Source: Natrinema longum (lineage in GTDB: Archaea; Halobacteriota; Halobacteria; Halobacteriales; Natrialbaceae). From it: DNA of 64,000 nt. A program made the translations under genes and the position numbers. Below the pieces are notes generated by a model, which searched no databases, had not been told where the DNA came from, and saw nothing but the letters and a program-made list of their open reading frames with translations. The stretch spans positions 2,790,001 to 2,854,000 of the forward strand of contig NZ_CP071463.1 of NCBI RefSeq assembly GCF_017352095.1, written 5' to 3'. Positions 1 to 64,000 of this stretch are shown in pieces (the first letter of the stretch is position 1; the number at the start of each line of letters is the position of its first letter).

Positions 1-1
1 C

Positions 2-421
2 GTCTCGATCCCCGGCAGCACCTGGGACGACCCGCGAAAAGCCGTCAACGCCACCCTCGAGGAGGCTCCCGGCCGCCAACTGGACAAGATCCAGTGGGCG
101 GTGATGAAGGTGATGCCTCGAGCGCGGTACATGAACGATCCCTTCGGCGGCCACCACGCGCTGAACTTCGAGATCTACGGCCACTTCACGAGCCCGATCC
201 GACGACTCAGCGACCTGATCAACCACTGGATCGTCTACCAGAACGACGTCCCCGAGAACCTCATCGAACTCTGCGATCGCGCGAGCGACAAACAAAAAGA
301 CGCAGAACAGTGCGAACGCGAGTACAAGACCTTCCTACAGGAGGTCGGTCTCGATCCGATGGCGGTCAACAACCGCGGGATCGAAGTCGTCGACGAGGCA
401 GAAGCGGAGAAGACGTTGTAG
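2..421 (+). CDS. Ribonuclease R/II-family exoribonuclease (RNB domain), 3' part
   Basis: The reading frame is open from the window edge, so the N-terminus lies outside. The visible 139 residues match the C-terminal part of the RNB catalytic domain: the signature YGHFTSPIRRLSDLINHW is the conserved helix of RNase II/R enzymes (usually Y-x-HFTSPIRRY-x-DL), with Leu in place of the usual Tyr. These enzymes degrade RNA 3' to 5' in the cytoplasm. The frame stops soon after the domain, so no S1 domain follows, as is common for short archaeal RNB proteins. It converges with the acetyltransferase on the other strand, with about 25 bases between them. The family is clear; the exact subtype is not. Confidence 0.85.
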   Translation, partial: VSIPGSTWDDPRKAVNATLEEAPGRQLDKIQWAVMKVMPRARYMNDPFGGHHALNFEIYGHFTSPIRRLSDLINHWIVYQNDVPENLIELCDRASDKQKDAEQCEREYKTFLQEVGLDPMAVNNRGIEVVDEAEAEKTL

Positions 422-446
422 AGCCCTCCTGCCGATCTCGGCGCGA

Positions 447-971
447 TCAGATCGATTTTTCATACACCCGCTCCTCGAGGTCCGTCCCCAGATCCGACGG
501 TCGCGTCTCGACGTGCTCGAAGCCGGTCGACTCGTAAAACGAGATTCCGACCTCGTTGGCAGCGAGGACCGCCAGCCGGAGCCGGTCGAACGCCGCCGAG
601 AGCTCGGTCTCGAGGGCGTCGAGCAACGCCGTTCCGGTCCCGTCGTTCCACCTGTCGGGCCGAACGTACAGGCGCGCGAGAAACGCGACCGACCGATCTT
701 CCGGCCATGGAACGGCGTGTGCGAAGCCACGAGCGACGGTCTCGGTGTCGGCCGCTGGCGAGCCCGAAGCGACGAGAAACGCGGCGTCGCGGCGGCCGCT
801 CGCCTCCCTAATCGAGGACTCGAGGTCCCCGATCGCGTACCACTCGTCGACGACGTCGTCGACCGTCTCGGGGCCGAGAAGGTCGTCGTAGGCGGCGTGC
901 CAACTTTGGCGCGCGATCTCGTGGATGATCCAGGCGTCGTCGACCGTCGCGTGCCGGACAGCTCGAGTCAC
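447..971 (-). CDS. GNAT-family N-acetyltransferase
   Basis: A 174-residue protein with the GNAT fold. It starts with the typical VRHATVDDAWIIHEIARQSW first strand and helix. The acetyl-CoA binding motif A is LYVRPDRWNDGTGTALLDALE, and motif B ends in NEVGISFYESTGFEHVETR. The acetyl acceptor cannot be told from sequence. The longest frame begins with TTG at 998, but I chose the GTG at 971 because it lies just before the conserved first strand and a T-rich box sits about 29 bases upstream, as expected for a leaderless transcript. GTG at 986 is a second option. The gene is monocistronic and converges with the RNase R-like gene. Confidence 0.85.
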   Translation of the reverse strand: MTRAVRHATVDDAWIIHEIARQSWHAAYDDLLGPETVDDVVDEWYAIGDLESSIREASGRRDAAFLVASGSPAADTETVARGFAHAVPWPEDRSVAFLARLYVRPDRWNDGTGTALLDALETELSAAFDRLRLAVLAANEVGISFYESTGFEHVETRPSDLGTDLEERVYEKSI

Positions 972-1111
972 ACTGAACGGTATCACAGCGGCCGGCAAAA
1001 AGCGACATCCGATCGCCTTCGATCCGTTACGTTCGCGAGCGGCGACGAATCGGGAAGAAGCTAGCGGTCGAACGCACGAGCGGCGAGAAGAACGGCACCG
1101 TTCGAGGGAGG

Positions 1112-2071
1112 CTATCGCGAAATCGCTTCGTCCTGCTCGTTGACGACGGTCTCGACCTCGTCGGCCGTGACGAGCGCGACGTCGCCGGGGATCGTTCGCT
1201 TGAGCGACGCGGTCGCGGCGGCGTACTCGAGGGCGGTCGGGACGTCGTCGCCGGCGAGCCGGCGGGCGATGAACGCGCCGGTGAAGGCGTCGCCGGTGCC
1301 GATCGGATCGACGGTGTCGGTCTCGTAGGCGTCGTGGTCGTGGACGACGCTGTCGTGCCAGCCGACCGCACCCTCGGAGCCGCGGGTCACGACGACCGTC
1401 GTGAAGTCGTACTGGGAGCCGAGTTTGTGTGCGAGCTGTCTGGGATCGCCCTCGAACCCGAGGACCATCCGCGCGTCGCGAGCGGCGATCACGAGCACGT
1501 CGATTCCCGGGAACAGCTTCGTCAGGGTCTCCCTGGCCTCGTCGGGCGACCAGAGCTTGCGCCGGTAGTTGAAGTCGAAGGCGGTCGTCGTCCCGCCCTT
1601 TCGGGCCGCTTTGAGCAGGTTGAGCGTCGTATCCCGAAGCGTCGTGGAGAGGGCAGGCGTGATACCGGTCGTAAAGAAGACCTTCGCGTCCTGAATCCGG
1701 TCGATGTCGAATTCGCGGGCCTCGGCCGTCGAGATCGCGGTGTTCTCCCGATCGTAGATCACGTTCGTCCCGCGGGGTTTGCCCGCTTGCTCGAGGTAGT
1801 AGGTCCCCTGGCGGCCGCGGTGGCTCCAGACGACGTCCGTCTCGATACCGTGGCTCCGGAGTTCGCCGGTGACGCGCCGCCCGAGGGCGGTCTCCGGGAC
1901 TTTCGAGATCCAGGTCGCGGACGAACCCAGTCGACTCGCCGCGATGGCGACGTTGCTCTCCGCTCCGGCGGCACGCACCTCGAACTCGGCTGCGTTCTCG
2001 AGGCGTTCGTGGTCGGGTGGCGACAGCCGGAGCATCGTCTCACCGAACGTGACGATGTCGGTCTGGCTCAC
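1112..2071 (-). CDS. kdgK: 2-keto-3-deoxygluconate kinase (PfkB family)
   Basis: A 319-residue sugar kinase of the PfkB/ribokinase family. The N-terminus (IVTFGETMLRLSPPDHERLE) resembles KDG kinases, the glycine-rich substrate motif is AAGAESNVAIAASRLG, and the C-terminal PfkB signature DPIGTGDAFTGAFIA holds the catalytic Asp. KDG kinase phosphorylates 2-keto-3-deoxygluconate in the semi-phosphorylative Entner-Doudoroff pathway that haloarchaea use for glucose. The start is GTG, supported by a GGAGG ribosome site about 9 bases upstream and by the FGE motif close to it. No other sugar-catabolic genes lie beside it, so KDG as substrate is inferred from similarity; a related 2-keto-sugar is possible. 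Confidence 0.85.
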   Translation of the reverse strand: MSQTDIVTFGETMLRLSPPDHERLENAAEFEVRAAGAESNVAIAASRLGSSATWISKVPETALGRRVTGELRSHGIETDVVWSHRGRQGTYYLEQAGKPRGTNVIYDRENTAISTAEAREFDIDRIQDAKVFFTTGITPALSTTLRDTTLNLLKAARKGGTTTAFDFNYRRKLWSPDEARETLTKLFPGIDVLVIAARDARMVLGFEGDPRQLAHKLGSQYDFTTVVVTRGSEGAVGWHDSVVHDHDAYETDTVDPIGTGDAFTGAFIARRLAGDDVPTALEYAAATASLKRTIPGDVALVTADEVETVVNEQDEAISR

Positions 2072-2176
2072 GGCTCGGCCCTCCAGATCGATCGGCAGTG
2101 AACGGGGATTCCTCCGTCGGCCATAGCTGAGCTAACGGTCGTCTCTGGTATAAGTTATGGCGGTTTTGACATCCGC

Positions 2177-2193
2177 CCACCCCTGAGGGGTGG
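2177..2193. terminator. Short perfect hairpin between rtcA and kdgK
   Basis: Two perfectly complementary 7-base arms (CCACCCC and GGGGTGG) flank the loop TGA. It lies about 70 bases past the rtcA stop and about 105 bases before the kdgK start, both on the minus strand, and is followed on that strand by a second weaker palindrome (GGCGG...CCGCC). It may end rtcA transcription, though archaeal terminators are mostly T-tracts. It could also be the remains of an IS200/IS605-type end hairpin; no transposase is present. Confidence 0.35.
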
Positions 2194-2260
2194 ACTTTCG
2201 CTCACTATCTGTCACCGGCAGAGACGGCTCGAGCGGCCGCCACGAACGGACTCGGATCGA

Positions 2261-3343
2261 TCACCCGAGTCGGTCCAGTGGCGACACGACGGAGACGACC
2301 GCCGTCTCGCCGTCCCGCTCGAGCCCCACCTCCACACCGAACGCCTCGAGCAGCTCACACCGCGTTTCGACGTGATCCGTCACGGCTGGCACGCGAACCC
2401 GGCCGCCCGCGAGTGCGAGAAAGACGAGGAGCTGATCGGCCATGTGCCGGTCGACCGGAGCCACGCCCTCGAGAAAGCGGGTCGTCGCATCTGCGGCGTC
2501 TTCGCCGACGCGCTCGGCCGGCTTCCCGCGCTCGCCGAGGGCCGTGAAGCCGGCGACCCCGGTTCCGTGATCGACCCGGAGAACCATGGCGGAGCCGGGC
2601 GAGGGACTCGCTGCGGTCGTCTCGCAGCGCTCGGTCGGTTCGAGCCCCGGCTCGCGATTCAGGCGCTCGAGTGCCCCGTCCGCCTGCCGAGACGCGACAT
2701 CGCGATCCGCCAGCGACGCCGATTCGGTCGAGTAGAGGCGGAGCCCCTCGAGGGACCCCCGCTTGACGAGGTCGATCGACTCGAGGCGCGAGGGGGCGAG
2801 TCGAAGCGTCACCGTCCCGCCGCCGTCGGGATAGAACCCGCGTCGATCGACCTCGCAGGCGGCCTGGATACCGAAGCGACGGAGCAGCGGGAGGGTCACG
2901 TATCGCAGGTAATCCAGCGGCGGCGACCACGCCACGTCCGTCCCGCCAGTGACGGTGACCGACAGCGGGGATTCGAGGACCGTCGCCAGCGGGAGTACGG
3001 CGTTGCAAAGCAGCGTCACGCTGCCGGCGGTCCCGATGTCGACGGCGTACTCCCCGCCCTCGAGTCGGCTGCGGGCCGGTTCCTCGCTCCCGTGTCCGGT
3101 CCCGTCGAGTCCGGGATCGAACGCGATCGTCTCCCGCCCGAGTTCGGCCCCCGACACGTCGGCGTCAGCGATCGCCGCCATCGTCTCGAGGACTGCCAGG
3201 TGCTGGTGGCCCAGGCCCGGCGTCGGCCGATCGCCGCGGACGCCCTCCAGGCGGACCGGTTCGTTCGCGAGGACCGATAGCGCGAGCGCGGTCCGAAGGA
3301 ACTGGCCGCCGGCGCTCGAGCCGTCGAGTTCGCGTGGGGTCAT
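2261..3343 (-). CDS. rtcA: RNA 3'-terminal phosphate cyclase
   Basis: A 360-residue protein of the RtcA family, which converts RNA 3'-phosphates to 2',3'-cyclic phosphates using ATP. It opens with ELDGSSAGGQFLRTALALS, close to the usual EGGGQxLR motif; GVRGDRPTPGLGHQHLAVLE follows. The catalytic-His region is near the end: GVAPVDRHMADQLLVFLALA, with the adenylated His in DRHMADQ. I placed the start at the ATG at 3343, right before this conserved N-terminus; the longer frame to 3496 adds 51 residues of basic, Ser-rich, non-family sequence. It is alone, with no rtcB beside it. Replacement of the usual Gly-rich EGGGQ by DGSSAGGQ is a mild divergence seen directly. Confidence 0.9.
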   Translation of the reverse strand: MTPRELDGSSAGGQFLRTALALSVLANEPVRLEGVRGDRPTPGLGHQHLAVLETMAAIADADVSGAELGRETIAFDPGLDGTGHGSEEPARSRLEGGEYAVDIGTAGSVTLLCNAVLPLATVLESPLSVTVTGGTDVAWSPPLDYLRYVTLPLLRRFGIQAACEVDRRGFYPDGGGTVTLRLAPSRLESIDLVKRGSLEGLRLYSTESASLADRDVASRQADGALERLNREPGLEPTERCETTAASPSPGSAMVLRVDHGTGVAGFTALGERGKPAERVGEDAADATTRFLEGVAPVDRHMADQLLVFLALAGGRVRVPAVTDHVETRCELLEAFGVEVGLERDGETAVVSVVSPLDRLG

Positions 3344-3820
3344 GGATTCGACTGCGGACTCGAGGCACCTACCGGTGGCGGCTTCGATCCGGCTCGAGGG
3401 CGTCGGTTCGGTCGAGCGGGGAACCGTTCGGGACGAGCGTTCGAGCGGCGAGTGCGTGGGGTGCAGCCGGAACGGGACGCCCTGCCATCGTGGCACCAGT
3501 GAGTAGCCACACCCTCCCCAGCCGACTCGTTCGCTCGCGACACTCGCTCACTCGTCCCTCGCACGATATGGACGGCCGTCCTCGCTGTACTCACGGTTCC
3601 CTCCGGTCACCGCTCGGTTTCGAGGCGCTCGCTTCGCTCGCCCCTCGCTACCGCTCGGCCGGCCGACGGCGCGCGCCACCGCAGGAGAGTCCGGTCGGGG
3701 GTGCCGTCCGGGGACCGGACGACCCGGCCGGGGACGGTGTGACGGCCACGGGTCGTCGACTCCCACTACCGTTTCCGGTTTGTGAACTTTTTCCATGCTC
3801 CGCGGGAGAGGTGTAGCCCG
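3344..3820. other. Intergenic region with no supportable gene
   Basis: These 477 bases separate rtcA (minus) and the MFS gene (plus), so promoters of both should lie here. I see no frame with haloarchaeal acidic composition. It contains simple runs of CGCTCGCTTCGCTCGC type, which are common in haloarchaeal spacers, and a small perfect hairpin (GTCCGG, GGA, CCGGAC) near 3706-3720. Confidence 0.5.
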
Positions 3821-5143
3821 ATGCGACTCTGGCACGATCCCCTCCGGCGTCGGTGGCTCCTGTGGGCGATACTGAGCGTTCTCTTCCTGCTGGTCAACGT
3901 CAGCCGGCTCTCGACGGCGGTCCTCTCGGAGGATCTGATGGCCGCGTTCGGCACGACCGGGGCGCAACTGGGCACGCTCCACGCCGTCTTCTTCTGGGTC
4001 TACGCGGCGATGCAGATCCCGTCCGGTCTGCTGGCCGACCGGATCGGCCCCCGGCTGACGGCCACCGCCGGGGCCGTCGTGATGAACGTCGGCGTCGTCT
4101 GGTTCTCGTTCGCCGAGGGCTACCTCGAGGCGACGCTGGCCCGCGGGCTGATCGGCCTCGGCGGAAGCGTGATCTTCGTCTGCGTCCTCCGGTTCTGCGC
4201 GAACTGGTATCGGACCGACGAGTTCGCGACGATGAGCGGCGCGACCTTCGCCGTCGCCGGCTTCGGCGGCGTCTTCGCGACGACGCCGCTCGCGCTGGCG
4301 GTCGGCCGGTTCGGCTGGCGATCGACGGTCGCCGGACTCGGTGTCCTGGGACTCGCGATGACCGTCGCCGCCTTCGCCCTCGTCCGGAACTCCCCGAGCG
4401 CCGCCGGCTTCGAGCCGCTCGAGGGCGTCCCCGGACAGGAGGTCCTGACGAACGCCCAGCTCAAATCCTCTCTCGCCGCCGTCCTCCGGGACCGCTGGCT
4501 CTGGGTCGTCAGCGTCATGCTGTTCTGTTCGACCGGCGTGAACATCACGCTCTTCGGGCTCTGGGGCGTCCCCTACGTCGTCCAGACCTACGACGTGACG
4601 GTGACTCGGGCCTCCACGCTGACCCTGCTGGGCGGGCTCGGGCTGATGGTCGGCCCGCCCGCCGTCGGCTGGCTGGCCGACCGCCTCGAGCGTCGACTCG
4701 AGTTGATGGTCGTCGGCGGGATCTGTTACACCGCCTGTCTCGCCCTGATCGCGGTCGTCGGAAATCCGCCGCTGCCGGTCGTCGGTGCGGTGTTTCTGGT
4801 GAGCGGCATCAGCCTCGGCGCGTTCGTGCTGGGGTACTCGGTCGTCCAGGAACGCCACCCCAGCAGCGCGAGCGGGGTTTCGACGGGGGCGGCGAACGCC
4901 GCGGCCTTCACCGGCGCGGCGATCTTCCCGACCCTGATGGGGCAGGCGCTCGACGCCTACTGGACCGGCGACCTCGTCGGCGGCGTCCGCGTCTACACCG
5001 AGACCGGCTACCGGATCGCGTTCGGAATCGCCACCGTCGCCGGCGCGATCGCCTTCTGTTGTACCGTCTGGCTGTACAGACACCGCCACCGAACGACCGC
5101 CGAGGCCGACGATCCGGCCCTCGAGGGAGCGAGCGGCGAGTGA
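3821..5143 (+). CDS. MFS transporter (substrate unknown)
   Basis: A 440-residue membrane protein with about 12 predicted hydrophobic helices. The MFS motif between helices 2 and 3 is visible as GLLADRIGPRLT, and its repeat in the second half is GWLADRLERRLE. The two halves are joined by a loop around residues 200-215. It is in the anion/organic acid-like or general MFS group; nothing in the sequence names a substrate. The ATG at 3821 follows a purine-rich GGGAGAGGTG site and begins with a short basic tail (MRLWHDPLRRRW) before helix 1; an ATG-less extension to 3782 is less likely. The long frame on the opposite strand is an antisense shadow. Confidence 0.85.
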   Translation: MRLWHDPLRRRWLLWAILSVLFLLVNVSRLSTAVLSEDLMAAFGTTGAQLGTLHAVFFWVYAAMQIPSGLLADRIGPRLTATAGAVVMNVGVVWFSFAEGYLEATLARGLIGLGGSVIFVCVLRFCANWYRTDEFATMSGATFAVAGFGGVFATTPLALAVGRFGWRSTVAGLGVLGLAMTVAAFALVRNSPSAAGFEPLEGVPGQEVLTNAQLKSSLAAVLRDRWLWVVSVMLFCSTGVNITLFGLWGVPYVVQTYDVTVTRASTLTLLGGLGLMVGPPAVGWLADRLERRLELMVVGGICYTACLALIAVVGNPPLPVVGAVFLVSGISLGAFVLGYSVVQERHPSSASGVSTGAANAAAFTGAAIFPTLMGQALDAYWTGDLVGGVRVYTETGYRIAFGIATVAGAIAFCCTVWLYRHRHRTTAEADDPALEGASGE

Positions 5144-5169
5144 GGAGCAGACGGGAGCAATCGTGAGGC

Positions 5170-7392
5170 CTAGCCGCCGTGGCCAGGGTAGTCGCGCTCG
5201 AACCGATCTTCGATTTCGCTCTCGTCGAACTGGACGATCACCGGCCGGCCGTGTGGACAGGAATAGGGGTTCTCACAGTCGTCTAGCGCCGCCAGCAGGT
5301 CGACGACCGACCCCTCGGTCAGCGACGTGTTGCCGGTGATCGACGGATAACACGCGAGGTCGCCGAGGAACTCGTCGGCCAGCGCGTCGACCGTCTCGGC
5401 CCCCGCCTCGCGGTCGCCGGCGACGAACGAGGCCAGCACGTCCCGCAGCCGGTCGGGTTCGAGGGTCGCCTCGAGCACCGCGGGGACGGTCGTCACCGCG
5501 ACGGTGCGGTCGTCGATCCGGTCGGCGTAGAACCCCAGTCGCGAGAGCGCCTCGCTGTACTGTTCGAACGCTTCGGCTTCGGCCGCCGTCAACTCGAGTT
5601 CGACGGGCGCTGCGAGCGCCTGCGCGCTCGGATCGTCCGCGAAGGCATCCTGCAGACGCTCGTAGTTGACCCGCTCGTCGGCGGCGTGCTGGTCGATCAG
5701 GACGAGCCCGTCGGGCGTCTCACAGACCAGATAGGTGTCGCGGAGCTGGCCCAGCACCCGAAGCGAGGGCAGCGACTCGAACTCGGATCGCTCGCCCGTC
5801 GCGGCCTCGCCGGTCAGCGTCCGCTGTTCGGTGGCCGCGTCGAACTTGCGTCCGGGGTCGAGATCGCAATTCGGCTCCGCCGTCGAGTCGTGGTCCCGAC
5901 CCGATGCCGGTGGAGCCGAGCCCGTCCCCGGCGAATCGGCCGCGGAACGGCGACTCGTCTCGGAGCCCGTCGCTGCATTCGGTTCCGTCGCGGTCGCCGA
6001 TTCCTCGTTCCGGCTACTCGAGGCGGGGCGTTGATCCGCGGATCGATCGGCGACGGCGGCGTCCGAACTGCTCGGATCGGGTTCCGCCTCCTCGCTCGAG
6101 TCGCCGTTCCCACCCCCGCTCGCGGGGTCGGTTGTCGGCGGTTCGGCGTCCGCTCCGGCGGTCGACGCCGAGGTCTCCGATCCGGCCTCGCGGTCGCCGT
6201 CGGCCGATCCGTCGGCGGGCGAGGGTGTGTCGGCGCTGCGCTCGAGCGTGGTCGGCTCCGAGGCGGGCGAATCGGCCCCGCGAGTTCCGGGTTCGATTCG
6301 CGCCTCGCCCGGTGCCGACCGACCGCGGGGGGCGCGAGACCGGAGGAGGCCGTGCTCGAGCAGGGCGCTCTCGACCGCGGCGTCGACCTGCCGGCGGACC
6401 GCGTCGTCGTCGTCGAAGCGGACCTCCCGCTTGCGCGGGTGGACGTTCACGTCGACCGCGTCGCCGGGGACCTCGAGGAAGAGCGTCACGAAGGGGTAGC
6501 GGTCGCCGCCCAGTTGCGTCCCGTAGGCCCCCATGATCCCCTCGCGGACGGCGTCGGCCGTGACGGCACGGCCGTTGACGTAGGTCGCGAGGTAGTCCCG
6601 ACTCGAGCGGTTCGTCTCCGGGTGGGAAACGAGGCCGGAGACGGACTCGAGCGGTCCCGGCGGGAGGTCGTCGCCGTCGGCGTCGACGGGGATCATCGCC
6701 GAGGCGACCTCGCGGCCGTAGACTGCCAGGACGGCGGCCTGGAGGTCGCCCTGGCCCGTCGTCGAAAACACCTCGCGGCCGTCGTGGGTCAGCGTGACCG
6801 CCACGTCCGGGTTCGCGAGCGCGTAGCGCGTGACGACGCGATTGACGTGGGAGAACTCCGTCGCGGTCGTCTTGAGGAACTTCCGGCGAGCGGGGGTGTT
6901 GTAGAACAACTCCTCGATCTCGACCGTCGTCCCCTCGGGACAGCCCGTCGGCTCGACGCTGGTCACGTCGCCGCCCTCGTAGACGAGTTCCGTCCCCGCG
7001 CCCTCGCTCTCGCGGGGTCGCGAGCGGATGGTCAGCCGCGAGACCGAGCCGATGGTGTGCAGCGCCTCGCCGCGGAAGCCAAGCGTCGCGACGCCCGACT
7101 CGAGGTCCTCGAGCCCCTCGATCTTGCTGGTCGTGTGTTCCCGGACCGCCGCCCGGAGGTCGGCCTCGCTCATCCCGCGGCCGTCGTCGGCGACTCGGAT
7201 CAGTTCGGTGCCGCCCGCTTCGACGGTGACGTCGACGCTGTCGGCGTCGGCATCGAGGCTGTTCTCGACGAGTTCCTTCACCGCGCTGGCGGGCCGCTCG
7301 ACGACCTCGCCGGCGGCGATGCGGGCGACGGTGGCCTCGTCTAACTGGTGGATATCGGTGTCGTGCTGGGATGGGGTACTCTCGTCGCTCAT
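5170..7392 (-). CDS. mutL: DNA mismatch repair protein MutL, endonuclease type
   Basis: A 740-residue MutL. Residues about 15-340 are the GHKL ATPase: the Asn/Glu motif is ELVENSLDA, then DDGRGM and GFRGEAL, with the S5-like second half ending near VNVHPRKREVRF. Residues about 365-535 are a Ser/Glu/Asp-rich low-complexity linker. The C-terminal dimerization domain carries the nicking endonuclease motif DQHAADERVNYE (DQHAx2Ex4E), plus ACYPSI and CPHGRP. MutL therefore should nick DNA after MutS finds a mismatch, as in PMS2-type proteins and unlike E. coli MutL. mutS lies 2.8 kb upstream on the same strand, with two other genes between. Confidence 0.97.
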   Translation of the reverse strand: MSDESTPSQHDTDIHQLDEATVARIAAGEVVERPASAVKELVENSLDADADSVDVTVEAGGTELIRVADDGRGMSEADLRAAVREHTTSKIEGLEDLESGVATLGFRGEALHTIGSVSRLTIRSRPRESEGAGTELVYEGGDVTSVEPTGCPEGTTVEIEELFYNTPARRKFLKTTATEFSHVNRVVTRYALANPDVAVTLTHDGREVFSTTGQGDLQAAVLAVYGREVASAMIPVDADGDDLPPGPLESVSGLVSHPETNRSSRDYLATYVNGRAVTADAVREGIMGAYGTQLGGDRYPFVTLFLEVPGDAVDVNVHPRKREVRFDDDDAVRRQVDAAVESALLEHGLLRSRAPRGRSAPGEARIEPGTRGADSPASEPTTLERSADTPSPADGSADGDREAGSETSASTAGADAEPPTTDPASGGGNGDSSEEAEPDPSSSDAAVADRSADQRPASSSRNEESATATEPNAATGSETSRRSAADSPGTGSAPPASGRDHDSTAEPNCDLDPGRKFDAATEQRTLTGEAATGERSEFESLPSLRVLGQLRDTYLVCETPDGLVLIDQHAADERVNYERLQDAFADDPSAQALAAPVELELTAAEAEAFEQYSEALSRLGFYADRIDDRTVAVTTVPAVLEATLEPDRLRDVLASFVAGDREAGAETVDALADEFLGDLACYPSITGNTSLTEGSVVDLLAALDDCENPYSCPHGRPVIVQFDESEIEDRFERDYPGHGG

Positions 7393-7576
7393 AGTGGAGA
7401 TGGCGTCGGTAACGCGGTGGGTCCGACGCGCCGAACGTGGTGCCTACTCGTACAGAAGGCGAGTGGTTAGGTCTTACGTCCGGTCCGACTCGAGTCGTCG
7501 TCGGACGGACGCCTATCAGTCGGTGCAACCGCGACTCGTCTCGTGGTTGCACCGGTCAATCGGGACGGGACCCGTC

Positions 7577-8377
7577 TCAATCCTGCAGTCCCAGATCCTG
7601 TGACATCGAGTTCCCGGCGCGGGGGACGCCTTTCACCGTCACGGTCTCGCCGTTCATGAAGGAGGCGGCGGGGCTGGCGAGGAACTGTGCGACGTCGGCG
7701 ATCTCCTCGCCGTGGCCGATGCGGCGATCGGTCTCCTCGCGGGGCGGCATGTCCTCGCTGTCGATGCCGAGCGTCTCGGCGACGCCGGGGGTCTGGATCA
7801 GGCCCGGCGCGATGCAGTTGACGCGGATGCCGTCTTCGGCCCATTCCGTGGCGAGCGTCTCGGTCAGGCGGATGATCGCGGCCTTGGACGCGCCGTAGTG
7901 GCTCTCGCCGGGCGCGGCGTGTTGTCCGTTGACCGACGAGAGGTTGATGATGACCCCACCGTCGCCCTCGCGCATGACCTCGCCGGCGAGTTGCGTACAG
8001 TGGACGGTGCTGTTGAGGTTGAGGTCGACGATGGTCTTCCAGCCGTTCGCGGAGATGTCCTCGAAGGGCGCGACGAACTCCCCGCCGGCGTTGTTCACGA
8101 GGATGTCGACGTCGCCGAACTCCTCGACCGTCTCGTCGACGAGGGTCCGGACCTGCTCGCGCTCGCGGACGTTGCACTCGACGGCGAGCGCGTCGCCAGC
8201 GTCCGCGGCCTCGTTGATCCCCTCGGCGACCGGTCCCACGCGATCCATCGATCGCGAGCAGATCGCGACGTTCGCCCCGCTTGCCGCGAGTGTTTCCGCG
8301 ATCGATTGGCCGATCCCCTGGCTCGCACCGGTGACGATGGCGGTCTTCCCTGCCACGTCGAACGTTGCTTCGTGCAT
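7577..8377 (-). CDS. Short-chain dehydrogenase/reductase (SDR)
   Basis: A 266-residue classical SDR. The NAD(P) binding motif is TGASQGIG near residue 17, NNAG follows at about 93, and the catalytic Ser, Tyr and Lys are in INLSSVNG and the YGASK segment. The C-terminus has the usual IAPGLIQTPG. It resembles 3-oxoacyl-reductase or glucose dehydrogenase-like SDRs, but the substrate is not determinable. Arg in CSRSMDR after the second strand hints at NADPH. It sits between mutL and the LOV kinase on the same strand, with gaps over 170 bases, so it probably has its own promoter. No functional link with mismatch repair is visible. Confidence 0.88.
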   Translation of the reverse strand: MHEATFDVAGKTAIVTGASQGIGQSIAETLAASGANVAICSRSMDRVGPVAEGINEAADAGDALAVECNVREREQVRTLVDETVEEFGDVDILVNNAGGEFVAPFEDISANGWKTIVDLNLNSTVHCTQLAGEVMREGDGGVIINLSSVNGQHAAPGESHYGASKAAIIRLTETLATEWAEDGIRVNCIAPGLIQTPGVAETLGIDSEDMPPREETDRRIGHGEEIADVAQFLASPAASFMNGETVTVKGVPRAGNSMSQDLGLQD

Positions 8378-8548
8378 CGTGCTAACTGGCCCCCTACCGA
8401 CCCATAGTTGTATCGATCAAACACGTCCGCCATCGGCCGATCACGCGGACCGATCGAGCAACCGGGCGCGGTTCGAGACCGAACCACTGACTCACACTGC
8501 GTCGCTCCGTCGCGGTTCGGTGGCTCGAGGACCGTCCGACGGTCCCGG

Positions 8549-10117
8549 TTAGTCACTGGCGTCGGCGCGCGGTACGTCGAGGCAGATCGTCGTTCCGTTC
8601 GAACCGGTCTCCTCGACGGTGATCGTGCCCCGTGAGAGCGTCGCGATCCAGTACACGAGCCAGAGCCCCATTCCGAGGCCGTGGTAGAGGGGTTCGACGG
8701 CCTGATCGCCGGTGAGAATCCGTGCTTCCTCCTCGGGAAGGCCGGGGCCGTCGTCGGTGATTCGTATCCGGACGGTCTCGGGCCGACGGTCGACGCGAAG
8801 CACGACGGCCGGTTGCGATCGCTCGCCGTGGGCGAGTCCGTTCTCGACGAGTTCCCGAATCGCCGTTTCGAGGGCCGGGATCGCCGAGACGGTCACTGCG
8901 GACGCTCCCTCGAGCGTGATCTCGGCGTCGGGATACTCCGTCGCGACGGTTCGAATCACTCGGCGGCACAGCGGCTCGATCTCGATCGGGCCCGGGGACG
9001 GACGGTCGCTCAAGAGGCGAACGATCGATCGATGCTTGTCCGTGATTCCCAGCAAGTGGTCCGTCTCCTCGATGATCGTTTCCGCGGCGGTCTCGGCGTC
9101 GGTCGCTCCCTCGAGGAGTTGTTCGGCAGTACCCCGGACGATGTTCAGTTGATTGGAGAGGTTGTGACGCAAGACCCGGTGCAACACTCGGAGTTGCCGG
9201 GTCGCTTCCTTGCGGTCGGTGACGTCCTGCTGGAAGCCGACGTAGTTCATCACGTCGCCGTCGTCGTTCGCAACCGGGGCGATGGTAACCCGGTTCCAGA
9301 ATTCGCTCCCGTCCTTGCGGTAGTTGCGGAGTTCGACCGTACACGGCCGTTCGGCGTCGATGGCCGCCCGCATCTCCGCGAGCGGTTCGGGGTCGGTTCG
9401 AGGCCCCTGCAGGAACCGGCAGTTCCGCCCGAGAGCGTCTTCACGCGCGTATCCGGTGAGCCGTTCGAACTGCTCGTTCGCGTAAATGAGTGGATTGTCG
9501 TCGTCGGGCGCACTGAGGGTGATCCCGATCGGGGCCTCGTCGATCGCTCGGTTCTTCAACTCGAGTTCCCGTCGCCGTTCGGCGCGGCGGTGGTTCCGAA
9601 GGGCGCGATGCACGACGTCTGCCACGTCACCGGCGAACCGGATTTCGGCGTCGCTCCACTCGCGAGTCCGTCCGACCTGCTCGTGACAGACCATGCCGAT
9701 CACGTCGCCGTCGGCCCGGACCGTCGCGTCCAGCAGCGAGTCGATCCCCGCTGGCTCGAGATACGCCGCCGTCAGTTCGCGCGTTCGCGGATCCGACCGG
9801 GCGTCGACGGCACTGATCGACCGATGCGTTCGGAGCGCCTCGAAGTACGCGGGGTAGTCGGACGCGGTTAGTTCGGTCCCAGCAGTGTGCTCGTCCGTGC
9901 GTCCGTCGTACCGATCGACACAGCGGACGTGATCGCCGTCGAAGAGCCAGATACTGGCGCGCGTGCAGTCGACGGTTCGGACGGCCGTTTCCGTAATCGA
10001 GCGTACTGCATCGTCGAAGTCCCCGTCGACGACAGTCTCCTCTCGCATGAGCTCGAGGACCGCCTCGTGGTGGCCGCGGTCTCGCTGCCGGTCGCCGCCC
10101 TCGTTCTCGACTGTCAT
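8549..10117 (-). CDS. GAF-LOV histidine kinase, probable blue-light sensor
   Basis: A 522-residue soluble kinase. Residues about 20-175 form a GAF domain. Residues about 185-310 are a PAS domain of LOV type: it has the GRNCRFLQG motif with the photo-adduct Cys at about 233, the flavin-contacting NYRKDG and FWN segments, and the GFQQDV strand with the signalling Gln. Residues about 325-520 are the kinase: phospho-acceptor His in LRHNLSNQ, N-box NGLAHGE, G boxes DDGPGLP and GLGMGLWL. No membrane segment or response regulator is adjacent. The ATG at 10117 was chosen because the upstream extension to 10765 reads in mutS antisense. Light sensing is an inference from complete LOV residues. Confidence 0.9.
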   Translation of the reverse strand: MTVENEGGDRQRDRGHHEAVLELMREETVVDGDFDDAVRSITETAVRTVDCTRASIWLFDGDHVRCVDRYDGRTDEHTAGTELTASDYPAYFEALRTHRSISAVDARSDPRTRELTAAYLEPAGIDSLLDATVRADGDVIGMVCHEQVGRTREWSDAEIRFAGDVADVVHRALRNHRRAERRRELELKNRAIDEAPIGITLSAPDDDNPLIYANEQFERLTGYAREDALGRNCRFLQGPRTDPEPLAEMRAAIDAERPCTVELRNYRKDGSEFWNRVTIAPVANDDGDVMNYVGFQQDVTDRKEATRQLRVLHRVLRHNLSNQLNIVRGTAEQLLEGATDAETAAETIIEETDHLLGITDKHRSIVRLLSDRPSPGPIEIEPLCRRVIRTVATEYPDAEITLEGASAVTVSAIPALETAIRELVENGLAHGERSQPAVVLRVDRRPETVRIRITDDGPGLPEEEARILTGDQAVEPLYHGLGMGLWLVYWIATLSRGTITVEETGSNGTTICLDVPRADASD

Positions 10118-10209
10118 CGAGTCATACCATGTTTCGTATCGGATCGAAAGAAACTTCGGGTCGGTCCGGATCGGGTTTCGCGTCCCCGAGCGCGACGCCC
10201 CGAGGGGCG

Positions 10210-12891
10210 CTACTCCTCGAGTCGGTCCTGTAGCTTCTGGACCTTCGAGACGAGTTCGATTGGTGGCGTCGCGTTGACGTCGATCGACTCGAACTCCTCG
10301 AGGACCGCCTCGGTGTCGGGATCGATCGGCTGCCCTTCGGGTCCGGCCTCCGTGGGACCGCCGTCGGTCGATGCCGCCTGCCTCTGTGACTGCTCCTCGG
10401 CTCGTCCCTGGGTCTGCATCGTCCCGCTCCCCAGATCGAAGACCGCCTGAACGGGCTCGCTCGAGCCCCCGCCCTTTGCCTCGATGGCCTTCTCCTCGCG
10501 CAGACGCTCTAAGACGTCCCGCGAGCGGTCGACGACGGGGTCCGGAACGCCGGCGAGGTCGGCCACGTGGATCCCGTAACTTCGATCCGTCGGCCCATCC
10601 CGGACGGTACGGAGGAACGTCACCTCGCCGTCCCGCTCGTCGGCCGCGATGTGGACGTTGGCGACGCGCGGGAGCGTCTCGGCGAGCCCCGTCAACTCGT
10701 GGTAGTGTGTCGCGAAGAGCGTTTTCGCCTGGACCTCGTTGTGAAGGTACTCGGTCGCCGCCCACGCGATCGAGATCCCGTCGTACGTCGCAGTTCCGCG
10801 GCCGACCTCGTCCAAGATGACCAGCGACTCCTCGGTCGCGGTGTGGAGGATGTTCGAGAGTTCGCTCATCTCGACCATGAACGTCGACCGTCCCTGTGCG
10901 AGTTCGTCCAGCGCGCCGACCCGCGTGAAGATGCCGTCGACGAGGGAGATCTCGGCCGCCTCCGCCGGGACGAAGCTCCCGATCTGGGCGAGCAACACGA
11001 TGCAGGCGACCTGTCGCATGTACGTCGACTTCCCGGACATGTTGGGGCCAGTGACGACCAGAAAGCCCCGATCCTCGTCCAGTCGCACGTCGTTGGGGAC
11101 GAACTCCGTCGTCTGCTCGACGACCGGATGCCGACCCTGCTCGATCTCGAGTCGGTCGTCACGATGCAGGTCGGGCTGAACCCAGCGGTTTTCGGCCGCG
11201 TGGGTCGCCAGACTGGCCAGTGCGTCGACCGTCGCCAGCGCCCGCCCGACGTCCTGGAGCAGTTCGGCCCGCGCGGCGACCGCCTCGCGAAGCTCCGCGA
11301 AGAGTTCGTACTCGAGTTCGCCGCGGCGTTCCTCGAGCCGGAGGATCTCGCGTTCTTTCTCCTCGAGTTCGTCGGTGGTAAACCGCTTGGAGTTTTTGAG
11401 CGTCTTGATCTCCTCGTAGTGGTCGGGAACGCCGTCGGCGGCGGACTTGCCGACCTGGATGTAGTACCCGTCAGTTTTGTTCCGGTCGACGGTGACGTGG
11501 GAGAGCCCGTACTGCGCTTTCTCGCGCTCGGCGAGGCTCCCGAGCCACCCTTTGACTTCCTCGTGACGGTCGATCACCTCGTCGAGGTCGTCGTCGTAGC
11601 CATATTGGAGGAGTTCCCCCTGGGTCACCGTCGACGGCGGCTCGTCGGCGATCGCCTCCGCGAGGGTCTCCCGCAACTCCGCTGCGAGATCCCGATCCGG
11701 CCGGTCGACGATCTCCGAGAGGGGTGAGTCGGCAAGTTCCGGGTTCGACGCGACGATATCGGCCACCGCGGGCAGGACCGCCAGCGTCTCCTGGACGGCG
11801 AGCAGGTCCCGCGCGTCCGCGCTGCCGTGGGTCGCCTTCGAGGCGAGCCGCGCGAGGTCGTATGCCTCGCCGAGCGTGTCCTGTATCTCGTCGCGGGCGA
11901 GCGCTGCCGTCGAGAGCGCGGCGACGCTCTCCTGACGGTCCTCGAGGCGCTCGAGCGAGCGCCGCGGACGCTGGAGCCACTCCTTCAGTAGGCGGCCGCC
12001 GGCGCTGGTTTCGGTGTGATCGATCGTCGCGAACAACGATCCCTCGCGCTCGCCCTGCATGGTCTCGGTGAGTTCGAGGTTACGCTGGGTGGTCGCGTCC
12101 AGCGTGACGTGGTCGTCGCCGTGATGGGCCTGAATCCGGGTCATCGAGGCGAGCACGCCCGCACCGGTCTCGTCGACGTAGGAGAGGATCGCGCCGGCCG
12201 CTGCGACGGTCGGGGAGCCGACCGTTAGCCGGTCGACGGTCTCGGTACCGAACTGCTCGCGAACGGCGTGGTCGGCGCGCTTGGGCGCGAACGATTCGGT
12301 GTCGTGGAGCGTCAGCGCCGCGTCGACCCGCTCGCGGATCGTCCCCAGCAGTTCGTCGTCGGTTCGGACGTCCGGTCCCGGCAGGATTTCGACCGGATCG
12401 AACCGGTACAGTTCCGTCAGCGCGTCGTCGGCGTCCGTCGCGTCCGCGACGAGGAACCGCCCGGTCGTCACGTCGGCGAACGCGAGCCCGTACGCGTCCT
12501 CGGTCCCGCTCGAGCCGCCGTCGACGATCGCCGCGAGGTACTGGGCGTCGGCGTCGGTCGTCTCGAGTAGGGTGCCCGGCGTCACGACGCGGACGATCTC
12601 CCGTGCGTGCCCGGAATCGGTCTCATACTGGTCGGCGACGGCGACGCGATAGCCGCGCTCGACTAAGGCCTTGAGGTAGGGAGTCAGATCGTCGAGTGGC
12701 ACGCCGGCCATGGGGTAGGACGAGCCGTGCGAGGACTTCTGGGAGACTTTGAGATCGAGTTCCTCACTGACTCGTTCGGCATCGTCGCCGAAGAACTCGT
12801 AGAAATCGCCACACTGCATCGCCAATAAGTCGGCGTCGGTTCCCTCTTTCAGGGAGAAGTACTCTCCGACGATACCCGTCGCCTCGGTCAT
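10210..12891 (-). CDS. mutS: DNA mismatch repair protein MutS
   Basis: An 893-residue MutS1-type protein that recognises mismatches and small loops. The N-terminal recognition domain has the mismatch-wedging Phe-x-Glu in QCGDFYEFFG. Connector, lever and clamp domains fill the middle, and the ATPase domain has Walker A TGPNMSGKST (about residue 615), Walker B VILDEVGRGT and FATHYHELTG. The C-terminal tail after about 800 is Gln/Gly/Ser-rich and ends in a short helical segment typical of the tetramerization region. I chose the ATG at 12891; a GTG at 12912 would add seven residues. The LOV kinase starts 92 bases downstream on the same strand. Confidence 0.97.
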   Translation of the reverse strand: MTEATGIVGEYFSLKEGTDADLLAMQCGDFYEFFGDDAERVSEELDLKVSQKSSHGSSYPMAGVPLDDLTPYLKALVERGYRVAVADQYETDSGHAREIVRVVTPGTLLETTDADAQYLAAIVDGGSSGTEDAYGLAFADVTTGRFLVADATDADDALTELYRFDPVEILPGPDVRTDDELLGTIRERVDAALTLHDTESFAPKRADHAVREQFGTETVDRLTVGSPTVAAAGAILSYVDETGAGVLASMTRIQAHHGDDHVTLDATTQRNLELTETMQGEREGSLFATIDHTETSAGGRLLKEWLQRPRRSLERLEDRQESVAALSTAALARDEIQDTLGEAYDLARLASKATHGSADARDLLAVQETLAVLPAVADIVASNPELADSPLSEIVDRPDRDLAAELRETLAEAIADEPPSTVTQGELLQYGYDDDLDEVIDRHEEVKGWLGSLAEREKAQYGLSHVTVDRNKTDGYYIQVGKSAADGVPDHYEEIKTLKNSKRFTTDELEEKEREILRLEERRGELEYELFAELREAVAARAELLQDVGRALATVDALASLATHAAENRWVQPDLHRDDRLEIEQGRHPVVEQTTEFVPNDVRLDEDRGFLVVTGPNMSGKSTYMRQVACIVLLAQIGSFVPAEAAEISLVDGIFTRVGALDELAQGRSTFMVEMSELSNILHTATEESLVILDEVGRGTATYDGISIAWAATEYLHNEVQAKTLFATHYHELTGLAETLPRVANVHIAADERDGEVTFLRTVRDGPTDRSYGIHVADLAGVPDPVVDRSRDVLERLREEKAIEAKGGGSSEPVQAVFDLGSGTMQTQGRAEEQSQRQAASTDGGPTEAGPEGQPIDPDTEAVLEEFESIDVNATPPIELVSKVQKLQDRLEE

Positions 12892-13008
12892 AGTCGGAGA
12901 CTCTGCTTCCACTCCAAAAACCCTGCGGGATCCGCGGTGAAAGTGGTCGGTCGGCGACCGGCGACCCCATCAGGTTCAGTTCCCGGTACGCCCGAATGGG
13001 AGTCCCGG

Positions 13009-13332
13009 TCAGTACAACAGCGCGCCGAGGGGCACGTCTTCGTCCGGCGACACTAACACCGGATACCCTTCCTCGCTGGGAACGCCGACGGTCAGCGCTT
13101 CGGATTTGAAGCCGGCGATCCGCACCGAGCCGAGGTTCGTCGCACACAGCACCTGGCGACCGACGAGATCGTCGGCGTCGTAGTGGTAGTCGAGCTGGGC
13201 GGCGGACCGAATCTCCTCGTCGCCGAGGTCGATCCACAGTTTGGTCATCTCGGGCTTCTCCGCTTCGGGGAACGGTTCGGCGTCGATCACGTCGCCGACC
13301 TCGATCGTTACGTCGAACGGGCTCTCGACCAT
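13009..13332 (-). CDS. tRNA-binding domain protein (CsaA/EMAP-like)
   Basis: A 107-residue OB-fold protein of the tRNA-bind family, similar to CsaA and to the C-terminal domain of methionyl-tRNA synthetase. Family marks are the FDVTIEVGDVIDAEPFPEAEK start, LWIDLGDEEIRSAAQL in the middle, and GRQVLCATNLGSVRIAGFKSEAL near the end. It probably binds structured RNA such as tRNA; CsaA is also described as a secretion chaperone in bacteria. The ATG at 13332 lies about 28 bases after a CTATAG-type TATA box on the minus strand, which fits a leaderless mRNA. It is divergent from the stress-protein gene. Confidence 0.82.
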   Translation of the reverse strand: MVESPFDVTIEVGDVIDAEPFPEAEKPEMTKLWIDLGDEEIRSAAQLDYHYDADDLVGRQVLCATNLGSVRIAGFKSEALTVGVPSEEGYPVLVSPDEDVPLGALLY

Positions 13333-13398
13333 GTCCCGGGATATCCTGCCGACAACTACTATAGCTCCCGGTTCTCGAGACGAGGTCGCCGGCACGGG

Positions 13399-13408
13399 AT
13401 CTATTATG
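13399..13408 (+). promoter_or_regulatory. TATA box of the 13.4 kb stress-protein gene
   Basis: ATCTATTATG lies 32-41 bases upstream of the ATG at 13440, implying a transcript that starts a few bases before the start codon. A minus-strand CTATAG box near 13360 serves the divergent tRNA-binding gene. Confidence 0.45.
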
Positions 13409-13439
13409 CTCTCCGTGGTAGGGGGATGGAACCCGAACG

Positions 13440-14195
13440 ATGTCAGCACAGCGAGATCACCGCGTCTTGGTTCCAGTCGACGTTCTCGAGGGCCAGAGCG
13501 TGCCGCGAACGATCGTCGACGCGTTCGCGTCGATTCCGGTCGTCTTGCTCGGCTATCGCGAGTTGCCCGACCAGACCGGGCCCGATCAGGCACGCGAACA
13601 GTACGGCGACCGCGTGCAGGCGGAACTCGCGGAACTCCGGACGGTGTTCGAAGACGCCGGCTGTGACGTCACGTCGCGATCGGCGTTCACCCACGACCGG
13701 CTGAAGACGTTCGAACGCGTCGCCGTCGACGAATCCTGTGACGCCGTCCTGGTGCTCAATCCGGCACCCGTCCTCGAGACGGTACTCGTCGCGATACGTA
13801 GCGACGTCAACGTCGAACACATCGCGGGGCTGCTCGGAACGATCCTCACCGACACGGCCCTCGAACTCATGCTGTTTCACGTCGTCTCGGACGAGACAGC
13901 GCGTGACGGGGGAGTCGAACTCCTCGAGGCGGCACGTTCGGAACTGGTCGCGGTAGGAGTCGATACGGGCCGAATCGACAGCAGGGTCGTCGTCGACGAT
14001 TCGCCCACGGACGCCATTCTCGAGGCCGCGACCGAGCACGATCTCCTCGTCGCGGGTGAAAGCCGGCCGTCGATCCGTCGGTTCGTCTTTCGCGACCGGG
14101 CCGAACGGCTGGCCCGTCGGACGGTCGATCCGGTGCTCGTGATTCGCGGCGAGTATCTCGAATCGGACGAGGAGGACGCGGTCGACGACGGATAA
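13440..14195 (+). CDS. UspA-type universal stress protein (two-domain arrangement)
   Basis: A 251-residue soluble protein. It opens with a Usp first strand, RVLVPVDVLEGQSVPRTIVDAF, and closes with a second Usp-like half ending in DLLVAGESRPSIRRFVFRDRAERLARRTVDPVLVIRG, the usual G-x2-G-x9-G(S/T) type nucleotide loop being altered. It shares the string LPxQTxPDQARxQY and FTHDR with the stress protein gene at 15511-16218, so the two are paralogues. No transporter overlaps it. Role in stress or in regulating transport is inferred from family only. The gene is divergent from the tRNA-binding-domain gene. Confidence 0.8.
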   Translation: MSAQRDHRVLVPVDVLEGQSVPRTIVDAFASIPVVLLGYRELPDQTGPDQAREQYGDRVQAELAELRTVFEDAGCDVTSRSAFTHDRLKTFERVAVDESCDAVLVLNPAPVLETVLVAIRSDVNVEHIAGLLGTILTDTALELMLFHVVSDETARDGGVELLEAARSELVAVGVDTGRIDSRVVVDDSPTDAILEAATEHDLLVAGESRPSIRRFVFRDRAERLARRTVDPVLVIRGEYLESDEEDAVDDG

Positions 14196-14296
14196 CGGAC
14201 GAACCGTCGTCCCCCGTTCGATCGATCCGTCCGCGACCGGATTCGCCACGTTCTGTCTGACTCGCGGCGAACACGACGCGGAGTGAAGATACAAGA

Positions 14297-14304
14297 CTTA
14301 TTTA
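14297..14304 (+). promoter_or_regulatory. TATA box of the CynX-like transporter gene
   Basis: CTTATTTA is centred about 31 bases before the GTG start at 14332, so the transcript would be almost leaderless, which supports that GTG as the start. Confidence 0.45.
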
Positions 14305-14331
14305 CTGGAGTTGGATTGATAGACCGAGCAG

Positions 14332-15495
14332 GTGAAACGGAACCGAACGGTACTGCTGATCGGCCTACTGCTGGTCGCACTGAACTTCAGGCCGGCGATC
14401 ACGTCGATACCGCCGGTGCTCGAGGCGATCCGCGCCGATCTGGGACTCAGTTACACTGCGGTGAGCCTGCTTACGACGGTTCCAACGCTTCTGATAGGGA
14501 TCTTCGCGTTTTCCGCAGCACCCGTTTCCCGGCTGCTCGGGCGGGAACGTGCGATTCTGTGGGCGACCGTCCTCGTCGGTGTGGGGACGGCACTACGGGT
14601 CTGGGGGGCGACCGCGATCGTCCTGTTCGGGACCACCGTCTCGATCGGCATCGGGATCGCGATCAGCCAGACGCTCCTGCCGTCGATCGTCAACGATTAC
14701 TTTCCCGAACGGGCAGCACTCGTGACCGGGCTCTACACCACGAGCCTGGGCATCGGTGCGGCCGTGGCAGCCGGCGGAACCGCCCCGCTGACTGGCGTTC
14801 TCGGATCGTGGCCCAGGGCACTCGCCGTCTGGGCGGTGTTGGCCGGTATCGCCGCCGCCGTCTGGGCACCGATCAGTCGGTCCGACGACGCCGGTTCGCG
14901 TGGGGCGCAGTCGACGCAGAAACGGCTTCCGTGGCGGCACACCGGGGCGTGGATCACGACGCTGTTTTTCAGCGCGCAGACACTTCTGTACTACTCTGAG
15001 CTGACGTGGCTCGCACCGCTGTACGTCGATCTGGGGTGGGGGACGGAACAAGCGGGGTTCGTCCTGACCCTGTTCGTGATCGCACAGCTGGGTGGCTCCC
15101 TCGGTATTCCGGCGCTGGCCGACCGCTGGACGGATCGCCGGCCGTGGCTCGTGCTGGCGGGCGTCCTGAACGCGATCGGTCTCGGGGGGTTCGTCTGGTT
15201 CCCGTTCGTGAGTCCGTGGGGATGGGGCATCCTCACCGGCATCGGGATGGGAGGGCTGTTCGCGCTCGGTCTGACGCTTCCGAGCGATTTGGCCCCGAAC
15301 GCGGACGCCGCCGGCCGGCTCACCGCGATGATGATCGGCGTGGGCTACGTCGTCGGCGCGGTCGGCCCCGTTGCCATCGGCGGGGCGCGTGATTTACTCG
15401 GCAGTTACGGTCCGTCGTTCATCGTGCTCCTGGGACTCAACGTCGCGATGCTCGTCACGATGCTGTGGTTCCGGCCGAATCGGAGCGTCTCGTAG
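14332..15495 (+). CDS. MFS transporter of the CynX/NimT type
   Basis: A 387-residue protein with about 12 hydrophobic helices. The N-terminus, LLLVALNFRPAITSIPPVLEAIRADLGLSYT, is characteristic of the CynX/NimT branch of the major facilitator superfamily (cyanate or nitroimidazole resistance transporters), with the conserved NxRP motif in helix 1. The second half has the motif LADRWTDRRPWLV. The real substrate is unknown. Translation begins at GTG 14332, immediately before the basic residues KRNR. It lies between the two UspA-like genes, which face it on either side: one upstream on the same strand and one downstream converging. Confidence 0.82.
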   Translation: MKRNRTVLLIGLLLVALNFRPAITSIPPVLEAIRADLGLSYTAVSLLTTVPTLLIGIFAFSAAPVSRLLGRERAILWATVLVGVGTALRVWGATAIVLFGTTVSIGIGIAISQTLLPSIVNDYFPERAALVTGLYTTSLGIGAAVAAGGTAPLTGVLGSWPRALAVWAVLAGIAAAVWAPISRSDDAGSRGAQSTQKRLPWRHTGAWITTLFFSAQTLLYYSELTWLAPLYVDLGWGTEQAGFVLTLFVIAQLGGSLGIPALADRWTDRRPWLVLAGVLNAIGLGGFVWFPFVSPWGWGILTGIGMGGLFALGLTLPSDLAPNADAAGRLTAMMIGVGYVVGAVGPVAIGGARDLLGSYGPSFIVLLGLNVAMLVTMLWFRPNRSVS

Positions 15496-15510
15496 TCTGC
15501 CGCCTCGGCT

Positions 15511-16218
15511 CTAACGACTCGCGTCGTCAGGTTCCTCGGGGTTTCGGACGACGAGTACTGGCCCGACCGACTCGGCAGCGACGCGTTCGGCCTCCTCACC
15601 GAAGAGGAACGACCGGAGCGAGGGGGCTCGTTCGCCCATAACGACGGCGTCGTGGCCGGCCGCGGCGTCGATAAGCCCCTCGACGGGGGGTTCGTCGACG
15701 GCGAGTTCGGTCTCCACGTCGATGCCGTGCTCCGAGAGGAGCGTGGCCGCGGACTCGAGCGACTCCCGCCCGCCGGTCCCGTCGTCGGTCGCGAGAAAGA
15801 GCGTGATATCGATTCCGCGCTCGTCGACCAGTTCGGCGACGAACGCGCAGATCCGTTCGACGGCGACGGTGCCCGTCACTGTCACCAGAAGTCGCTCGAT
15901 CGGCCCAGTCACACCCGTGATCGCGTAGGCGTCCGCTCCTGTCTCCGATGCGATTCGATCGATCGTTTGCTCCCGGTCGTGCGTGAACACGAGGCGGTGG
16001 TCGGCCCGCCCGCCGGCCGCCTCGAACTCCGCCACGAGATCGGTCAGCGCATCGGTCGCTTGCTCCTCGTACTGGAGTCGGGCCTGGTCCGGCGGCGTCT
16101 GCTCGGGCAGGACGTGATAGCCAAGCACGGTCACGTCCATCGGCTCGAGCAGCGTCGTCAGTCCAGCCGAAATCGATTCACCCTCGAGTATTGCCAGCGG
16201 AACGAGTACGTGTGTCAT
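15511..16218 (-). CDS. UspA-type stress protein coupled to the amino-acid permease
   Basis: A 235-residue protein starting with [20 protein letters not shown], a Usp first strand, and ending with a second Usp-like half (VVMGERAPSLRSFLFGEEAERVAAESVGPVLVVRNP). It has the same LPEQTPPDQARLQY and FTHDREQ segments as the stress protein at 13440. Its ATG shares one base with the TAA stop of the permease (TAATG), so the two are translationally coupled. In many haloarchaea APC permeases carry C-terminal Usp domains; here the Usp part is a separate gene and probably regulates the permease in the cytoplasm. That last point is inference. Confidence 0.85.
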   Translation of the reverse strand: MTHVLVPLAILEGESISAGLTTLLEPMDVTVLGYHVLPEQTPPDQARLQYEEQATDALTDLVAEFEAAGGRADHRLVFTHDREQTIDRIASETGADAYAITGVTGPIERLLVTVTGTVAVERICAFVAELVDERGIDITLFLATDDGTGGRESLESAATLLSEHGIDVETELAVDEPPVEGLIDAAAGHDAVVMGERAPSLRSFLFGEEAERVAAESVGPVLVVRNPEEPDDASR

Positions 16219-17636
16219 TAGAGGACCCCCTTCAGCGTCACGTCCCGGGCGTAGTAGGCGTGCCACCCGGCAGTGACGATCATGATACCGATACCGATGA
16301 ACTGTGACGTGCGTTGCATGAATCCGATCAGGGCGAAACTGGCGAGCGCACCGAGTATCGGGACGGCCGGATAGCCGGGAACGCGGAAGTCGGGATCGTA
16401 CCACTCCGGTTCGTCGCGGCGCACTGCGAGCAGCGCCACGCAGATCAGCCCGTACATGACGAGGTGCAGAAACGAGGCGACTTCCGCGAGCAGTTCCACG
16501 CGGCCGGTCGCGACCAACAAGAGTATTGGCCCACCGGCCATCCCGAGCGCGACGTGTGGCGTGCCATAGCGGAGATTGATGTGACTCGCGCGTCGCGGTA
16601 ACAGGGCGTCCTTCGAGACGGCGTAGATGGCTCGAGACGTGCTGAGGACCGACGCGTTGGCACTCGACATCGTCGCGAGCAGTCCGCCGAAGACGATCGC
16701 GAACGCCCCGGCCGCGCCGAGATAGTGGCGGCCGACCTCGACCATCGCCGTCTCGCCGAATTCCGAGAGTTGCTCGCTCCCGAACGCACTCGTCGCGACG
16801 AAGACCGTCACGACGTAGAGAACGCCGACGATGACCACGGAGCCGACCATCGCCAGCGGCAGGTTTCGACCGGGATCTTTCATCTCCCCGGCGACGGTCG
16901 CCACCTGTGCGAACCCGAGATACGAGGTGAACACGAGCGCCGCGGTCGTCAGGATAGGGAGCGTCCCGAACGGTGCGAACTGCTCGGGGGCGGTCGATTC
17001 GCCGACGAGACCGACTGCATCGAGTCCGCCGTATCCGAGGAAAACCACGAGAATCGACAGCAACAACGCGACGATTCCGTTTTGGAGTTTCGCCGCGTTT
17101 TCCGTCCCCGTGACGTTCAAAACGGTAAAGCCCGCGCCGAACAACAGCGCCAGCGGAATGACGAGGCCGTCACCGACCGCGACGCCGAGTTCCGCGAGCG
17201 TATCGACGGCGTAGTAGCCGAAGCCGACGAGGTAAAACGCCGTCGCGAACACCAGTCCGAACCACAGCGACAGCCCGACGACGGTCCCGGCGAGCGTGCC
17301 CAGCCCGCGGGAGATATAGTAGTAGCCGCCCCCGCTTTTCGGCATCGCCGTCGCGAGTTCGGAGGTCGGCAACGCGACCAGAAGGGCGACGAGCGCGCCG
17401 ACGGCGAACGACGCTGCCGCAGCGGGGCCGGCCTCCCCGGCTGCCAGCCCCGGAAAGACGAAGATGCCGGCCCCGATCATCGTCCCGATCCCGATCGCTA
17501 ATCCACCGGAGAGCCCGAGCGTCCGCTCGAGTTCGGCATCGTCGGTAATCGTGGCTTCGTCGGTCTCGACTGTCGGCTCGACCTGTGGCGACTCCCCTTC
17601 GATGTTGGTTCCACCGGTCGACGACGTGTCGCCCAT
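16218..17636 (-). CDS. APC-family amino acid permease
   Basis: A 472-residue membrane transporter with about 12 helices. An acidic N-terminal tail of about 35 residues is followed by [28 protein letters not shown], the glycine-rich helix 1 of APC amino acid/cation transporters, with the broken-helix motif GAGIF. It ends shortly after helix 12 with VTLKGVL, so the C-terminal regulatory Usp domains found in many haloarchaeal relatives are absent and instead encoded by the next gene. The ATG at 17636 is the only good start. The amino acid transported is unknown. Confidence 0.88.
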
Positions 17637-17770
17637 GATGACAATGATTCGTGCGGTCCATAAATCTCTACTGCTGGCTGCACGTCGCTGGGACCGCCGT
17701 CGGCATCGATCGACCTATATCGTCGATTCGATTCCGTTCGAGTCGTCATTGCCCCCGCTCACACACCGGT

Positions 17771-18670
17771 TCAGTTGATGCGATACCGCGGCCGATACCA
17801 GTACCAGTACGCCACGATCACGAGCAGGACGGCCAGTCCGCCGAGGAAGAAGAGCAGTCCCGGTGGGACGGTTTCGAGGACCGGTTCCGCCGCGTCCGTG
17901 GCCCCGTCGGTGGCGTTTTGCAGCGTCTCGTTGTCGGCCTCGAGCGCCGGATCTACCGACCCCGAATCCCCGGCCCCGGCGTCCCCGCCCCCGGCGTTTT
18001 CGGTGGAGCCGCCGTCTTGGTTCTCCACATCCGCGATACCGACGTCGTCTCCGCCGTCGGCCCCGCCGTCGGTCGTCTCGGCATCCATGCCGTCGTCGGC
18101 CGAATCCGCAGCCTGATCGTCCCGCGAGCGTTCGTCGGTCGACTCGGTGGTCGCTCCGTCCGATTGACCCCCGTTGCCGCCCGCTGCCGGCTGTTCGGTC
18201 CCGCCCGGTGTAGGGCTCGTGCCGGTTTGCCCGAGCCATCGGGTCACCCCGTACTGGACCAGCAAGCTCCCGCCCGCCAGTACACCGATACCGCCGACCA
18301 GGCGCGAGAGTGCCTCCTTCAGTTGTGTCGCCCGCGATTTGTCGCTGGTAACGATCAACGGCCCGTCGGTCGTCGCGTAGACGCTCATCTCGTTGCCACG
18401 CGAGGAGTACCAGGTGTCGACCACCTCGACGAGTCCGGCGTCCTCGAGCTTCTCGAGGTGGTAGCGGACGTTCTGGATCGAGGAGTCGATCGCGTCGGCG
18501 ACGTCGCTGGGTGCGCCGGGTTCGTCGTCGAGATGCGAATAGATCTCCCGTGCCGTCGTCGAGGAGAGCGCGCCGAACACCGCGTCGGCGTCCTCGCCCT
18601 CGAGGTCGACGACGCGGGGCTGGCCCTCTTCGGGAGCCGTCTCGGAGCGAAAGGGGAACAAACGGGCCAT
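17771..18670 (-). CDS. Membrane-anchored winged-helix regulator (ArsR-like)
   Basis: A 299-residue protein. Residues about 25-95 are a winged helix of ArsR type: VFGALSSTTAREIYSHLDDEPGAPSDVADAIDSSIQNVRYHLEKLEDAGLVEVVDTWYS. A hydrophobic segment follows around 125-140 (GGIGVLAGGSLLVQYGV). A long Gly/Asp/Thr-rich linker runs to about 265 and a second strong membrane helix is near the end (LLFFLGGLAVLLVIVAYWYW). This pairs a DNA-binding head with a membrane anchor, a layout common in haloarchaea. Its target and signal are unknown. The gene is divergent from the DUF3311/symporter pair, which is a candidate target. Confidence 0.82.
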   Translation of the reverse strand: MARLFPFRSETAPEEGQPRVVDLEGEDADAVFGALSSTTAREIYSHLDDEPGAPSDVADAIDSSIQNVRYHLEKLEDAGLVEVVDTWYSSRGNEMSVYATTDGPLIVTSDKSRATQLKEALSRLVGGIGVLAGGSLLVQYGVTRWLGQTGTSPTPGGTEQPAAGGNGGQSDGATTESTDERSRDDQAADSADDGMDAETTDGGADGGDDVGIADVENQDGGSTENAGGGDAGAGDSGSVDPALEADNETLQNATDGATDAAEPVLETVPPGLLFFLGGLAVLLVIVAYWYWYRPRYRIN

Positions 18671-18846
18671 ACGGGTGTCGATTTCTAGTCGATGTCAGAC
18701 GTACATACTCTTTTTCCTCGGTGAAAACGCGATTTTAGCTACGAAAAACCGCCACACGCCATCGGGATCCCGGACCGATGAATAAATCTCTTCGATATCT
18801 TGGATCGAATAGTAAGAGTTACCCATACCGGGACAAAGGGTCACAC

Positions 18847-19134
18847 ATGCGCCGGAACGAACTGGGACTCTGGCTCGTGATCGCGGTCGTCCTCGCGGGG
18901 CTCGCGATCCCGTGGTTCCTGTGGGGTTCGGCAGCCGTCGTCGCCGGGCTTCCGGTCTGGCTCTGGTGGCACGTCGGCTGGATGGTGCTGGCGTCGGCCG
19001 TCTTCTGGGTCTTCACACAGCGAGCATGGGGAATCGGCGTCGAAACCGACGGAGGGGGTCGGGGCTCACGGGGCAAGGGGCTGACCGATCCCGATCGCGC
19101 TCGAGACCGGCAACCCGGTGGTGATCCGCCGTGA
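18847..19134 (+). CDS. DUF3311-type small membrane protein, symporter partner
   Basis: A 95-residue protein with two hydrophobic helices (LWLVIAVVLAGLAIPWFLWG and WHVGWMVLASAVFWVFT) and a polar C-terminal tail. This matches DUF3311, a family almost always encoded next to a sodium:solute symporter. Its last four bases overlap the symporter start (GTGA), so the two are co-translated and the small protein is probably an accessory subunit. I chose the ATG at 18847 because it directly precedes helix 1; the frame open from 18778 adds a Ser/Lys-rich, non-family stretch. Confidence 0.8.
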   Translation: MRRNELGLWLVIAVVLAGLAIPWFLWGSAAVVAGLPVWLWWHVGWMVLASAVFWVFTQRAWGIGVETDGGGRGSRGKGLTDPDRARDRQPGGDPP

Positions 19135-20618
19135 GACCGGTCACGCTGCAGTTGGCTATCATCGTCGGCTACCTCGTGATCGCGCTCGCGGTCGGGCTGG
19201 TCGCCTACCGACTGACCGACCGCACGGCCGAGGACTTCTATCTGGCGAGCCGAACGCTCGGGACGGTCGTCTTGCTGTTTACGACCTTCGCGACGCTGCT
19301 GTCGGCGTTTACCTTCTTCGCGGGCCCGAACATCGCCTACGCGCAGGGTCCCGAGTGGATCCTCGTCATGGGGCTGATGGACGGCATCATCTTCGCGATA
19401 CTCTGGTACGTCGTCGGCTACAAGCAGTGGCTGCTCGGCCAGCAATACGGCTACGTTACCCTCGGGGAGATGCTCGGCGACCGCTTTGGCTCGTGGTGGC
19501 TCCGCGGGCTCGTCGCCGTTGTCAGCCTCGTGTGGCTCTTTCCGTACGTCATGCTCCAGCAGGTCGGTGCCGGGACTGCCCTCGAGGCGCTCACCGAGGG
19601 CGCGGTTTCCTACGCCGCCGGGGCCGGCCTGATCACCGCGTTCATGATCCTCTACGTCGTGGTCGCGGGGATGCGCGGCATCGCTTGGACCGACACGCTC
19701 CAGGGTGCGTTCATGCTCGTCACCACCTGGGTCGCCCTGCTGTGGGTACTCGCGGCCGTCGGCGGCCCCGGCGCTGCGACCGAGGCGCTCGCGTCCAACC
19801 CCGACACCGGCGGCTTCCTCTCGCTGGGCAGCGACTACTACACGGTCCCGTGGATGCTTTCGACGGCGATCACGATCGGCTTCGGCGTCGCGATGTTCCC
19901 ACAGGTCAACCAGCGCTTCTTCGCCGCGGGATCCAAAACGGTCCTCAAACAGTCCTTCGTTCTCTGGCCGATCCTCTGTGTCCTCCTCTTCGTCCCCTCG
20001 TTCATGCTGGGCGCGTGGGCCGCCGGCCTCGAGGTGGCGGTTCCGGAGGGTGCGAACGTCCTGCCGCTGGTCCTCGCCGAATTCACGCCGACCTGGTTCG
20101 CCGCGCTCGTCATCGCCGGCGCGATGGCTGCGATGATGTCTTCCTCCGACTCGATGCTGCTGTCGGGGTCGTCGTACTTCACGCGAGACCTCTTTCGACC
20201 GATCCTCGGGTTCTTTGGGGTGGTCGTCTCCGAACGCTCGGAGGATCTGATCGCCCGCGTGGGTGTCGTCCTCTTTGCCACCGCTGCGTTCGTCGTCAGT
20301 CTGTTCCAGCCCGCGACGCTGTTCGAAATCGGCAACGCGGCCTTCAGCGGCTTCGCCCAACTCGCACTGCCGATCATCCTCGCCCTCTACTGGCGCGGAA
20401 CCACGCGAGCGGGCATCACTGCCGGAGTGGTAGCGAGCCAGCTCTTCTACATCCTGAGTCTCTTCCTCGCTGTCGTTCCGAACTCCTACGCCGGCTGGTC
20501 GGCCGGCATCGTCGGCATGGGACTCGGACTCGTCGTCACCGTCGTCGTGTCGCTCGTCACGTCGCCGGCGGCCGCCGAACGGCGCGCGATCTACTTCGAC
20601 CGACTGGGCGCGGACTGA
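19131..20618 (+). CDS. Sodium:solute symporter (SSS family)
   Basis: A 495-residue transporter with about 13 helices. The typical first periplasmic-to-helix region RTAEDFYLASRTLGTVVLLFTTFATLLSAFTFFAGPNIAYAQG matches the SSS family of pantothenate, proline and organic acid symporters; the sodium-site helix 8 pattern is AALVIAGAMAAMMSSSDSMLLSGSSYFTRDL. It starts with GTG overlapping the DUF3311 stop. Members with DUF3311 partners often take up small organic acids, but nothing here proves the substrate. The 817-residue frame on the other strand is an antisense shadow. Confidence 0.88.
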   Translation: MRPVTLQLAIIVGYLVIALAVGLVAYRLTDRTAEDFYLASRTLGTVVLLFTTFATLLSAFTFFAGPNIAYAQGPEWILVMGLMDGIIFAILWYVVGYKQWLLGQQYGYVTLGEMLGDRFGSWWLRGLVAVVSLVWLFPYVMLQQVGAGTALEALTEGAVSYAAGAGLITAFMILYVVVAGMRGIAWTDTLQGAFMLVTTWVALLWVLAAVGGPGAATEALASNPDTGGFLSLGSDYYTVPWMLSTAITIGFGVAMFPQVNQRFFAAGSKTVLKQSFVLWPILCVLLFVPSFMLGAWAAGLEVAVPEGANVLPLVLAEFTPTWFAALVIAGAMAAMMSSSDSMLLSGSSYFTRDLFRPILGFFGVVVSERSEDLIARVGVVLFATAAFVVSLFQPATLFEIGNAAFSGFAQLALPIILALYWRGTTRAGITAGVVASQLFYILSLFLAVVPNSYAGWSAGIVGMGLGLVVTVVVSLVTSPAAAERRAIYFDRLGAD

Positions 20619-20751
20619 TGCGGGTTGCCGTACCGACCGACCGGCGCACCCGCAGGACGGGTCGCGGCTGGGACGGCACTGACGTACGGTAGTCCGTCCG
20701 ATCGACTCGGAACCGCCACCCTGAACCGCCCCGCCCGTGTACGCGACGGCG

Positions 20752-21402
20752 ATGGCTATCGACCTGCCGCCCGCAGTCGCCGACGACTGGCGTCGTCTCG
20801 GCGGCCGAACCGACGAACGCAGCCTCTCGCTGGCGACGGTTACCGCCGAAACGACCGTCTTCGAACACCGACCGACCGCCGACGCCCTCAAGCGGCTCCG
20901 CGCCGACGGCGACGTCCCGGCCCGATCGCTGTTCACCGTCGACCTCGCGATCAGCCCCTCCCTCTCGGCGATCGGGCTCGACCCCGGCGACGCCCTCGAG
21001 TTGGCCGCCCCCAAAGCCCGCGAGGTATTCGTCGAGACCGTCGAGGACGATGGCATCGCCGTCGGCGGGGAACGCGCGAGCGAGTTCATCGACCGGCCCG
21101 ATGGAGCCGTCGGCCATCTCACCGTCCTCGAGGTGGCGTATCCGACCGACGGGGCGACGGCGACCGACGGCGGTACGAGCGACGACACCGGTGACGAAAG
21201 CGCGACGATCGACGCCGAAGCCCACGTCGCCGTCTGGCCCGCCGCCGACGCGTACGCAATGGCCGGCGGCATCGTCCCGCTGGAGGCCCCCGACGACGCG
21301 GACCTGCTCGCGGCCGCCCTCGACGTCGATCCGACCCGCGACCGCGAGGCGATCGTCGATCTGTTCCGGGGACTCGACCTCGAGCCCGCGTCAGACGATT
21401 GA
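20752..21402 (+). CDS. Conserved hypothetical acidic protein
   Basis: A 216-residue, strongly acidic soluble protein that I do not recognise. Composition (Asp/Glu rich, Ala rich) is typical of real haloarchaeal coding sequence. Two alpha/beta-looking halves, roughly residues 1-125 and 150-216, are joined by a Thr/Gly/Asp linker (TDGATATDGGTSDDTGDES). No Cys, no membrane segment, no nucleotide motif. A GTG at 20737 would add five residues; I prefer the ATG. It follows the symporter by about 130 bases on the same strand and may be independent. Confidence 0.65.
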   Translation: MAIDLPPAVADDWRRLGGRTDERSLSLATVTAETTVFEHRPTADALKRLRADGDVPARSLFTVDLAISPSLSAIGLDPGDALELAAPKAREVFVETVEDDGIAVGGERASEFIDRPDGAVGHLTVLEVAYPTDGATATDGGTSDDTGDESATIDAEAHVAVWPAADAYAMAGGIVPLEAPDDADLLAAALDVDPTRDREAIVDLFRGLDLEPASDD

Positions 21403-21530
21403 TTCGGCTCACGAGCGGGCTCGAGCGTCCGTCGGGTCCTCGTCTCCGGCCCGACCAGTCACATCACCTCCTCCGATCCCGACCGCGAATTCAGGTTCGA
21501 GTATCTGATACGACGGGTATCAAAAACCAT

Positions 21531-21540
21531 ACTAATTTAT
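21531..21540 (+). promoter_or_regulatory. TATA box with upstream palindrome, cupin gene
   Basis: ACTAATTTAT lies about 27 bases before the ATG at 21564, fitting a leaderless transcript. Just upstream at 21501-21511 is the near-palindrome GTATCTGATAC and then another GTATC at 21517-21521, a possible regulator site. Confidence 0.45.
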
Positions 21541-21563
21541 CCTCAGGGAGACAACCGAGTGGT

Positions 21564-21941
21564 ATGGATTACCAAGTCGTGGATCCCGAGACGCACGGTC
21601 GGCTGTCGGATCGGCCATGCCGGACCCACTCGATCACTGGTGCCGACGACGGGATCACGTTCGACCAGCTCGGCGCTCGGCTGTACGTCGCCGAACCCGG
21701 CGAACAGCTCCCGCTCCAGTATCACTATCACGAAACCCAAGAGGAAGCGTTCTACGTCCTCTCGGGGACGCTCAACGTCGAAACCCCCGAGCGCACCTAC
21801 GACGTCGAGGCGGAGAACGCGTTCCTCGTGGAACCGGGCAACCCACACCGCGCGTTCAACTCTGACGAGTCGACTGACACCGTCCGCGTCCTCGCGATGG
21901 GTGCGCCGACGAACGACGGCGGGCAGCCATACGACCCATAA
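21564..21941 (+). CDS. Cupin-domain protein
   Basis: A 125-residue single-domain cupin. Motif 1 is QYHYHETQEEAFYVLSGTL, with two His and Glu as likely metal ligands, and motif 2 is FLVEPGNPHRAFN with the third His. The fold is a small beta barrel that may bind a metal and a small ligand; enzyme activity cannot be assigned. The ATG at 21564 fits the TATA box; frames starting at 21399 extend through the promoter and are unlikely. It is monocistronic. Confidence 0.85.
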   Translation: MDYQVVDPETHGRLSDRPCRTHSITGADDGITFDQLGARLYVAEPGEQLPLQYHYHETQEEAFYVLSGTLNVETPERTYDVEAENAFLVEPGNPHRAFNSDESTDTVRVLAMGAPTNDGGQPYDP

Positions 21942-22068
21942 TATCACATTCAAATCATTAAAAGAGATACTAAATCGTCACGTCTCTTCTCCGTCCAGGT
22001 GGATGGGCCACGGACGACACAGCGGCAGACACCGACGATCCCCACACCAACGGTACGAGAACTGGTGC

Positions 22069-22078
22069 TTTTTATAAA
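22069..22078 (+). promoter_or_regulatory. TATA box of the CARF-like regulator gene
   Basis: TTTTTATAAA is centred 26 bases before the ATG at 22100, the classic spacing for a leaderless haloarchaeal transcript. Confidence 0.6.
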
Positions 22079-22099
22079 CAGCACCGCAACGTATCGGGT

Positions 22100-22999
22100 A
22101 TGCAAACGCACATCGTTCCGGTCGGCTTCGACTACGACCGGCTGATCGCGCCCCTCGTGCGCGATCAGATCGACGTCGACAGCGTCATTCTCCTCGAGGG
22201 GGCCGTCGGCAGCGAGGCCAACGTCGAGTACTCGCGACATCTCTCGAAGAAACTCGAGACGGACTTCAAGAACCTGCTCGGGGCCGAGACCGAGCGGTTC
22301 GTCTTAGAGGACGTCTACGACTACGACGACGCCTTCGAGCAGGCCTACGAGCTCATCACCGCGGAGCTCGACCGGGGCAACGAGGTCTGGGTCAACGTCG
22401 CCGCGATGCCCCGGACGGTGAGTTTCGCCTTCGCCAACGCCGCCCACTCGCTGATGGTCGAACGCCAGGAGGACCGCGAGGGGATCCACACCTACTACAC
22501 CGCCCCCGAGAAGTACCTCGAGACCGAACTCGCCGAGGAACTGCGCGAGCAGATCACGCTGCTCGAGGACCTCGGCGAGGTCGACGACATCGCGGACGAC
22601 CGGATCACGAGCCGCCTCGAGAGCGCGTGCGATCTGTTAGACGAGTTCGACGAGCGCGGGACGACGATCGGCGCGAAGGAGATCGACGGCAACCACATCG
22701 TCGAGTTGCCGGTCGCCTCTTTCTCGAACGTCAAGCCCTTCGAGGAACTCATCCTCTACAAGCTCGGCGAGGACGGCGAGTTCGACTCCGTCTCGGAACT
22801 CGCGGAGTCGCTGGCCCGCGAACTCAACGAGGAGTACACCGATAGCTTCCGGTCGAAGGTCATCTACAACGTCGATCGGCTCGGTCCCGGCGGCAAGGGC
22901 TACATCGAACGCGAGGAACACGGCAAGTCCTACCGGACGCGGCTCTCCCGTATCGGCGAGTTGTGGGTGCGAGCCCATTCCGACGACGACTCGAGGTAG
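22100..22999 (+). CDS. HFX_2341-type (DUF6293) CARF-like HTH regulator
   Basis: A 299-residue protein with an N-terminal Rossmann-like domain (MQTHIVPVGFDYDRLIAPLV, then a Gly-rich turn EGAVGSEAN and NVAAMPRTVSFAFANAAHSL) and a C-terminal winged-helix part from about residue 200 (FEELILYKLGEDGEFDSVSELAESLARELNEEYTD... SKVIYNVDRLGPGGKGYIERE). The first domain resembles CARF domains of Csa3-like regulators that sense cyclic oligonucleotides, and the family is annotated HFX_2341/DUF6293. No CRISPR genes are nearby, so a different ligand or role is plausible. The assignment to CARF is from pattern only. It stands alone. Confidence 0.75.
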   Translation: MQTHIVPVGFDYDRLIAPLVRDQIDVDSVILLEGAVGSEANVEYSRHLSKKLETDFKNLLGAETERFVLEDVYDYDDAFEQAYELITAELDRGNEVWVNVAAMPRTVSFAFANAAHSLMVERQEDREGIHTYYTAPEKYLETELAEELREQITLLEDLGEVDDIADDRITSRLESACDLLDEFDERGTTIGAKEIDGNHIVELPVASFSNVKPFEELILYKLGEDGEFDSVSELAESLARELNEEYTDSFRSKVIYNVDRLGPGGKGYIEREEHGKSYRTRLSRIGELWVRAHSDDDSR

Positions 23000-23116
23000 C
23001 GACGACCGGCCGATCGGTCGGCCGTCTCGCGTCCGCCGGATCAGAGCAGCCCGAGGCGTGATAGTCGAGAGAAGGAGGCCGCGGTGTTCGCGCGGTTGGT
23101 CCGTCGGGAATGGCGA

Positions 23117-23518
23117 TCACTCCTCGTCGAACTCGAGGGCGAGGGAATTGATACAGTAGCGTTTGCCCGTCGGGTCGGGGCCGTCTTCGAAGACGTGGCC
23201 CAGGTGACCGCCGCAGTTGGCACACAGGACCTCGGTGCGGCGCATGCCGTGGCTGGTGTCGGTTCGGGTTTCGACCAGGTCGTCGTCGACGTCGTAGAAA
23301 CTGGGCCACCCGCAGCCGGCGTCGAACTTCGTCTCGGAGTCGAACAGTTCGGCCCCGCAACCGGCACAGGCGTAGGAACCGTCCGCCTTGTGATCGACGT
23401 ACTCCCCGCTAAACGGGGTTTCAGTGCCGGCCTCGCGAAGGATCCGGTACTCCGCGTCGCTCAGTTCCTCGCGCCACTCCTCGTCGCTCGTCGGGACGGC
23501 ATTCGGCTCGTTGCTCAT
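23117..23518 (-). CDS. msrB: Peptide-methionine (R)-S-oxide reductase
   Basis: A 133-residue MsrB, which repairs R-methionine sulfoxide in proteins. It has the two zinc CxxC pairs (CAGCG and CANCGG), the substrate region [12 protein letters not shown] and the catalytic Cys in [11 protein letters not shown]. The full length matches the family. It is monocistronic; no msrA is beside it. Confidence 0.95.
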
Positions 23519-23642
23519 GGGTGGCCGTTAGTGGGAGACACTCAAGAGTCTGTCTGCCCCGGTGGCCGGTCGCGGCCCGATCGCTCATCGGGAGCGGTGT
23601 CCACAACCCATGGAGACGGAGCCTCGACTCGAGCGGGCCGAC

Positions 23643-23804
23643 TCACCGGCTGGTGATGACGTCCGTACTCTCACAGTCGGGACACTGGGTCATCCGGCCG
23701 AGTTTCGGAACCTCGATCCGCTGCCATTCGTCGTCCCCGCAAGGTGCTTCGAACCCACAGTTCCGACACCGTGACCGTTCGCGCGTGCGGTGGTCGCTTG
23801 CCAT
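23643..23804 (-). CDS. Small zinc-ribbon protein (53 aa)
   Basis: A 53-residue protein, MASDHRTRERSRCRNCGF..., with two Cys pairs, CRNC and CPDC, spaced to bind one zinc, plus an extra Cys between them. Haloarchaea have many such micro-proteins with unknown roles, mostly regulatory. The frame starts with ATG at 23804 and stops before the msrB region. On the minus strand a TATA-like CATAAACG element lies about 35 bases upstream. It is shorter than usual ORF cutoffs but has a clean zinc-ribbon pattern. Confidence 0.75.
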   Translation of the reverse strand: MASDHRTRERSRCRNCGFEAPCGDDEWQRIEVPKLGRMTQCPDCESTDVITSR

Positions 23805-23879
23805 ACTCCGTGATATGTCATAGGGTCACATAGGCGTTTATGCAGGCAGTTGCGACTATCGGGGATACCAACGGGAGCT

Positions 23880-23909
23880 GTGACCGGTCGTCGAACGACG
23901 ACCGGTCAC
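23880..23909. repeat. Perfect 14-bp inverted repeat
   Basis: GTGACCGGTCGTCG is followed by AA and then its exact complement. It lies 76 bases upstream of the zinc-ribbon gene start. Either a strong regulator binding site or an RNA hairpin; nothing else overlaps it. Confidence 0.85.
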
Positions 23910-24090
23910 CGCTACGCCACGATTGACAGGGGTGAGCGTGGACCGCGTTGCTCGTCCGGGCCGACCACGCCGATGCGTGCCGTCAGGCCCGTCGAACCGC
24001 GTTGGGTTCGATCGGAGATCGGCTCGTCGGTGTCGCTGCGCCCTCGAGGCCCCGACTTCGAGTGAATCGGTGTCGTCGTTCCCCACCCGG

Positions 24091-24171
24091 TCTCATACGA
24101 ACTACTGTAAGCCGGTGGGACCGGGACCGCCCTGCGGTCCCACCGGGACATCGGTACAGCAGACCGTCTCA
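24091..24171 (+). repeat. Dispersed palindromic repeat, copy A
   Basis: It begins with TCTCATACGAACTACTGT and ends with ACAGCAGACCGTCTCAG, which are imperfect inverted ends. The middle carries the palindrome GGTGGGACCG...GCGGTCCCACC. Thirty bases (24125-24154) are identical to copy B at 57.8 kb on the other strand. It sits in open intergenic DNA. Confidence 0.85.
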
Positions 24172-24484
24172 GCGCTCGGATCGTCGCTCGCGTGGATGAG
24201 GTGTCCAGCACACCCGATCTCCGTGGGGGTTGTCAACGGACATCTATATAAATATTGACTGCCCAACGCGACCGCTCGGTCGCGAACCGGACGATCGGAG
24301 CCATCCCGTTCGTACGACTGGTAGAAACGGACGGGAGCAGCCCTCTTGCTGGCAAACCGGCCGGTCGGTTCAGGAGATCCGATCGGCAGAGAGCACCGGA
24401 ACGGTCGTCGAACTGTCGATTCCGTCCCCGTGTGCGTGCCACTCCTGTTAAGCGTTAAGCCAGGGTAGGACGTATTCGCAGGCG

Positions 24485-26080
24485 ATGGCTTCCCGGCAGG
24501 ACCTCGCTGCGGCGACGCTCGAGACGCTCCCGATCACCATCGCCGTCATCGACGACGACGGCGAGATCAGGCTGACGAACCGATCCTGGCGCGAGTTCGC
24601 TCCCGAGAGCGAGGACCACCTCGGTGTCGACTACGTTGCGACTGCCGCGACTGCGGACGACGAACACGCCACTCGTGCGGTTGCAGGGATCGAGCGCGTG
24701 CTCGACGGCGACCAGGAGTCCTTCGAGATGGAGTACCCCTGTCACTCACCGACGGAAAAGCGCTGGTTCATGATGCGGGCCAGCCGGTTTCGCGACGGCG
24801 ACGAGCGACTGGTGTCGATCGTCCACGTCGAGATCACCGAGCGGAAACTCGCCGAGATCGCCGCCGAAGAGAACGCCCAACAGGTCCGCGACGAACGGCA
24901 GGCGCTCGAACACGTCCTCGAGCGCGTCGACGGGCTCGTCCGTGACGTCACCGACGCCGCCGTCGGTGCGGAGACGCGGGGAGAGATCGAACGCGAAGTC
25001 TGTGCGCGGCTTACCGAAACCGATCCCTACGCGCTCGCGTGGATCGGCCGGGCCGACGTCACGAACCGACGGCTGTCCCCCCAGGAGTGGGCCAGCGAGG
25101 GGGACGTTTCCCTCGAGGACGACGAACTCGTCATCGGGACCGACGAACGCCATCCCGCGATTCGGGCGTTCGAGGACGGCGACCCACACGTTATCCAGGA
25201 TCTCGATGCGTTCGACGATGCCGACCGATGGTGGCCAGCGGAGGCCGGCGAACACGTCCGATCGATCATCGCCTTGCCACTGACGTACGGTGAGATCACC
25301 TACGGCGTCCTCGTCGTGTTCGCCGCCGATCCCGAGGCCTTCGACGAACGGGAACGCTTCGTTCTCGAGTCGCTGGCGGAGACGATCGCGACCGCGATGA
25401 ACGCACTCGAAGTCAGGCGGATGCTCACGACCGAGACCGTCGTCTCCATGGCGGTTTCCCTCGAGGACCCGTCGTTGTTCGTCACGGCGTTGTCGACTGC
25501 CGTCGACGCCACGATCACCTACCGCGGCGTGACCTACGATGCGGACGGGACGCCGCTCGTCTTCCTCCATGCCGATCGCGAACTCGACGCTGCCAGCGTG
25601 CAGAACGCGTTCGCGAACGGACGCGACGTAGAAATCCTCTCCGAGACCGAGAGCGACACCGTCCTCGAGGTCGAGGCCGAAGACGGACTCGTGACGGCGC
25701 TGAGCGAGTACGGTGGGGTGATCCAGGAGCTGACAGTCACCGACGGCGTCGCCGATCTCGTCCTCGAACTTCCCGACGGACGGTCCGCACGGTCGGCGTA
25801 CGACCTGCTCGAGCGCCGATACGACCGCGTCGAACTCGATAGTTATCACGAAACGGAAGAACCCACCCGGACCCGGAAGGACATCGTGACGCGACTCGAG
25901 TCGTCGCTGACCGACCGACAGCTCATGGCGCTTCGAAAGGCCTACTACGCGAACTACTTCGAGTGGCCCCGAGACATCTCCGGCGAGGAGTTGGCCGCGT
26001 CGATGGACATTTCCCGGTCGACGTACCACCAGCATCTGCGGACTGCCCAGCGGAAACTCCTCGACGAACTCCTCGAGTGA
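24485..26080 (+). CDS. Bat-type regulator (PAS-GAF-HTH_10), next to crtB
   Basis: A 531-residue regulator. Residues about 15-120 are a PAS domain (ITIAVIDDDGEIRLTNRSW... FRDGDERLVSIVHVEITERK), about 155-310 a GAF domain, about 325-465 the Bat-type middle domain, and about 475-530 the bacterio-opsin activator HTH (LTDRQLMALRKAYYANYFEW... ASMDISRSTYHQHL). Bat activates bacteriorhodopsin and phytoene synthase genes in Halobacterium under light and low oxygen. The neighbouring crtB gene starts 118 bases downstream in the same direction, so a role in carotenoid control is likely but inferred. No bop or brp genes are in the window. Confidence 0.88.
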   Translation: MASRQDLAAATLETLPITIAVIDDDGEIRLTNRSWREFAPESEDHLGVDYVATAATADDEHATRAVAGIERVLDGDQESFEMEYPCHSPTEKRWFMMRASRFRDGDERLVSIVHVEITERKLAEIAAEENAQQVRDERQALEHVLERVDGLVRDVTDAAVGAETRGEIEREVCARLTETDPYALAWIGRADVTNRRLSPQEWASEGDVSLEDDELVIGTDERHPAIRAFEDGDPHVIQDLDAFDDADRWWPAEAGEHVRSIIALPLTYGEITYGVLVVFAADPEAFDERERFVLESLAETIATAMNALEVRRMLTTETVVSMAVSLEDPSLFVTALSTAVDATITYRGVTYDADGTPLVFLHADRELDAASVQNAFANGRDVEILSETESDTVLEVEAEDGLVTALSEYGGVIQELTVTDGVADLVLELPDGRSARSAYDLLERRYDRVELDSYHETEEPTRTRKDIVTRLESSLTDRQLMALRKAYYANYFEWPRDISGEELAASMDISRSTYHQHLRTAQRKLLDELLE

Positions 26081-26134
26081 TCCGCCGTGCTGGCACTGCG
26101 TCCGGCGGTCGCCCGAACATAGTGAGGGGGTGGT

Positions 26135-26144
26135 ATTTTATATG
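26135..26144 (+). promoter_or_regulatory. crtB promoter TATA and ribosome site
   Basis: ATTTTATATG would place the transcript start near 26167, giving crtB a leader of about 30 bases with a GGAGGG site (26178-26183) well upstream of its ATG. This is one of few genes here with a 5' leader, so it might be regulated separately from the Bat-like gene. Confidence 0.5.
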
Positions 26145-26198
26145 CATCTGTCGTATCATATACATCCGTTCACTGTCGGAGGGTCAACGGGGCAGAGA

Positions 26199-27152
26199 AT
26201 GCAACAGGAACACATCGACGCAGGCAAGACGATACAGAAGCGAACCGGGAAGACGTTCTATCTCGCGACGCGGTTCCTTCCCGAGCGAGTGCGCCACGCC
26301 ACGCACGTCCTCTATGCGTTCTTCCGGATCGCGGACGAGGTCGTCGACGACGCGGCGGACGTCGATCCGGAGACACAGCGCGCGCAACTCGAGGCCATTC
26401 GAGCCCAGGCGCTGGGCGAGCAACCACCCGACGATCCGGTGCTCGAGGCGTTCCGGGAACTCACGGAGCGATACGGGATCGACGACGCGGAAATCGAGAC
26501 GTTCATCGACGCGATGGCGACCGATATCGAGACCAGCCGGTACGAAACCTACAGCGACCTCGAGTCCTACATGCGGGGGTCGGCCGCGTCGGTCGGCGTA
26601 ATGATGACCGCGATCATGGAGCCGGAGGCCGAGGAGACGGCGCTTCCCCACGCCGTCACGCTCGGCGAGGCGTTCCAGATGACGAACTTCCTGCGGGACG
26701 TCCGCGAGGACGTCCTCGAGCGCGATCGGATCTACATCCCTCAGGAAACGCTGCGGGACCACGGGGTCGACACCGAACAGATCGAACGGCTCGAGTACAC
26801 CGAGTCGTTCGGGGCGGCGATGGCCGCCGAGCTCCAGCGGACCGAAGAGCTCTATCGGGAGGGCGTCGCCGGGATCAGGTACTTACCCGAGGACTGTCAG
26901 CTCCCGGTCTTGTTGGCGGCGGTTCTCTACGCGGAACACCACACCGTCATCCGCAATCAGGAGTACGACGTGCTTTCGGCGGAGCCGTCGCTGTCGACGG
27001 CACGGAAGTTGTGGTGTCTCGCGAAGACGCGCTGGCACTGGCACTGGAATCGAGATCCCGAAGCAGTGTTCCAGCGGGTCTCGGCGGTTCCAACTGCCGA
27101 CCGAGACCGACACAGCCCCGAACACGGGGACGGCGTTCCCACCCGGTCGTAA
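26199..27152 (+). CDS. crtB: Phytoene synthase
   Basis: A 317-residue squalene/phytoene synthase that joins two geranylgeranyl diphosphates into phytoene, the first carotenoid step. Aspartate-rich motifs bind the diphosphates: ADEVVDDAAD near residue 48 and DVREDVLERDRIYIP near 170. Motif FYLATRFLPERVRHATHVLYAFFRIADE matches the first helix. The ATG at 26199 was chosen right before the conserved start; an upstream extension to 26130 runs through the TATA box. It lies just after the Bat-type gene and opposite to the crtD-lyeJ-cruF operon, with which it forms the bacterioruberin route. Confidence 0.95.
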   Translation: MQQEHIDAGKTIQKRTGKTFYLATRFLPERVRHATHVLYAFFRIADEVVDDAADVDPETQRAQLEAIRAQALGEQPPDDPVLEAFRELTERYGIDDAEIETFIDAMATDIETSRYETYSDLESYMRGSAASVGVMMTAIMEPEAEETALPHAVTLGEAFQMTNFLRDVREDVLERDRIYIPQETLRDHGVDTEQIERLEYTESFGAAMAAELQRTEELYREGVAGIRYLPEDCQLPVLLAAVLYAEHHTVIRNQEYDVLSAEPSLSTARKLWCLAKTRWHWHWNRDPEAVFQRVSAVPTADRDRHSPEHGDGVPTRS

Positions 27153-27221
27153 CCGTCGCAGTATCAAGCCCCTCGATATAGTGGCTCACCGTTCGTTGTC
27201 CTCGCAGCAAAACGGCCGCGT

Positions 27222-27374
27222 ATGGCCACGGAAACCAGTTCCGGGATCGGTGACGAAGAACGACAGATGGCACGCACGACGGCGATCGGGCTCGGTATCT
27301 GGCTCGCCCTGACGATCGCCGCCGTGGTGTCGTTGCTCCTGTTCGGCGACGCCATCTCGAGCCTGTTCGTGTGA
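27222..27374 (+). CDS. Small single-helix membrane protein (50 aa)
   Basis: A 50-residue protein with an acidic N-terminus (MATETSSGIGDEERQ) and one hydrophobic helix (AIGLGIWLALTIAAVVSLLLFG). The frame is clean and stops exactly at the left end of repeat copy C, whose TGA is its stop codon. It follows crtB by 70 bases. The function is unknown; association with pigment membranes is only a guess. Confidence 0.6.
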   Translation: MATETSSGIGDEERQMARTTAIGLGIWLALTIAAVVSLLLFGDAISSLFV

Positions 27375-27425
27375 GACGGTCTCCTGTACGTCATCGCCGG
27401 TGAATCGTTACAGCAAACCGTATGA
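27372..27425 (+). repeat. Dispersed palindromic repeat, copy C (short)
   Basis: A 54-base form of the repeat: left end TGAGACGGTCTCCTGT, right end ACAGCAAACCGTATGAG, which are nearly inverted copies of each other, without the central GGGACCG palindrome. The left TGA is the stop codon of the small membrane gene; the right end contains an ATG in its GTATGA motif. It lies between two convergent small genes. Confidence 0.8.
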
Positions 27426-27460
27426 GCCGCCGGGTCGGAGCGATCGCCGTCGTGCCGGCG

Positions 27461-27622
27461 CTACTCCGAAATATCGTCGCTCGCGAGCGCGGTCGTTTCG
27501 GCGACGATGAACTTCGCGAGCTTGCGTTTGGGATGTTCGTCGACCAGATGCTCCTCGAGTTGTTGATCGGCGGCCGGCGGTTCCCGACAGACCGGACACT
27601 CGATCGGTTCACGAGTCGCCAT
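27461..27622 (-). CDS. Small C2H2 zinc-finger protein (53 aa)
   Basis: A 53-residue protein with IECPVCREPPAADQQLEEHLVDEH, a C2H2 zinc finger (Cys-x2-Cys-x12-His-x4-His), followed by a basic segment PKRKLAKFIV. Likely DNA or protein binding. The ATG at 27622 gives a compact frame; longer frames upstream enter the cruF antisense. The gene converges with the 50-residue membrane gene across repeat copy C and lies next to cruF. Confidence 0.75.
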   Translation of the reverse strand: MATREPIECPVCREPPAADQQLEEHLVDEHPKRKLAKFIVAETTALASDDISE

Positions 27623-27714
27623 AGTGGTGACAACAGTCACACACGCAAAAGTAACTCCCTGGCATACTCGTCCCGGCCACGACCCGTTCCGATTCGGTCC
27701 ACGTCTCCGCCGTG

Positions 27715-28695
27715 TTAGGATCCGAGCGACCGGTTCGCAATCGTCGCGAGGTCGTAGCGGTCGGTCCGCAACAGCCCGAGACAGAACAGGCCCGCGACTC
27801 CAGCGGCCAGCCAGTTGCCGTACAGCGCGTTGATCGCCCCCCAGAGCAACACGAAGCTCACCAGATCGTCGAGTGCGAACGAACAGGTTCGGACCCGCTC
27901 GAGCAGCGCCGCGCGATCGAAGGCCAGTTCGACGAGGAGGACGGCGACGGTCCCGGAGAGGAGCCACCCCCGGTAGTTCGAGGCGGGGACGCCGTAGTAG
28001 CCCCCCGGCGGTACGTATTCCCAGAAGCCGATCGCGACGGCTGCGGGGTCGAGCACGAGGTCGATCGCGACGACGGCGGCGATCGCCCCGGGCACTCGCA
28101 CGAACACGTTCTCGGCCCGTTCGCCGAAGACCAGCAGCGTCAGCAGGTAGGCGTTGAGTACTAGCGGCACGAAAAACAGCGGGAGGGCGAGGGGGATCTC
28201 GCCACCCACCATCGGCCCGAGCCGAATCCCGTACTCGAACGCACCGTAGGGCCAGTCCGTCCGCACGCCAACGAGTTCGATCGCGTACGTGTACACAGTC
28301 AGGAGGCCGAGAGAGGCGATCGCCCGCCGATCGATGCGGGGCAACAGGGCGACGACCAGCGGCGAGCGCATCACCAGCGTCCCGAACAGGATCAACAGGG
28401 GGTTGTACGCGAGCGGCGGCGGCAACAGCTCCTCGGCGCTCGCGACCAGCGTCACTGCCCCGATCACCGGGAAGACCACCGCGATCGTGAACCGATTCTC
28501 GCGGACGAGGGCCTCGAGCCGGCGCTGGACCGCCGCTCGTGTCGCGCCACGTTCGGTGCGGGCGCGTTCGCCGTGGGACCCGTCTCTGCCGTCCCGCTCG
28601 TGAGGGGACGGCCCCGAGGGAGCGTCCGTCCCCGACCTCGAGGCGGGGTCCGAACCCGGACTCGAGCGGGGTCGATTCGAGTCGCCGCTATCCAT
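27715..28695 (-). CDS. cruF: Bisanhydrobacterioruberin hydratase
   Basis: A 326-residue CruF-like carotenoid hydratase, last enzyme of the bacterioruberin route, which adds water to bisanhydrobacterioruberin. A Ser/Gly/Arg-rich N-terminal tail of about 65 residues is followed by about 7 hydrophobic helices; the conserved YTYAIELVGVRTDWPYGAFEYG and PLALPLFFVPLVLNAYL stretches are family marks. It overlaps the stop of lyeJ by 8 bases and so is third in the crtD-lyeJ-cruF operon, the order known from Haloarcula japonica. The tail length is uncertain; a later start is possible but no ATG is well placed. Confidence 0.9.
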   Translation of the reverse strand: MDSGDSNRPRSSPGSDPASRSGTDAPSGPSPHERDGRDGSHGERARTERGATRAAVQRRLEALVRENRFTIAVVFPVIGAVTLVASAEELLPPPLAYNPLLILFGTLVMRSPLVVALLPRIDRRAIASLGLLTVYTYAIELVGVRTDWPYGAFEYGIRLGPMVGGEIPLALPLFFVPLVLNAYLLTLLVFGERAENVFVRVPGAIAAVVAIDLVLDPAAVAIGFWEYVPPGGYYGVPASNYRGWLLSGTVAVLLVELAFDRAALLERVRTCSFALDDLVSFVLLWGAINALYGNWLAAGVAGLFCLGLLRTDRYDLATIANRSLGS

Positions 28696-29560
28696 GGAGG
28701 AGCCTCCAGAGGCCGCCCATCGTCAGGAGCGCGCCGACGACGGTGTTGATCGCCGGGAACCACCAGTACGCTCGGTCGACGGCGACGCTCGCGGTGGCGA
28801 TCGCGGCGACGAGCCCCGGATAGACGAGCATGAGCGCCCCCAGCCGGACGTCGAGCGTTCCGAACGCGGCCGCGCTCGCGAGCCAACAGCCGGCACAGTA
28901 GCCGTAGGTCCGACGTTCGCCGAGTACCGTCGCGGTCGTTCGGATACCGGTCTCGCGGTCGGGCTCGATGTCGGGGATCGCCGAGAAGGTGTGCATCCCC
29001 ATCGCCCAGAGCCAGCCGCCCGCGATCGCGAGGAGGGGCGGCTGTGTGCCCGAAACGGCGGCGTATGCGGCCGCGCCCGGCGTGATGTAGAGCCCGTTCG
29101 AGAGCGAATCGAGCGGCGGCGTCGTCTTGAACCTGGCCGGCGGCGCGCTGTAGGCCGCACCGAGGAGGAGGAACGCGACGAGCCACGGTATCGCGGCTCT
29201 GGCCAGCAGCGGCGCGAACAGCAACGGCAGGGCTCCACAGAGCCCGACGGCGAGGGGAACGTACCGCTGTCCCCGGTACCGCGTCTCCCGGTCGTCCTTC
29301 TTCGGGTTCGCCGCGTCGATCTCCCGGTCGTAGACGTCGTTGATGCCATAGAGGAAGACGTTCGCCGGCAGGAGGAAGTACGCGAACAGGGCGATCGTGG
29401 CCGGGGTAAACAGGTCGTCGACGGACGCCGCGGCGTAGGCGACTCCGACGACGACGGGGCCGGCCAGATACAGCCAGAAGCGCGGCCGCGAGAGGGTCAG
29501 CAGGTACGACAGCTGGTCGCCGACGCTGGCTTCACTCGCCGCCGCGGATTTCGAAGTCAT
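28688..29560 (-). CDS. lyeJ: Lycopene elongase/1,2-hydratase (UbiA family)
   Basis: A 290-residue membrane prenyltransferase with about 8 helices. The two Asp-rich UbiA motifs are visible: NDVYDREIDAANPKKDD near residue 75 and the second, DIEPDRETGIRT, near 198. LyeJ adds a C5 unit to each end of lycopene and hydrates it to build C50 carotenoids. Placement between crtD and cruF makes lycopene elongation, rather than another UbiA reaction, the likely activity. Confidence 0.92.
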   Translation of the reverse strand: MTSKSAAASEASVGDQLSYLLTLSRPRFWLYLAGPVVVGVAYAAASVDDLFTPATIALFAYFLLPANVFLYGINDVYDREIDAANPKKDDRETRYRGQRYVPLAVGLCGALPLLFAPLLARAAIPWLVAFLLLGAAYSAPPARFKTTPPLDSLSNGLYITPGAAAYAAVSGTQPPLLAIAGGWLWAMGMHTFSAIPDIEPDRETGIRTTATVLGERRTYGYCAGCWLASAAAFGTLDVRLGALMLVYPGLVAAIATASVAVDRAYWWFPAINTVVGALLTMGGLWRLLHG

Positions 29561-29632
29561 CGTTGGAGTCTCGAGCGTGTGCGATCGTGGGTTCGGACCG
29601 GGCTCCGTTCGTCCCGACGACTCATTCGTAGC

Positions 29633-31132
29633 TCACGACGGTCGCGCCGCGATGCCGTGATCCTCGAGTACCTTCTCGGCCGTCAGATCGCCGCTGATGA
29701 GACACATCGGGACGCCGATACCGGGTGTGGTGTCACCGCCCACGAAGTAGAGTCCGTCGACTTCTTTCGACCGGTGTGGGGGTCGGAAGAGCGCGGTCTG
29801 CCGAAGCGTGTGGGCCAGTCCCAGCGCCGTCCCGCCGTAGCTGTTGTACCGGCCGGCGAAGTCGTCGACCGAGAACCGCTCCTCGAGGACGATCCGCTCC
29901 CGGAGGTCGGTCCCCGTATTCGCGGCGATGTCCTCGAGGACGAGGTCGCGATACTCCTCGCGTCGTTCGGGGGTGTCCTCGAGTCCGGGTGCAATCGGGA
30001 CGAGGACGAACAGGGCGCTGTGGCCCTCGGGCGCGACGGCGTCGTCGGTTTCGGAGGGCACACACAGGTAGTAGGCGGGGTCGTCGGGCCACTGGGGAGC
30101 CTCGAAGATCTGATCGAAGTGCTCCTCCCAGTCGGTCGGCAACACGAGCGTGTGGTGGGCGAGTTCGTCGACGTCGCCCTCGACGCCCAGATAGAGCAGG
30201 AAGGCGGAGGGCGCGTAGGTCCGTTCGTCCCAGTAATCGGCGTCGTGGCCGCGCCGTTCGGGAGTCAGCAGTTCCTGTTCGGTGTGTGCGTAATCGGCGT
30301 TGCTCACGACCAGATCCGATCGGACCGGCCCAGCGGGCGTTTCGACCTCGAACCCGCCCGTGTGGCCCTTGATCTCCGTCGCGGGACGATCGGTCTCGTA
30401 CTCGACGCCGAGTTCCGCACCCAGTTCCGCGACCCCGTCGATGACCGCACCGATCCCGCCGTCGGGGTACCAGACGCCGAGGTTGAAATCGACGTGGCTC
30501 ATCAGGTTGTACAGCGCCGGCGTGTTCGTCGGCGAACCGCCCAGGAACACCAGCGTGTACTGCATGATCTGCTGGAGTTTCGGATGGTCGAAGTAGTCCT
30601 CGACGTGACCCTGCATCGAGCCCAAAAGCGAGAGCCCCCGCGCCTGTCGAGCCACGTCGAGATCCAGATAATCGCGCAGGCGTTCCCGATCCTCGTAGAC
30701 GAAGTGTTTCATTCCGACCTCGTAGTTCTCCCGTGACTTCTCGAGGTAGCGTTCGAGTGCGTCGCCGGCACCCGGCTCGTACTCCTCGAAGACGGCTTTC
30801 GTCCGCTCGAGGTCCGGCGTGATATCGACCTGGTCACCGTCTTTGAAGAAGATTCGGTAATGGGGATCGAGATGCGAGAGCTCGTAGTAGTCGCTCGGCG
30901 TCCGATCGAAGTGGGCGAAGAACCGCTCGAAGACGTCGGGCATCAGATACCACGAAGGACCCATGTCGAATTTGAATCCGTCCTTCTCGAGGCGGCTCGC
31001 CCGGCCACCCAGTTGTTCGTTCTTCTCGATGACGCGGACGTCGGCACCCGCATCGGCGAGGTAACAGGCCGTCGAGAGCCCACCGATCCCGCTCCCGATC
31101 ACGACGACCGACTCACCGGACAGCGATTGCAT
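29633..31132 (-). CDS. crtD: Carotenoid 3,4-desaturase
   Basis: A 499-residue phytoene desaturase-type flavoprotein. The FAD motif is VVIGSGIGGLSTACYLADAGADVRVIEKN, and the closing motif is GLYFVGGDTTPGIGVPMCLISG, which is typical of CrtI/CrtD. Within bacterioruberin synthesis CrtD introduces the 3,4 double bonds. It is the first gene of crtD-lyeJ-cruF. I chose the ATG at 31132; a GTTTAA-type TATA about 28 bases upstream on the minus strand fits a leaderless start. A CrtI assignment is possible by similarity, but operon position favours CrtD. Confidence 0.88.
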   Translation of the reverse strand: MQSLSGESVVVIGSGIGGLSTACYLADAGADVRVIEKNEQLGGRASRLEKDGFKFDMGPSWYLMPDVFERFFAHFDRTPSDYYELSHLDPHYRIFFKDGDQVDITPDLERTKAVFEEYEPGAGDALERYLEKSRENYEVGMKHFVYEDRERLRDYLDLDVARQARGLSLLGSMQGHVEDYFDHPKLQQIMQYTLVFLGGSPTNTPALYNLMSHVDFNLGVWYPDGGIGAVIDGVAELGAELGVEYETDRPATEIKGHTGGFEVETPAGPVRSDLVVSNADYAHTEQELLTPERRGHDADYWDERTYAPSAFLLYLGVEGDVDELAHHTLVLPTDWEEHFDQIFEAPQWPDDPAYYLCVPSETDDAVAPEGHSALFVLVPIAPGLEDTPERREEYRDLVLEDIAANTGTDLRERIVLEERFSVDDFAGRYNSYGGTALGLAHTLRQTALFRPPHRSKEVDGLYFVGGDTTPGIGVPMCLISGDLTAEKVLEDHGIAARPS

Positions 31133-31298
31133 GGTCGAACGTACGTATCGGACCGCTGTTAAACGTATCTCATACATAGGTAGGGAATCCGATCGGTCGT
31201 CGAAACGAACTGGAGAGACGGCATCCCGTGGCATCGGTCGCGATCACCGGGGGTCGATCGTCCGGTGGGTTCCTGTGGCTCGGGTCCGTAACGGACGT

Positions 31299-31997
31299 AT
31301 GGACGGCCAGACAGCCATCGTGACCGGTGGAACGCGCGGTATCGGACGCGCCGTCGCCGAAGCGTTCGCAGCCGAGGGAGCGGCCGTCGTCGTCGGCGCT
31401 CGAGACGGCACGGACGTCGACGCGACCGTCGACGCGCTCGAGGCGACGGGTGTGAGCGCAGACGGCCACAGGACCGACGTTCGCGACGAGTACGACCTCG
31501 AGCGGTTGACCGAGACCGCCTCGCGGACGGGCGGGGAAACGGGTATCGACGTCGTCGTCCCCGCAGCGGGCGTCTACCACGGCGAGGCGGGGCAGACGCC
31601 GACGGACGACGAGTCGTATACCGCGTTCGACGATCACTGGCGGACGAACGGTCGCGGCGTCTACGCGACGATCCGCGAGTCGCTGCCCCACCTGAACGAC
31701 GGGGCGCGGGTGCTCGTGCCGACGGGCTCGGTGGCTCGAGACGGGAAAGCGGGATACGGTTCCTACGCGATCTCGAAGGCGACGGCGGAGGCGGTGACTC
31801 GCGGCTTCGCCGCCGACACCGACTACGTCGTGGGCTGTCTGGACCCCGGGATCGTCGCGACGGGGCTGTCGGGAGGGAACGGCCGCGACCCGGACGCCGT
31901 CGCTCCGATGTTCGTCTGGGCGGCGACGGAGGCGGAGCCAACGGCCGTCGACGGGGCGGTCGTCGGACTGCGCGAGTGGAAGCAAGCGACGCGGTAA
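31299..31997 (+). CDS. Short-chain dehydrogenase/reductase (SDR), atypical
   Basis: A 232-residue SDR with TGGTRGIG at the nucleotide site and YAISK catalytic pair. The usual NNAG is replaced by VPAAG (residues about 87-91), which departs from the classical pattern. The substrate is unknown. The ATG at 31299 begins MDGQTAIVTGG, the normal family start; the longer frame to 31131 overlaps the crtD promoter and is rejected. It is divergent from crtD. Confidence 0.8.
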   Translation: MDGQTAIVTGGTRGIGRAVAEAFAAEGAAVVVGARDGTDVDATVDALEATGVSADGHRTDVRDEYDLERLTETASRTGGETGIDVVVPAAGVYHGEAGQTPTDDESYTAFDDHWRTNGRGVYATIRESLPHLNDGARVLVPTGSVARDGKAGYGSYAISKATAEAVTRGFAADTDYVVGCLDPGIVATGLSGGNGRDPDAVAPMFVWAATEAEPTAVDGAVVGLREWKQATR

Positions 31998-32274
31998 CGC
32001 TCGAAAACTCGGTCGCTGCGGTAGTCGAGTACCCGATTGCCTCGAGTCGCTCCGACTGCATTTCCGGACCTGGGCGGACCGCTACGTCGAGATGCGCGTC
32101 AGTGCACGGACCGACCATCGGGAGTAACGACTGCTCGTGGTTCGCTACGGTCGATTCGACTGGTTCTTCGGACACACGACGGAGCGAACGCTCGCGTGAG
32201 CACCGTCTCGCGTCGGTCCGACTGACGACAACGGTTATGCGCACCCGTGTTGTGTGGTATCGTGGTGAACGGAG

Positions 32275-32448
32275 ATGAACGAAGTTGCAACGAAAGCGGT
32301 CACCTGCCCGCACTGTGGGGAGAACGCGAGCGTCCCGCTCCCCGGCGGGGAGACGGAGGTGAAAGTGCGGAAATCGATCGCGGCGTTCGGCGATCACACC
32401 ACGGTCACGTGCTCACAGGGCCATACCTACTGGGTATACTTCTGTTAA
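32275..32448 (+). CDS. Small zinc protein (57 aa)
   Basis: MNEVATKAVTCPHCGENASV... has CPHC and, further on, CSQGHTYWVYFC, so the metal ligands would be three or four Cys and possibly His. The middle is VPLPGGETEVKVRKSIAAFG. The ATG at 32275 follows a GGAG site at 32271. It is flanked by about 280 bases upstream (31998-32274) in which I see no gene. The function is unknown. Confidence 0.75.
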   Translation: MNEVATKAVTCPHCGENASVPLPGGETEVKVRKSIAAFGDHTTVTCSQGHTYWVYFC

Positions 32449-32574
32449 CACGCCTCCTTTTGCGGTCCTGTCACCGAAATATCGGCGAGCCATCGAATAC
32501 GAGCGCCAGCGCGGCCGCTACGGGCAACCGATCGGTAGGAGAAATCTAGTAGTTATCGGAACCGATACCGGGGA

Positions 32575-32859
32575 TCAATCGATGTGGCCTTCACGACGCA
32601 GTTGATCTGCGTCCTGGCCGGTGTAGCGCCATTCGATGGTGGCTTTCTCGTCTTGCCAGTCCCAGGGTTCGGCGACGACGATGTCGTCTTGCTCGATCCA
32701 GGTTCGGTATTTCATGCGACCCGGAATGCGGCCGAGTCGCTCCTCGCCGTCCTCACAGCGGAGGCGAACGTGGTTGCCTCCGAGGTGTTCGGTTACGACG
32801 GCGAATACTTCATCGCTGTTGGGCATACGGAGGTTCCGTCGCCCGGAGTCTTCTGTCAC
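32575..32859 (-). CDS. eif1A: Translation initiation factor aIF-1A
   Basis: A 94-residue archaeal IF-1A, an OB-fold protein that binds the small ribosomal subunit A-site region. The N-terminus [17 protein letters not shown] and the central [37 protein letters not shown] are family hallmarks. It starts with GTG at 32859 because the conserved GRRNLRMP needs the upstream residues, and a TTTAAA box lies about 27 bases before it, so the GTG would be at the very 5' end of the mRNA. A shorter ATG at residue 12 would lose conserved sequence. Confidence 0.93.
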
Positions 32860-33001
32860 AGTTTAACTACGTGCGGTAGACGTTTAAATGGTTGGGGAGT
32901 CGTGGTAGCGTGGGCCGTACTGGTGAAAATCCGTTTACCGCTCGTCCGAACGGCCCTCCGATCGTGACCGTTCGTCGGACGAATCACTGTCGATTCGCCG
33001 G

Positions 33002-33511
33002 CTACAATTCGCGATCCGAATCCGGATTCTCGAGTTCCCACAGGAGTTCCGGCAGGAATGCCTCGAGGTTGTCGATAACGCTGCGCTCGCTGACGTTCAG
33101 TCCCTCGCAGTGCTCGTGGGCCGAGTCACGAATGTCGACGTGGAGGTCGCCGTCCTCGAGCCAGACGCCGAGGGGAAAGACCGAACAGCGGGTGGGTTTC
33201 CAGTCCTCCTCGAGGTGGAGCGAACAGAGGCCGTCCTCCCGGAGGAACGCACAGGCCGAACCGTCCTCGCCGACGTGGTCCTCGCGGTCTTTGCCCTCGC
33301 GCGTGACGAATTTCTCGCCGCGAAACTCCGTCGTGGTCTCGGCGAGGTTCGCCCGCTGGGCCAACTCGAGGAGGTCCCTGTCGTAGAGGAGCACGCCGTG
33401 GTGACAACACCACGTGCAGTCGTCGACGCACTCGAAGGTAAGCTCGGGATCGAACTCGACGACGACCTCGCGGTCGGGATACACCTCGACGCGTCGGTGG
33501 TCGGCGCTCAC
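33002..33511 (-). CDS. YkgJ-family Cys cluster protein
   Basis: A 169-residue protein with the YkgJ/Fli-like cysteine cluster: FECVDDCTWCCHHGVLLYDRDLLEL near residue 25, then CAFLREDGLCSLHLEEDWKPTRCSVFPLG near 90. These Cys form a putative metal (Zn or Fe-S) site. The role of the family is not settled. Start GTG at 33511 gives VSADHRRVEVYPDREVVVEF; a TTTACGG-type TATA lies about 25 bases upstream. Longer frames go into the FAA hydrolase antisense. Confidence 0.8.
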   Translation of the reverse strand: MSADHRRVEVYPDREVVVEFDPELTFECVDDCTWCCHHGVLLYDRDLLELAQRANLAETTTEFRGEKFVTREGKDREDHVGEDGSACAFLREDGLCSLHLEEDWKPTRCSVFPLGVWLEDGDLHVDIRDSAHEHCEGLNVSERSVIDNLEAFLPELLWELENPDSDREL

Positions 33512-33597
33512 GTGTCGTCGGTGGGCGCTCGCCGTAAAGTGCCTTTCTACCCGTCGTTTCGAGCCGTCGCCGCTTCCCCGAACGCTCCTGCCCCGTT

Positions 33598-34359
33598 CTA
33601 CGTGCGGACCGTCTCCCGCTCGAGCGGCAGGGTCTCGCGCTCGCTCGCATCGACCACGGTGTTGCGGAGCGTGCCGACGCCTTCGTAGGTGATTTCGACG
33701 GTGTCGCCGGGTTCGACGAGACCGGGGTTGGCGGGACTGCCGAAGGAGACGACGTCGCCGGGACGGAACGTGACCCGGCGGGAGAGGTGTGCGATGATCT
33801 CGTCGGGGTCGAACAACATCAGTTCGGTGTTGGCCTCTTGGCGGCGCTCGCCGGCGACGTCGGTGTACATGTCGATGTCGGTCGGCTCGACCGCGGTCTC
33901 GATCCACGGCCCGAGCGGGCCGGACGCGTCGAAGGCCTTCCGGGGCGTCCGCTCGCCCTGGTCGAGCGCGTCCATGTCGTTCAGAATCGTGTAGCCGCGG
34001 ACGACCCCGGACACCTCGTCTTCCGAGAGGTTCCGACAGGGCTCGTCGATGACGGCCGCGAGCTCGCCGGCGTAGGTCAGTTCGTTCGTGACTGTCGGAT
34101 ACGGAATCGGATCGCCGTGGCCGACGAGCGACGCCGGCGGCTTGATGAAGAAATCGGGCTCGTCGGGGCGTTCGTAGGACATCTGGTCGATCGTCGCCGC
34201 GAAGTTCCGGCCGATACAGTACAGCGCCGAGGGCTCACAGGGTGGCAGGAACCCTTCGTCCGCCCCGACCTCGTAGACGCCGTCGGCGGCGTGAACGACG
34301 CCGTCCTCGTATCGTCCGGATACCGGGCCATCGTCGGTCGCGATCCGCGCGAGTTTCAT
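33598..34359 (-). CDS. Fumarylacetoacetate hydrolase-family protein
   Basis: A 253-residue FAH-domain protein. The conserved core has YCIGRNFAATIDQM, then FFIKPPASLVGHGDPI, YAGELAAVID with the metal-binding Glu, and VVRGYTILNDMDALDQ. The end has GDVVSFGSPANPGLVEPGDTVEITYEGVGTLRN. The family includes acylpyruvases, decarboxylases and hydratases of aromatic breakdown; no such genes are nearby, so the activity is open. The ATG at 34359 precedes MKLARIATDDGP, the usual start. Confidence 0.85.
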   Translation of the reverse strand: MKLARIATDDGPVSGRYEDGVVHAADGVYEVGADEGFLPPCEPSALYCIGRNFAATIDQMSYERPDEPDFFIKPPASLVGHGDPIPYPTVTNELTYAGELAAVIDEPCRNLSEDEVSGVVRGYTILNDMDALDQGERTPRKAFDASGPLGPWIETAVEPTDIDMYTDVAGERRQEANTELMLFDPDEIIAHLSRRVTFRPGDVVSFGSPANPGLVEPGDTVEITYEGVGTLRNTVVDASERETLPLERETVRT

Positions 34360-34571
34360 TGTCGGCGGTCTCGAGGCCGGGAGATTAGTGGTACCGGTTC
34401 GCGGCCGAACCGGTCCGGATCGACCGGGTCGCTCGAGACGACAGTACACGAGCATCCAATTGTGATGCCCGTTTTCCGATCGATGTCATCCTCGTTCCGA
34501 ATACGCCATATTATAGTATTCGAATGACCAGTTTTATCCATATTTGAGTATATTCGCCCACAACAGTAGAG

Positions 34572-34580
34572 CTTTAATAG
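34572..34580 (+). promoter_or_regulatory. glnA promoter TATA region
   Basis: CTTTAATAG lies about 30 bases upstream of the glnA ATG (34610). Just before it (34500-34560) is an unusually AT-rich stretch with several further TATA-like words, a place where a nitrogen regulator could act. Confidence 0.5.
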
Positions 34581-34609
34581 TAGAATCCGTTTGCTTAGGC
34601 GAGCAGAAG

Positions 34610-35962
34610 ATGACGAACGGAAACCTGACCGCCGCGGAAGAGGACGTACTGGACGAGATCGAAGACGAAGACATCGACTTCCTTCGGCTGCAGTTTACCG
34701 ACATTCTGGGGACGGTCAAGAACGTCTCCGTGCCCGCACGCCAGGCCGAGAAGGCCTTCACCGAAGGGATCTACTTCGACGGCTCCTCGATCGAGGGGTT
34801 CGTTCGCATTCAGGAATCGGACATGCGGCTCAAGCCCGACCCCGACACGTTCGCGATCCTCCCGTGGCAAAACCGCGAGGACGGTGCATCGGCCCGGATG
34901 ATCTGCGACGTCATCGACACTTCGACGGGCGAACCCTTCGAGGGCGACCCGCGACGCGTCCTCAAGAACGCACTCGAGCGTGCCGACGATCTGGGCTACA
35001 CGGTCAACGCCGCGCCCGAGCCGGAGTTCTTCCTCTTCGAGGAGGACGAGGAGGGCCGCGCCACGACGGAGACGGGCGATCACGGCGGCTACTTCGACCT
35101 CGCGCCGAAAGACCTCGCCAGCGACGTTCGCCGCGACATCATCTACGGCTTAGAGGACATGGGCTTCGAGATCGAAGCGAGCCATCACGAGGTCGCTCGC
35201 GGCCAACACGAGATCAACTTCGAGTACGACGACGCGCTCTCGACGGCCGACAACGTCGCGACGTTCCGTACCGTCGTCCGCGCGATCGCCGCCCAGCACG
35301 ACCAGCACGCGACCTTCATGCCCAAGCCGATTCCGCGCATCAACGGCTCGGGTATGCACACCCACCTCTCCCTGTTCGAGGACGGTGAGAACGCCTTCCA
35401 CGACGAGGACGACGAGTTCGACCTCTCGGAGACCGCCCACTCCTTCATCGCCGGCATCCTCGAGCACGCGCCGGCGATCACGGCGGTCTCGAACCCGACG
35501 GTCAACAGCTACAAACGGCTCGTGCCCGGCTACGAGGCACCAGTCTACGTCGCCTGGTCGGACCGCAACCGCTCGGCGCTGATCCGCAAGCCCGCGGCCC
35601 GCGTCCCGGCCGCCTCGCGCATCGAGGCTCGCTTCCCCGATCCGTCGTGTAACCCCTACCTCGCGCTGGCGGCGCTCATCCACGCCGGCCTCGACGGGAT
35701 CGAACGCGACCTCGAGTGTCCGGACCCGGTTCGGGAGAACATCTACGAGTTCGACGAGGAGAAACGCGAGGAGTACGGCATCGAGACGCTGCCGACGAAC
35801 CTCGGCGAAGCCGTCGCGGCACTCGAGGACGACGAGGTCATCTACGGGGCACTCGGCGAGCACGTCGGGCCGAAGTTCGTCGAAGCCAAAGAACAGGAGT
35901 TCGAAGACTACCTCGTCGACGTCTCCGACTGGGAGCTCGAGCGCTACCTCGAGACGTTCTGA
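34610..35962 (+). CDS. glnA: Glutamine synthetase type I
   Basis: A 450-residue GSI. It has the beta-grasp start ([20 protein letters not shown]), the DGSSIEGF loop, catalytic-site metal ligands in APEPEFFLF and [14 protein letters not shown], the ATP/ammonium region [20 protein letters not shown] and [19 protein letters not shown]. It makes glutamine from glutamate and ammonia. The Tyr adenylylation motif of proteobacterial enzymes is absent, as expected in archaea. The ATG at 34610 starts [17 protein letters not shown]. The next downstream gene on the opposite strand is a small winged-helix protein. Confidence 0.97.
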
Positions 35963-36091
35963 GCTGCCGTCGAAACGGTCGTTCGCGGTCGGCTCGTTCG
36001 GGCACGGGAATCGTCCGGGATCCGACCCCGTCTGTATCAACTGTCGCGGGAACGGCGACGCGGCCGTCGCTTCACGACGACGCCGTCGGGA

Positions 36092-36322
36092 TCAGTTCGC
36101 GAGAACGTACTCCGATTCGGCTTGCTCGACGTAGCCGGCACTCGACAGCGAGTTCAGCACGCTCAGGATGTTGATCTTCTTCATCGCCAGTATCTCCCCC
36201 AGCTCTTCGATCGTCGCCCCCTCGGCGACCTCCAGGTAGATGTAGACGAGTTTCGCGTGGGCTGACTCGAGATCGTCGGGAACCGGATCGATGCGTGCTC
36301 TGCGGCGCGTTTGCGAGGCCAT
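36092..36322 (-). CDS. Small winged-helix protein (76 aa)
   Basis: A 76-residue protein with a likely winged helix: LVYIYLEVAEGATIEELGEILAMKKINILSVLNSLSSAGYVEQAESEYVLA. It converges with glnA. Basic N-terminus MASQTRRRARIDPVP. An ATG at 36322 lies 27-35 bases downstream of a very good TATA box on the minus strand, so I used it; the longer frame to 36379 includes the TATA region. A role in regulating glnA is possible but the adjacency alone does not show it. Confidence 0.78.
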   Translation of the reverse strand: MASQTRRRARIDPVPDDLESAHAKLVYIYLEVAEGATIEELGEILAMKKINILSVLNSLSSAGYVEQAESEYVLAN

Positions 36323-36348
36323 AGTCAGCCGTACGGACCTCGTTCTGG

Positions 36349-36357
36349 TATATAAAT
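36349..36357 (-). promoter_or_regulatory. TATA box of the small winged-helix gene
   Basis: ATTTATATA on the minus strand, centred about 31 bases upstream of the ATG at 36322: expected for a leaderless mRNA. Confidence 0.6.
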
Positions 36358-36490
36358 CTACACGTATTTGGAGTACCAATGAATACTAGGACTACATATA
36401 CTGCGTGGTATCACGCACCAATATCCTCCATCGGGGAGTGTTCATCCCGAAAAACCATGGTTTACGGGGATCCTCGTCCCATCGGCGTAT

Positions 36491-36802
36491 ATGACCGCCG
36501 ACGAGCGACCGACTCCCCCACGGGAGCTGGACCAGGTGAGCCGCGACGTACTCGAGGAACTCGCCGGGAGAGACGTCGCCACCCTCCGGACGATGAGTTC
36601 CTATCTCGAGGACGTGGCGACGTGGAAAGCACGACGGACCGACGACGGGGAAGCGACGTCGGCGACGGCCGATCCCGACGCGTACCCCGACGATGTCCCG
36701 GAGCGAGCGAGCGTCTCGGTGACCGAGATCGGCGGCACCGAGTACTACTACTATCAGTGGCGCGAGGACGACGAGATCAGATCGCGGACCGAACAGCTGT
36801 AG
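36491..36802 (+). CDS. Conserved hypothetical protein (103 aa)
   Basis: A 103-residue acidic protein with a helical first half (ELDQVSRDVLEELAGRDVATLRTMSSYLEDVATWKARR), a short disordered acidic linker and a C-terminal strand pair ending YYYYQWREDDEIRSRTEQL. The Tyr-rich YYYYQWRE motif is distinctive and recalls small haloarchaeal proteins with a YxYxxWR sequence. I cannot name its function. The ATG at 36491 is the only plausible start. Confidence 0.7.
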   Translation: MTADERPTPPRELDQVSRDVLEELAGRDVATLRTMSSYLEDVATWKARRTDDGEATSATADPDAYPDDVPERASVSVTEIGGTEYYYYQWREDDEIRSRTEQL

Positions 36803-36868
36803 CCGGATGCGGCGCATTACCCGTTATACACCTGGAGCCACGCTGCAGCGCCGCCGGTCGTGGGTGGC

Positions 36869-37708
36869 TCAAACCGACTCGTAGGGTCCGAGCCGCGTTC
36901 CGTCCAGCAAGTAGGCGTCGCCCTCCGCCAGCCCCGCCGGGATGAACGGCGAGAGAAACGACTGCCCGGAGACGTTGATCCAGGTTCCGCCGACGAGGTC
37001 GTTGAACGCCGGGAACACGACTACTCCGGGCGGCGATCCGTCCGTCCCCTCGAGCCACGACACCCCCTCGTACTCGGGGCGGTCGCGAAACGGGTCGGGA
37101 TCGAGCCGCCCCCGCAGCCACGCACGCTCGACGCGACTGCCGCCGACCTCGTCCTCGAGTCGCACGCAGGGATGTTCGTGACCCAGGCAGATCACGTCGC
37201 TTTCGAGGACCGCCGGTGTGGGCCACGTGTGGCCGTGACAGACGCCGACGTCGCCGATCGTGATGCCGTCGCCGGAAACGACGGTGACGTCCGAACCGAT
37301 ATCGTCACTGTCCGTGAGCCAGGTTTCGATTCGACCGTCGTGATTCCCCTTGACGACGGTGACTGCAAACGTCGCCGGAAACGACTCGAACAGCACCTCG
37401 AGTTCGCCGCGTTCGGCCCCGCCCGGCTCGCCGATCGAGTGCATGAGATCGCCGAGGACGACCAGCCGATCCGGACGGACTCGCTCGAGGAGTGCCAGCA
37501 ACTGCTCGCGCCGGTCCGGCGCTCGACTGGGAACGTCGACGCCGCGCTCGTATCGCAGGCCGGCCTCGTAACCGGCGTGATAGTCGGCGACGAACAAGAC
37601 GCGTTGGCTCCCGACTGTGGCCGTCGCGGCCGGTTCGCCGGGGAGAGGCTCGACTCGCGGCGGCGTCGACGCGGGTCCGGACGCGGAGCGACGGTGACCG
37701 TCTCCCAT
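36869..37708 (-). CDS. rpe: RPA-associated calcineurin-like phosphoesterase
   Basis: A 279-residue metallophosphoesterase. Metal motifs in order: FVADYHAGYE (D-x-H), VVLGDLMHS (GD), VKGNHDG (GNHD), CHGHTW and CLGHEHP (GHxH). It is third in the rpa-rpap-rpe operon, 10 bases after the rpap stop. In Haloferax volcanii the rpa1 operon has the same order and the phosphoesterase is called Rpe. Its substrate is not known; a DNA-end processing role in repair is an inference from the partners. Start: ATG at 37708. Confidence 0.88.
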   Translation of the reverse strand: MGDGHRRSASGPASTPPRVEPLPGEPAATATVGSQRVLFVADYHAGYEAGLRYERGVDVPSRAPDRREQLLALLERVRPDRLVVLGDLMHSIGEPGGAERGELEVLFESFPATFAVTVVKGNHDGRIETWLTDSDDIGSDVTVVSGDGITIGDVGVCHGHTWPTPAVLESDVICLGHEHPCVRLEDEVGGSRVERAWLRGRLDPDPFRDRPEYEGVSWLEGTDGSPPGVVVFPAFNDLVGGTWINVSGQSFLSPFIPAGLAEGDAYLLDGTRLGPYESV

Positions 37709-37718
37709 CGTCGGCCGA

Positions 37719-39485
37719 TCAGATCGCCTTCAGCGTCTCGTCGTCGGGTTCGTAACACTGACCGCCCATCAGGGCATCCTGGATCGCGTCCTCGACCTCG
37801 TCGGTGGACGCTCCGGTGTCGGCGGCGACCCGCTCGATCAGCGCCGCTCGATCGGCACCGTCACCGTCGTCGAGGTCGGCCATGGTCTCGACGACGTAGT
37901 CGGCCAGATCGACGTCGTCGGCCGGTTCGTCCTCGCCTTCGGCCTCATCGGCTTCCGAGCCCTCGTCGGCCGGTGACTCGTCCGCATCCGATTCCGGCTC
38001 CGCCTCGTTCGTGGGTTCCGGCTCCTGCTCGAGGGACTCGTCCGCTCGGCCGTCGTCCGCGGCCTCGAGTCCCGATTCGGGCGGCGAGCCGAGATCGTCG
38101 GCCGGCTCGGTAGCGTCCGTCTCGCCCGTGCCGTCGTCGGCCGCGGGCTCGTCTTCGCCCCATCCCGAATCGCGCTCCGTCTCGCCGACCTCGTCCGCCT
38201 CGGGTTCGGGCACGTCGATGTCGGCCGCACCGGGCTCGTCGACCTCGCTGCCGGTCGTGAACTCCGCGCCGAACTCCGCCTCGAGTTGTTCGCGTTCCTC
38301 CTCGTCCATCTCGTACATGCCGTCGTCTCCGTCGCCGGCATCGAAGTCGCCGAGTTCGTCGTCGCCGCTGGCGTCGTCGCCGGCTGCCGTCGCACCGTCG
38401 CCCTCGGCTGTGGTCGCGTCGATCTCGGACTCGGAACCGGTCGCGGTGGTCTCTGACTCGCCGGTGTCGCTCGAGTCCGCGTCGGAGTCGGCGTCGGCTG
38501 TGTCGGTCTCGACGTCGGCCGTCCCCGTCTCGAGGTCGGCATCGATGTCGGTCGTAGAAGCGGTATCCGTGCCGTCGCTCGTCGCCGTCCCGGCGGCGGA
38601 GCCGTGCTGTGTGTCCGCTGGGTCGGCCGCTTGTGGGCTCCCGCCGGCCGTCGCCATCGCAGGCTCCATCGACTGCGGTTCGGCCTCGGGTGTCGAGTCG
38701 GCGCTGGCTTCGAGGGCCTCGCGATCGACGCCGTCGAGATCGGCAAGCGACGCGAACGTCGTCTCGAAGTCGGGGGTGGTCGCGTCGGGTGCGATGTCGA
38801 GCCCGCTCACCTGATCGCGGTCGCCCGCGACGACCTCGACCGCCTCGAGCGTACACGCTCGCAGGGCTGCCAGATACGACGGCGTCGTCCCGTAGTGGTC
38901 CTGTGCGAGCGGAACGCCCGCCGCGAGGCCGGACTCGACGCCGGCCTCGAGCAGGGCGTCGGTCAGGGTCTCGCCGCTCGCGTCTAGCTCGGCGGCTCCG
39001 GCGTAGGTGCCGATCCGATCGATCGTCTGTTCGGCCGCGCTGACGACCCAGCGGTCCCGGGTGTCGGCGTCGACCGTCGCGATGCTTTCCGGGCGGATCG
39101 AGGTGTATACCTGGTCCGAATCGTCGGGCTGGAAGGTTCGAGCCTTCCCCGTCACGGCGACGAATTCGGGGGGCTCCGTTCCCTCGAGGAAGGCCAGTTC
39201 GTCGGGCTGGTACTGGCCGGCGTAGACGACGAACGCGCCGGTCGGGTCGACGACGCGGGCACGGACCATCTCGTCGTTGACCGACGTGACTTCGGTGAGC
39301 GTCCCGACGACGAAGACGCGGTTGAGTCGGGCACCGGTCGGCGTGATCACGTAGTTGGGAGCCCGTTCCTCGTCGCTCTCGGCGTAGGACAGCGTCGCGT
39401 CGTCGTACTCGGCCGCGAAGAGCCGGTAGGCGAGTTCTCGTCCCGGCACCTCGTCGTCGCCGTTGCCGTCGCCGTTCGCGCTCAT
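37719..39485 (-). CDS. RPA-associated protein (Rpap)
   Basis: A 588-residue protein. Residues about 15-200 match the COG3390-type RPA-associated domain, with an OB-fold region RLNRVFVVGTLTEVTSVNDEMVRARVVDPTGAFVVYAGQYQPDELAFL. Residues about 260-510 are a highly acidic low-complexity linker (Asp/Glu/Ser/Thr). The last 65 residues are a helical, winged-helix-like domain (DLADYVVETMADLDDGDGADRAALIERVAADTGASTDEVEDAIQDALMGGQCYEP). The ATGA overlap with rpa shows coupled translation. Rpap proteins bind their cognate RPA on single-stranded DNA in Haloferax; here this is inferred. Confidence 0.85.
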   Translation of the reverse strand: MSANGDGNGDDEVPGRELAYRLFAAEYDDATLSYAESDEERAPNYVITPTGARLNRVFVVGTLTEVTSVNDEMVRARVVDPTGAFVVYAGQYQPDELAFLEGTEPPEFVAVTGKARTFQPDDSDQVYTSIRPESIATVDADTRDRWVVSAAEQTIDRIGTYAGAAELDASGETLTDALLEAGVESGLAAGVPLAQDHYGTTPSYLAALRACTLEAVEVVAGDRDQVSGLDIAPDATTPDFETTFASLADLDGVDREALEASADSTPEAEPQSMEPAMATAGGSPQAADPADTQHGSAAGTATSDGTDTASTTDIDADLETGTADVETDTADADSDADSSDTGESETTATGSESEIDATTAEGDGATAAGDDASGDDELGDFDAGDGDDGMYEMDEEEREQLEAEFGAEFTTGSEVDEPGAADIDVPEPEADEVGETERDSGWGEDEPAADDGTGETDATEPADDLGSPPESGLEAADDGRADESLEQEPEPTNEAEPESDADESPADEGSEADEAEGEDEPADDVDLADYVVETMADLDDGDGADRAALIERVAADTGASTDEVEDAIQDALMGGQCYEPDDETLKAI

Positions 39486-40756
39486 GCGTCCACCTCCTCG
39501 AGGAAGGCAGTCGCACGGGCGGCCGGATCGTCGTCGCTCTCCTCGAAGGTCTCGGCGTCGAGGTTCGCGCCGTACTCGTCGACCGAGAGGTGACCGCGCA
39601 CGCGGTATTCACGACCGACGATTCGCTCGCGGATCCGGTCCGCGACGACCTCCTGGTCCATGGCTTCCCGGGCCTGTTCTAAGGCGTCGTCCAAGGTGCC
39701 GCCGTAGACCCGTTCGGTGAGTTCGTCGTCGAGGACGACGGTAACGGTGCCGGTGCCGTCGTCGAGGATCGCCTTGACGCGGAGGTCGTCGATACCCTCG
39801 ACGTCGCCGTGCGTTCTGCACTGTCCCTTCTGGATGACCCGGTAACACTCCGGACAGCGCTGGATCAGCCCGGAGCCGTCACGGACCGCGAGCAGGTTGC
39901 CCACGACTTCGACGTCGTAGATACCGCCCGTGCCGACGGCGTCGCCGACATCCATCGTCGACGTGTCGCTGCCGACGTCGATCTCCCGGTCGAGTTCGGT
40001 GACCGTCGAGAACGCCGAGACGTTGACTTCGGGCACGCCCCGGAACTCCTGGACGTACGCGTTCTCGATGCGGACCGAGCCGCCGTCCTCGATTTCGGGT
40101 TCGGGGTCCCAGTTCGTAAACGGCAGGCGACCGCTCTCGTCGCCGAAGACGCCGCTCAGGATGTCCGTCTCGCCGTCCCGTCCGTCGATCGTCTTGCGCT
40201 CGCAGTCGACGACCGTGACCTCGATCGTGACCGCGCGATCGCCGGTCCGGAGGTCGGCCAGCTGTGCCTCGCCGCCGATCTCGTAGGGCACTTCGAGCGA
40301 GCCGTCCTGAAACGACAGCGAGGTGCTCTCGCCGAGGTTGAGTTCGGGTTCGCCGTCCCACTCGCGGACGCCGGCGTTGCCCGCGGTGATCGTATCGCCG
40401 GGCTCGAGGCCGAAGTCCTCCCAGGCGGTGTAGTCGATGACGCCGGTCTCGTCGGCCAGTCGGCCTTCGACGATGACGTGATCGGAGCCCTGATAGCGGA
40501 TCGACCGCTCGCCTGCCGTCAGGACGACGCCCGTCACGGTGACGTTGCTCTCGTCGGGCGTGATCTCGGCGATGTCCTTCGCGGACGGGGTCCCGCCACC
40601 GCCGCTGGATCCGTCGCCGTACTTCCGCCGGAGGCTCTGTTTGGCCTCGTCAACCGGGACGCTGTACTCCACCAAATTCTGCAGGTCGGCTTTGACCTCC
40701 TCTTTGTCAACACCGAGGTCGGAGGCGAGATCCTCGGCATGATCGTCGAGTTCCAT
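39482..40756 (-). CDS. rpa1: Single-stranded DNA-binding protein RPA (three OB folds plus zinc finger)
   Basis: A 424-residue archaeal RPA. A helical N-terminus (residues 1-50, DHAEDLASDLGVDKEEVKADLQNL) precedes three OB folds at about 65-160, 170-270 and 275-400, the last carrying a zinc motif CPECYRVIQKGQCRTH. It coats single-stranded DNA in replication and repair. Operon order rpa-rpap-rpe matches the rpa1 operon of Haloferax volcanii, hence the symbol. ATG at 40756 used; a GTG-less extension to 40780 is unlikely. Confidence 0.92.
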   Translation of the reverse strand: MELDDHAEDLASDLGVDKEEVKADLQNLVEYSVPVDEAKQSLRRKYGDGSSGGGGTPSAKDIAEITPDESNVTVTGVVLTAGERSIRYQGSDHVIVEGRLADETGVIDYTAWEDFGLEPGDTITAGNAGVREWDGEPELNLGESTSLSFQDGSLEVPYEIGGEAQLADLRTGDRAVTIEVTVVDCERKTIDGRDGETDILSGVFGDESGRLPFTNWDPEPEIEDGGSVRIENAYVQEFRGVPEVNVSAFSTVTELDREIDVGSDTSTMDVGDAVGTGGIYDVEVVGNLLAVRDGSGLIQRCPECYRVIQKGQCRTHGDVEGIDDLRVKAILDDGTGTVTVVLDDELTERVYGGTLDDALEQAREAMDQEVVADRIRERIVGREYRVRGHLSVDEYGANLDAETFEESDDDPAARATAFLEEVDA

Positions 40757-40903
40757 CGTTTGCCTTTCGAGTTGGGGCATAAAAAGCGTTCCCGCAGGGC
40801 GGTGACCGTGAGCCGGTCGGCGCTCGCGGAGCGCCGCTCGTCATATATCCTGTCGAATTGCAGGTCAAATCATAGAACGGGTCCCGGAGAAATCATCGGG
40901 CGT

Positions 40904-41245
40904 ATGGCTACCGTCGAGACCATCCTTTCGTCGATCTTCAGTACTGTCCTCGAACTCCATTCGGGTCAGCTCGGACTCCTCTCGGGGATTCTCATCGGTA
41001 TCCTCTACTGGCACGGCTACCGCCGCTCGTCGCTCGTCCTCCTCACTGCGTTCTATCTGCTGGCGCTCGGTCTCGTGCCTGCCTCCACCAGGGGAATGGT
41101 CGTAGTTCAATCCAAGCCGTGGTACTTCTGCTCGCTCCTCGTTCTCACCTCGCTTGCCGCGATCAGCGCGCGCGTCGTCTGGACCCGGGTCTCCCACTCG
41201 AGTCAGCCCCGCTCGCTGGACGTCGGACACGGCGGGAATCTGTAA
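40904..41245 (+). CDS. Small membrane protein, unknown function
   Basis: A 113-residue protein with about three hydrophobic stretches (GLLSGILIGILYWHGY, LVLLTAFYLLALGLV, YFCSLLVLTSLAAISARVVW). The ATG at 40904 sits about 150 bases from the divergent rpa start. It converges with the sulfotransferase-like gene just 3 bases past its stop. No family recognised. Confidence 0.65.
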   Translation: MATVETILSSIFSTVLELHSGQLGLLSGILIGILYWHGYRRSSLVLLTAFYLLALGLVPASTRGMVVVQSKPWYFCSLLVLTSLAAISARVVWTRVSHSSQPRSLDVGHGGNL

Positions 41246-41248
41246 CGC

Positions 41249-42643
41249 TCACTCGCGCTCGCGCGTGACCGGGAGCCGGACCCGAACGCTCGATTCGCGG
41301 AGCCACCAGCCGATCTCGAGGCTGGCCCAGGTCAGCCCCGACAGGAGCCCGACAGCGATGGCGGCGGCCTCTCCCTTGCCGATCCAGACCGGTGCCACGA
41401 AAATCAACGCGTTGGTGAGCCGGTGAGGGAGAACGCGCTCGAGAAGGCGACCCACGAATTCGACCGGTCCGAACCCGCGGGTATCGGTGTCGCCGCCGTC
41501 GGTGACGGTCCGGGACTCGAGTCCGAGTTCCTGTGCGCTCTGGCCGCCCTCGCTTTCGGCACCCGTCTCGAGACGCTCCGCGTCGTAGGGGAGCGTGGAG
41601 CCGACTTGCCAGACGACGGCCCCGGAGGCGTTGACTTCCATCACGCGATTGCCGTGGGTGTCGGTGATGAGCGTGTTGCCGTTGGGGAGCCGGTCGGCAT
41701 CGCGGGGCCATTGGATCCGATCGTCTTCCCACTCCCAGGTTCGATTCCACTCCCCATCCTCGCGCTGGAACTCCTGGACGCGCCCGTTTTCGGAGTCCGC
41801 AACGACGACGGCCGGGCCGCCCCGACTTTCGGGCACGTAATCCGGATTGTGCTGTTCGTACATGGTCCCGTACTCGTTCTCTGCCCCGAGCGTCCAGTTC
41901 TCGAGGAGCCCCTCCCGACGGTCGAGGAAGACGACCTGATCCTGGTTGCGGAGGCTGACCATGATTCGACCCGCCATCGCTCCGCGCTCGATGTATTCGA
42001 CGTCGTTGATGTGGGCCCAGTCGCGGGGGAACGAATGGCCGCTCTCGAGGGAGAAGTCGCTCTGGGCGTCCCAGAGCCACTCGACGATCTCCGTCTCCGT
42101 GTTCACGATGAAGACCTGATCCGCCACGATGTCGGCGACGACGACGTGGCTCTCGTTGATGCGATCCATGTCGTGCCACTCGCCGGCGGTTTCCTTGTGA
42201 TCGTAGCGCTCGTAGAGCACCTCGACCTCGCCGGTCTCGAGGTCGGCCCGTTCGATGACGTTCAGCGCACACGGGGGCTCGGAGCAGGTGGGGCCCGCCG
42301 TGTGGATCGTGTCCGTCGCGGTGTACTCGACGGTCAGCGGGTCGTCTTCGACGGGGTCGACGTCGAAGTACTTCGTTCGCGTGTTGTTGTAGTAGAGCAC
42401 GTCGCCGTCGGGTTCGTAGGCCGTAATCGTTCCGGCACGGCCCGATTCGGTGACGACGGTGTGGTTCTCGGTCGGCGGGGCCGCCGGAACAGCCGCTTTC
42501 GACGCCGTCGAGAGCCCGCCCGACGCCGAACTGGCGACGACGGCAGCCGAGAGCAACACGAGGACGGCGAAGGCGATCCGGAGCCGACAGCGCGTGAGCG
42601 CCGATCGAACGCCAGCGAGCGACGGACGTGACCGGTCAATCAC
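41249..42643 (-). CDS. Arylsulfotransferase (ASST)-like membrane protein
   Basis: A 464-residue protein. It has a membrane anchor at residues about 21-42, an extracellular ASST-type beta-propeller in the middle, and a second hydrophobic region near 415-445 (ALIFVAPVWIGKG... AAIAVGLLSGL). Repeated propeller-like strands include GEWHDMDRINESHVVVADI, HSFPRDWAHINDVEYIERG and DADRLPNGNTLITDTHGNRVMEV, the last with the NGNTLITD motif typical of ASST-like proteins. Whether the catalytic His residues of true arylsulfate sulfotransferases are present is uncertain. Start is GTG at 42643. Confidence 0.78.
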   Translation of the reverse strand: MIDRSRPSLAGVRSALTRCRLRIAFAVLVLLSAAVVASSASGGLSTASKAAVPAAPPTENHTVVTESGRAGTITAYEPDGDVLYYNNTRTKYFDVDPVEDDPLTVEYTATDTIHTAGPTCSEPPCALNVIERADLETGEVEVLYERYDHKETAGEWHDMDRINESHVVVADIVADQVFIVNTETEIVEWLWDAQSDFSLESGHSFPRDWAHINDVEYIERGAMAGRIMVSLRNQDQVVFLDRREGLLENWTLGAENEYGTMYEQHNPDYVPESRGGPAVVVADSENGRVQEFQREDGEWNRTWEWEDDRIQWPRDADRLPNGNTLITDTHGNRVMEVNASGAVVWQVGSTLPYDAERLETGAESEGGQSAQELGLESRTVTDGGDTDTRGFGPVEFVGRLLERVLPHRLTNALIFVAPVWIGKGEAAAIAVGLLSGLTWASLEIGWWLRESSVRVRLPVTRERE

Positions 42644-42833
42644 GCGAGGCCCCCTCGAACACGGGCGGATTCGTCTGGGAAGCCATCGATAGTCGGTTTC
42701 AGCGTGAGATACTAGTACGTTTTTTCACTCGTCGATGACTGTCACGGAATCGAACCGAGTAGAACGACCGAACAGCCATCGAGACGGCATCGCGTTCGTC
42801 GGTCGACGCTGCCGCCGGGTCCGGGCGGCGATC

Positions 42834-43829
42834 TCAGGGCCGCGGTGCGGCCTTCTGGAGCGCCGTCTCGGCGATGTTGCCGCCGTAGTCGGCGCTTCTG
42901 GACAGCGAGTCGACGATCAACCCCAGCGACTGGGCCTGTACTGGCTCGAGGTCGCGGAGCATATCGTCGATCTGGCGGGTGTGTTCGTCGATCTCGAGGA
43001 CGGCCTCGCGGGCCTCGTGGCCGAGTCGGTTCGCCTCCTCGGTTTCCTCGGCGAACAGCGCGTCCATCGCCTTCTCGAGGACGGTCGAGGCGTCGGCTTG
43101 CAGTTCCTCGAGCCCCTCGGCGACGGGCTCGGGGATGTCGTCGAGTTTGAGCGCGAGGTTGCTGATCTTGGCGGCGTGGTCGGCGACCCGTTCGAGCTGG
43201 CGAGCGCTGGAGTGGAAGTCGAAACAGTCCTCGCGGGGAACGCCGAGTTCCTCGGCGGCCCGGGGGGATCGAAGCGTCGCGCGGAAGATCCGCGAGACGA
43301 CGAGCCAGAGCCGGTCGACGTCGTCGTCGCGCTCGATCACGTCGTGTGCGATGTCGTCGTCGTTCGTAATCAGCGCCCGGACGGCGTCCTCGAGCATCGA
43401 CTGGGAGATCAAGCGCATGCGCGTGACCGCGTTGACGATCGACAGCTCCGAGGAATCGAGCAGGTCCTGAATGACGACGCTATCGGTCGTCTCCTCGAGC
43501 ACCTCGACGCCGACCAGTCCCTGTGTCGCATCGCGGATCGCCCGGCGCTGGTCGGTCGTGATCCGTCCGGCCTCGAGTCGGATGATATCGAAGCCGCTGA
43601 CGTACATCGTCATCACCGCTCGGGTCAGCCGCTCGCCCTCGAGACTCGAGATGTCGAGGGTCCCTTCCTGTCGATCCGTCTCGCTCCGAGGCGTCAGCAA
43701 GAGGGTCCCGTCTTCGGGATAGAACTCGACTGTCGTGCCGGCGCTGACGTCGTTGTCGGTCGCCCACGTCTTCGGCAGTGAGACGGTGTACGTCGATCCA
43801 CCCGTCACCTGTACCTTGCGCGTCTCCAT
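42834..43829 (-). CDS. phoU: AbrB-PhoU phosphate-uptake regulator
   Basis: A 331-residue protein with an N-terminal AbrB/SpoVT-type DNA-binding domain (METRKVQVTGGSTYTVSLPKTWATDNDVSAGTTVEFYPEDGTLLLTPR) and a PhoU helical bundle from about residue 110 with two ExxxD-type metal sites. Such fusions act as both signal and DNA-binding parts in haloarchaea. It is divergent from the first pst operon across a 262-base AT-rich region. A GATTTATAG TATA about 28 bases before the ATG fits a leaderless mRNA. Confidence 0.9.
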   Translation of the reverse strand: METRKVQVTGGSTYTVSLPKTWATDNDVSAGTTVEFYPEDGTLLLTPRSETDRQEGTLDISSLEGERLTRAVMTMYVSGFDIIRLEAGRITTDQRRAIRDATQGLVGVEVLEETTDSVVIQDLLDSSELSIVNAVTRMRLISQSMLEDAVRALITNDDDIAHDVIERDDDVDRLWLVVSRIFRATLRSPRAAEELGVPREDCFDFHSSARQLERVADHAAKISNLALKLDDIPEPVAEGLEELQADASTVLEKAMDALFAEETEEANRLGHEAREAVLEIDEHTRQIDDMLRDLEPVQAQSLGLIVDSLSRSADYGGNIAETALQKAAPRP

Positions 43830-43960
43830 GTGGCGCGGTTTTTGACCGTCGAACTATAAATCTGTATTCGTCTATAGACTCCCGCCGAGCCGTTCGTTGT
43901 CCCGATCTCGCTGGCGAGTCGAACTGGACGAGTACTCGAGCTTCCGGCCGGCTCCGTCTC

Positions 43961-43978
43961 ATATATACCTCTATATAT
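43961..43978 (+). promoter_or_regulatory. AT-rich inverted repeat in the pst1 promoter region
   Basis: ATATATA, spacer CCTC, TATATAT: a perfect 7-base inverted repeat between phoU and pstS. The palindrome CGATATCG (43993-44000) and the word GATATGTAC (44000-44008) follow, the latter also found upstream of the second pstS. Probable phosphate-responsive control region. Confidence 0.5.
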
Positions 43979-44049
43979 CAATACTACTCGAACGATATCG
44001 ATATGTACGACCTAGTTCGCTACGTACCGATCATACTCGATGGTACCCC

Positions 44050-44058
44050 TATTATAAA
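44050..44058 (+). promoter_or_regulatory. TATA box of the first pst operon
   Basis: TATTATAAA-type box upstream of pstS. The transcript would start about 44081, about 10 bases before the ATG. Confidence 0.6.
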
Positions 44059-44091
44059 CCGCTTTAGTAAGTCATTGCCCCTTTTCTGGTG

Positions 44092-45222
44092 ATGGCGCAC
44101 GACTCAGATCGTCTGTCTAATCCGGTATCGCGGCGGAAATTCGTGGTGGCCTCGGGGGCGGCCGGCGTATCTGCACTCGCGGGCTGCTCGAGTCAGAACT
44201 CGGACGAGGGGAACGGGAACGGTAATGATAACGGTAACGGGAACGGGAACAGTAACGATAACGGGAACGGTTCGTCGAACCAACAGACCTCGACGTTGAC
44301 CGCCGATGGTTCCTCGACGGTGTATCCCATCACGAACGACGCGTCCGCGCTGTGGAACGGGAATCCGCCGGCCGACGATCAGGAGTACTGGGGCCCCGGG
44401 CAGTACGACATCGATACAGACCAGAACCTCGCCGACTACTGGGCCGGGCTCTACGGCTTCGAGGCGACCGAGGAGCGGAGTGTTCCGCCGTTCCAGACCC
44501 AGATCGCGCTGAGCCACTCAGGGACCGGCGTCGAGGCGGTCATCAACGACCGCGTCGACATCGGTGATGCGAGCTCGACCGCCGAATCCATCCTCGGCGA
44601 GGACAACGACGAACTTGACAACATCGTCGACCACGTTGTCGGCGTCGACGGCCAGCCGATCGTCGTGAGCAAGGAGATCGCCGACGCCGGCGTCACGCAG
44701 GTCACCGGTGACGAACTCCGAGCGATCTACAAACAGGAGATCACGAACTGGAGCGAGATCGGCGGCCCGGACAAAGAGATTTACGCCGTCGGCCGTGCGG
44801 AGGACTCCGGCACTGACACTGCGTTTCGGGCGAACCTCTATGGCGACCCCGACGAACCGATCAGCCCCGATACGCGGCGCGGACAGAACCAGCAGGTGGC
44901 GACCCTCGTCGAGCAAAACGACAACGCGATCGCCTACATCGCGCTCGCGTTCGTCGACCCCGACGGCGCGACGCCGCCGATCGGCCTCGAGCTGGACGGG
45001 ACCCTCTACGAGTACGGCGAGAACCTCGGTGCCAAGGGGTATCCGCTCAGCCGGGACCTCCACTGTTACACCTACGAGGATACCGACGAACGCGAGAGCG
45101 CGTTCCTCAATATGATCCTCTCTGACTTCGGACAGCAGAACTTCGTCGAACCGAACAACTACTTCATGCTCCCGGAGGAGCGCCGCGAGGAGGAACGCGG
45201 GAAGCTGGCCGATCAGGCGTAG
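44092..45222 (+). CDS. pstS: Phosphate-binding lipoprotein PstS, operon 1
   Basis: A 376-residue substrate-binding protein. Twin-arginine signal SRRKFVVASGAAGVSALAGC with a lipobox, then a Gly/Asn-rich linker (about residues 37-66) that tethers it to the membrane. The mature part begins TLTADGSSTVYPITND, the PstS phosphate-site motif, and later has ALSHSGTGVEAVINDRVDIGDAS. It captures phosphate outside the cell for PstCAB. The ATG at 44092 follows a GTG in the same frame at 44089; either could be used. First of five coupled genes. Confidence 0.95.
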   Translation: MAHDSDRLSNPVSRRKFVVASGAAGVSALAGCSSQNSDEGNGNGNDNGNGNGNSNDNGNGSSNQQTSTLTADGSSTVYPITNDASALWNGNPPADDQEYWGPGQYDIDTDQNLADYWAGLYGFEATEERSVPPFQTQIALSHSGTGVEAVINDRVDIGDASSTAESILGEDNDELDNIVDHVVGVDGQPIVVSKEIADAGVTQVTGDELRAIYKQEITNWSEIGGPDKEIYAVGRAEDSGTDTAFRANLYGDPDEPISPDTRRGQNQQVATLVEQNDNAIAYIALAFVDPDGATPPIGLELDGTLYEYGENLGAKGYPLSRDLHCYTYEDTDERESAFLNMILSDFGQQNFVEPNNYFMLPEERREEERGKLADQA

Positions 45223-45280
45223 TCGGGCTCGTCCGCGACGGTCGGTGACCGTCGTGGAACCTCGTTGATTTCACGCTATC

Positions 45281-46393
45281 ATGTTCAACACGATTGGTAT
45301 ACGGACGATATCGCAGACGGTGTCGGGGATATGGGGACAGACGCTGGCGATGGTTCGGACGGCGGCGGAACTTGACCGGCCGAGTCTGCTTCTCGCGCTG
45401 GCACAGATACTGTTCACCATCGCGGCGTTCGTCGGCTTCGTCGTGCAGTCGGCGTGGACGATCACGTTCCTATACGGGTTCCTGATGATCGCCGGTATTG
45501 GCTGGGTCGCCCGGCAGGCACTGACCGCCAAGGTCGTGACGTTCCTGATGACGGCCGCGACGCTGTCGACGCTCGGACTCATCGCGGTGTTTCTGGTGAT
45601 GGAGGCGCTCCCGGCGTTTCGTACCGCCGGCCTCGACCTCGTGTGGCCGTTCGGTTCCAACGAGTGGAGCACCTCGGCGGGGCAGTACTCGCTCGTACCG
45701 ATGATCTGGGGAACCGCGCTGACGACGGCCGTCGCCATCCTCGTGGCGGCCCCGTTCGGCGTCGCGGGCGCGTTGTTCATCAGCGACATCGCACCCGACT
45801 GGCTCCGGGAGATCGTCAAACCGGCAGTCGAACTGCTGGCGGGTATCCCGTCGATCGTGTACGGGTTCATCGGCTTTACCCTCATCAACCCTTACGTCGG
45901 GAACCTCCTCTCGATCAACCCCGGAGCGCTGTTCGCAATCGGACTCGTGATCGGCTTCATGGCACTCCCGACGGTCGTCTCGGTAGCCGAGGACGCCCTC
46001 TCGGCGGTCCCTGGGTCGATGAAAGACGGCTCGCTGGCGATGGGGGCGACGGAGTGGCAGACGATGAAAAGCGTCTCCGTCCCGACCGCGTTCTCGGGGA
46101 TATCTGCGGGCGTCTTGCTCGGGATCGGTCGCGCGATCGGCGAGACTATGGCCGCGACGGTTATGATCTCGCACAGCCGCCGGTTGCCCCAACCCGAACT
46201 GTACAACGCCTTCGACAGCACGGAGACGCTGACGACGTTTATCGCCGCGAGTTACGGCCACGTGACACCCGGTGAGATGTTCTGGAGTACGCTGTTCGCC
46301 GCCGGCGTCCTCCTGTTGGTCATCGTCACGGGGCTTGGCATCGTCTCGTCGCTCATCGAACGACGGATGCACCGCAAACTGGAGGGACAATGA
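45281..46393 (+). CDS. pstC: Phosphate permease PstC, operon 1
   Basis: A 370-residue membrane subunit with about 8-9 helices. The conserved cytoplasmic EAA loop is visible around LAMGATEWQTMKSVSVPTAFSGISAGVLLGIGRAIGETMAATVM. The first 70 residues add two or three helices not found in short PstC proteins. It stops overlapping the PstA start by four bases (ATGA). Confidence 0.92.
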   Translation: MFNTIGIRTISQTVSGIWGQTLAMVRTAAELDRPSLLLALAQILFTIAAFVGFVVQSAWTITFLYGFLMIAGIGWVARQALTAKVVTFLMTAATLSTLGLIAVFLVMEALPAFRTAGLDLVWPFGSNEWSTSAGQYSLVPMIWGTALTTAVAILVAAPFGVAGALFISDIAPDWLREIVKPAVELLAGIPSIVYGFIGFTLINPYVGNLLSINPGALFAIGLVIGFMALPTVVSVAEDALSAVPGSMKDGSLAMGATEWQTMKSVSVPTAFSGISAGVLLGIGRAIGETMAATVMISHSRRLPQPELYNAFDSTETLTTFIAASYGHVTPGEMFWSTLFAAGVLLLVIVTGLGIVSSLIERRMHRKLEGQ

Positions 46394-48576
46394 GCGACGC
46401 CTACGAAACGCGGCTCGTCGACAGTGGAGGGACGACCTACGAACGGGTCGCAATAGCGGTCGTCATCGGCTCGCTCGCGGCCTTTTCGCTCGGGGCCACG
46501 GCGCTGTTCGAGTGGATCCCGATCGATGGCTCCGTCACCGGCGCGTCGACGGCCACGTACTTCGGTGCCGCGTTGCTGGCGCTCGGCGCCGCGATCGGTG
46601 TGTTAGGCGTGCTTTCGCGCTGGGGTGGCGTGCGAACAACACCCGACCGATCTGTCGGCCTCGGCGACGCGGCCATCCAGTTCGTTCTCTGGACGATCAC
46701 GACCGGTGCGATCGCGAGCAACACCCTCGGACTCGACGCGGTCGGCTGGCTCCTCGGCGTTCCGATCGGAGGGATCGTCGGCTATCTCACCCTCGTCGCA
46801 CGCGAGGATATCAGCGCGACCCTCCCCGTCGCCGCGTTCGTCTGTTTCGTCGGCGTCGTCGTCACGACCGGCGTGATCGCGCCGAGTTGGACGTGGGAAC
46901 CGTCTGGATTCGATGCCGTGATCCCCGGCCGACTCGTGATCCCGCTGTTGACAATGGTCGGCGGTCTCTTCGCCGGCCGGGCGAGCGCCGCCGCCTACGC
47001 CGGCTTCGGGACGCGCGGCAGACAGAACGGGGCCTTTCTCCTGATCTCGCTCGTCGTCCTCCTGACGCTGTCCGTCCTCGCGTTCCTGCTCGTGTTCGTC
47101 TTCGAGCGCGGGATCACGGTCGTCCTCGAGAACCTCACCGTAGGCGCGGGGACGGCGCTGTTGCTTGTCGTCGCGGCGCTCGCATCGCTGGTCCGCAGTG
47201 GCCGGCTCGATCCGGCGACCGCCGACGGCACCGACAAACTGCTGTCGTTCGTCGCGCTCGCCGTCGGAAGCGCGCTCGCGCTCGCCGGGGCCGCGCTGGC
47301 GTTCGTCATCGTGAGGGGGAGGTCCGTCTCCGGGTACGCGGTCACGATCGAACCGACGACCGTGATCGGTGCGGCCCCGGGAGTGCTCGTCGGAGCGATC
47401 GGCCTGGCCATGCTCCGACGCTCGCGATCACCGTGGGTGCCGACCACGGAGCGGGGGCGAACCGTCGCTCGCGGTCTTCGGGTCGCGGTCGGCGCGATGA
47501 TCGTCACCGCGTTCCTCGAACTGGGCACCGGGGGGGAACTCGCGATCGGCGGTATCGCGGTCGTTCCGACGATCGCGTTCACCGTCGCCGGCGTCGCGGT
47601 GGTCGCCGCCGGAGTGCATGCGGCTACGCGGCTCGCCGTAGATCGATCGCTGCCGGCGTGGGTGCCACCACTACCATCGACCGGGACCCTCGCACTGTGG
47701 GCGTTCGTCGTCGTCTGTCTCCACGGCGTCGTCACCGGCAACTCGTTCGGCGGTGCGGTCGGGATCAATGGCAGCGGCACCATCGATTGGCCGTTCCTGA
47801 TGAATCCGTCGCAGGGACTCGGCATCCAGAAAGGCGTGATGCCGGCGCTGGTCGGGACAGTCTGGATCGTCCTCGGGGCGGTGGTCTTCGCCGTCCCGTT
47901 GGCCGTCGGTGCCGCCGTCTTCCTCACCGAGTACGCCGAAAACAGTCGCTTTACGCAGGCGGTCGACATCGCCACGAACGGGCTCTGGAGTACGCCCAGT
48001 ATCGTCTTCGGTCTGTTCGGGCTCGCCTTCCTGGTGCCTCGGTTCGGCGACAGTCCCTCGATCTTCGTCGCCCAGCTGGTACTGGGGTTCATGTTGCTCC
48101 CGCTCGTGCTGATCACGAGCCGCGAAGCGATGAAAAGCGTCCCTGACGAGTACCGGGACGCGAGCGCCGCACTGGGCGTCTCGAAGTGGGACACCATCAG
48201 AAGCGTCGTCATCCCCGCATCGATGCCGGGGGTCATCACCGGTGCCATCCTCGGCGTCGGTCGAATCGCGGGCGAGACCGCGCCGCTCTTGCTCGTCCTC
48301 AACGGGCCGAACTTCCCGAACGCCTCGCCGCGGGTTCTCGCCGGGTTCACCGTCGACGTCGGCCTCCGGCCGCCGTTCCTTCACGTCTCCAACCCGGCGT
48401 TGCTCGAGCGGGCGAGCGCGCTCCCCTACCAGCTGTACGCGGTCATCACCGCCGGCGTCGGCGCGGAGGAGTCGTTCGGCTGGGGGACGACGCTGGTGTT
48501 GCTCGGGGTCGTGCTGGCCTTCTACGCGATGGGGATCGCCTCGCGGCGGTATTTCAGGAGTAAACTACACCAATGA
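46390..48576 (+). CDS. pstA: Phosphate permease PstA with large extra N-terminal membrane domain
   Basis: A 728-residue protein, well over twice the usual PstA length. Residues about 15-440 contain about 12 hydrophobic segments unlike any PstA, then residues about 445-725 are a normal PstA half ([37 protein letters not shown] and the EAA loop [41 protein letters not shown]). Overlaps pstC and pstB by four bases each. The fused membrane domain is intact and in frame, so it is not a frameshift. Its function is unknown. Confidence 0.9.
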
Positions 48577-49493
48577 CGGAAGCTAGCGTTACCACGACCG
48601 ACGGCACCGAGTCCGACGATACCGCGTCGAGCATCGAAACGACGACCGGCGAAAGCACCGAACGGACGAAAGCGGAGTGGCGCGAGTACTCGTTCGCCGG
48701 CGAGCCGGTCCTGTCGGTCGAGGACCTGAACGTCTGGTACGGCGACGATCACGCGCTACAGGACATCTCGATTGACATCCCCGAGGAGAGCGTCACGGCG
48801 CTGATCGGCCCCTCGGGCTGTGGGAAGTCGACGTTCCTCCGGTGTCTCAACCGGATGAACGACCGGATCGACGTCGCTCGTATCGAGGGAACCGTCGAGT
48901 TCAACGGCGAGGACATCTACGCCGAGGGGGCCAATCTCGTCGAACTCCGGAAGCGGATCGGCATGGTGTTCCAGCACCCGAACCCGTTCCCGAAGTCGAT
49001 CCGGGAGAACGTCGCGTACGGCCCGCGGAAACACGGCGACATCCAACGGGGACTCGTCCCCAAACTGCTCGGTCGCGACGAGAAGAACAAAGAGGACGAA
49101 CTGGTCGAGCAGTGTCTCCGCGATGCGGCCCTCTGGGACGAAGTCGAGGCCCGACTCGACGACAACGCCTTGGGAATCTCCGGCGGCCAGCAACAGCGGC
49201 TCTGTATCGCTCGCTGTCTCGCCGTCGACCCCGAAGTGATCCTGATGGACGAGCCCGCGTCAGCGCTCGACCCGATCGCCACCGCGAAGATCGAGGATCT
49301 CATCGAGGATCTCGCCGAGGAGTACACGGTCGTGATCGTCACTCACAATATGCAACAGGCCGCCCGCATCTCCGATCAGACCGCCGTCTTCCTGACCGGC
49401 GGCGAACTCGTCGAGTACGGTGACACCGATCAGGTCTTCGAGAACCCCCGGAGCCAGCGCGTCGAGGACTATATCACCGGCAAGTTCGGGTGA
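48573..49493 (+). CDS. pstB: Phosphate ABC ATPase PstB, operon 1
   Basis: A 306-residue ATPase. Walker [10 protein letters not shown] at about residues 79-87, signature GISGGQQQR, Walker [14 protein letters not shown] and H-loop [12 protein letters not shown]. The first 45 residues are a Ser/Thr/Glu tail not seen in most PstB. It ends with YITGKFG, the typical PstB end, and its TGA shares a base with the phoU start. It energises phosphate uptake by PstCA. Confidence 0.96.
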
Positions 49494-50212
49494 TGGCCCG
49501 CCACGAGTATCGCGAACGCCTCGAGCGGCTTCGCGACGCCGTCGTCGCGATGGGCGATCGCGTCTGTGGGCAACTCGACGATGCCGTTACTGCCCTATTT
49601 ACCGACGACCTCACACTCGCACGCGACATCGTCGAGACGGATGCCACCGTCAACGACCGCTGTCTCGAGATCGAACGCGAGTGTCTCGACCTGGTCGCGC
49701 TACACCAGCCGGTCGCCGGCGACCTCCGTTTCGTCGTGGCCGCGTTCAAGATCGTTACCGACCTCGAGCGAGTGGCCGACCTCGCGACGAACCTGGCCGA
49801 GTATGCGCTGGCGTCGACCGGCTCCGCCTCGCCGCTTCCGGACGTCGATTTCGAGCGAATCACCGCGCTCGCGCTCGAGCAGATCGAGCGCGCACTCGAG
49901 GCGTTTTTCGACGAGGATCCGGCGGCCTGCAGGGAGGTCGCCGACCGCGACGACGAACTCGATCGGCGCTGTGAGGCGGTGGCCGAGCGTGTCGTTCGGA
50001 CGCTCATCGAGTTGCGGCTCGACGCCGACGGGCGCGTCGGAGACCGATCGCTCGGAGCCGAGGTCGACCGCCGCTCCCTCGGGCCCCTTCTCGCGGACGT
50101 CTCGCGAACCTTCGTGATCGTCCGCGACATCGAACGCGTCGGCGACCACGCGGTCAACGTCGCCGCTCGAACACTGTACGCCCTCGAGAGCGACGCGTCG
50201 CTGCTCGCGTGA
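49493..50212 (+). CDS. phoU: PhoU regulator, operon 1
   Basis: A 239-residue helical PhoU-type protein with two PhoU repeats; family marks are LVALHQPVAGDLRFVVAAFKIVTDLERVADLATNLAEYA and the second VIVRDIERVGDHAVNVAARTLYAL. PhoU damps phosphate uptake by PstCAB. It has no DNA-binding domain. ATG at 49493 overlaps the pstB stop (TGATG). Last gene of operon 1; a T-run (GTTTTTCC) at about 50329 may end transcription. Confidence 0.92.
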   Translation: MARHEYRERLERLRDAVVAMGDRVCGQLDDAVTALFTDDLTLARDIVETDATVNDRCLEIERECLDLVALHQPVAGDLRFVVAAFKIVTDLERVADLATNLAEYALASTGSASPLPDVDFERITALALEQIERALEAFFDEDPAACREVADRDDELDRRCEAVAERVVRTLIELRLDADGRVGDRSLGAEVDRRSLGPLLADVSRTFVIVRDIERVGDHAVNVAARTLYALESDASLLA

Positions 50213-50617
50213 TTATAAAACGCGCGCGCCGACTACCCGTTCGACGAACTGACCAGGATCTGGAACGAAGACGGTGCCGGGACGTGTAGCCGCTCGACGG
50301 TTCTGGAGCTGCCGGTCGGTCGGAACTGTTTTTCCGAGAGGTAATCACCGCTGTATCGATACCCCGGCTGTCACGGGTAGTCGGTCGACCGAACCGGCCA
50401 CTATAGTTCTACGAGATCTATAGTCCCCGTGTCCTCTAGTCAGATATGTACTGATATGTGCTCATCCATAATTCTGATAGGGGCGAAACACCCCTTTAGA
50501 GGGGCCATGGAGCGCGTATTGGGTCGGTCGAGATGGAAATCCTATGTACATCCGTGTATGTAGAGCTATATAGCTAACATAGCATCGTATTTCTATATAC
50601 ACCCAAAGAATCACCTG
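50213..50617 (+). promoter_or_regulatory. Regulatory region of the second pst operon
   Basis: These 405 bases contain no gene I can support. They hold a T-run near 50329, a 7-base inverted repeat ACTATAG...CTATAGT (50400-50424), the 10-bp tandem repeat GATATGTACT/GATATGTGCT (50443-50462), a C/G-run hairpin (CCCC TTTAGA GGGG near 50491), a TATGTACAT word near 50543 and a TATA box TTCTATATAC (50591-50600) about 22 bases before pstS2. GATATGTAC is shared with the pst1 region. Confidence 0.6.
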
Positions 50618-51583
50618 ATGACCGATTCCCAGACGGACCGTTCGGGCCGATCGCTTTCTCGACGAACGTTCCTCGCCGCCACGAGTACGGCAGGAGCCCT
50701 TGCGGTCGCCGGCTGTACGGAAAACACCGATAACGGGGGCAACGATCGAGTCGTCGTTACGGGAAGCAGTACGGTCCATCCGGTTTCCGACAGGATGGCC
50801 GAAGACTTCATGGCGGAGAACGACAACGTGAACGTCACTACCGACCCGACCGGGACCGGTGGCGGATTCAGTAACAACTTCTGCCCGGGCGATTCCGACA
50901 TCAACGGCGCGTCGCGTCGGATTCAGGACGCCGAGGAACAAGACTGCAGCGACAACGGGGTCGAACCGATCCAGTTCCAGATCGGTGCGGACGCACTTAC
51001 CGTTGCCGTCCACAACGACTCGCCGGTCGACTGCGTCAGCTACGACGAACTCGCTCAGCTCTGGATGCAAGACGGCGCGGAGACGTGGGCCGAAGTCAAC
51101 TCCGACTGGCCCGACGAGGAGATCGAACGCTTCGGGCCGGCGACCACCTCCGGGACGTTCGACTGGTTCAACGAGAACGTCATCGGGGACGCCGGTAGTC
51201 ACATCGAGCAGTACGAGAACACCGAAAACGACAACGAACTCATTCAGGGCATCTCCACGACGGAAAACGCCATCGGCTACTTCGGCTACGCGTACTATCG
51301 GGAGAACGAGGACGATCTCAAGGCCCTCGAGATCAGGGAGAGCGAGGACGGCGAGTGTACTGCGCCGGACCTCGACGCGGCGCAGTCGGGCGAATACCCG
51401 ATGGCGCGGCCGCTGTACATCTACGCCAGTCAGGAGTCGCTTCAGCGAGACGTCGTCTACGACTTCGTCGAATACTATCTCGAACAGGCCTCGACCGACA
51501 CCGTCACCGACGTCGGCTACGTCCCCGCGAGCGAAGACCAGGTCGAGTCGAACCTCGAGAAACTCGAGAACGCAGTGAACTGA
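50618..51583 (+). CDS. pstS: Phosphate-binding lipoprotein PstS, operon 2
   Basis: A 321-residue binding protein with a twin-arginine signal (SRRTFLAATSTAGALAVAGC) and lipobox, a short Asn/Gly-rich linker and VVVTGSSTVHPVSDRMAEDF, the PstS phosphate motif. GTGGGFSNNFCPGDSDINGASRRI and FGPATTSGTFDWFNEN complete the pocket pattern. It is 55 residues shorter than PstS of operon 1 and its linker is much shorter, so the two are not a recent duplication. First gene of the second pst operon. Confidence 0.95.
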   Translation: MTDSQTDRSGRSLSRRTFLAATSTAGALAVAGCTENTDNGGNDRVVVTGSSTVHPVSDRMAEDFMAENDNVNVTTDPTGTGGGFSNNFCPGDSDINGASRRIQDAEEQDCSDNGVEPIQFQIGADALTVAVHNDSPVDCVSYDELAQLWMQDGAETWAEVNSDWPDEEIERFGPATTSGTFDWFNENVIGDAGSHIEQYENTENDNELIQGISTTENAIGYFGYAYYRENEDDLKALEIRESEDGECTAPDLDAAQSGEYPMARPLYIYASQESLQRDVVYDFVEYYLEQASTDTVTDVGYVPASEDQVESNLEKLENAVN

Positions 51584-51632
51584 TCCCGCCGAACCGAACC
51601 ATTCACGATGGCAGTCCAACTACGCCCCAACG

Positions 51633-52574
51633 ATGAGTGAGCGATCGATAGACGTCGATCTGACGCGGTCGTCGTCGAGCCAAGTCGTCAAAGAGCGCAT
51701 CTACAAGTGGCTGCTGTTCGGCTGTGCCGCGTTGACCGTGTTCGTCACCGTGAGCATTATCGTCACGCTCGCGGCCGACGCGATCACGTTCTTCACTGAG
51801 GTCTCACCGATCGCCTTTTTCACCGGAACGGAGTGGGTGGCCCGGTCCGACGGGGGGACGTTCGGCGTCTGGCCGCTCGTCACTGCGACGTTGATCATCA
51901 CCGTCGTCTCGGCGCTCATCTCGGTGCCGACCGGCGTCGCAGCCGCCGTCTACCTCAGCGAGTACGCGAGTGAACGGATGCGGTCGGTCCTGAAGCCCGC
52001 ACTGGAGGTACTCGCCGGCATTCCGACGGTCGTTTACGGCTACTTGGCGCTGGTCTATTTGACCCCCGCACTGCAGACGATCGGGATCCCTGTCGGGACG
52101 TTCAACCTGTTGAGCGCGTCGATCATGGTCGGGATCATGATCATTCCGATGGTGTCGTCGCTGTCCGAGGACGCGATGAGTTCCGTTCCCGACTCGCTCC
52201 GACAGGCCGGCTACGGGATGGGCGCGACGAAGTACGAGGTTTCGACCGGGATCGTGATCCCGGCGGCGATATCGGGGATCTTCTCGTCGTTCATCCTCGC
52301 GCTCTCGCGAGCGATCGGCGAAACCATGATCGTCGTCATGGCCGCCGGCCTGCGGCCGCGGATGTTCGATTTCTCGAACCCGCTGAACAACCTGCTCAAC
52401 TCGGGCCAGCCGATGACGGCGGGGATGGTAAACGCCGTAACGAGCGACGCGACCGGTGGCTCGGCGACCTATTTGAGTATGTTCGCGCTCGGCCTGACGC
52501 TGTTCGTGATTACGTTCGCCATGAATCTTGCAAGCGACTACGTCGCAGCGCGCTACGAGGAGGAATACAAATGA
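51633..52574 (+). CDS. pstC: Phosphate permease PstC, operon 2
   Basis: A 313-residue membrane subunit of normal length with 6 helices. The EAA loop is GYGMGATKYEVSTGIVIPAAISGIFSSFILALSRAIGETMIVVMAAG. It begins MSERSIDVDLTRSSSSQVVKERIYKWLLFG. Its TGA overlaps the ATG of a 12-codon mini-ORF leading into pstA. Confidence 0.94.
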   Translation: MSERSIDVDLTRSSSSQVVKERIYKWLLFGCAALTVFVTVSIIVTLAADAITFFTEVSPIAFFTGTEWVARSDGGTFGVWPLVTATLIITVVSALISVPTGVAAAVYLSEYASERMRSVLKPALEVLAGIPTVVYGYLALVYLTPALQTIGIPVGTFNLLSASIMVGIMIIPMVSSLSEDAMSSVPDSLRQAGYGMGATKYEVSTGIVIPAAISGIFSSFILALSRAIGETMIVVMAAGLRPRMFDFSNPLNNLLNSGQPMTAGMVNAVTSDATGGSATYLSMFALGLTLFVITFAMNLASDYVAARYEEEYK

Positions 52575-52609
52575 CTGGCATCGACGAGACGAACGGGGTG
52601 AATCGATAA
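52571..52609 (+). CDS. 12-codon mini-ORF bridging pstC and pstA
   Basis: ATG...TAA encodes MTGIDETNGVNR. Its ATG overlaps the pstC stop (ATGA) and its TAA shares a base with the pstA ATG (TAATG). Either it carries ribosomes between genes, or it is chance. Product may be unstable or irrelevant. Confidence 0.35.
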   Translation: MTGIDETNGVNR

Positions 52610-54222
52610 TGGCGACCGACCAGCACACGACGGACTGGTACGGAACCGACGAGGCGGTCAGCCGCGTCCGGGGCACGGCATTCAAATCGCTCTGTCTCGG
52701 CGCGACGCTGCTCGCCTTACTGGCCGTCTTCGTGTTGCTCCTGTACGTGGCAAACGATGCTTTCAAGCCGCTTACGGCCGATCCGGGATGGCTGCTTACG
52801 TTCGGCGTGACGCTGCTACTCCCGGTCCTCGGCGCGACGGTCTACTACTATACCCGCGATACGCGAGCCGGTGAAACCGCAGCGATCGCGCTCGGACTGC
52901 CGGTGGTTTCGCTCCTGCTCACCGGCGGGATGTTCATCACGTTCGAACACGTCGTCAGCGTCTATCAGTGGCTCTCGATCCTCGTCGCGCTCATCGTTTC
53001 CGGCGCAATCATCGCCGCTCACAGCCGGGTTCGCGCGGCCGCCGACCTCGAGCGACTCGTCGTTCTCGTCGCGGTACCAGCCGTCGCGCTCTCTCTGATT
53101 CCCGACCTCGTCCTCTCGCTGCCGATGCTCCCGACCGAGTCGCTCGCGCTGTTGGGCTCGTTCGTCGTCCCGGTCGCGCTCGCCGTCGGCGGGTTCGTTC
53201 GCAGACAACGCGAGAACGACCGTGACGGGGCTATCGCGGCGGTTCTGACGCTGATCGCCGCGGCGGCCGGACTGGGAGTCGCCCCGGCCATCGGCCTCAG
53301 TCCGTTCGTTTGGATGCTGCTGGTCGTCGTCACTGCCGTCCCCGTCGGACTGTACGTCGAAAGCGTCGTCCGCCGCGGAGCCGGCGCCGCCGGACTCGCG
53401 TTCCCGATCCTCGTCGCCGGTGGCATCGTCGCCGGTGCCATCGTCACGGACGCGCTCGGGTTCGCCGGACCGAACTCGTGGCTCGACTGGGGCTTCCTCA
53501 CGAACCCACCATCCCGGACGCCCGAAGACGCCGGCTTCTATCCGCCGCTCGTCGGTTCGGTGATGATGCTACTGGTCATCGTCGTCTCCGCGTTCCCCGT
53601 CGGCGTCGGCGCTGCCGTCTATCTCGAGGAGTACGCCCCGGACCGAGGCCGATTGGGTCGAGTCGTCGATCTCATCGAGGTCAACATCGGGAATCTCGCC
53701 GGCGTTCCCTCGGTCGTCTACGGTGTACTCGGGCTCGCGCTGTTCATTCGGCAAGGCGGGCTCGGATCGGGAACCGCTCTCGTCGGCGGGTTCACCGTCG
53801 GACTGTTGATCCTCCCGATCGTCATCATCTCCTCGCAGGAGGCGATCAGCGCCGTTCCGGACTCGATGCGACAGGCTTCCTACGGGATGGGAGCGACCAG
53901 ATGGCAGACCGTCCGTAACGTCGTCCTCCCGGAAGCGTTACCCGGAATCATGACCGGAAACATCCTCGCCATGGGGCGAGCGATCGGTGAGACCGCACCG
54001 CTGCTGATCATCGGCGCACCGGCAGTCGTTCGAATCGCGCCGAGTTCCTTTACCAATAAGTTCAGCGCGATGCCCCGACAGATCTACACCTGGTCGAGCG
54101 AGATCGACCCCGCGTTCCAGCACGGCGTCCTCGCGGCCGGCGTTATGACGCTGCTGGTCGTCCTGCTGCTGATGAACGGTGCTGCCATCATCATCCGTAA
54201 CAAGTATCAACGCCGAGACTGA
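52609..54222 (+). CDS. pstA: Phosphate permease PstA, operon 2, with extra membrane region
   Basis: A 537-residue protein, long for PstA. The first about 270 residues add several hydrophobic segments, then the classical PstA follows (VGAAVYLEEYAPDRGRLGRVVDLIEVNIGNLAGVPSVVYGVLGLALFI and the loop SYGMGATRWQTVRNVVLPEALPGIMTGNILAMGRAIGETAPLL). The ATG at 52609 is joined to the pstC by the mini-ORF. Its N-terminal extension is smaller than in operon 1. Confidence 0.92.
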   Translation: MATDQHTTDWYGTDEAVSRVRGTAFKSLCLGATLLALLAVFVLLLYVANDAFKPLTADPGWLLTFGVTLLLPVLGATVYYYTRDTRAGETAAIALGLPVVSLLLTGGMFITFEHVVSVYQWLSILVALIVSGAIIAAHSRVRAAADLERLVVLVAVPAVALSLIPDLVLSLPMLPTESLALLGSFVVPVALAVGGFVRRQRENDRDGAIAAVLTLIAAAAGLGVAPAIGLSPFVWMLLVVVTAVPVGLYVESVVRRGAGAAGLAFPILVAGGIVAGAIVTDALGFAGPNSWLDWGFLTNPPSRTPEDAGFYPPLVGSVMMLLVIVVSAFPVGVGAAVYLEEYAPDRGRLGRVVDLIEVNIGNLAGVPSVVYGVLGLALFIRQGGLGSGTALVGGFTVGLLILPIVIISSQEAISAVPDSMRQASYGMGATRWQTVRNVVLPEALPGIMTGNILAMGRAIGETAPLLIIGAPAVVRIAPSSFTNKFSAMPRQIYTWSSEIDPAFQHGVLAAGVMTLLVVLLLMNGAAIIIRNKYQRRD

Positions 54223-54225
54223 CCC

Positions 54226-55149
54226 ATGACACGAGACCAAATGACCGACCCGGACAGCCGTACCGATACCCAAGCGACCGACGGGGGGCGGGAGAGCCTC
54301 GCGAACAACGACCTCGAGGGGTCCACTCCGACGACCGAGCCCCTCGTCGATTCGTCGATCGACGTCGACGATAGTACGGGTCCGTCCGGGAGCGAGGGCC
54401 GGACCGTGATCGAATCCCGAGATCTCGACGTCTACTACGACGACGTCCAAGCGCTCCAGTCGGTCGATATCGAGATTCCGGCCGAACAGGTCACCGCGAT
54501 CATCGGTCCTTCGGGCTGTGGGAAGTCGACGTTCCTCCGCTGTATCAACCGGATGAACGACCTCGTCGACGCCGCACGCGTCGACGGCGAGTTGCGCTTC
54601 GAGGGGAAGAACGTCTACGACGACGACGTCGATCCGGTCGTTCTCCGACGCAAGATCGGGATGGTGTTCCAGGCTCCGAATCCGTTCCCGAAGAGCATCT
54701 ACGACAACGTCACCTACGGACTGGACGTCCAGGGCGTCGACGGCGATTACGACGAGATCGTCGAGGACGCTCTTCGACGGGCCGCACTCTGGGACGAAGT
54801 GAAAGACCAACTCGACTCGAGCGGGCTGGATCTCTCCGGCGGGCAGCAACAGCGGCTCTGTATCGCGCGGGCGATCGCGCCGGACCCGGACGTAATCTTG
54901 ATGGACGAGCCCGCGTCCGCACTCGACCCGGTCGCGACCTCGAAGATCGAGGACCTGATCGAGGATCTCGCCGAGGAGTACACGGTTGTCATCGTCACGC
55001 ACAACATGCAACAGGCCGCTCGCATTTCGGACAAGACTGCGGTCTTCCTCACCGGCGGCGAACTCGTCGAGTTCGACGACACGGACAAGATCTTCGAGAA
55101 CCCCGAACACGACCGCGTCGAGGACTACATCACCGGCAAGTTCGGATAG
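54226..55149 (+). CDS. pstB: Phosphate ABC ATPase PstB, operon 2
   Basis: A 307-residue ATPase, closely similar to PstB of operon 1 outside the N-terminal tail. Walker [10 protein letters not shown], signature LSGGQQQR, Walker [14 protein letters not shown], end YITGKFG. It follows pstA by three bases. The first ~60 residues are an acidic low-complexity tail. An internal ATG at residue 6 is an alternative start. Confidence 0.96.
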
Positions 55150-55280
55150 CGCCATCGTCGCGCGCTGTTCGGTCGCCGTTTCCGTTCGACCTACCCGTTT
55201 CTGTCACCGTGTGTCTCTCAGGCAGTTCCAACCAGTCCAAAGGGACCGTCTGAACTGGGAATGAGTCTTTCGTACTGACC

Positions 55281-55811
55281 ATGCTACTTATCCTCCGAGA
55301 TGGTGTGGTTTCGGAAACGATGGTCGCCACCGGGGTACACGTCCTGCTCGGGATGGCACTGGTGACGGTGATCGGTCGGTCCAGGCGGGCCGAACCGTAC
55401 CTCGTCGCGGCACTCGCCGCCGCCCTCCCCGACATCGATACGTTCGTCTTTCGCCCGCTAGTGGAGTTCGGCCACGTCGGGGGAGTGCTCTGGAGTCACC
55501 GCGCGCTTACGCATTCGCTCCTCGCCGGGATCCTCGTAATCGCCCTCTGTTCCGCTGTTGGCCCCTGGTGGGCCGCTGCCATCGGGTTCGGCTCTCACGT
55601 CGCGACGGATCTCCTGAGCGGCGGCGTTCGACTGCTCGCTCCCGTCGACACCACGGTGTACGGACTGTCCATCGATTGGCTGCTACTGAACGCCCTCACG
55701 TCGATCCTCGCAGTAACTGTGATTCTCGGCGGACTGATCGGTATGAAATCGGACCCCCGGTCTCGAGTCGCACCCCACACTCCGGATTCGGTCGTCGAGT
55801 GGCTCCGGTGA
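55281..55811 (+). CDS. DUF457-type membrane-bound metal-dependent hydrolase
   Basis: A 176-residue membrane protein with about 5 helices. LPDIDTFVFRPL and SHRALTHSLLAG give the Asp and His pattern of the YdjM/LexA-binding metal-dependent hydrolase family (DUF457); the second His set is FGSHVATDLL. Function not settled. A start at ATG 55320 would remove 13 residues and also fits the family. It sits between pstB and phoU but with its own spacing. Confidence 0.8.
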   Translation: MLLILRDGVVSETMVATGVHVLLGMALVTVIGRSRRAEPYLVAALAAALPDIDTFVFRPLVEFGHVGGVLWSHRALTHSLLAGILVIALCSAVGPWWAAAIGFGSHVATDLLSGGVRLLAPVDTTVYGLSIDWLLLNALTSILAVTVILGGLIGMKSDPRSRVAPHTPDSVVEWLR

Positions 55812-55867
55812 CAGCCGCCGTGTCGCAACGTCGTGAGTCCCTCCTCCGATCGGTGCGACGAGCACAA

Positions 55868-55876
55868 ACTATATCC
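55868..55876 (+). promoter_or_regulatory. TATA box of the second phoU
   Basis: ACTATATCC is centred 28 bases before the ATG at 55900, so this phoU can be transcribed without the rest of the pst operon as a leaderless mRNA. Confidence 0.55.
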
Positions 55877-55899
55877 TTGCCCGCAAAGGTGGCTGCAAT

Positions 55900-56571
55900 A
55901 TGGCCAGACAATCCTATCAGGACAAGCTCACGGAACTCCGTGAGGACGTCCTCTACATGAGCGAAGTCGTCATGGAGCGACTTCGCATGGGACTGGACGC
56001 GTTAGAACAGAAAGACGAGGACCTCGCTCGCGAAGTGATCGAAGGTGACGGCGAGATCAACCGGATGTATCTCGACCTCGAGCAGGACTGTATCGACTTG
56101 CTCGCACTTCAGCAGCCGGTCGCGAGCGATCTGCGATTCATCGCGGCCTCGTTCAAGATCATCACCGACTTGGAGCGAATCGCCGACCTCGCGACCAACC
56201 TCGGCGAGTACACGATGGACGCCGAACGGGACCTGTTCCCCGACGTCGACGTCCAGGAGATGGGGGAACTGACCCTCGAGATGCTCGAGGACGCGATGAT
56301 CGCCTACGACACCGAGGACACGGACGCCTGCCGTGAACTGGCCGGCCGCGACGACGACCTCGACCAGTTCGCCGAGCGGGCCAGCGAGATCGTCGTCCGG
56401 GATCTCATCGAGCGGGAACTCGAGTCGGCCGACGAGGTCGAACAGATCCTGCAGGACGTCTCACGGCTCCTGTTGACGATCCGTGACCTCGAGCGGGTCG
56501 GCGATCATACGGTGAACATCGCTGCGCGGACGCTGTACATGGTCGAAAACGACGACGAACTCATCTACTGA
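55900..56571 (+). CDS. phoU: PhoU regulator, operon 2
   Basis: A 223-residue PhoU with LLALQQPVASDLRFIAASFKIITDLERIADLATNLGEYT and TIRDLERVGDHTVNIAARTLYM. It is the best conserved of the three PhoU-type proteins here. It has its own promoter. Together with the PhoU of operon 1 and the AbrB-PhoU it gives three PhoU-type proteins around two transporters. Confidence 0.92.
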   Translation: MARQSYQDKLTELREDVLYMSEVVMERLRMGLDALEQKDEDLAREVIEGDGEINRMYLDLEQDCIDLLALQQPVASDLRFIAASFKIITDLERIADLATNLGEYTMDAERDLFPDVDVQEMGELTLEMLEDAMIAYDTEDTDACRELAGRDDDLDQFAERASEIVVRDLIERELESADEVEQILQDVSRLLLTIRDLERVGDHTVNIAARTLYMVENDDELIY

Positions 56572-56592
56572 CCGCCCCGCTCGGGAACCAAG

Positions 56593-57213
56593 TTACGCGG
56601 ACTCGTTGTCCGTTTCGTTGCTCTCGGACTCGTTGTCCTCCGTTTCGTTGCCCGCCGTCTCGTTCCCCGTCGACTCGTTGTCGGCTCCGCCGTTACCGCC
56701 GCCTTCGACCTCGAGCGTGCCACGCATCTGGGTTGCGTGGGGGCGACAGACGTATTCGGCCATCTCGGAACTCGCGGTGAATTCGAGTATCTGATCGTCG
56801 GGTTCCTCGTCCGAGACCTGCTCGGTCGAGAGGTCGCCGACGACGCTGTCGTCGCTGTCGACGATCTCGATGTTGTGTGGCTGGCCGTTCCCCTCGGTCC
56901 AGCCGATCGTGTAATCTTCACCCTCCGTGAGGACGATCGTCGGGTTCTCTGCGCCCTCGATAGCGGACGGTTCGAGCCCCTCCCAGTGGGAGGTCTGGGC
57001 GCTGAACATGATCTCGTCGCCGGGTTCGGCCTCGTACTGGTCGCTTCCGCCGCCGTTTCCGTTTCCGTTTCCGTTACCGTTTCCGTTTCCGCCGTTACCG
57101 TTACCGCCGTTTCCGCCACCGCCGCCACCACAGCCCGCAATCACTGCCATCGATGCCGCGCCACCTGTCAACTGAAGTACTCTCCGTCGGGATAACCGAT
57201 CATCTCGTGCCAT
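56593..57213 (-). CDS. Cupredoxin (halocyanin-like) Tat lipoprotein with sequon-rich tail
   Basis: A 206-residue protein. Twin-arginine signal SRRRVLQLTGGAASMAVIAGC with a lipobox; a Gly/Asn linker (about 29-57); a cupredoxin domain to about residue 165 with copper ligands His in GQPHNIEI and Cys, His, Met in VCRPHATQM. The last 35 residues are repeats of NES/NET, which form six N-glycosylation sequons. It should carry electrons at the outer face of the membrane. Start ATG 57213 or GTG 57216. Confidence 0.9.
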   Translation of the reverse strand: MARDDRLSRRRVLQLTGGAASMAVIAGCGGGGGGNGGNGNGGNGNGNGNGNGNGGGSDQYEAEPGDEIMFSAQTSHWEGLEPSAIEGAENPTIVLTEGEDYTIGWTEGNGQPHNIEIVDSDDSVVGDLSTEQVSDEEPDDQILEFTASSEMAEYVCRPHATQMRGTLEVEGGGNGGADNESTGNETAGNETEDNESESNETDNESA

Positions 57214-57342
57214 CACCTTCCATTTGTGACCAACGAGGATAGTCGAACACCCGTCGACTGCGTGGGACTCAAGTATGCGCCGGTTTGCACGAAATTCGTC
57301 GCGAGTTTCGAGTCAGCCGACCTGATCGGTGCGCCGGGCGTC

Positions 57343-57747
57343 TCAGCCCGACGGTTTCGTTCGCCGGCCACGCTCGGGAACGCGGGTCATCAACTGGGCC
57401 GTATCGACGATGTTTCGCGTCTCGAGCAGCAGTTCCGCCGCCTCCCGGACCGTAAACGCCGCCTCGAGTTCGACGCCGTGACAGCGCGTGTAACACTCGA
57501 GCCAGCGGTTCATCGCGGTCTCGAGAGCGGTGAACTCGGCCTCGGCAAACGGTACCAGCCGACCACCGGTGCGTGCCTCGACGTAGAGCCAGATTGCCCG
57601 TCCCGCACCGTCTCGGAGGTACGCGTCGGCGTCACGGGGGGCTGTGTGGTCGTTCGACGCCGTCGGCGAACGGTCGTCGTCGAACGCCGCCCGCTCGCGC
57701 TCGGCCCGTCGTGCGAGCGCGGCGATCCGCGGTCCGTACCGACTCAT
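57343..57747 (-). CDS. Conserved hypothetical protein (134 aa)
   Basis: A 134-residue basic-to-neutral protein with helices (MSRYGPRIAALARRAERERAAF... FTALETAMNRWLECYTRCHGVELEAAFTVREAAELLLETRNIVDTAQLMTRVP). No family recognised. The ATG at 57747 lies inside repeat copy B; a longer frame to 57807 would continue through the repeat and is unlikely. It is therefore a gene whose start is supplied by the repeat. Confidence 0.65.
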   Translation of the reverse strand: MSRYGPRIAALARRAERERAAFDDDRSPTASNDHTAPRDADAYLRDGAGRAIWLYVEARTGGRLVPFAEAEFTALETAMNRWLECYTRCHGVELEAAFTVREAAELLLETRNIVDTAQLMTRVPERGRRTKPSG

Positions 57748-57830
57748 ACGGTTTGCTGTCCCGATGTCCCGGTGGGACCGCAGGGCGGTCGGCGGTCCCA
57801 CCGGCACTGACGGACAGGAGATCGTATCAT
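57742..57830 (-). repeat. Dispersed palindromic repeat, copy B
   Basis: On the minus strand it begins ATGATACGATCTCCTGT and ends ACAGCAAACCGTATGAGT. The centre includes GTGGGACCG...CGGTCCCAC. Thirty bases match copy A exactly. It fills the space between the fixC stop and the small hypothetical gene, and its right end provides the ATG of that gene. Confidence 0.88.
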
Positions 57831-57831
57831 A

Positions 57832-59514
57832 CTATCCCTCCCTGTATTCGACGCCCTTGCCACCGCGGGGGTGTTCCCACTCGGTGTCGGCGACGACCGC
57901 ACAGGTCCCACACTCGACGCAGGGCTGGGTGTCGAGGCTGACGAGCGTCTCTTCGGTGCCGTTGGTCCTGACCGACTCCGAGCGGTAGCAGCCGCCGCCG
58001 AAGTCCTCGGCGCTGACCGGACAGGTGGTGACTGCCGCGCCGCTGGCCTCGAACGACTGATCCAACAGCTCGATGTGGGGGTTGCCCACGTCGGTGTCGT
58101 AGGTCAGTTCGCCGATGCGCTCCTCGAGGCTCGGCGGCTCAATGTCGTTCTCCCAGTGGATCGTTTTGCCGTGTTCCTCGGCGATCAGCGTCGGCAGGGA
58201 AACGTAGCCGGTCTTCGTATCGGGGAGCATCGACACCAGGAACGGCGAGTTGTACGCCCGCTTCAGCAGGCGATCCGCGATCAGATTCCCGACCGCGAGC
58301 GAGCCGACCGGCGACTCGAGGACCCGCTCGACAGCGTTCGTCACGGCGTCGTGCTCGCCGACCGTTCGGGAGAGTTCGTATCGCCGGGGTCGGAGTTTGT
58401 CCATCGTCCCCGAGTCCTCGAGCATCTTGGCGTACCGGCGGCCGGCGGCTTCGGGGTCCGCATTCCCCCGAGTGACGGCGAACGCATCGGCCGCGAGCGC
58501 GCCGGCGGTGACGGCGTGGTTCATGCCCTTGATGATCGGTCCCTGGGCCTGCATCTGACCGGCGGCGTCGCCGACGAGCACGAGTCGGTCACGATAGGGC
58601 TCGCGGTGGGCGACCTTCTTCGAGTCGGGGACGAGCTTCGCCGCGTACTCCCGTTCGTGGTACTCGTTTTTGAACCAGCCCGCGAGCAGCGGGTGGGTCA
58701 GCAAGGCATCGAGCAGTTCGTGTGGCTCGGCTTCCTGCTCGACGAGACTATCGAGGTGGAAGACGGTCCCGATCGAGAGCGACTCCTCGTTGGTATACAG
58801 GAAGCCGCCTCCACGGACGTCCTCGAAGAGATCCCCCGAGAACAGGTGGGCGACGCCCTCGTCGGACTCGAGGTCGAACCGGTCGTCGATCGCGTCGGGG
58901 TCCATGTCCACGACGGCCTTGACGCCCTGGAACCACTCCTCGGGCTCCTCCCAGTCCATCAACCCGGCCGCACGTGCGAGTTCCGAGTTGACCCCGTCGG
59001 CCGCGACGATCAGATCCGCTTCGATCGGATCGAGTTCGTCGCAGGTGACGCCGACGATCTCGCCGTTTTCCTCGAGCAGCCCGTTGACCCGAACGTTCGT
59101 CAACACGCCGCCACCGGTCTCGCTCGTCTTCTCGTGGACCCGCCGCTCGAGCCAGGAGTCCATCTCCCGGCGGAGCACGGCGTCACACCAGTCCGTATCG
59201 TGCTCGTGGAGATCGGTCAGGTCGTAGGTCTTGACCGTGTTTCCGGCGACGTTGTGGATGTAGTAGTCCGTGACGGGTCGTTCGGCGGCCGCCTCGCGGA
59301 AGCCGTCGAAGAGATCGTCGATCGCGTAGGGTGCCGAGTCCTCGGCGTAGATCAGTCCGCCGGAGACGTTCTTCGAGCCCGCTTCCGTCCCGCGCTCGAG
59401 GACGAGCGTCTCGACGCCGTGGTCGGCCAGCCGCGCGGCCGCCGCGGCCCCGCCGGGACCACAGCCCACGACGACCGCCTCGTAGTGTTCGTAGTCGTCG
59501 GTCGCGGCGGCCAT
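57832..59514 (-). CDS. fixC: FixC-type flavoprotein with fused FixX-like iron-sulfur domain
   Basis: A 560-residue electron transfer flavoprotein-quinone oxidoreductase-like protein. FAD motif VVVGCGPGGAAAAARLADHG; middle GDAAGQMQAQGPIIKGMNHA. From about residue 450 it continues into a FixX-like ferredoxin domain with TTCPVSAED and QPCVECGTCAVVADTEWEHPRGGKGVEY; four Cys (one, then C-x2-C-x2-C) can bind a 4Fe-4S cluster. It takes electrons from FixAB to the quinone pool. The ATG overlaps the fixB stop (TGATG). Third in fixA-fixB-fixC. Confidence 0.93.
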   Translation of the reverse strand: MAAATDDYEHYEAVVVGCGPGGAAAAARLADHGVETLVLERGTEAGSKNVSGGLIYAEDSAPYAIDDLFDGFREAAAERPVTDYYIHNVAGNTVKTYDLTDLHEHDTDWCDAVLRREMDSWLERRVHEKTSETGGGVLTNVRVNGLLEENGEIVGVTCDELDPIEADLIVAADGVNSELARAAGLMDWEEPEEWFQGVKAVVDMDPDAIDDRFDLESDEGVAHLFSGDLFEDVRGGGFLYTNEESLSIGTVFHLDSLVEQEAEPHELLDALLTHPLLAGWFKNEYHEREYAAKLVPDSKKVAHREPYRDRLVLVGDAAGQMQAQGPIIKGMNHAVTAGALAADAFAVTRGNADPEAAGRRYAKMLEDSGTMDKLRPRRYELSRTVGEHDAVTNAVERVLESPVGSLAVGNLIADRLLKRAYNSPFLVSMLPDTKTGYVSLPTLIAEEHGKTIHWENDIEPPSLEERIGELTYDTDVGNPHIELLDQSFEASGAAVTTCPVSAEDFGGGCYRSESVRTNGTEETLVSLDTQPCVECGTCAVVADTEWEHPRGGKGVEYREG

Positions 59515-61115
59515 CACTCGTCACCTCCGTCGGCGACGGCCTCCGGCTCGAGATCCGTCTCACCCGCTTTGACGGCCGCCGTCAGACGCGGCAGGACCTC
59601 GAAGAGATCCCCCTCGATGAAGTAATCGCTGAAGTCCCTGATGCGGGCGTCGGTATCGGTGTTGATCGCGACGACCGTGTCGGACTCGTCCATGCCGACC
59701 TTGTGCTGGACGGCACCCGAAACGCCCGCCGCGATGTAGACGTCGGGCGCGACGACCTGTCCGGTCTCGCCGATCTGGCGTTCCTCCTTGGAGTACGCCT
59801 CGACGTGGCCCTCGAACTGGTAGGAGGAGGTGACGATCCCTCGCGTAATGCCGAGTTCGGCGTCGTCGAACGCCTCTACGAGATCGAGACCCAGCTCCAT
59901 TCCATCGGTCGGCGCGTCGGCGATTCCGCGACCGAGACAGACGATCACGTCGTGGCCGGTGAGATCGATCCCGGCCTCGAGTCGGTCGTACTCGGTGATC
60001 GCGACCCGGAACCAGTCGTCCTCGAGATCCATATCGTGTTCGACGACCAGCCCGTCCCGATCGTGGTCCGGCTCGAGCGGATCGAAGCTGCCGGGGATGA
60101 CCGAACACCCCTGCGGGTGGAAGTCCCGATCCGGATTATCGAGACAGAGGATCGTCGAGTACTCAAAGCCCGAGAAGTCCGGCCGCTTCATGTGCAGGAC
60201 CTTCTCGACGGTCTTCTTGACGCCGGGCTCGCCGGTCTTGACCGGGTTTGAGATCTCGTTGTCCTCGATGAACAGGTCCGAACAGTCCGAGGCTAACCCG
60301 GAGTCGAGTTCGGCCTGGACCTTCGCCGAGAGGTCCCGCCCGTTGTTCGTCGCCGGGAACAGGATGTAGCGTGGCTCGTCGTAGTCCCGCCAGTCGGTGC
60401 TCTCGACGGTTCCCTGCCCCCGAGCCATGTGGGCCGCGATCTCGGTGTAAGGCTTGTGCAGGAACCGCTCGAGGCGCTCGTCGTCGTGATAGACGGCGAC
60501 GTCGGCCCCGTAGGCGATACACTCCTCGGCGAGGCCCTCGCAGTCGTCGCCCATCAGGAAGGCGACGACGTCCTCCTCGTCGCCGTAGTCCTCCTCGAAC
60601 CCGTCCATCAGCTCCCGGGCCTTGCCGAGCATCTCCGTCGACACGTCGAGCAACTCCCCGCCCTGGGTCTCACAGAAGACCCACATGTCCGCGTAGTCGC
60701 CGTCCTCGAGCGCTCGAACGTGTTTCTTGTCCCGAGTCGGATGGGTGAGCCCGTCGTCCGCTTCGTCCTCGGCGTCCGTCTTCGCTTTTTCGTCCTCCGT
60801 GTCGTCGGATTCCGTCTCCGAGTCGTCGATCTCGTCCTCGTCGAGGTCCTCGCCATCCGCGTCCTCGCCGACGTCTTCGCTCGTCTCCTCGTACTCGCCT
60901 TCCGTCTCCGTTCCCTCCTCGTCGCCGTCGCTCTCGCCGGCCGCGTCGGCACCGACCGCCTCGAGCCGCCGGTGGACCGCCTCTCGGGCCGTCGCCCGAT
61001 CCTGGCCGGCCCGCTCGGCCTCGAGGATCGCCCCCAGTTCGTCTTCGTCGTCGATCGTTTCGAGTTCCTCGGCCAGTTCTTCGACCGTGTGATCGTCCGG
61101 ATCTAGTGCTGTCAT
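59514..61115 (-). CDS. fixB: Electron transfer flavoprotein alpha subunit with acidic N-terminal extension
   Basis: A 533-residue protein. Residues about 140-525 are the ETF alpha subunit (GDYADMWVFCETQGGELLDVS to VGMDESDTVVAINTDTDARIRDFSDYFIEGD, the FAD-binding motif). The first 135 residues are an N-terminal helical domain (VEELAEELETIDDEDELGAILEAERAGQDRATAREAVHRRLE) plus an extremely acidic linker. ATG at 61115 lies one base after the fixA stop; GTG at 61124 is also possible. It carries the FAD of the ETF heterodimer. Confidence 0.93.
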   Translation of the reverse strand: MTALDPDDHTVEELAEELETIDDEDELGAILEAERAGQDRATAREAVHRRLEAVGADAAGESDGDEEGTETEGEYEETSEDVGEDADGEDLDEDEIDDSETESDDTEDEKAKTDAEDEADDGLTHPTRDKKHVRALEDGDYADMWVFCETQGGELLDVSTEMLGKARELMDGFEEDYGDEEDVVAFLMGDDCEGLAEECIAYGADVAVYHDDERLERFLHKPYTEIAAHMARGQGTVESTDWRDYDEPRYILFPATNNGRDLSAKVQAELDSGLASDCSDLFIEDNEISNPVKTGEPGVKKTVEKVLHMKRPDFSGFEYSTILCLDNPDRDFHPQGCSVIPGSFDPLEPDHDRDGLVVEHDMDLEDDWFRVAITEYDRLEAGIDLTGHDVIVCLGRGIADAPTDGMELGLDLVEAFDDAELGITRGIVTSSYQFEGHVEAYSKEERQIGETGQVVAPDVYIAAGVSGAVQHKVGMDESDTVVAINTDTDARIRDFSDYFIEGDLFEVLPRLTAAVKAGETDLEPEAVADGGDE

Positions 61116-61116
61116 G

Positions 61117-61980
61117 TCAGTCACCTGCTCCCGCGGCGTATGGTTGCATCTCTCCGAGTACCTCGTCCAGTCCGTCGTCGGGCTCGAGCATCGTCGCCTC
61201 CCGTTCGGAGGGCGCTTTGGGGATCGGATCGACCGACGAGACGATCGTGGGCGAGCCGTCGAGCCCGATGTAGTCGGGATCGAGGTTCAGATCGGTGTGG
61301 TCCCACGTCGTCAGATGGTCGTCGTGCTCGGCCGCCCGTTCCTCGGTTTCGGCTCGTAACTCCTTGTGGGTCAGCCGATGGGAGGCCTTCCGATAGGTCG
61401 GTTCGAACTCGGGATCGGTGACGACGAAACAGGGCAAGGGTGCTTCGACCGTCTCGATCTCGTCGACGTCTCCCTCGACGAGCCGTTTCGCCCGCAGCGT
61501 TCGCTCGTCGGGGTCGATATCGAGCGCGATGACGTGGGTGACGATCGGCCAGTCCATCGCCCAGCACGTCTGTGGACCGGTCTGGCCGGTCTCGCCGTCC
61601 GCGGTCTTGAATCCCGCAAAGACGACGTCGATCTCCGCGACCTCCTCCCGGTACTTCTCGAGGCCCGCACTGAGCGTGATCGCCGTCGCCCACGTGTCGG
61701 AGGCAGCTAGCTCCCGGTCTGACAACAGGTAGCTGTCGTCGGTGTACACCGTCTCCATGGCCCCTTGCAACACGTCGGCGTACCCCGGCGGCCCCATGCT
61801 CATCCCGCTGACGTGGCCGCCGTGGCGGACCGTCGTCTGGAGTGCGGCCCGCAGCGCGAACTCGTCGTTCGGGTTCATCACCGTCGGCGTCTTCCCGCGC
61901 TCGAGATGACCGTCCTCGTCGAAGGAGACGGCTCCCTCCGAGAAGTCCGGGACCCCTTTCGTCAGTACGATCGATCGCAT
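61117..61980 (-). CDS. fixA: Electron transfer flavoprotein beta subunit
   Basis: A 287-residue ETF beta subunit (VLTKGVPDFSEGAVSFDEDGHLERGKTP, and the AMP/FAD motif region FKTADGETGQTGPQTCWAMDWPIV). It pairs with FixB. First gene of the operon, ATG at 61980. The 260 bases before it (61981-62240) hold an AT-rich likely promoter and a small palindrome GGTGATTTTCACC near 62058; no gene seen there. Confidence 0.95.
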   Translation of the reverse strand: MRSIVLTKGVPDFSEGAVSFDEDGHLERGKTPTVMNPNDEFALRAALQTTVRHGGHVSGMSMGPPGYADVLQGAMETVYTDDSYLLSDRELAASDTWATAITLSAGLEKYREEVAEIDVVFAGFKTADGETGQTGPQTCWAMDWPIVTHVIALDIDPDERTLRAKRLVEGDVDEIETVEAPLPCFVVTDPEFEPTYRKASHRLTHKELRAETEERAAEHDDHLTTWDHTDLNLDPDYIGLDGSPTIVSSVDPIPKAPSEREATMLEPDDGLDEVLGEMQPYAAGAGD

Positions 61981-62240
61981 GGATCCCTCCGTCGCTGTTG
62001 TGTGTCTGTCGTTAGCATACCCGTCTCACTCTATCGTAATTATCAGTATTAAGAATACGGGTGAAAATCACCGATAGAACGCCACGAATATTCCGAGTAT
62101 CCCTTCCGGACCCCCTCGAGATAAAGATTCACGTCGCGAGACGCCGTCGCTGCGGATACTGTTCCATTCGAGTGACGGACCCCGCCGGCTGGCGCTCGGT
62201 TGTCGGTTCGAATGACACCGGCGTCGGAGGACGGATCGTG

Positions 62241-63098
62241 TTACTCCCGCTCGCGTTCGGTCGTCCCCATCGTAATCTCGCCGTCGGCCCGGATCGTGCC
62301 GTCGATCTCGGCGTCGGGGCCGATCTCGAGGTCGTCACAGGAGACGTCACCGAGGATACGGGCGTCGGGCTCGATGACCACGTCGCCGTCGCGGGTGGTC
62401 ACGTCGCCGTGGATGCGGGTTCCCTCGCCGACGGTGACGTCGCCGCGAGCCCGGAGGCTGCCGAAGACGTTACAATCCGCGCCGACGTCGACCGTTTCGG
62501 CACGAACGTTGCCGTGAAGGCGGCAGTCGTCGCCGATGGTCGCGGGCGTCGAGACGCGCCAGGCGTCGTCGCCGACGGTCGCGTTCCGGGGGATCACGAG
62601 CGGCTCCGCGTCGGGTTCGCCGTCCTCGTCGTCGACGAGTTCGTCGATGAGTCGCTGTGCAGTGTCCTCCTCGCCGATCAACAGGAGATGCTTGAGGTAG
62701 ACGAACAGGAAGACGATCGTCGGCATCGGGTTCCGAATGACGATCCAGCCGTTGGCCTCGAACCCCTCCTCGATCTCGACGTCGTCGCCGATGTCGAGGT
62801 CGCCGGCGACTTTCAGTCGGCCGCCGATGTGGACGCGCTCACCGATGTAGGCGTCCTGGCCGACCAGCACGTTCTCGACGACGTCACACCACATGTCGAG
62901 CCGACAGTCGCCGTCGGCTTCGATCGCGCCGCCGAACTCGGCCGCTTCGCCGGCCAGGACGTTCCGGCCGCGCACGCCGAACTCGACGGTCGAGCGACTC
63001 CCCACGAGGATATCCCCGTCGGTCACGAGGTCTCGTTCCTGGGCTTCCGTTCCGTCGGGAACGACGAGTTCGTCGAGCGGGTCCCTGCTGAAGGCCAC
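62241..63098 (-). CDS. Polymer-forming cytoskeletal (bactofilin-like) protein
   Basis: A 285-residue right-handed beta-helix protein. Repeats of short strands are visible: VRGRNVLAGEAAEFGG, DMWCDVVENVLVGQDAYIGERVHIGG, DLDIGDDVEIEEGFEANG, then RLHGNVRAETVDVGADCNVFGSLRARGDVTVGEGTRIHG. An internal helical insert with the hydrophobic IVFLFVYLKHLLLIG lies at about 122-160. GTG start at 63098 agrees with a TTTATTAG TATA 26-32 bases upstream on the minus strand; TTG at 63110 would add four residues. It may form filaments; no MinD/ParA-like partner lies nearby. Confidence 0.78.
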   Translation of the reverse strand: MAFSRDPLDELVVPDGTEAQERDLVTDGDILVGSRSTVEFGVRGRNVLAGEAAEFGGAIEADGDCRLDMWCDVVENVLVGQDAYIGERVHIGGRLKVAGDLDIGDDVEIEEGFEANGWIVIRNPMPTIVFLFVYLKHLLLIGEEDTAQRLIDELVDDEDGEPDAEPLVIPRNATVGDDAWRVSTPATIGDDCRLHGNVRAETVDVGADCNVFGSLRARGDVTVGEGTRIHGDVTTRDGDVVIEPDARILGDVSCDDLEIGPDAEIDGTIRADGEITMGTTERERE

Positions 63099-63123
63099 AC
63101 TCGCATCCAAAGGGAGTACCGCC

Positions 63124-63130
63124 TAATAAA
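63124..63130 (-). promoter_or_regulatory. TATA box of the bactofilin-like gene
   Basis: TTTATTA on the minus strand, centred about 29 bases before the GTG at 63098: a leaderless GTG start. Confidence 0.55.
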
Positions 63131-63245
63131 CCTCGCGCGTCGTCAGCCGCTCGTCTGACGCCCGTCCGTCCCTCTCGGCTCTGTCTCCCGGTAGCTGTCG
63201 CGGGCAGTCGCCTTGCTTTTAGACCCCCACCCCGTACGAGCGAGC

Positions 63246-63443
63246 ATGACTACGCTCGCGTTCGACGACGACGGCGTCGACGTCGTCTACGAAGGCACCG
63301 AGTTCCGCCTCGAGCGGGACCTCGTCGAGGAAGCCACCGAAAAGTCCTACTACGACGTGACCGACCACGAAGTGCTGCAGATCGTCGCGGAACAGCCGAA
63401 CCTGCAGGGCGAACCCCGACGCATCGGCGACATTCTCGACTGA
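63246..63443 (+). CDS. DUF5800-type small protein
   Basis: A 65-residue acidic protein, MTTLAFDDDGVDVVYEGTEFRLERDLVEEATEKSYYDVTDHEVLQIVAEQPNLQGEPRRIGDILD. It matches the DUF5800 family of haloarchaeal small proteins of unknown function. ATG at 63246 preferred; TTG 11 codons earlier is not. Its TGA stop is the left end of repeat copy D. It is divergent from the bactofilin-like gene. Confidence 0.8.
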   Translation: MTTLAFDDDGVDVVYEGTEFRLERDLVEEATEKSYYDVTDHEVLQIVAEQPNLQGEPRRIGDILD

Positions 63444-63527
63444 GACGGACTCCTGTCAGTCAGCGACGGCACACCCGCGAACCGCACTGGTGTCCCACCG
63501 ATCCATCGGGACCACAGACCGTATGAC
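63441..63527 (+). repeat. Dispersed palindromic repeat, copy D (diverged)
   Basis: Left end TGAGACGGACTCCTGT (its TGA is the stop of the DUF5800 gene), right end GGACCACAGACCGTATGACT. The middle is diverged but still has GTGTCCCACCGATCCATCGG, comparable with copy B. It lies between two convergent genes. Confidence 0.72.
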
Positions 63528-63576
63528 TCCTCGCGAGCGCGCCCGTCGTACCCGATCACTCCCGTTCGCCGACCGG

Positions 63577-64000
63577 TCAGTAGACGACGTGGAGCAACAC
63601 GAAGACGACGATCCCGAGCGAGAACGAGATCAGCCACAGCGTCGCCGCGATCCGGCCGACGCGAGCGTGGCTCGTCTTCGGAATGTCCGCGATCGGATGG
63701 GCGAACGCGAGCAACAAGACGTAGTAGAGCAGGGGGATACAGACGACCGCGAGGAAGATGTGAATCGCCAGCAGCGGGAGATAGACGAACTGGTAGACCG
63801 GATCCGGCCCCGGAAACGGCTGTGGCCCACCGGTCACCGTCAACCGATAGAGATAGAGCACGAGGAATCCGACGAACAGCCCGAACGAGGCGACCATCGC
63901 GACCCGATGGCGCTCGATCGCACCGCGACGGATCGCCCGCCAGCCGATCGTGATCGTCCCGATCGCGACCGCGCTGATCACGGCGTTGACGAGCGGAATC
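63577..64000 (-). CDS. DUF420-family membrane protein, N-terminus outside window
   Basis: Open to the window edge, so the true start is outside. The visible C-terminal 140 residues contain about four hydrophobic helices with conserved RHRVAMVASFGLFVGFLVLYL, IHIFLAVVCIPLLYYVLLLAF and HARVGRIAATLWLISFSLGIVVFVLLHVVY, typical of DUF420, a family often near cytochrome oxidase assembly genes. It ends with the residues HVVY. Confidence 0.8.
   Translation of the reverse strand, partial: IPLVNAVISAVAIGTITIGWRAIRRGAIERHRVAMVASFGLFVGFLVLYLYRLTVTGGPQPFPGPDPVYQFVYLPLLAIHIFLAVVCIPLLYYVLLLAFAHPIADIPKTSHARVGRIAATLWLISFSLGIVVFVLLHVVY

Follow-up and report, generated by a model that had tools for sequence, protein, structure and literature searches.

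The 64,000-nucleotide stretch of Natrinema longum DNA analysed here (hereafter the window) encodes, directly after mutS, what is quite probably a soluble blue-light LOV kinase of the haloarchaeal type, whose place beside mutS most probably stems from an old insertion with a promoter of its own rather than from any function in repair. A preliminary description had read the gene as a histidine kinase whose LOV domain has every key residue, a part of the interpretation that stands, and had raised light control of repair, a part that is not supported. The gene and the main elements of its product are located as follows:

8549..10117, minus strand: coding sequence of the GAF-LOV-histidine kinase, 522 aa, with the ATG at 10117 and the stop at 8549-8551
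9602..10021, minus strand: GAF domain, residues 33-172 (Pfam PF01590, E-value 1.9e-13)
9215..9526, minus strand: LOV domain (PAS_9), residues 198-301 (89.6 bits in Pfam, cut-off 27), with adduct Cys233 in GRNCRFLQG
9164..9166, minus strand: predicted phospho-acceptor His318, in RVLRHNLSNQLN, invariant in the 11 listed orthologs
8567..8875, minus strand: HATPase_c catalytic domain, residues 415-517 (PF02518, 54.6 bits, cut-off 26.4)

The fusion of GAF and kinase modules described earlier is borne out by Pfam, as the GAF, PAS_9 and HATPase_c profiles all score above their cut-offs on this single 522-aa coding sequence (the protein used as query in the searches was its translation without the last Asp). 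Sequence inspection located the N, G1 and G2 boxes of the HATPase_c domain (N426, DDGPG and GLGMGL). Concerning the phospho-acceptor region, the HisKA profile reached 17.8 bits against a cut-off of 26.9, and H318 is the same residue in all 11 listed orthologs. The AlphaFold model of the kinase, built on a 4-row alignment, was poor, with a mean pLDDT of 61 and values below 50 over residues 191-240.

Inspection of the LOV domain led to all of GRNCRFLQG, NYRKDG, FWNR and NYVGFQQDV. C233, Q237, R250, N265, N275 and the Gln of the last strand (Q296) are present, and we take these six residues to be flavin contacts from the roles known in LOV structures. The pattern used by Losi et al. (2014) to search for LOV domains, [NS]-x2-[FPGHSA]-x4-[GEQR]-x(9,11)-C (PMC4844311), is matched exactly by N214-C233. 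The LOV domains assigned to group A in the Lake Diamante study have a G-beta/H-beta turn with Arg in the first and Asp in the third position, an Arg following FWN, and Tyr or Trp in place of a Phe near the flavin (PMC12202551). By our own residue mapping onto that description, R267, D269, R276 and Y292 correspond to these archaeal signatures, the turn with R267 coming after N265-Y266 and the Tyr (Y292) aligning with the flavin-stacking Phe. The top PDB matches are LOV photoreceptors, namely the YtvA-FixL chimeric entry 4gcz (E-value = 7e-33) and YtvA itself (2mwg, E-value = 8e-30). Additionally, GxNCRFLQ occurs in 2 among the best 30 of the 44 PAS_9 stretches of the genome, and the NCRFLQG DNA pattern has exactly 2 sites in 3.59 Mb against 0 for the reversed control, so the motif is not a product of chance. 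The earlier claim of a full set of key LOV residues (GRNCRFLQG, NYRKDG, FWN and YVGFQQDV) is thus upheld by motifs, published pattern and PDB homology alike, and the window gene carries, as judged from its sequence, a LOV domain that is confidently homologous to the solved LOV photoreceptors.

Some LOV-like domains have no photocycle. Orthologs were defined as the top matches that reach 58% or more across the LOV and kinase regions (the next best being 46%, with at most 11 candidates scored per genome); among the matches listed, such an ortholog exists in 11 of the 125 genomes of the family Natrialbaceae, and both GRNCRFLQG and the RxLRHNL H-box are intact in 11/11. These data bear on the possibility that the domain binds flavin but senses redox state or oxygen, or acts as a structural element, light not being its natural signal. 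Homology and motif are no proof of function, distant relatives include flavin-binding PAS sensors like NifL, and signalling by LOV receptors devoid of the cysteine has been reported (PMC4682037). We nevertheless regard such a role as unlikely, since neither the adduct Cys nor the motif Gln varies among the 11 listed orthologs, a constancy difficult to account for unless the adduct forms, and the NifL equivalog model yields 86 bits, far under its cut-off of 242.

The orthologs differ in domain layout. Nine are arranged as GAF-PAS-LOV-HK, and GAF-LOV-HK is restricted to the two proteins of the window's species (G000, the window's genome, and G060). The junction of interest is:

9558..9569, minus strand: GGAACTCGAGTT at the GAF-LOV junction, the site where the orthologs hold an extra PAS domain

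Comparison of 9558-9569 with an orthologous locus (L062) showed that the window's gene lacks the PAS domain which separates GAF from LOV in the ortholog, where a 12-bp direct repeat lies at the ends of the deletion. Specifically, in genome G068 the 12-bp GGAACTCGAGTT borders the middle PAS on both sides as a direct repeat, while the window has one copy. As a single copy is left at the junction, the middle PAS was probably lost in the window's species by recombination between the 12-bp direct repeats, with deletion of the intervening segment. The natural loss of the domain between GAF and LOV offers a ready comparison between two lengths of one sensor. It could also be asked if the deletion broke signalling and left a decaying remnant in the window's species, given that GAF-PAS-LOV-HK is retained in the nine orthologs from other species and that such genes do decay, as a short fragment of another kind of LOV kinase in G057 indicates. 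We find this scarcely credible, because the reading frame is open, the motifs are all intact and the protein of N. ejinorense (G060) is 98% identical with the layout of the window.

A working photosensory kinase being the preferred reading, blue light would link Cys233 covalently to the bound flavin, and the resulting change would be passed through the helix following the LOV domain (approximately residues 300-336) to the phospho-acceptor helix, altering the autophosphorylation of His318 by the HATPase domain. The GAF domain may serve as a second input. The phosphate would then be transferred to a receiver protein whose gene presumably lies elsewhere in the genome: in agreement with what had been noted before, the search for receiver-domain genes found none in the 64-kb window or in the 10 loci with a mutS-adjacent ortholog. 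The genome as a whole has 30 HATPase matches (mutL included) versus 12 receiver matches over the cut-off, which suggests that unpaired kinases are usual in it.

Synteny around the gene involves three neighbors, all encoded outside the sensor:

10210..12912, minus strand: mutS
7577..8377, minus strand: SDR-family dehydrogenase
5170..7392, minus strand: mutL, following the SDR gene and absent from the preliminary description

The order is thus mutS, kinase, SDR and mutL on one strand, with a gap of 92 nt between mutS and the kinase, and the position previously assigned to the gene is correct, as mutS ends at 10210 on its upstream side and the SDR gene lies downstream. A second mutS paralog, 44% identical, is located at 633641-636112 of contig C1 of the same genome. 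For comparison, mutS neighborhoods were collected from 115 of the 117 family genomes with a mutS match, leaving out the partial matches of G020 and G033, while 8 of the 125 genomes gave no match at the search threshold. Downstream of mutS, these 115 neighborhoods contain the SDR gene in 53 cases, mutL in 87 and both in 50, and the kinase ortholog directly follows mutS in 10 (4 of the 29 Natrinema genomes, 5 of the 6 of g10 and 1 of the 3 of g8). On a mutS tree these ten fall into three clades and require at least four changes (FastTree, weak backbone). The adjacency spans three genera and is found in 10 of the 11 genomes with a listed ortholog; the eleventh ortholog, that of N. mahii (G061), does not neighbor mutS. 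Since place and orientation are the same, we favor a single origin of the linkage followed by losses or by exchange between genera. Elsewhere the slot after mutS is occupied by membrane proteins, a PfkB-like protein or transporters (names mostly assigned by eye). A receiver-only response regulator lies directly after mutS and on the same strand in six g19 genomes (loci L157, L159, L160, L164, L167 and L168).

The region between mutS and the kinase contains one conserved element:

10118..10160, minus strand: conserved 43-nt upstream block, with CCCRAAR and then TTCnTTC at -43 to -29

The block keeps a constant spacing to the ATG in 10/10 loci, and mean identity between Natrinema and the other genera is 65% for -45 to -1 versus 34% for -90 to -45. 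It is likely, on the pattern of conservation, a promoter of the BRE/TATA type belonging to the kinase gene, whose leader would be short or absent. A default assignment of the gene to an operon with mutS was rejected in view of the set spacing of the block and of genome G069, in which about 380 bp more separate mutS from it. A coding origin of the block was rejected as well, as in the g10 genomes no start codon stands between the last stop and this ATG. A fold of the stretch that separates mutS from the kinase showed a stability no greater than that of shuffles (z = 0.49). The conserved block at its set spacing, together with the varied cargo found after mutS, argues that the kinase gene is independent of mutS, and its location would represent an old insertion into a variable stretch of the mutS-mutL neighborhood.

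Control of mismatch repair by the kinase has to be weighed against that reading. Under such control, blue light in a sunlit brine would act through the output of the kinase on the expression or activity of mutS and mutL, and the proposal draws on the kinase directly following mutS in the same orientation, with mutL as the second gene beyond it, and on an adjacency that, kept in three genera and in 10/11 genomes with a listed ortholog, is more stable than would be expected of a random passenger. It also draws on three other Natrinema species (G058, G071 and G074), where a different LOV kinase, of the PAS-LOV-PAS-HK type by eye, is found near mutS. This one (loci L112, L115 and L120) starts approximately 1.5-1.7 kb upstream of the mutS start, in divergent orientation and between two Usp genes, and G057 holds a short fragment of it at the same place. 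In the window, the corresponding region (13440-16404) has an MFS transporter between two Usp genes upstream of mutS, the content of the slot varying by species. We give little weight to this second kinase because it was noticed post hoc, its place is variable and nothing comparable occurs among the genomes tested outside the family.

Against repair control stand the absence of the kinase from 105 of the 115 family mutS neighborhoods, its own conserved upstream block, the variety of genes filling the slot after mutS, and the location of the second LOV kinase between two Usp genes, where the window has the MFS transporter. Outside the family, no LOV motif occurs within 20 kb of mutS in any of 93 genomes, 69 of which have LOV motifs, a count (0/93) to be read with the limits of exact-motif matching, of contig breaks and of distances compared by eye. 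The set comprised 93 of 95 genomes, the 2 without a mutS match being left out of the LOV search, and the nearest LOV-mutS pair in it is about 28.5 kb apart (G151). Moreover, the mutation rate of Halobacterium has been found not to depend on MutS and MutL (PMC2816208). Set against this contrary evidence, the linkage in 10/11 genomes and the second LOV kinase leave the idea weak, and we consider it highly unlikely that the kinase controls repair. Also highly unlikely is the wider conjecture that a tuning of MutS-dependent processes by blue light in sunlit brines, whether of mismatch repair or of recombination between divergent DNA, is the reason for which LOV kinases were retained next to mutS on two occasions in Natrinema and its relatives. 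Light control of repair, raised earlier, is not supported in view of the 10/115 neighborhoods, their three clades, the upstream element, the varied slot and the 0/93 outside the family. No paper linking LOV domains with mutS was found in the open-access literature; were such a link demonstrated, it would add a novel type of light response, for which the present evidence is weak.

The LOV motif itself is widespread. By the NCRFLQG DNA pattern, with complete per-genome counts, it is present in 108 of 125 Natrialbaceae genomes and in 69 of the 93 tested genomes of other families, so LOV genes are common in haloarchaea. The second site of the window's genome (G000:C1:1492572-1492889) belongs to a LOV-GAF-HTH protein of the Bat type (HTH by eye), in which the Cys is intact; the Bat of Halobacterium is without it according to PMC4844311. 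With just two LOV motifs by pattern search, the genome makes the kinase a clean candidate. The same genome has one photolyase-type gene and four rhodopsin genes, from which we conclude that light matters to the organism.

YtvA carries a STAS domain. Its LOV core and adduct motif (2mwg, and 4gcz for YtvA-FixL) are as in the window kinase, which scores 143.4 bits against the YtvA family model (NF052652), below the cut-off of 250, and the kinase parts differ. The bacterial blue-light-activated histidine kinases (NF052306; 6ph4) are alike in joining a LOV sensor to a histidine kinase, but the BluLightHisKinLov equivalog gives 150.9 bits where 450 mark its cut-off, and the window kinase has an RVLRHNL H-box and HATPase_c. 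In the Bat-type protein of its own genome (C1:1492572) the LOV domain is similar, and the protein ends in a DNA-binding HTH (by eye) and not in a kinase.

The closest systems are the haloarchaeal LOV histidine kinases. Archaeal LOV kinases have been predicted in numbers, and the available portions of PMC12202551 and PMC4844311 describe photochemistry for one archaeal LOV and no output pathway. That LOV domain, ALovD-1, belongs to a histidine kinase of Halonotius and shows a photocycle in salt of up to 3 M (PMC12202551). It is likewise an archaeal LOV with the adduct Cys in a PAS-rich kinase, but Tyr replaces the Phe of its motif and it is the middle one of three PAS domains, whereas the window LOV has Phe and follows GAF. 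Haloarchaeal LOV histidine kinases (PMC4844311; PMC12202551) share with the window kinase the LOV domain with GAF or PAS inputs, the C-terminal histidine kinase, the group-A signatures and the class Halobacteria, and differ only in that here GAF directly precedes LOV without a PAS and the gene is placed after mutS. By its sequence, the kinase is thus a further case of the already known haloarchaeal LOV kinases, set apart by a minor change of architecture.
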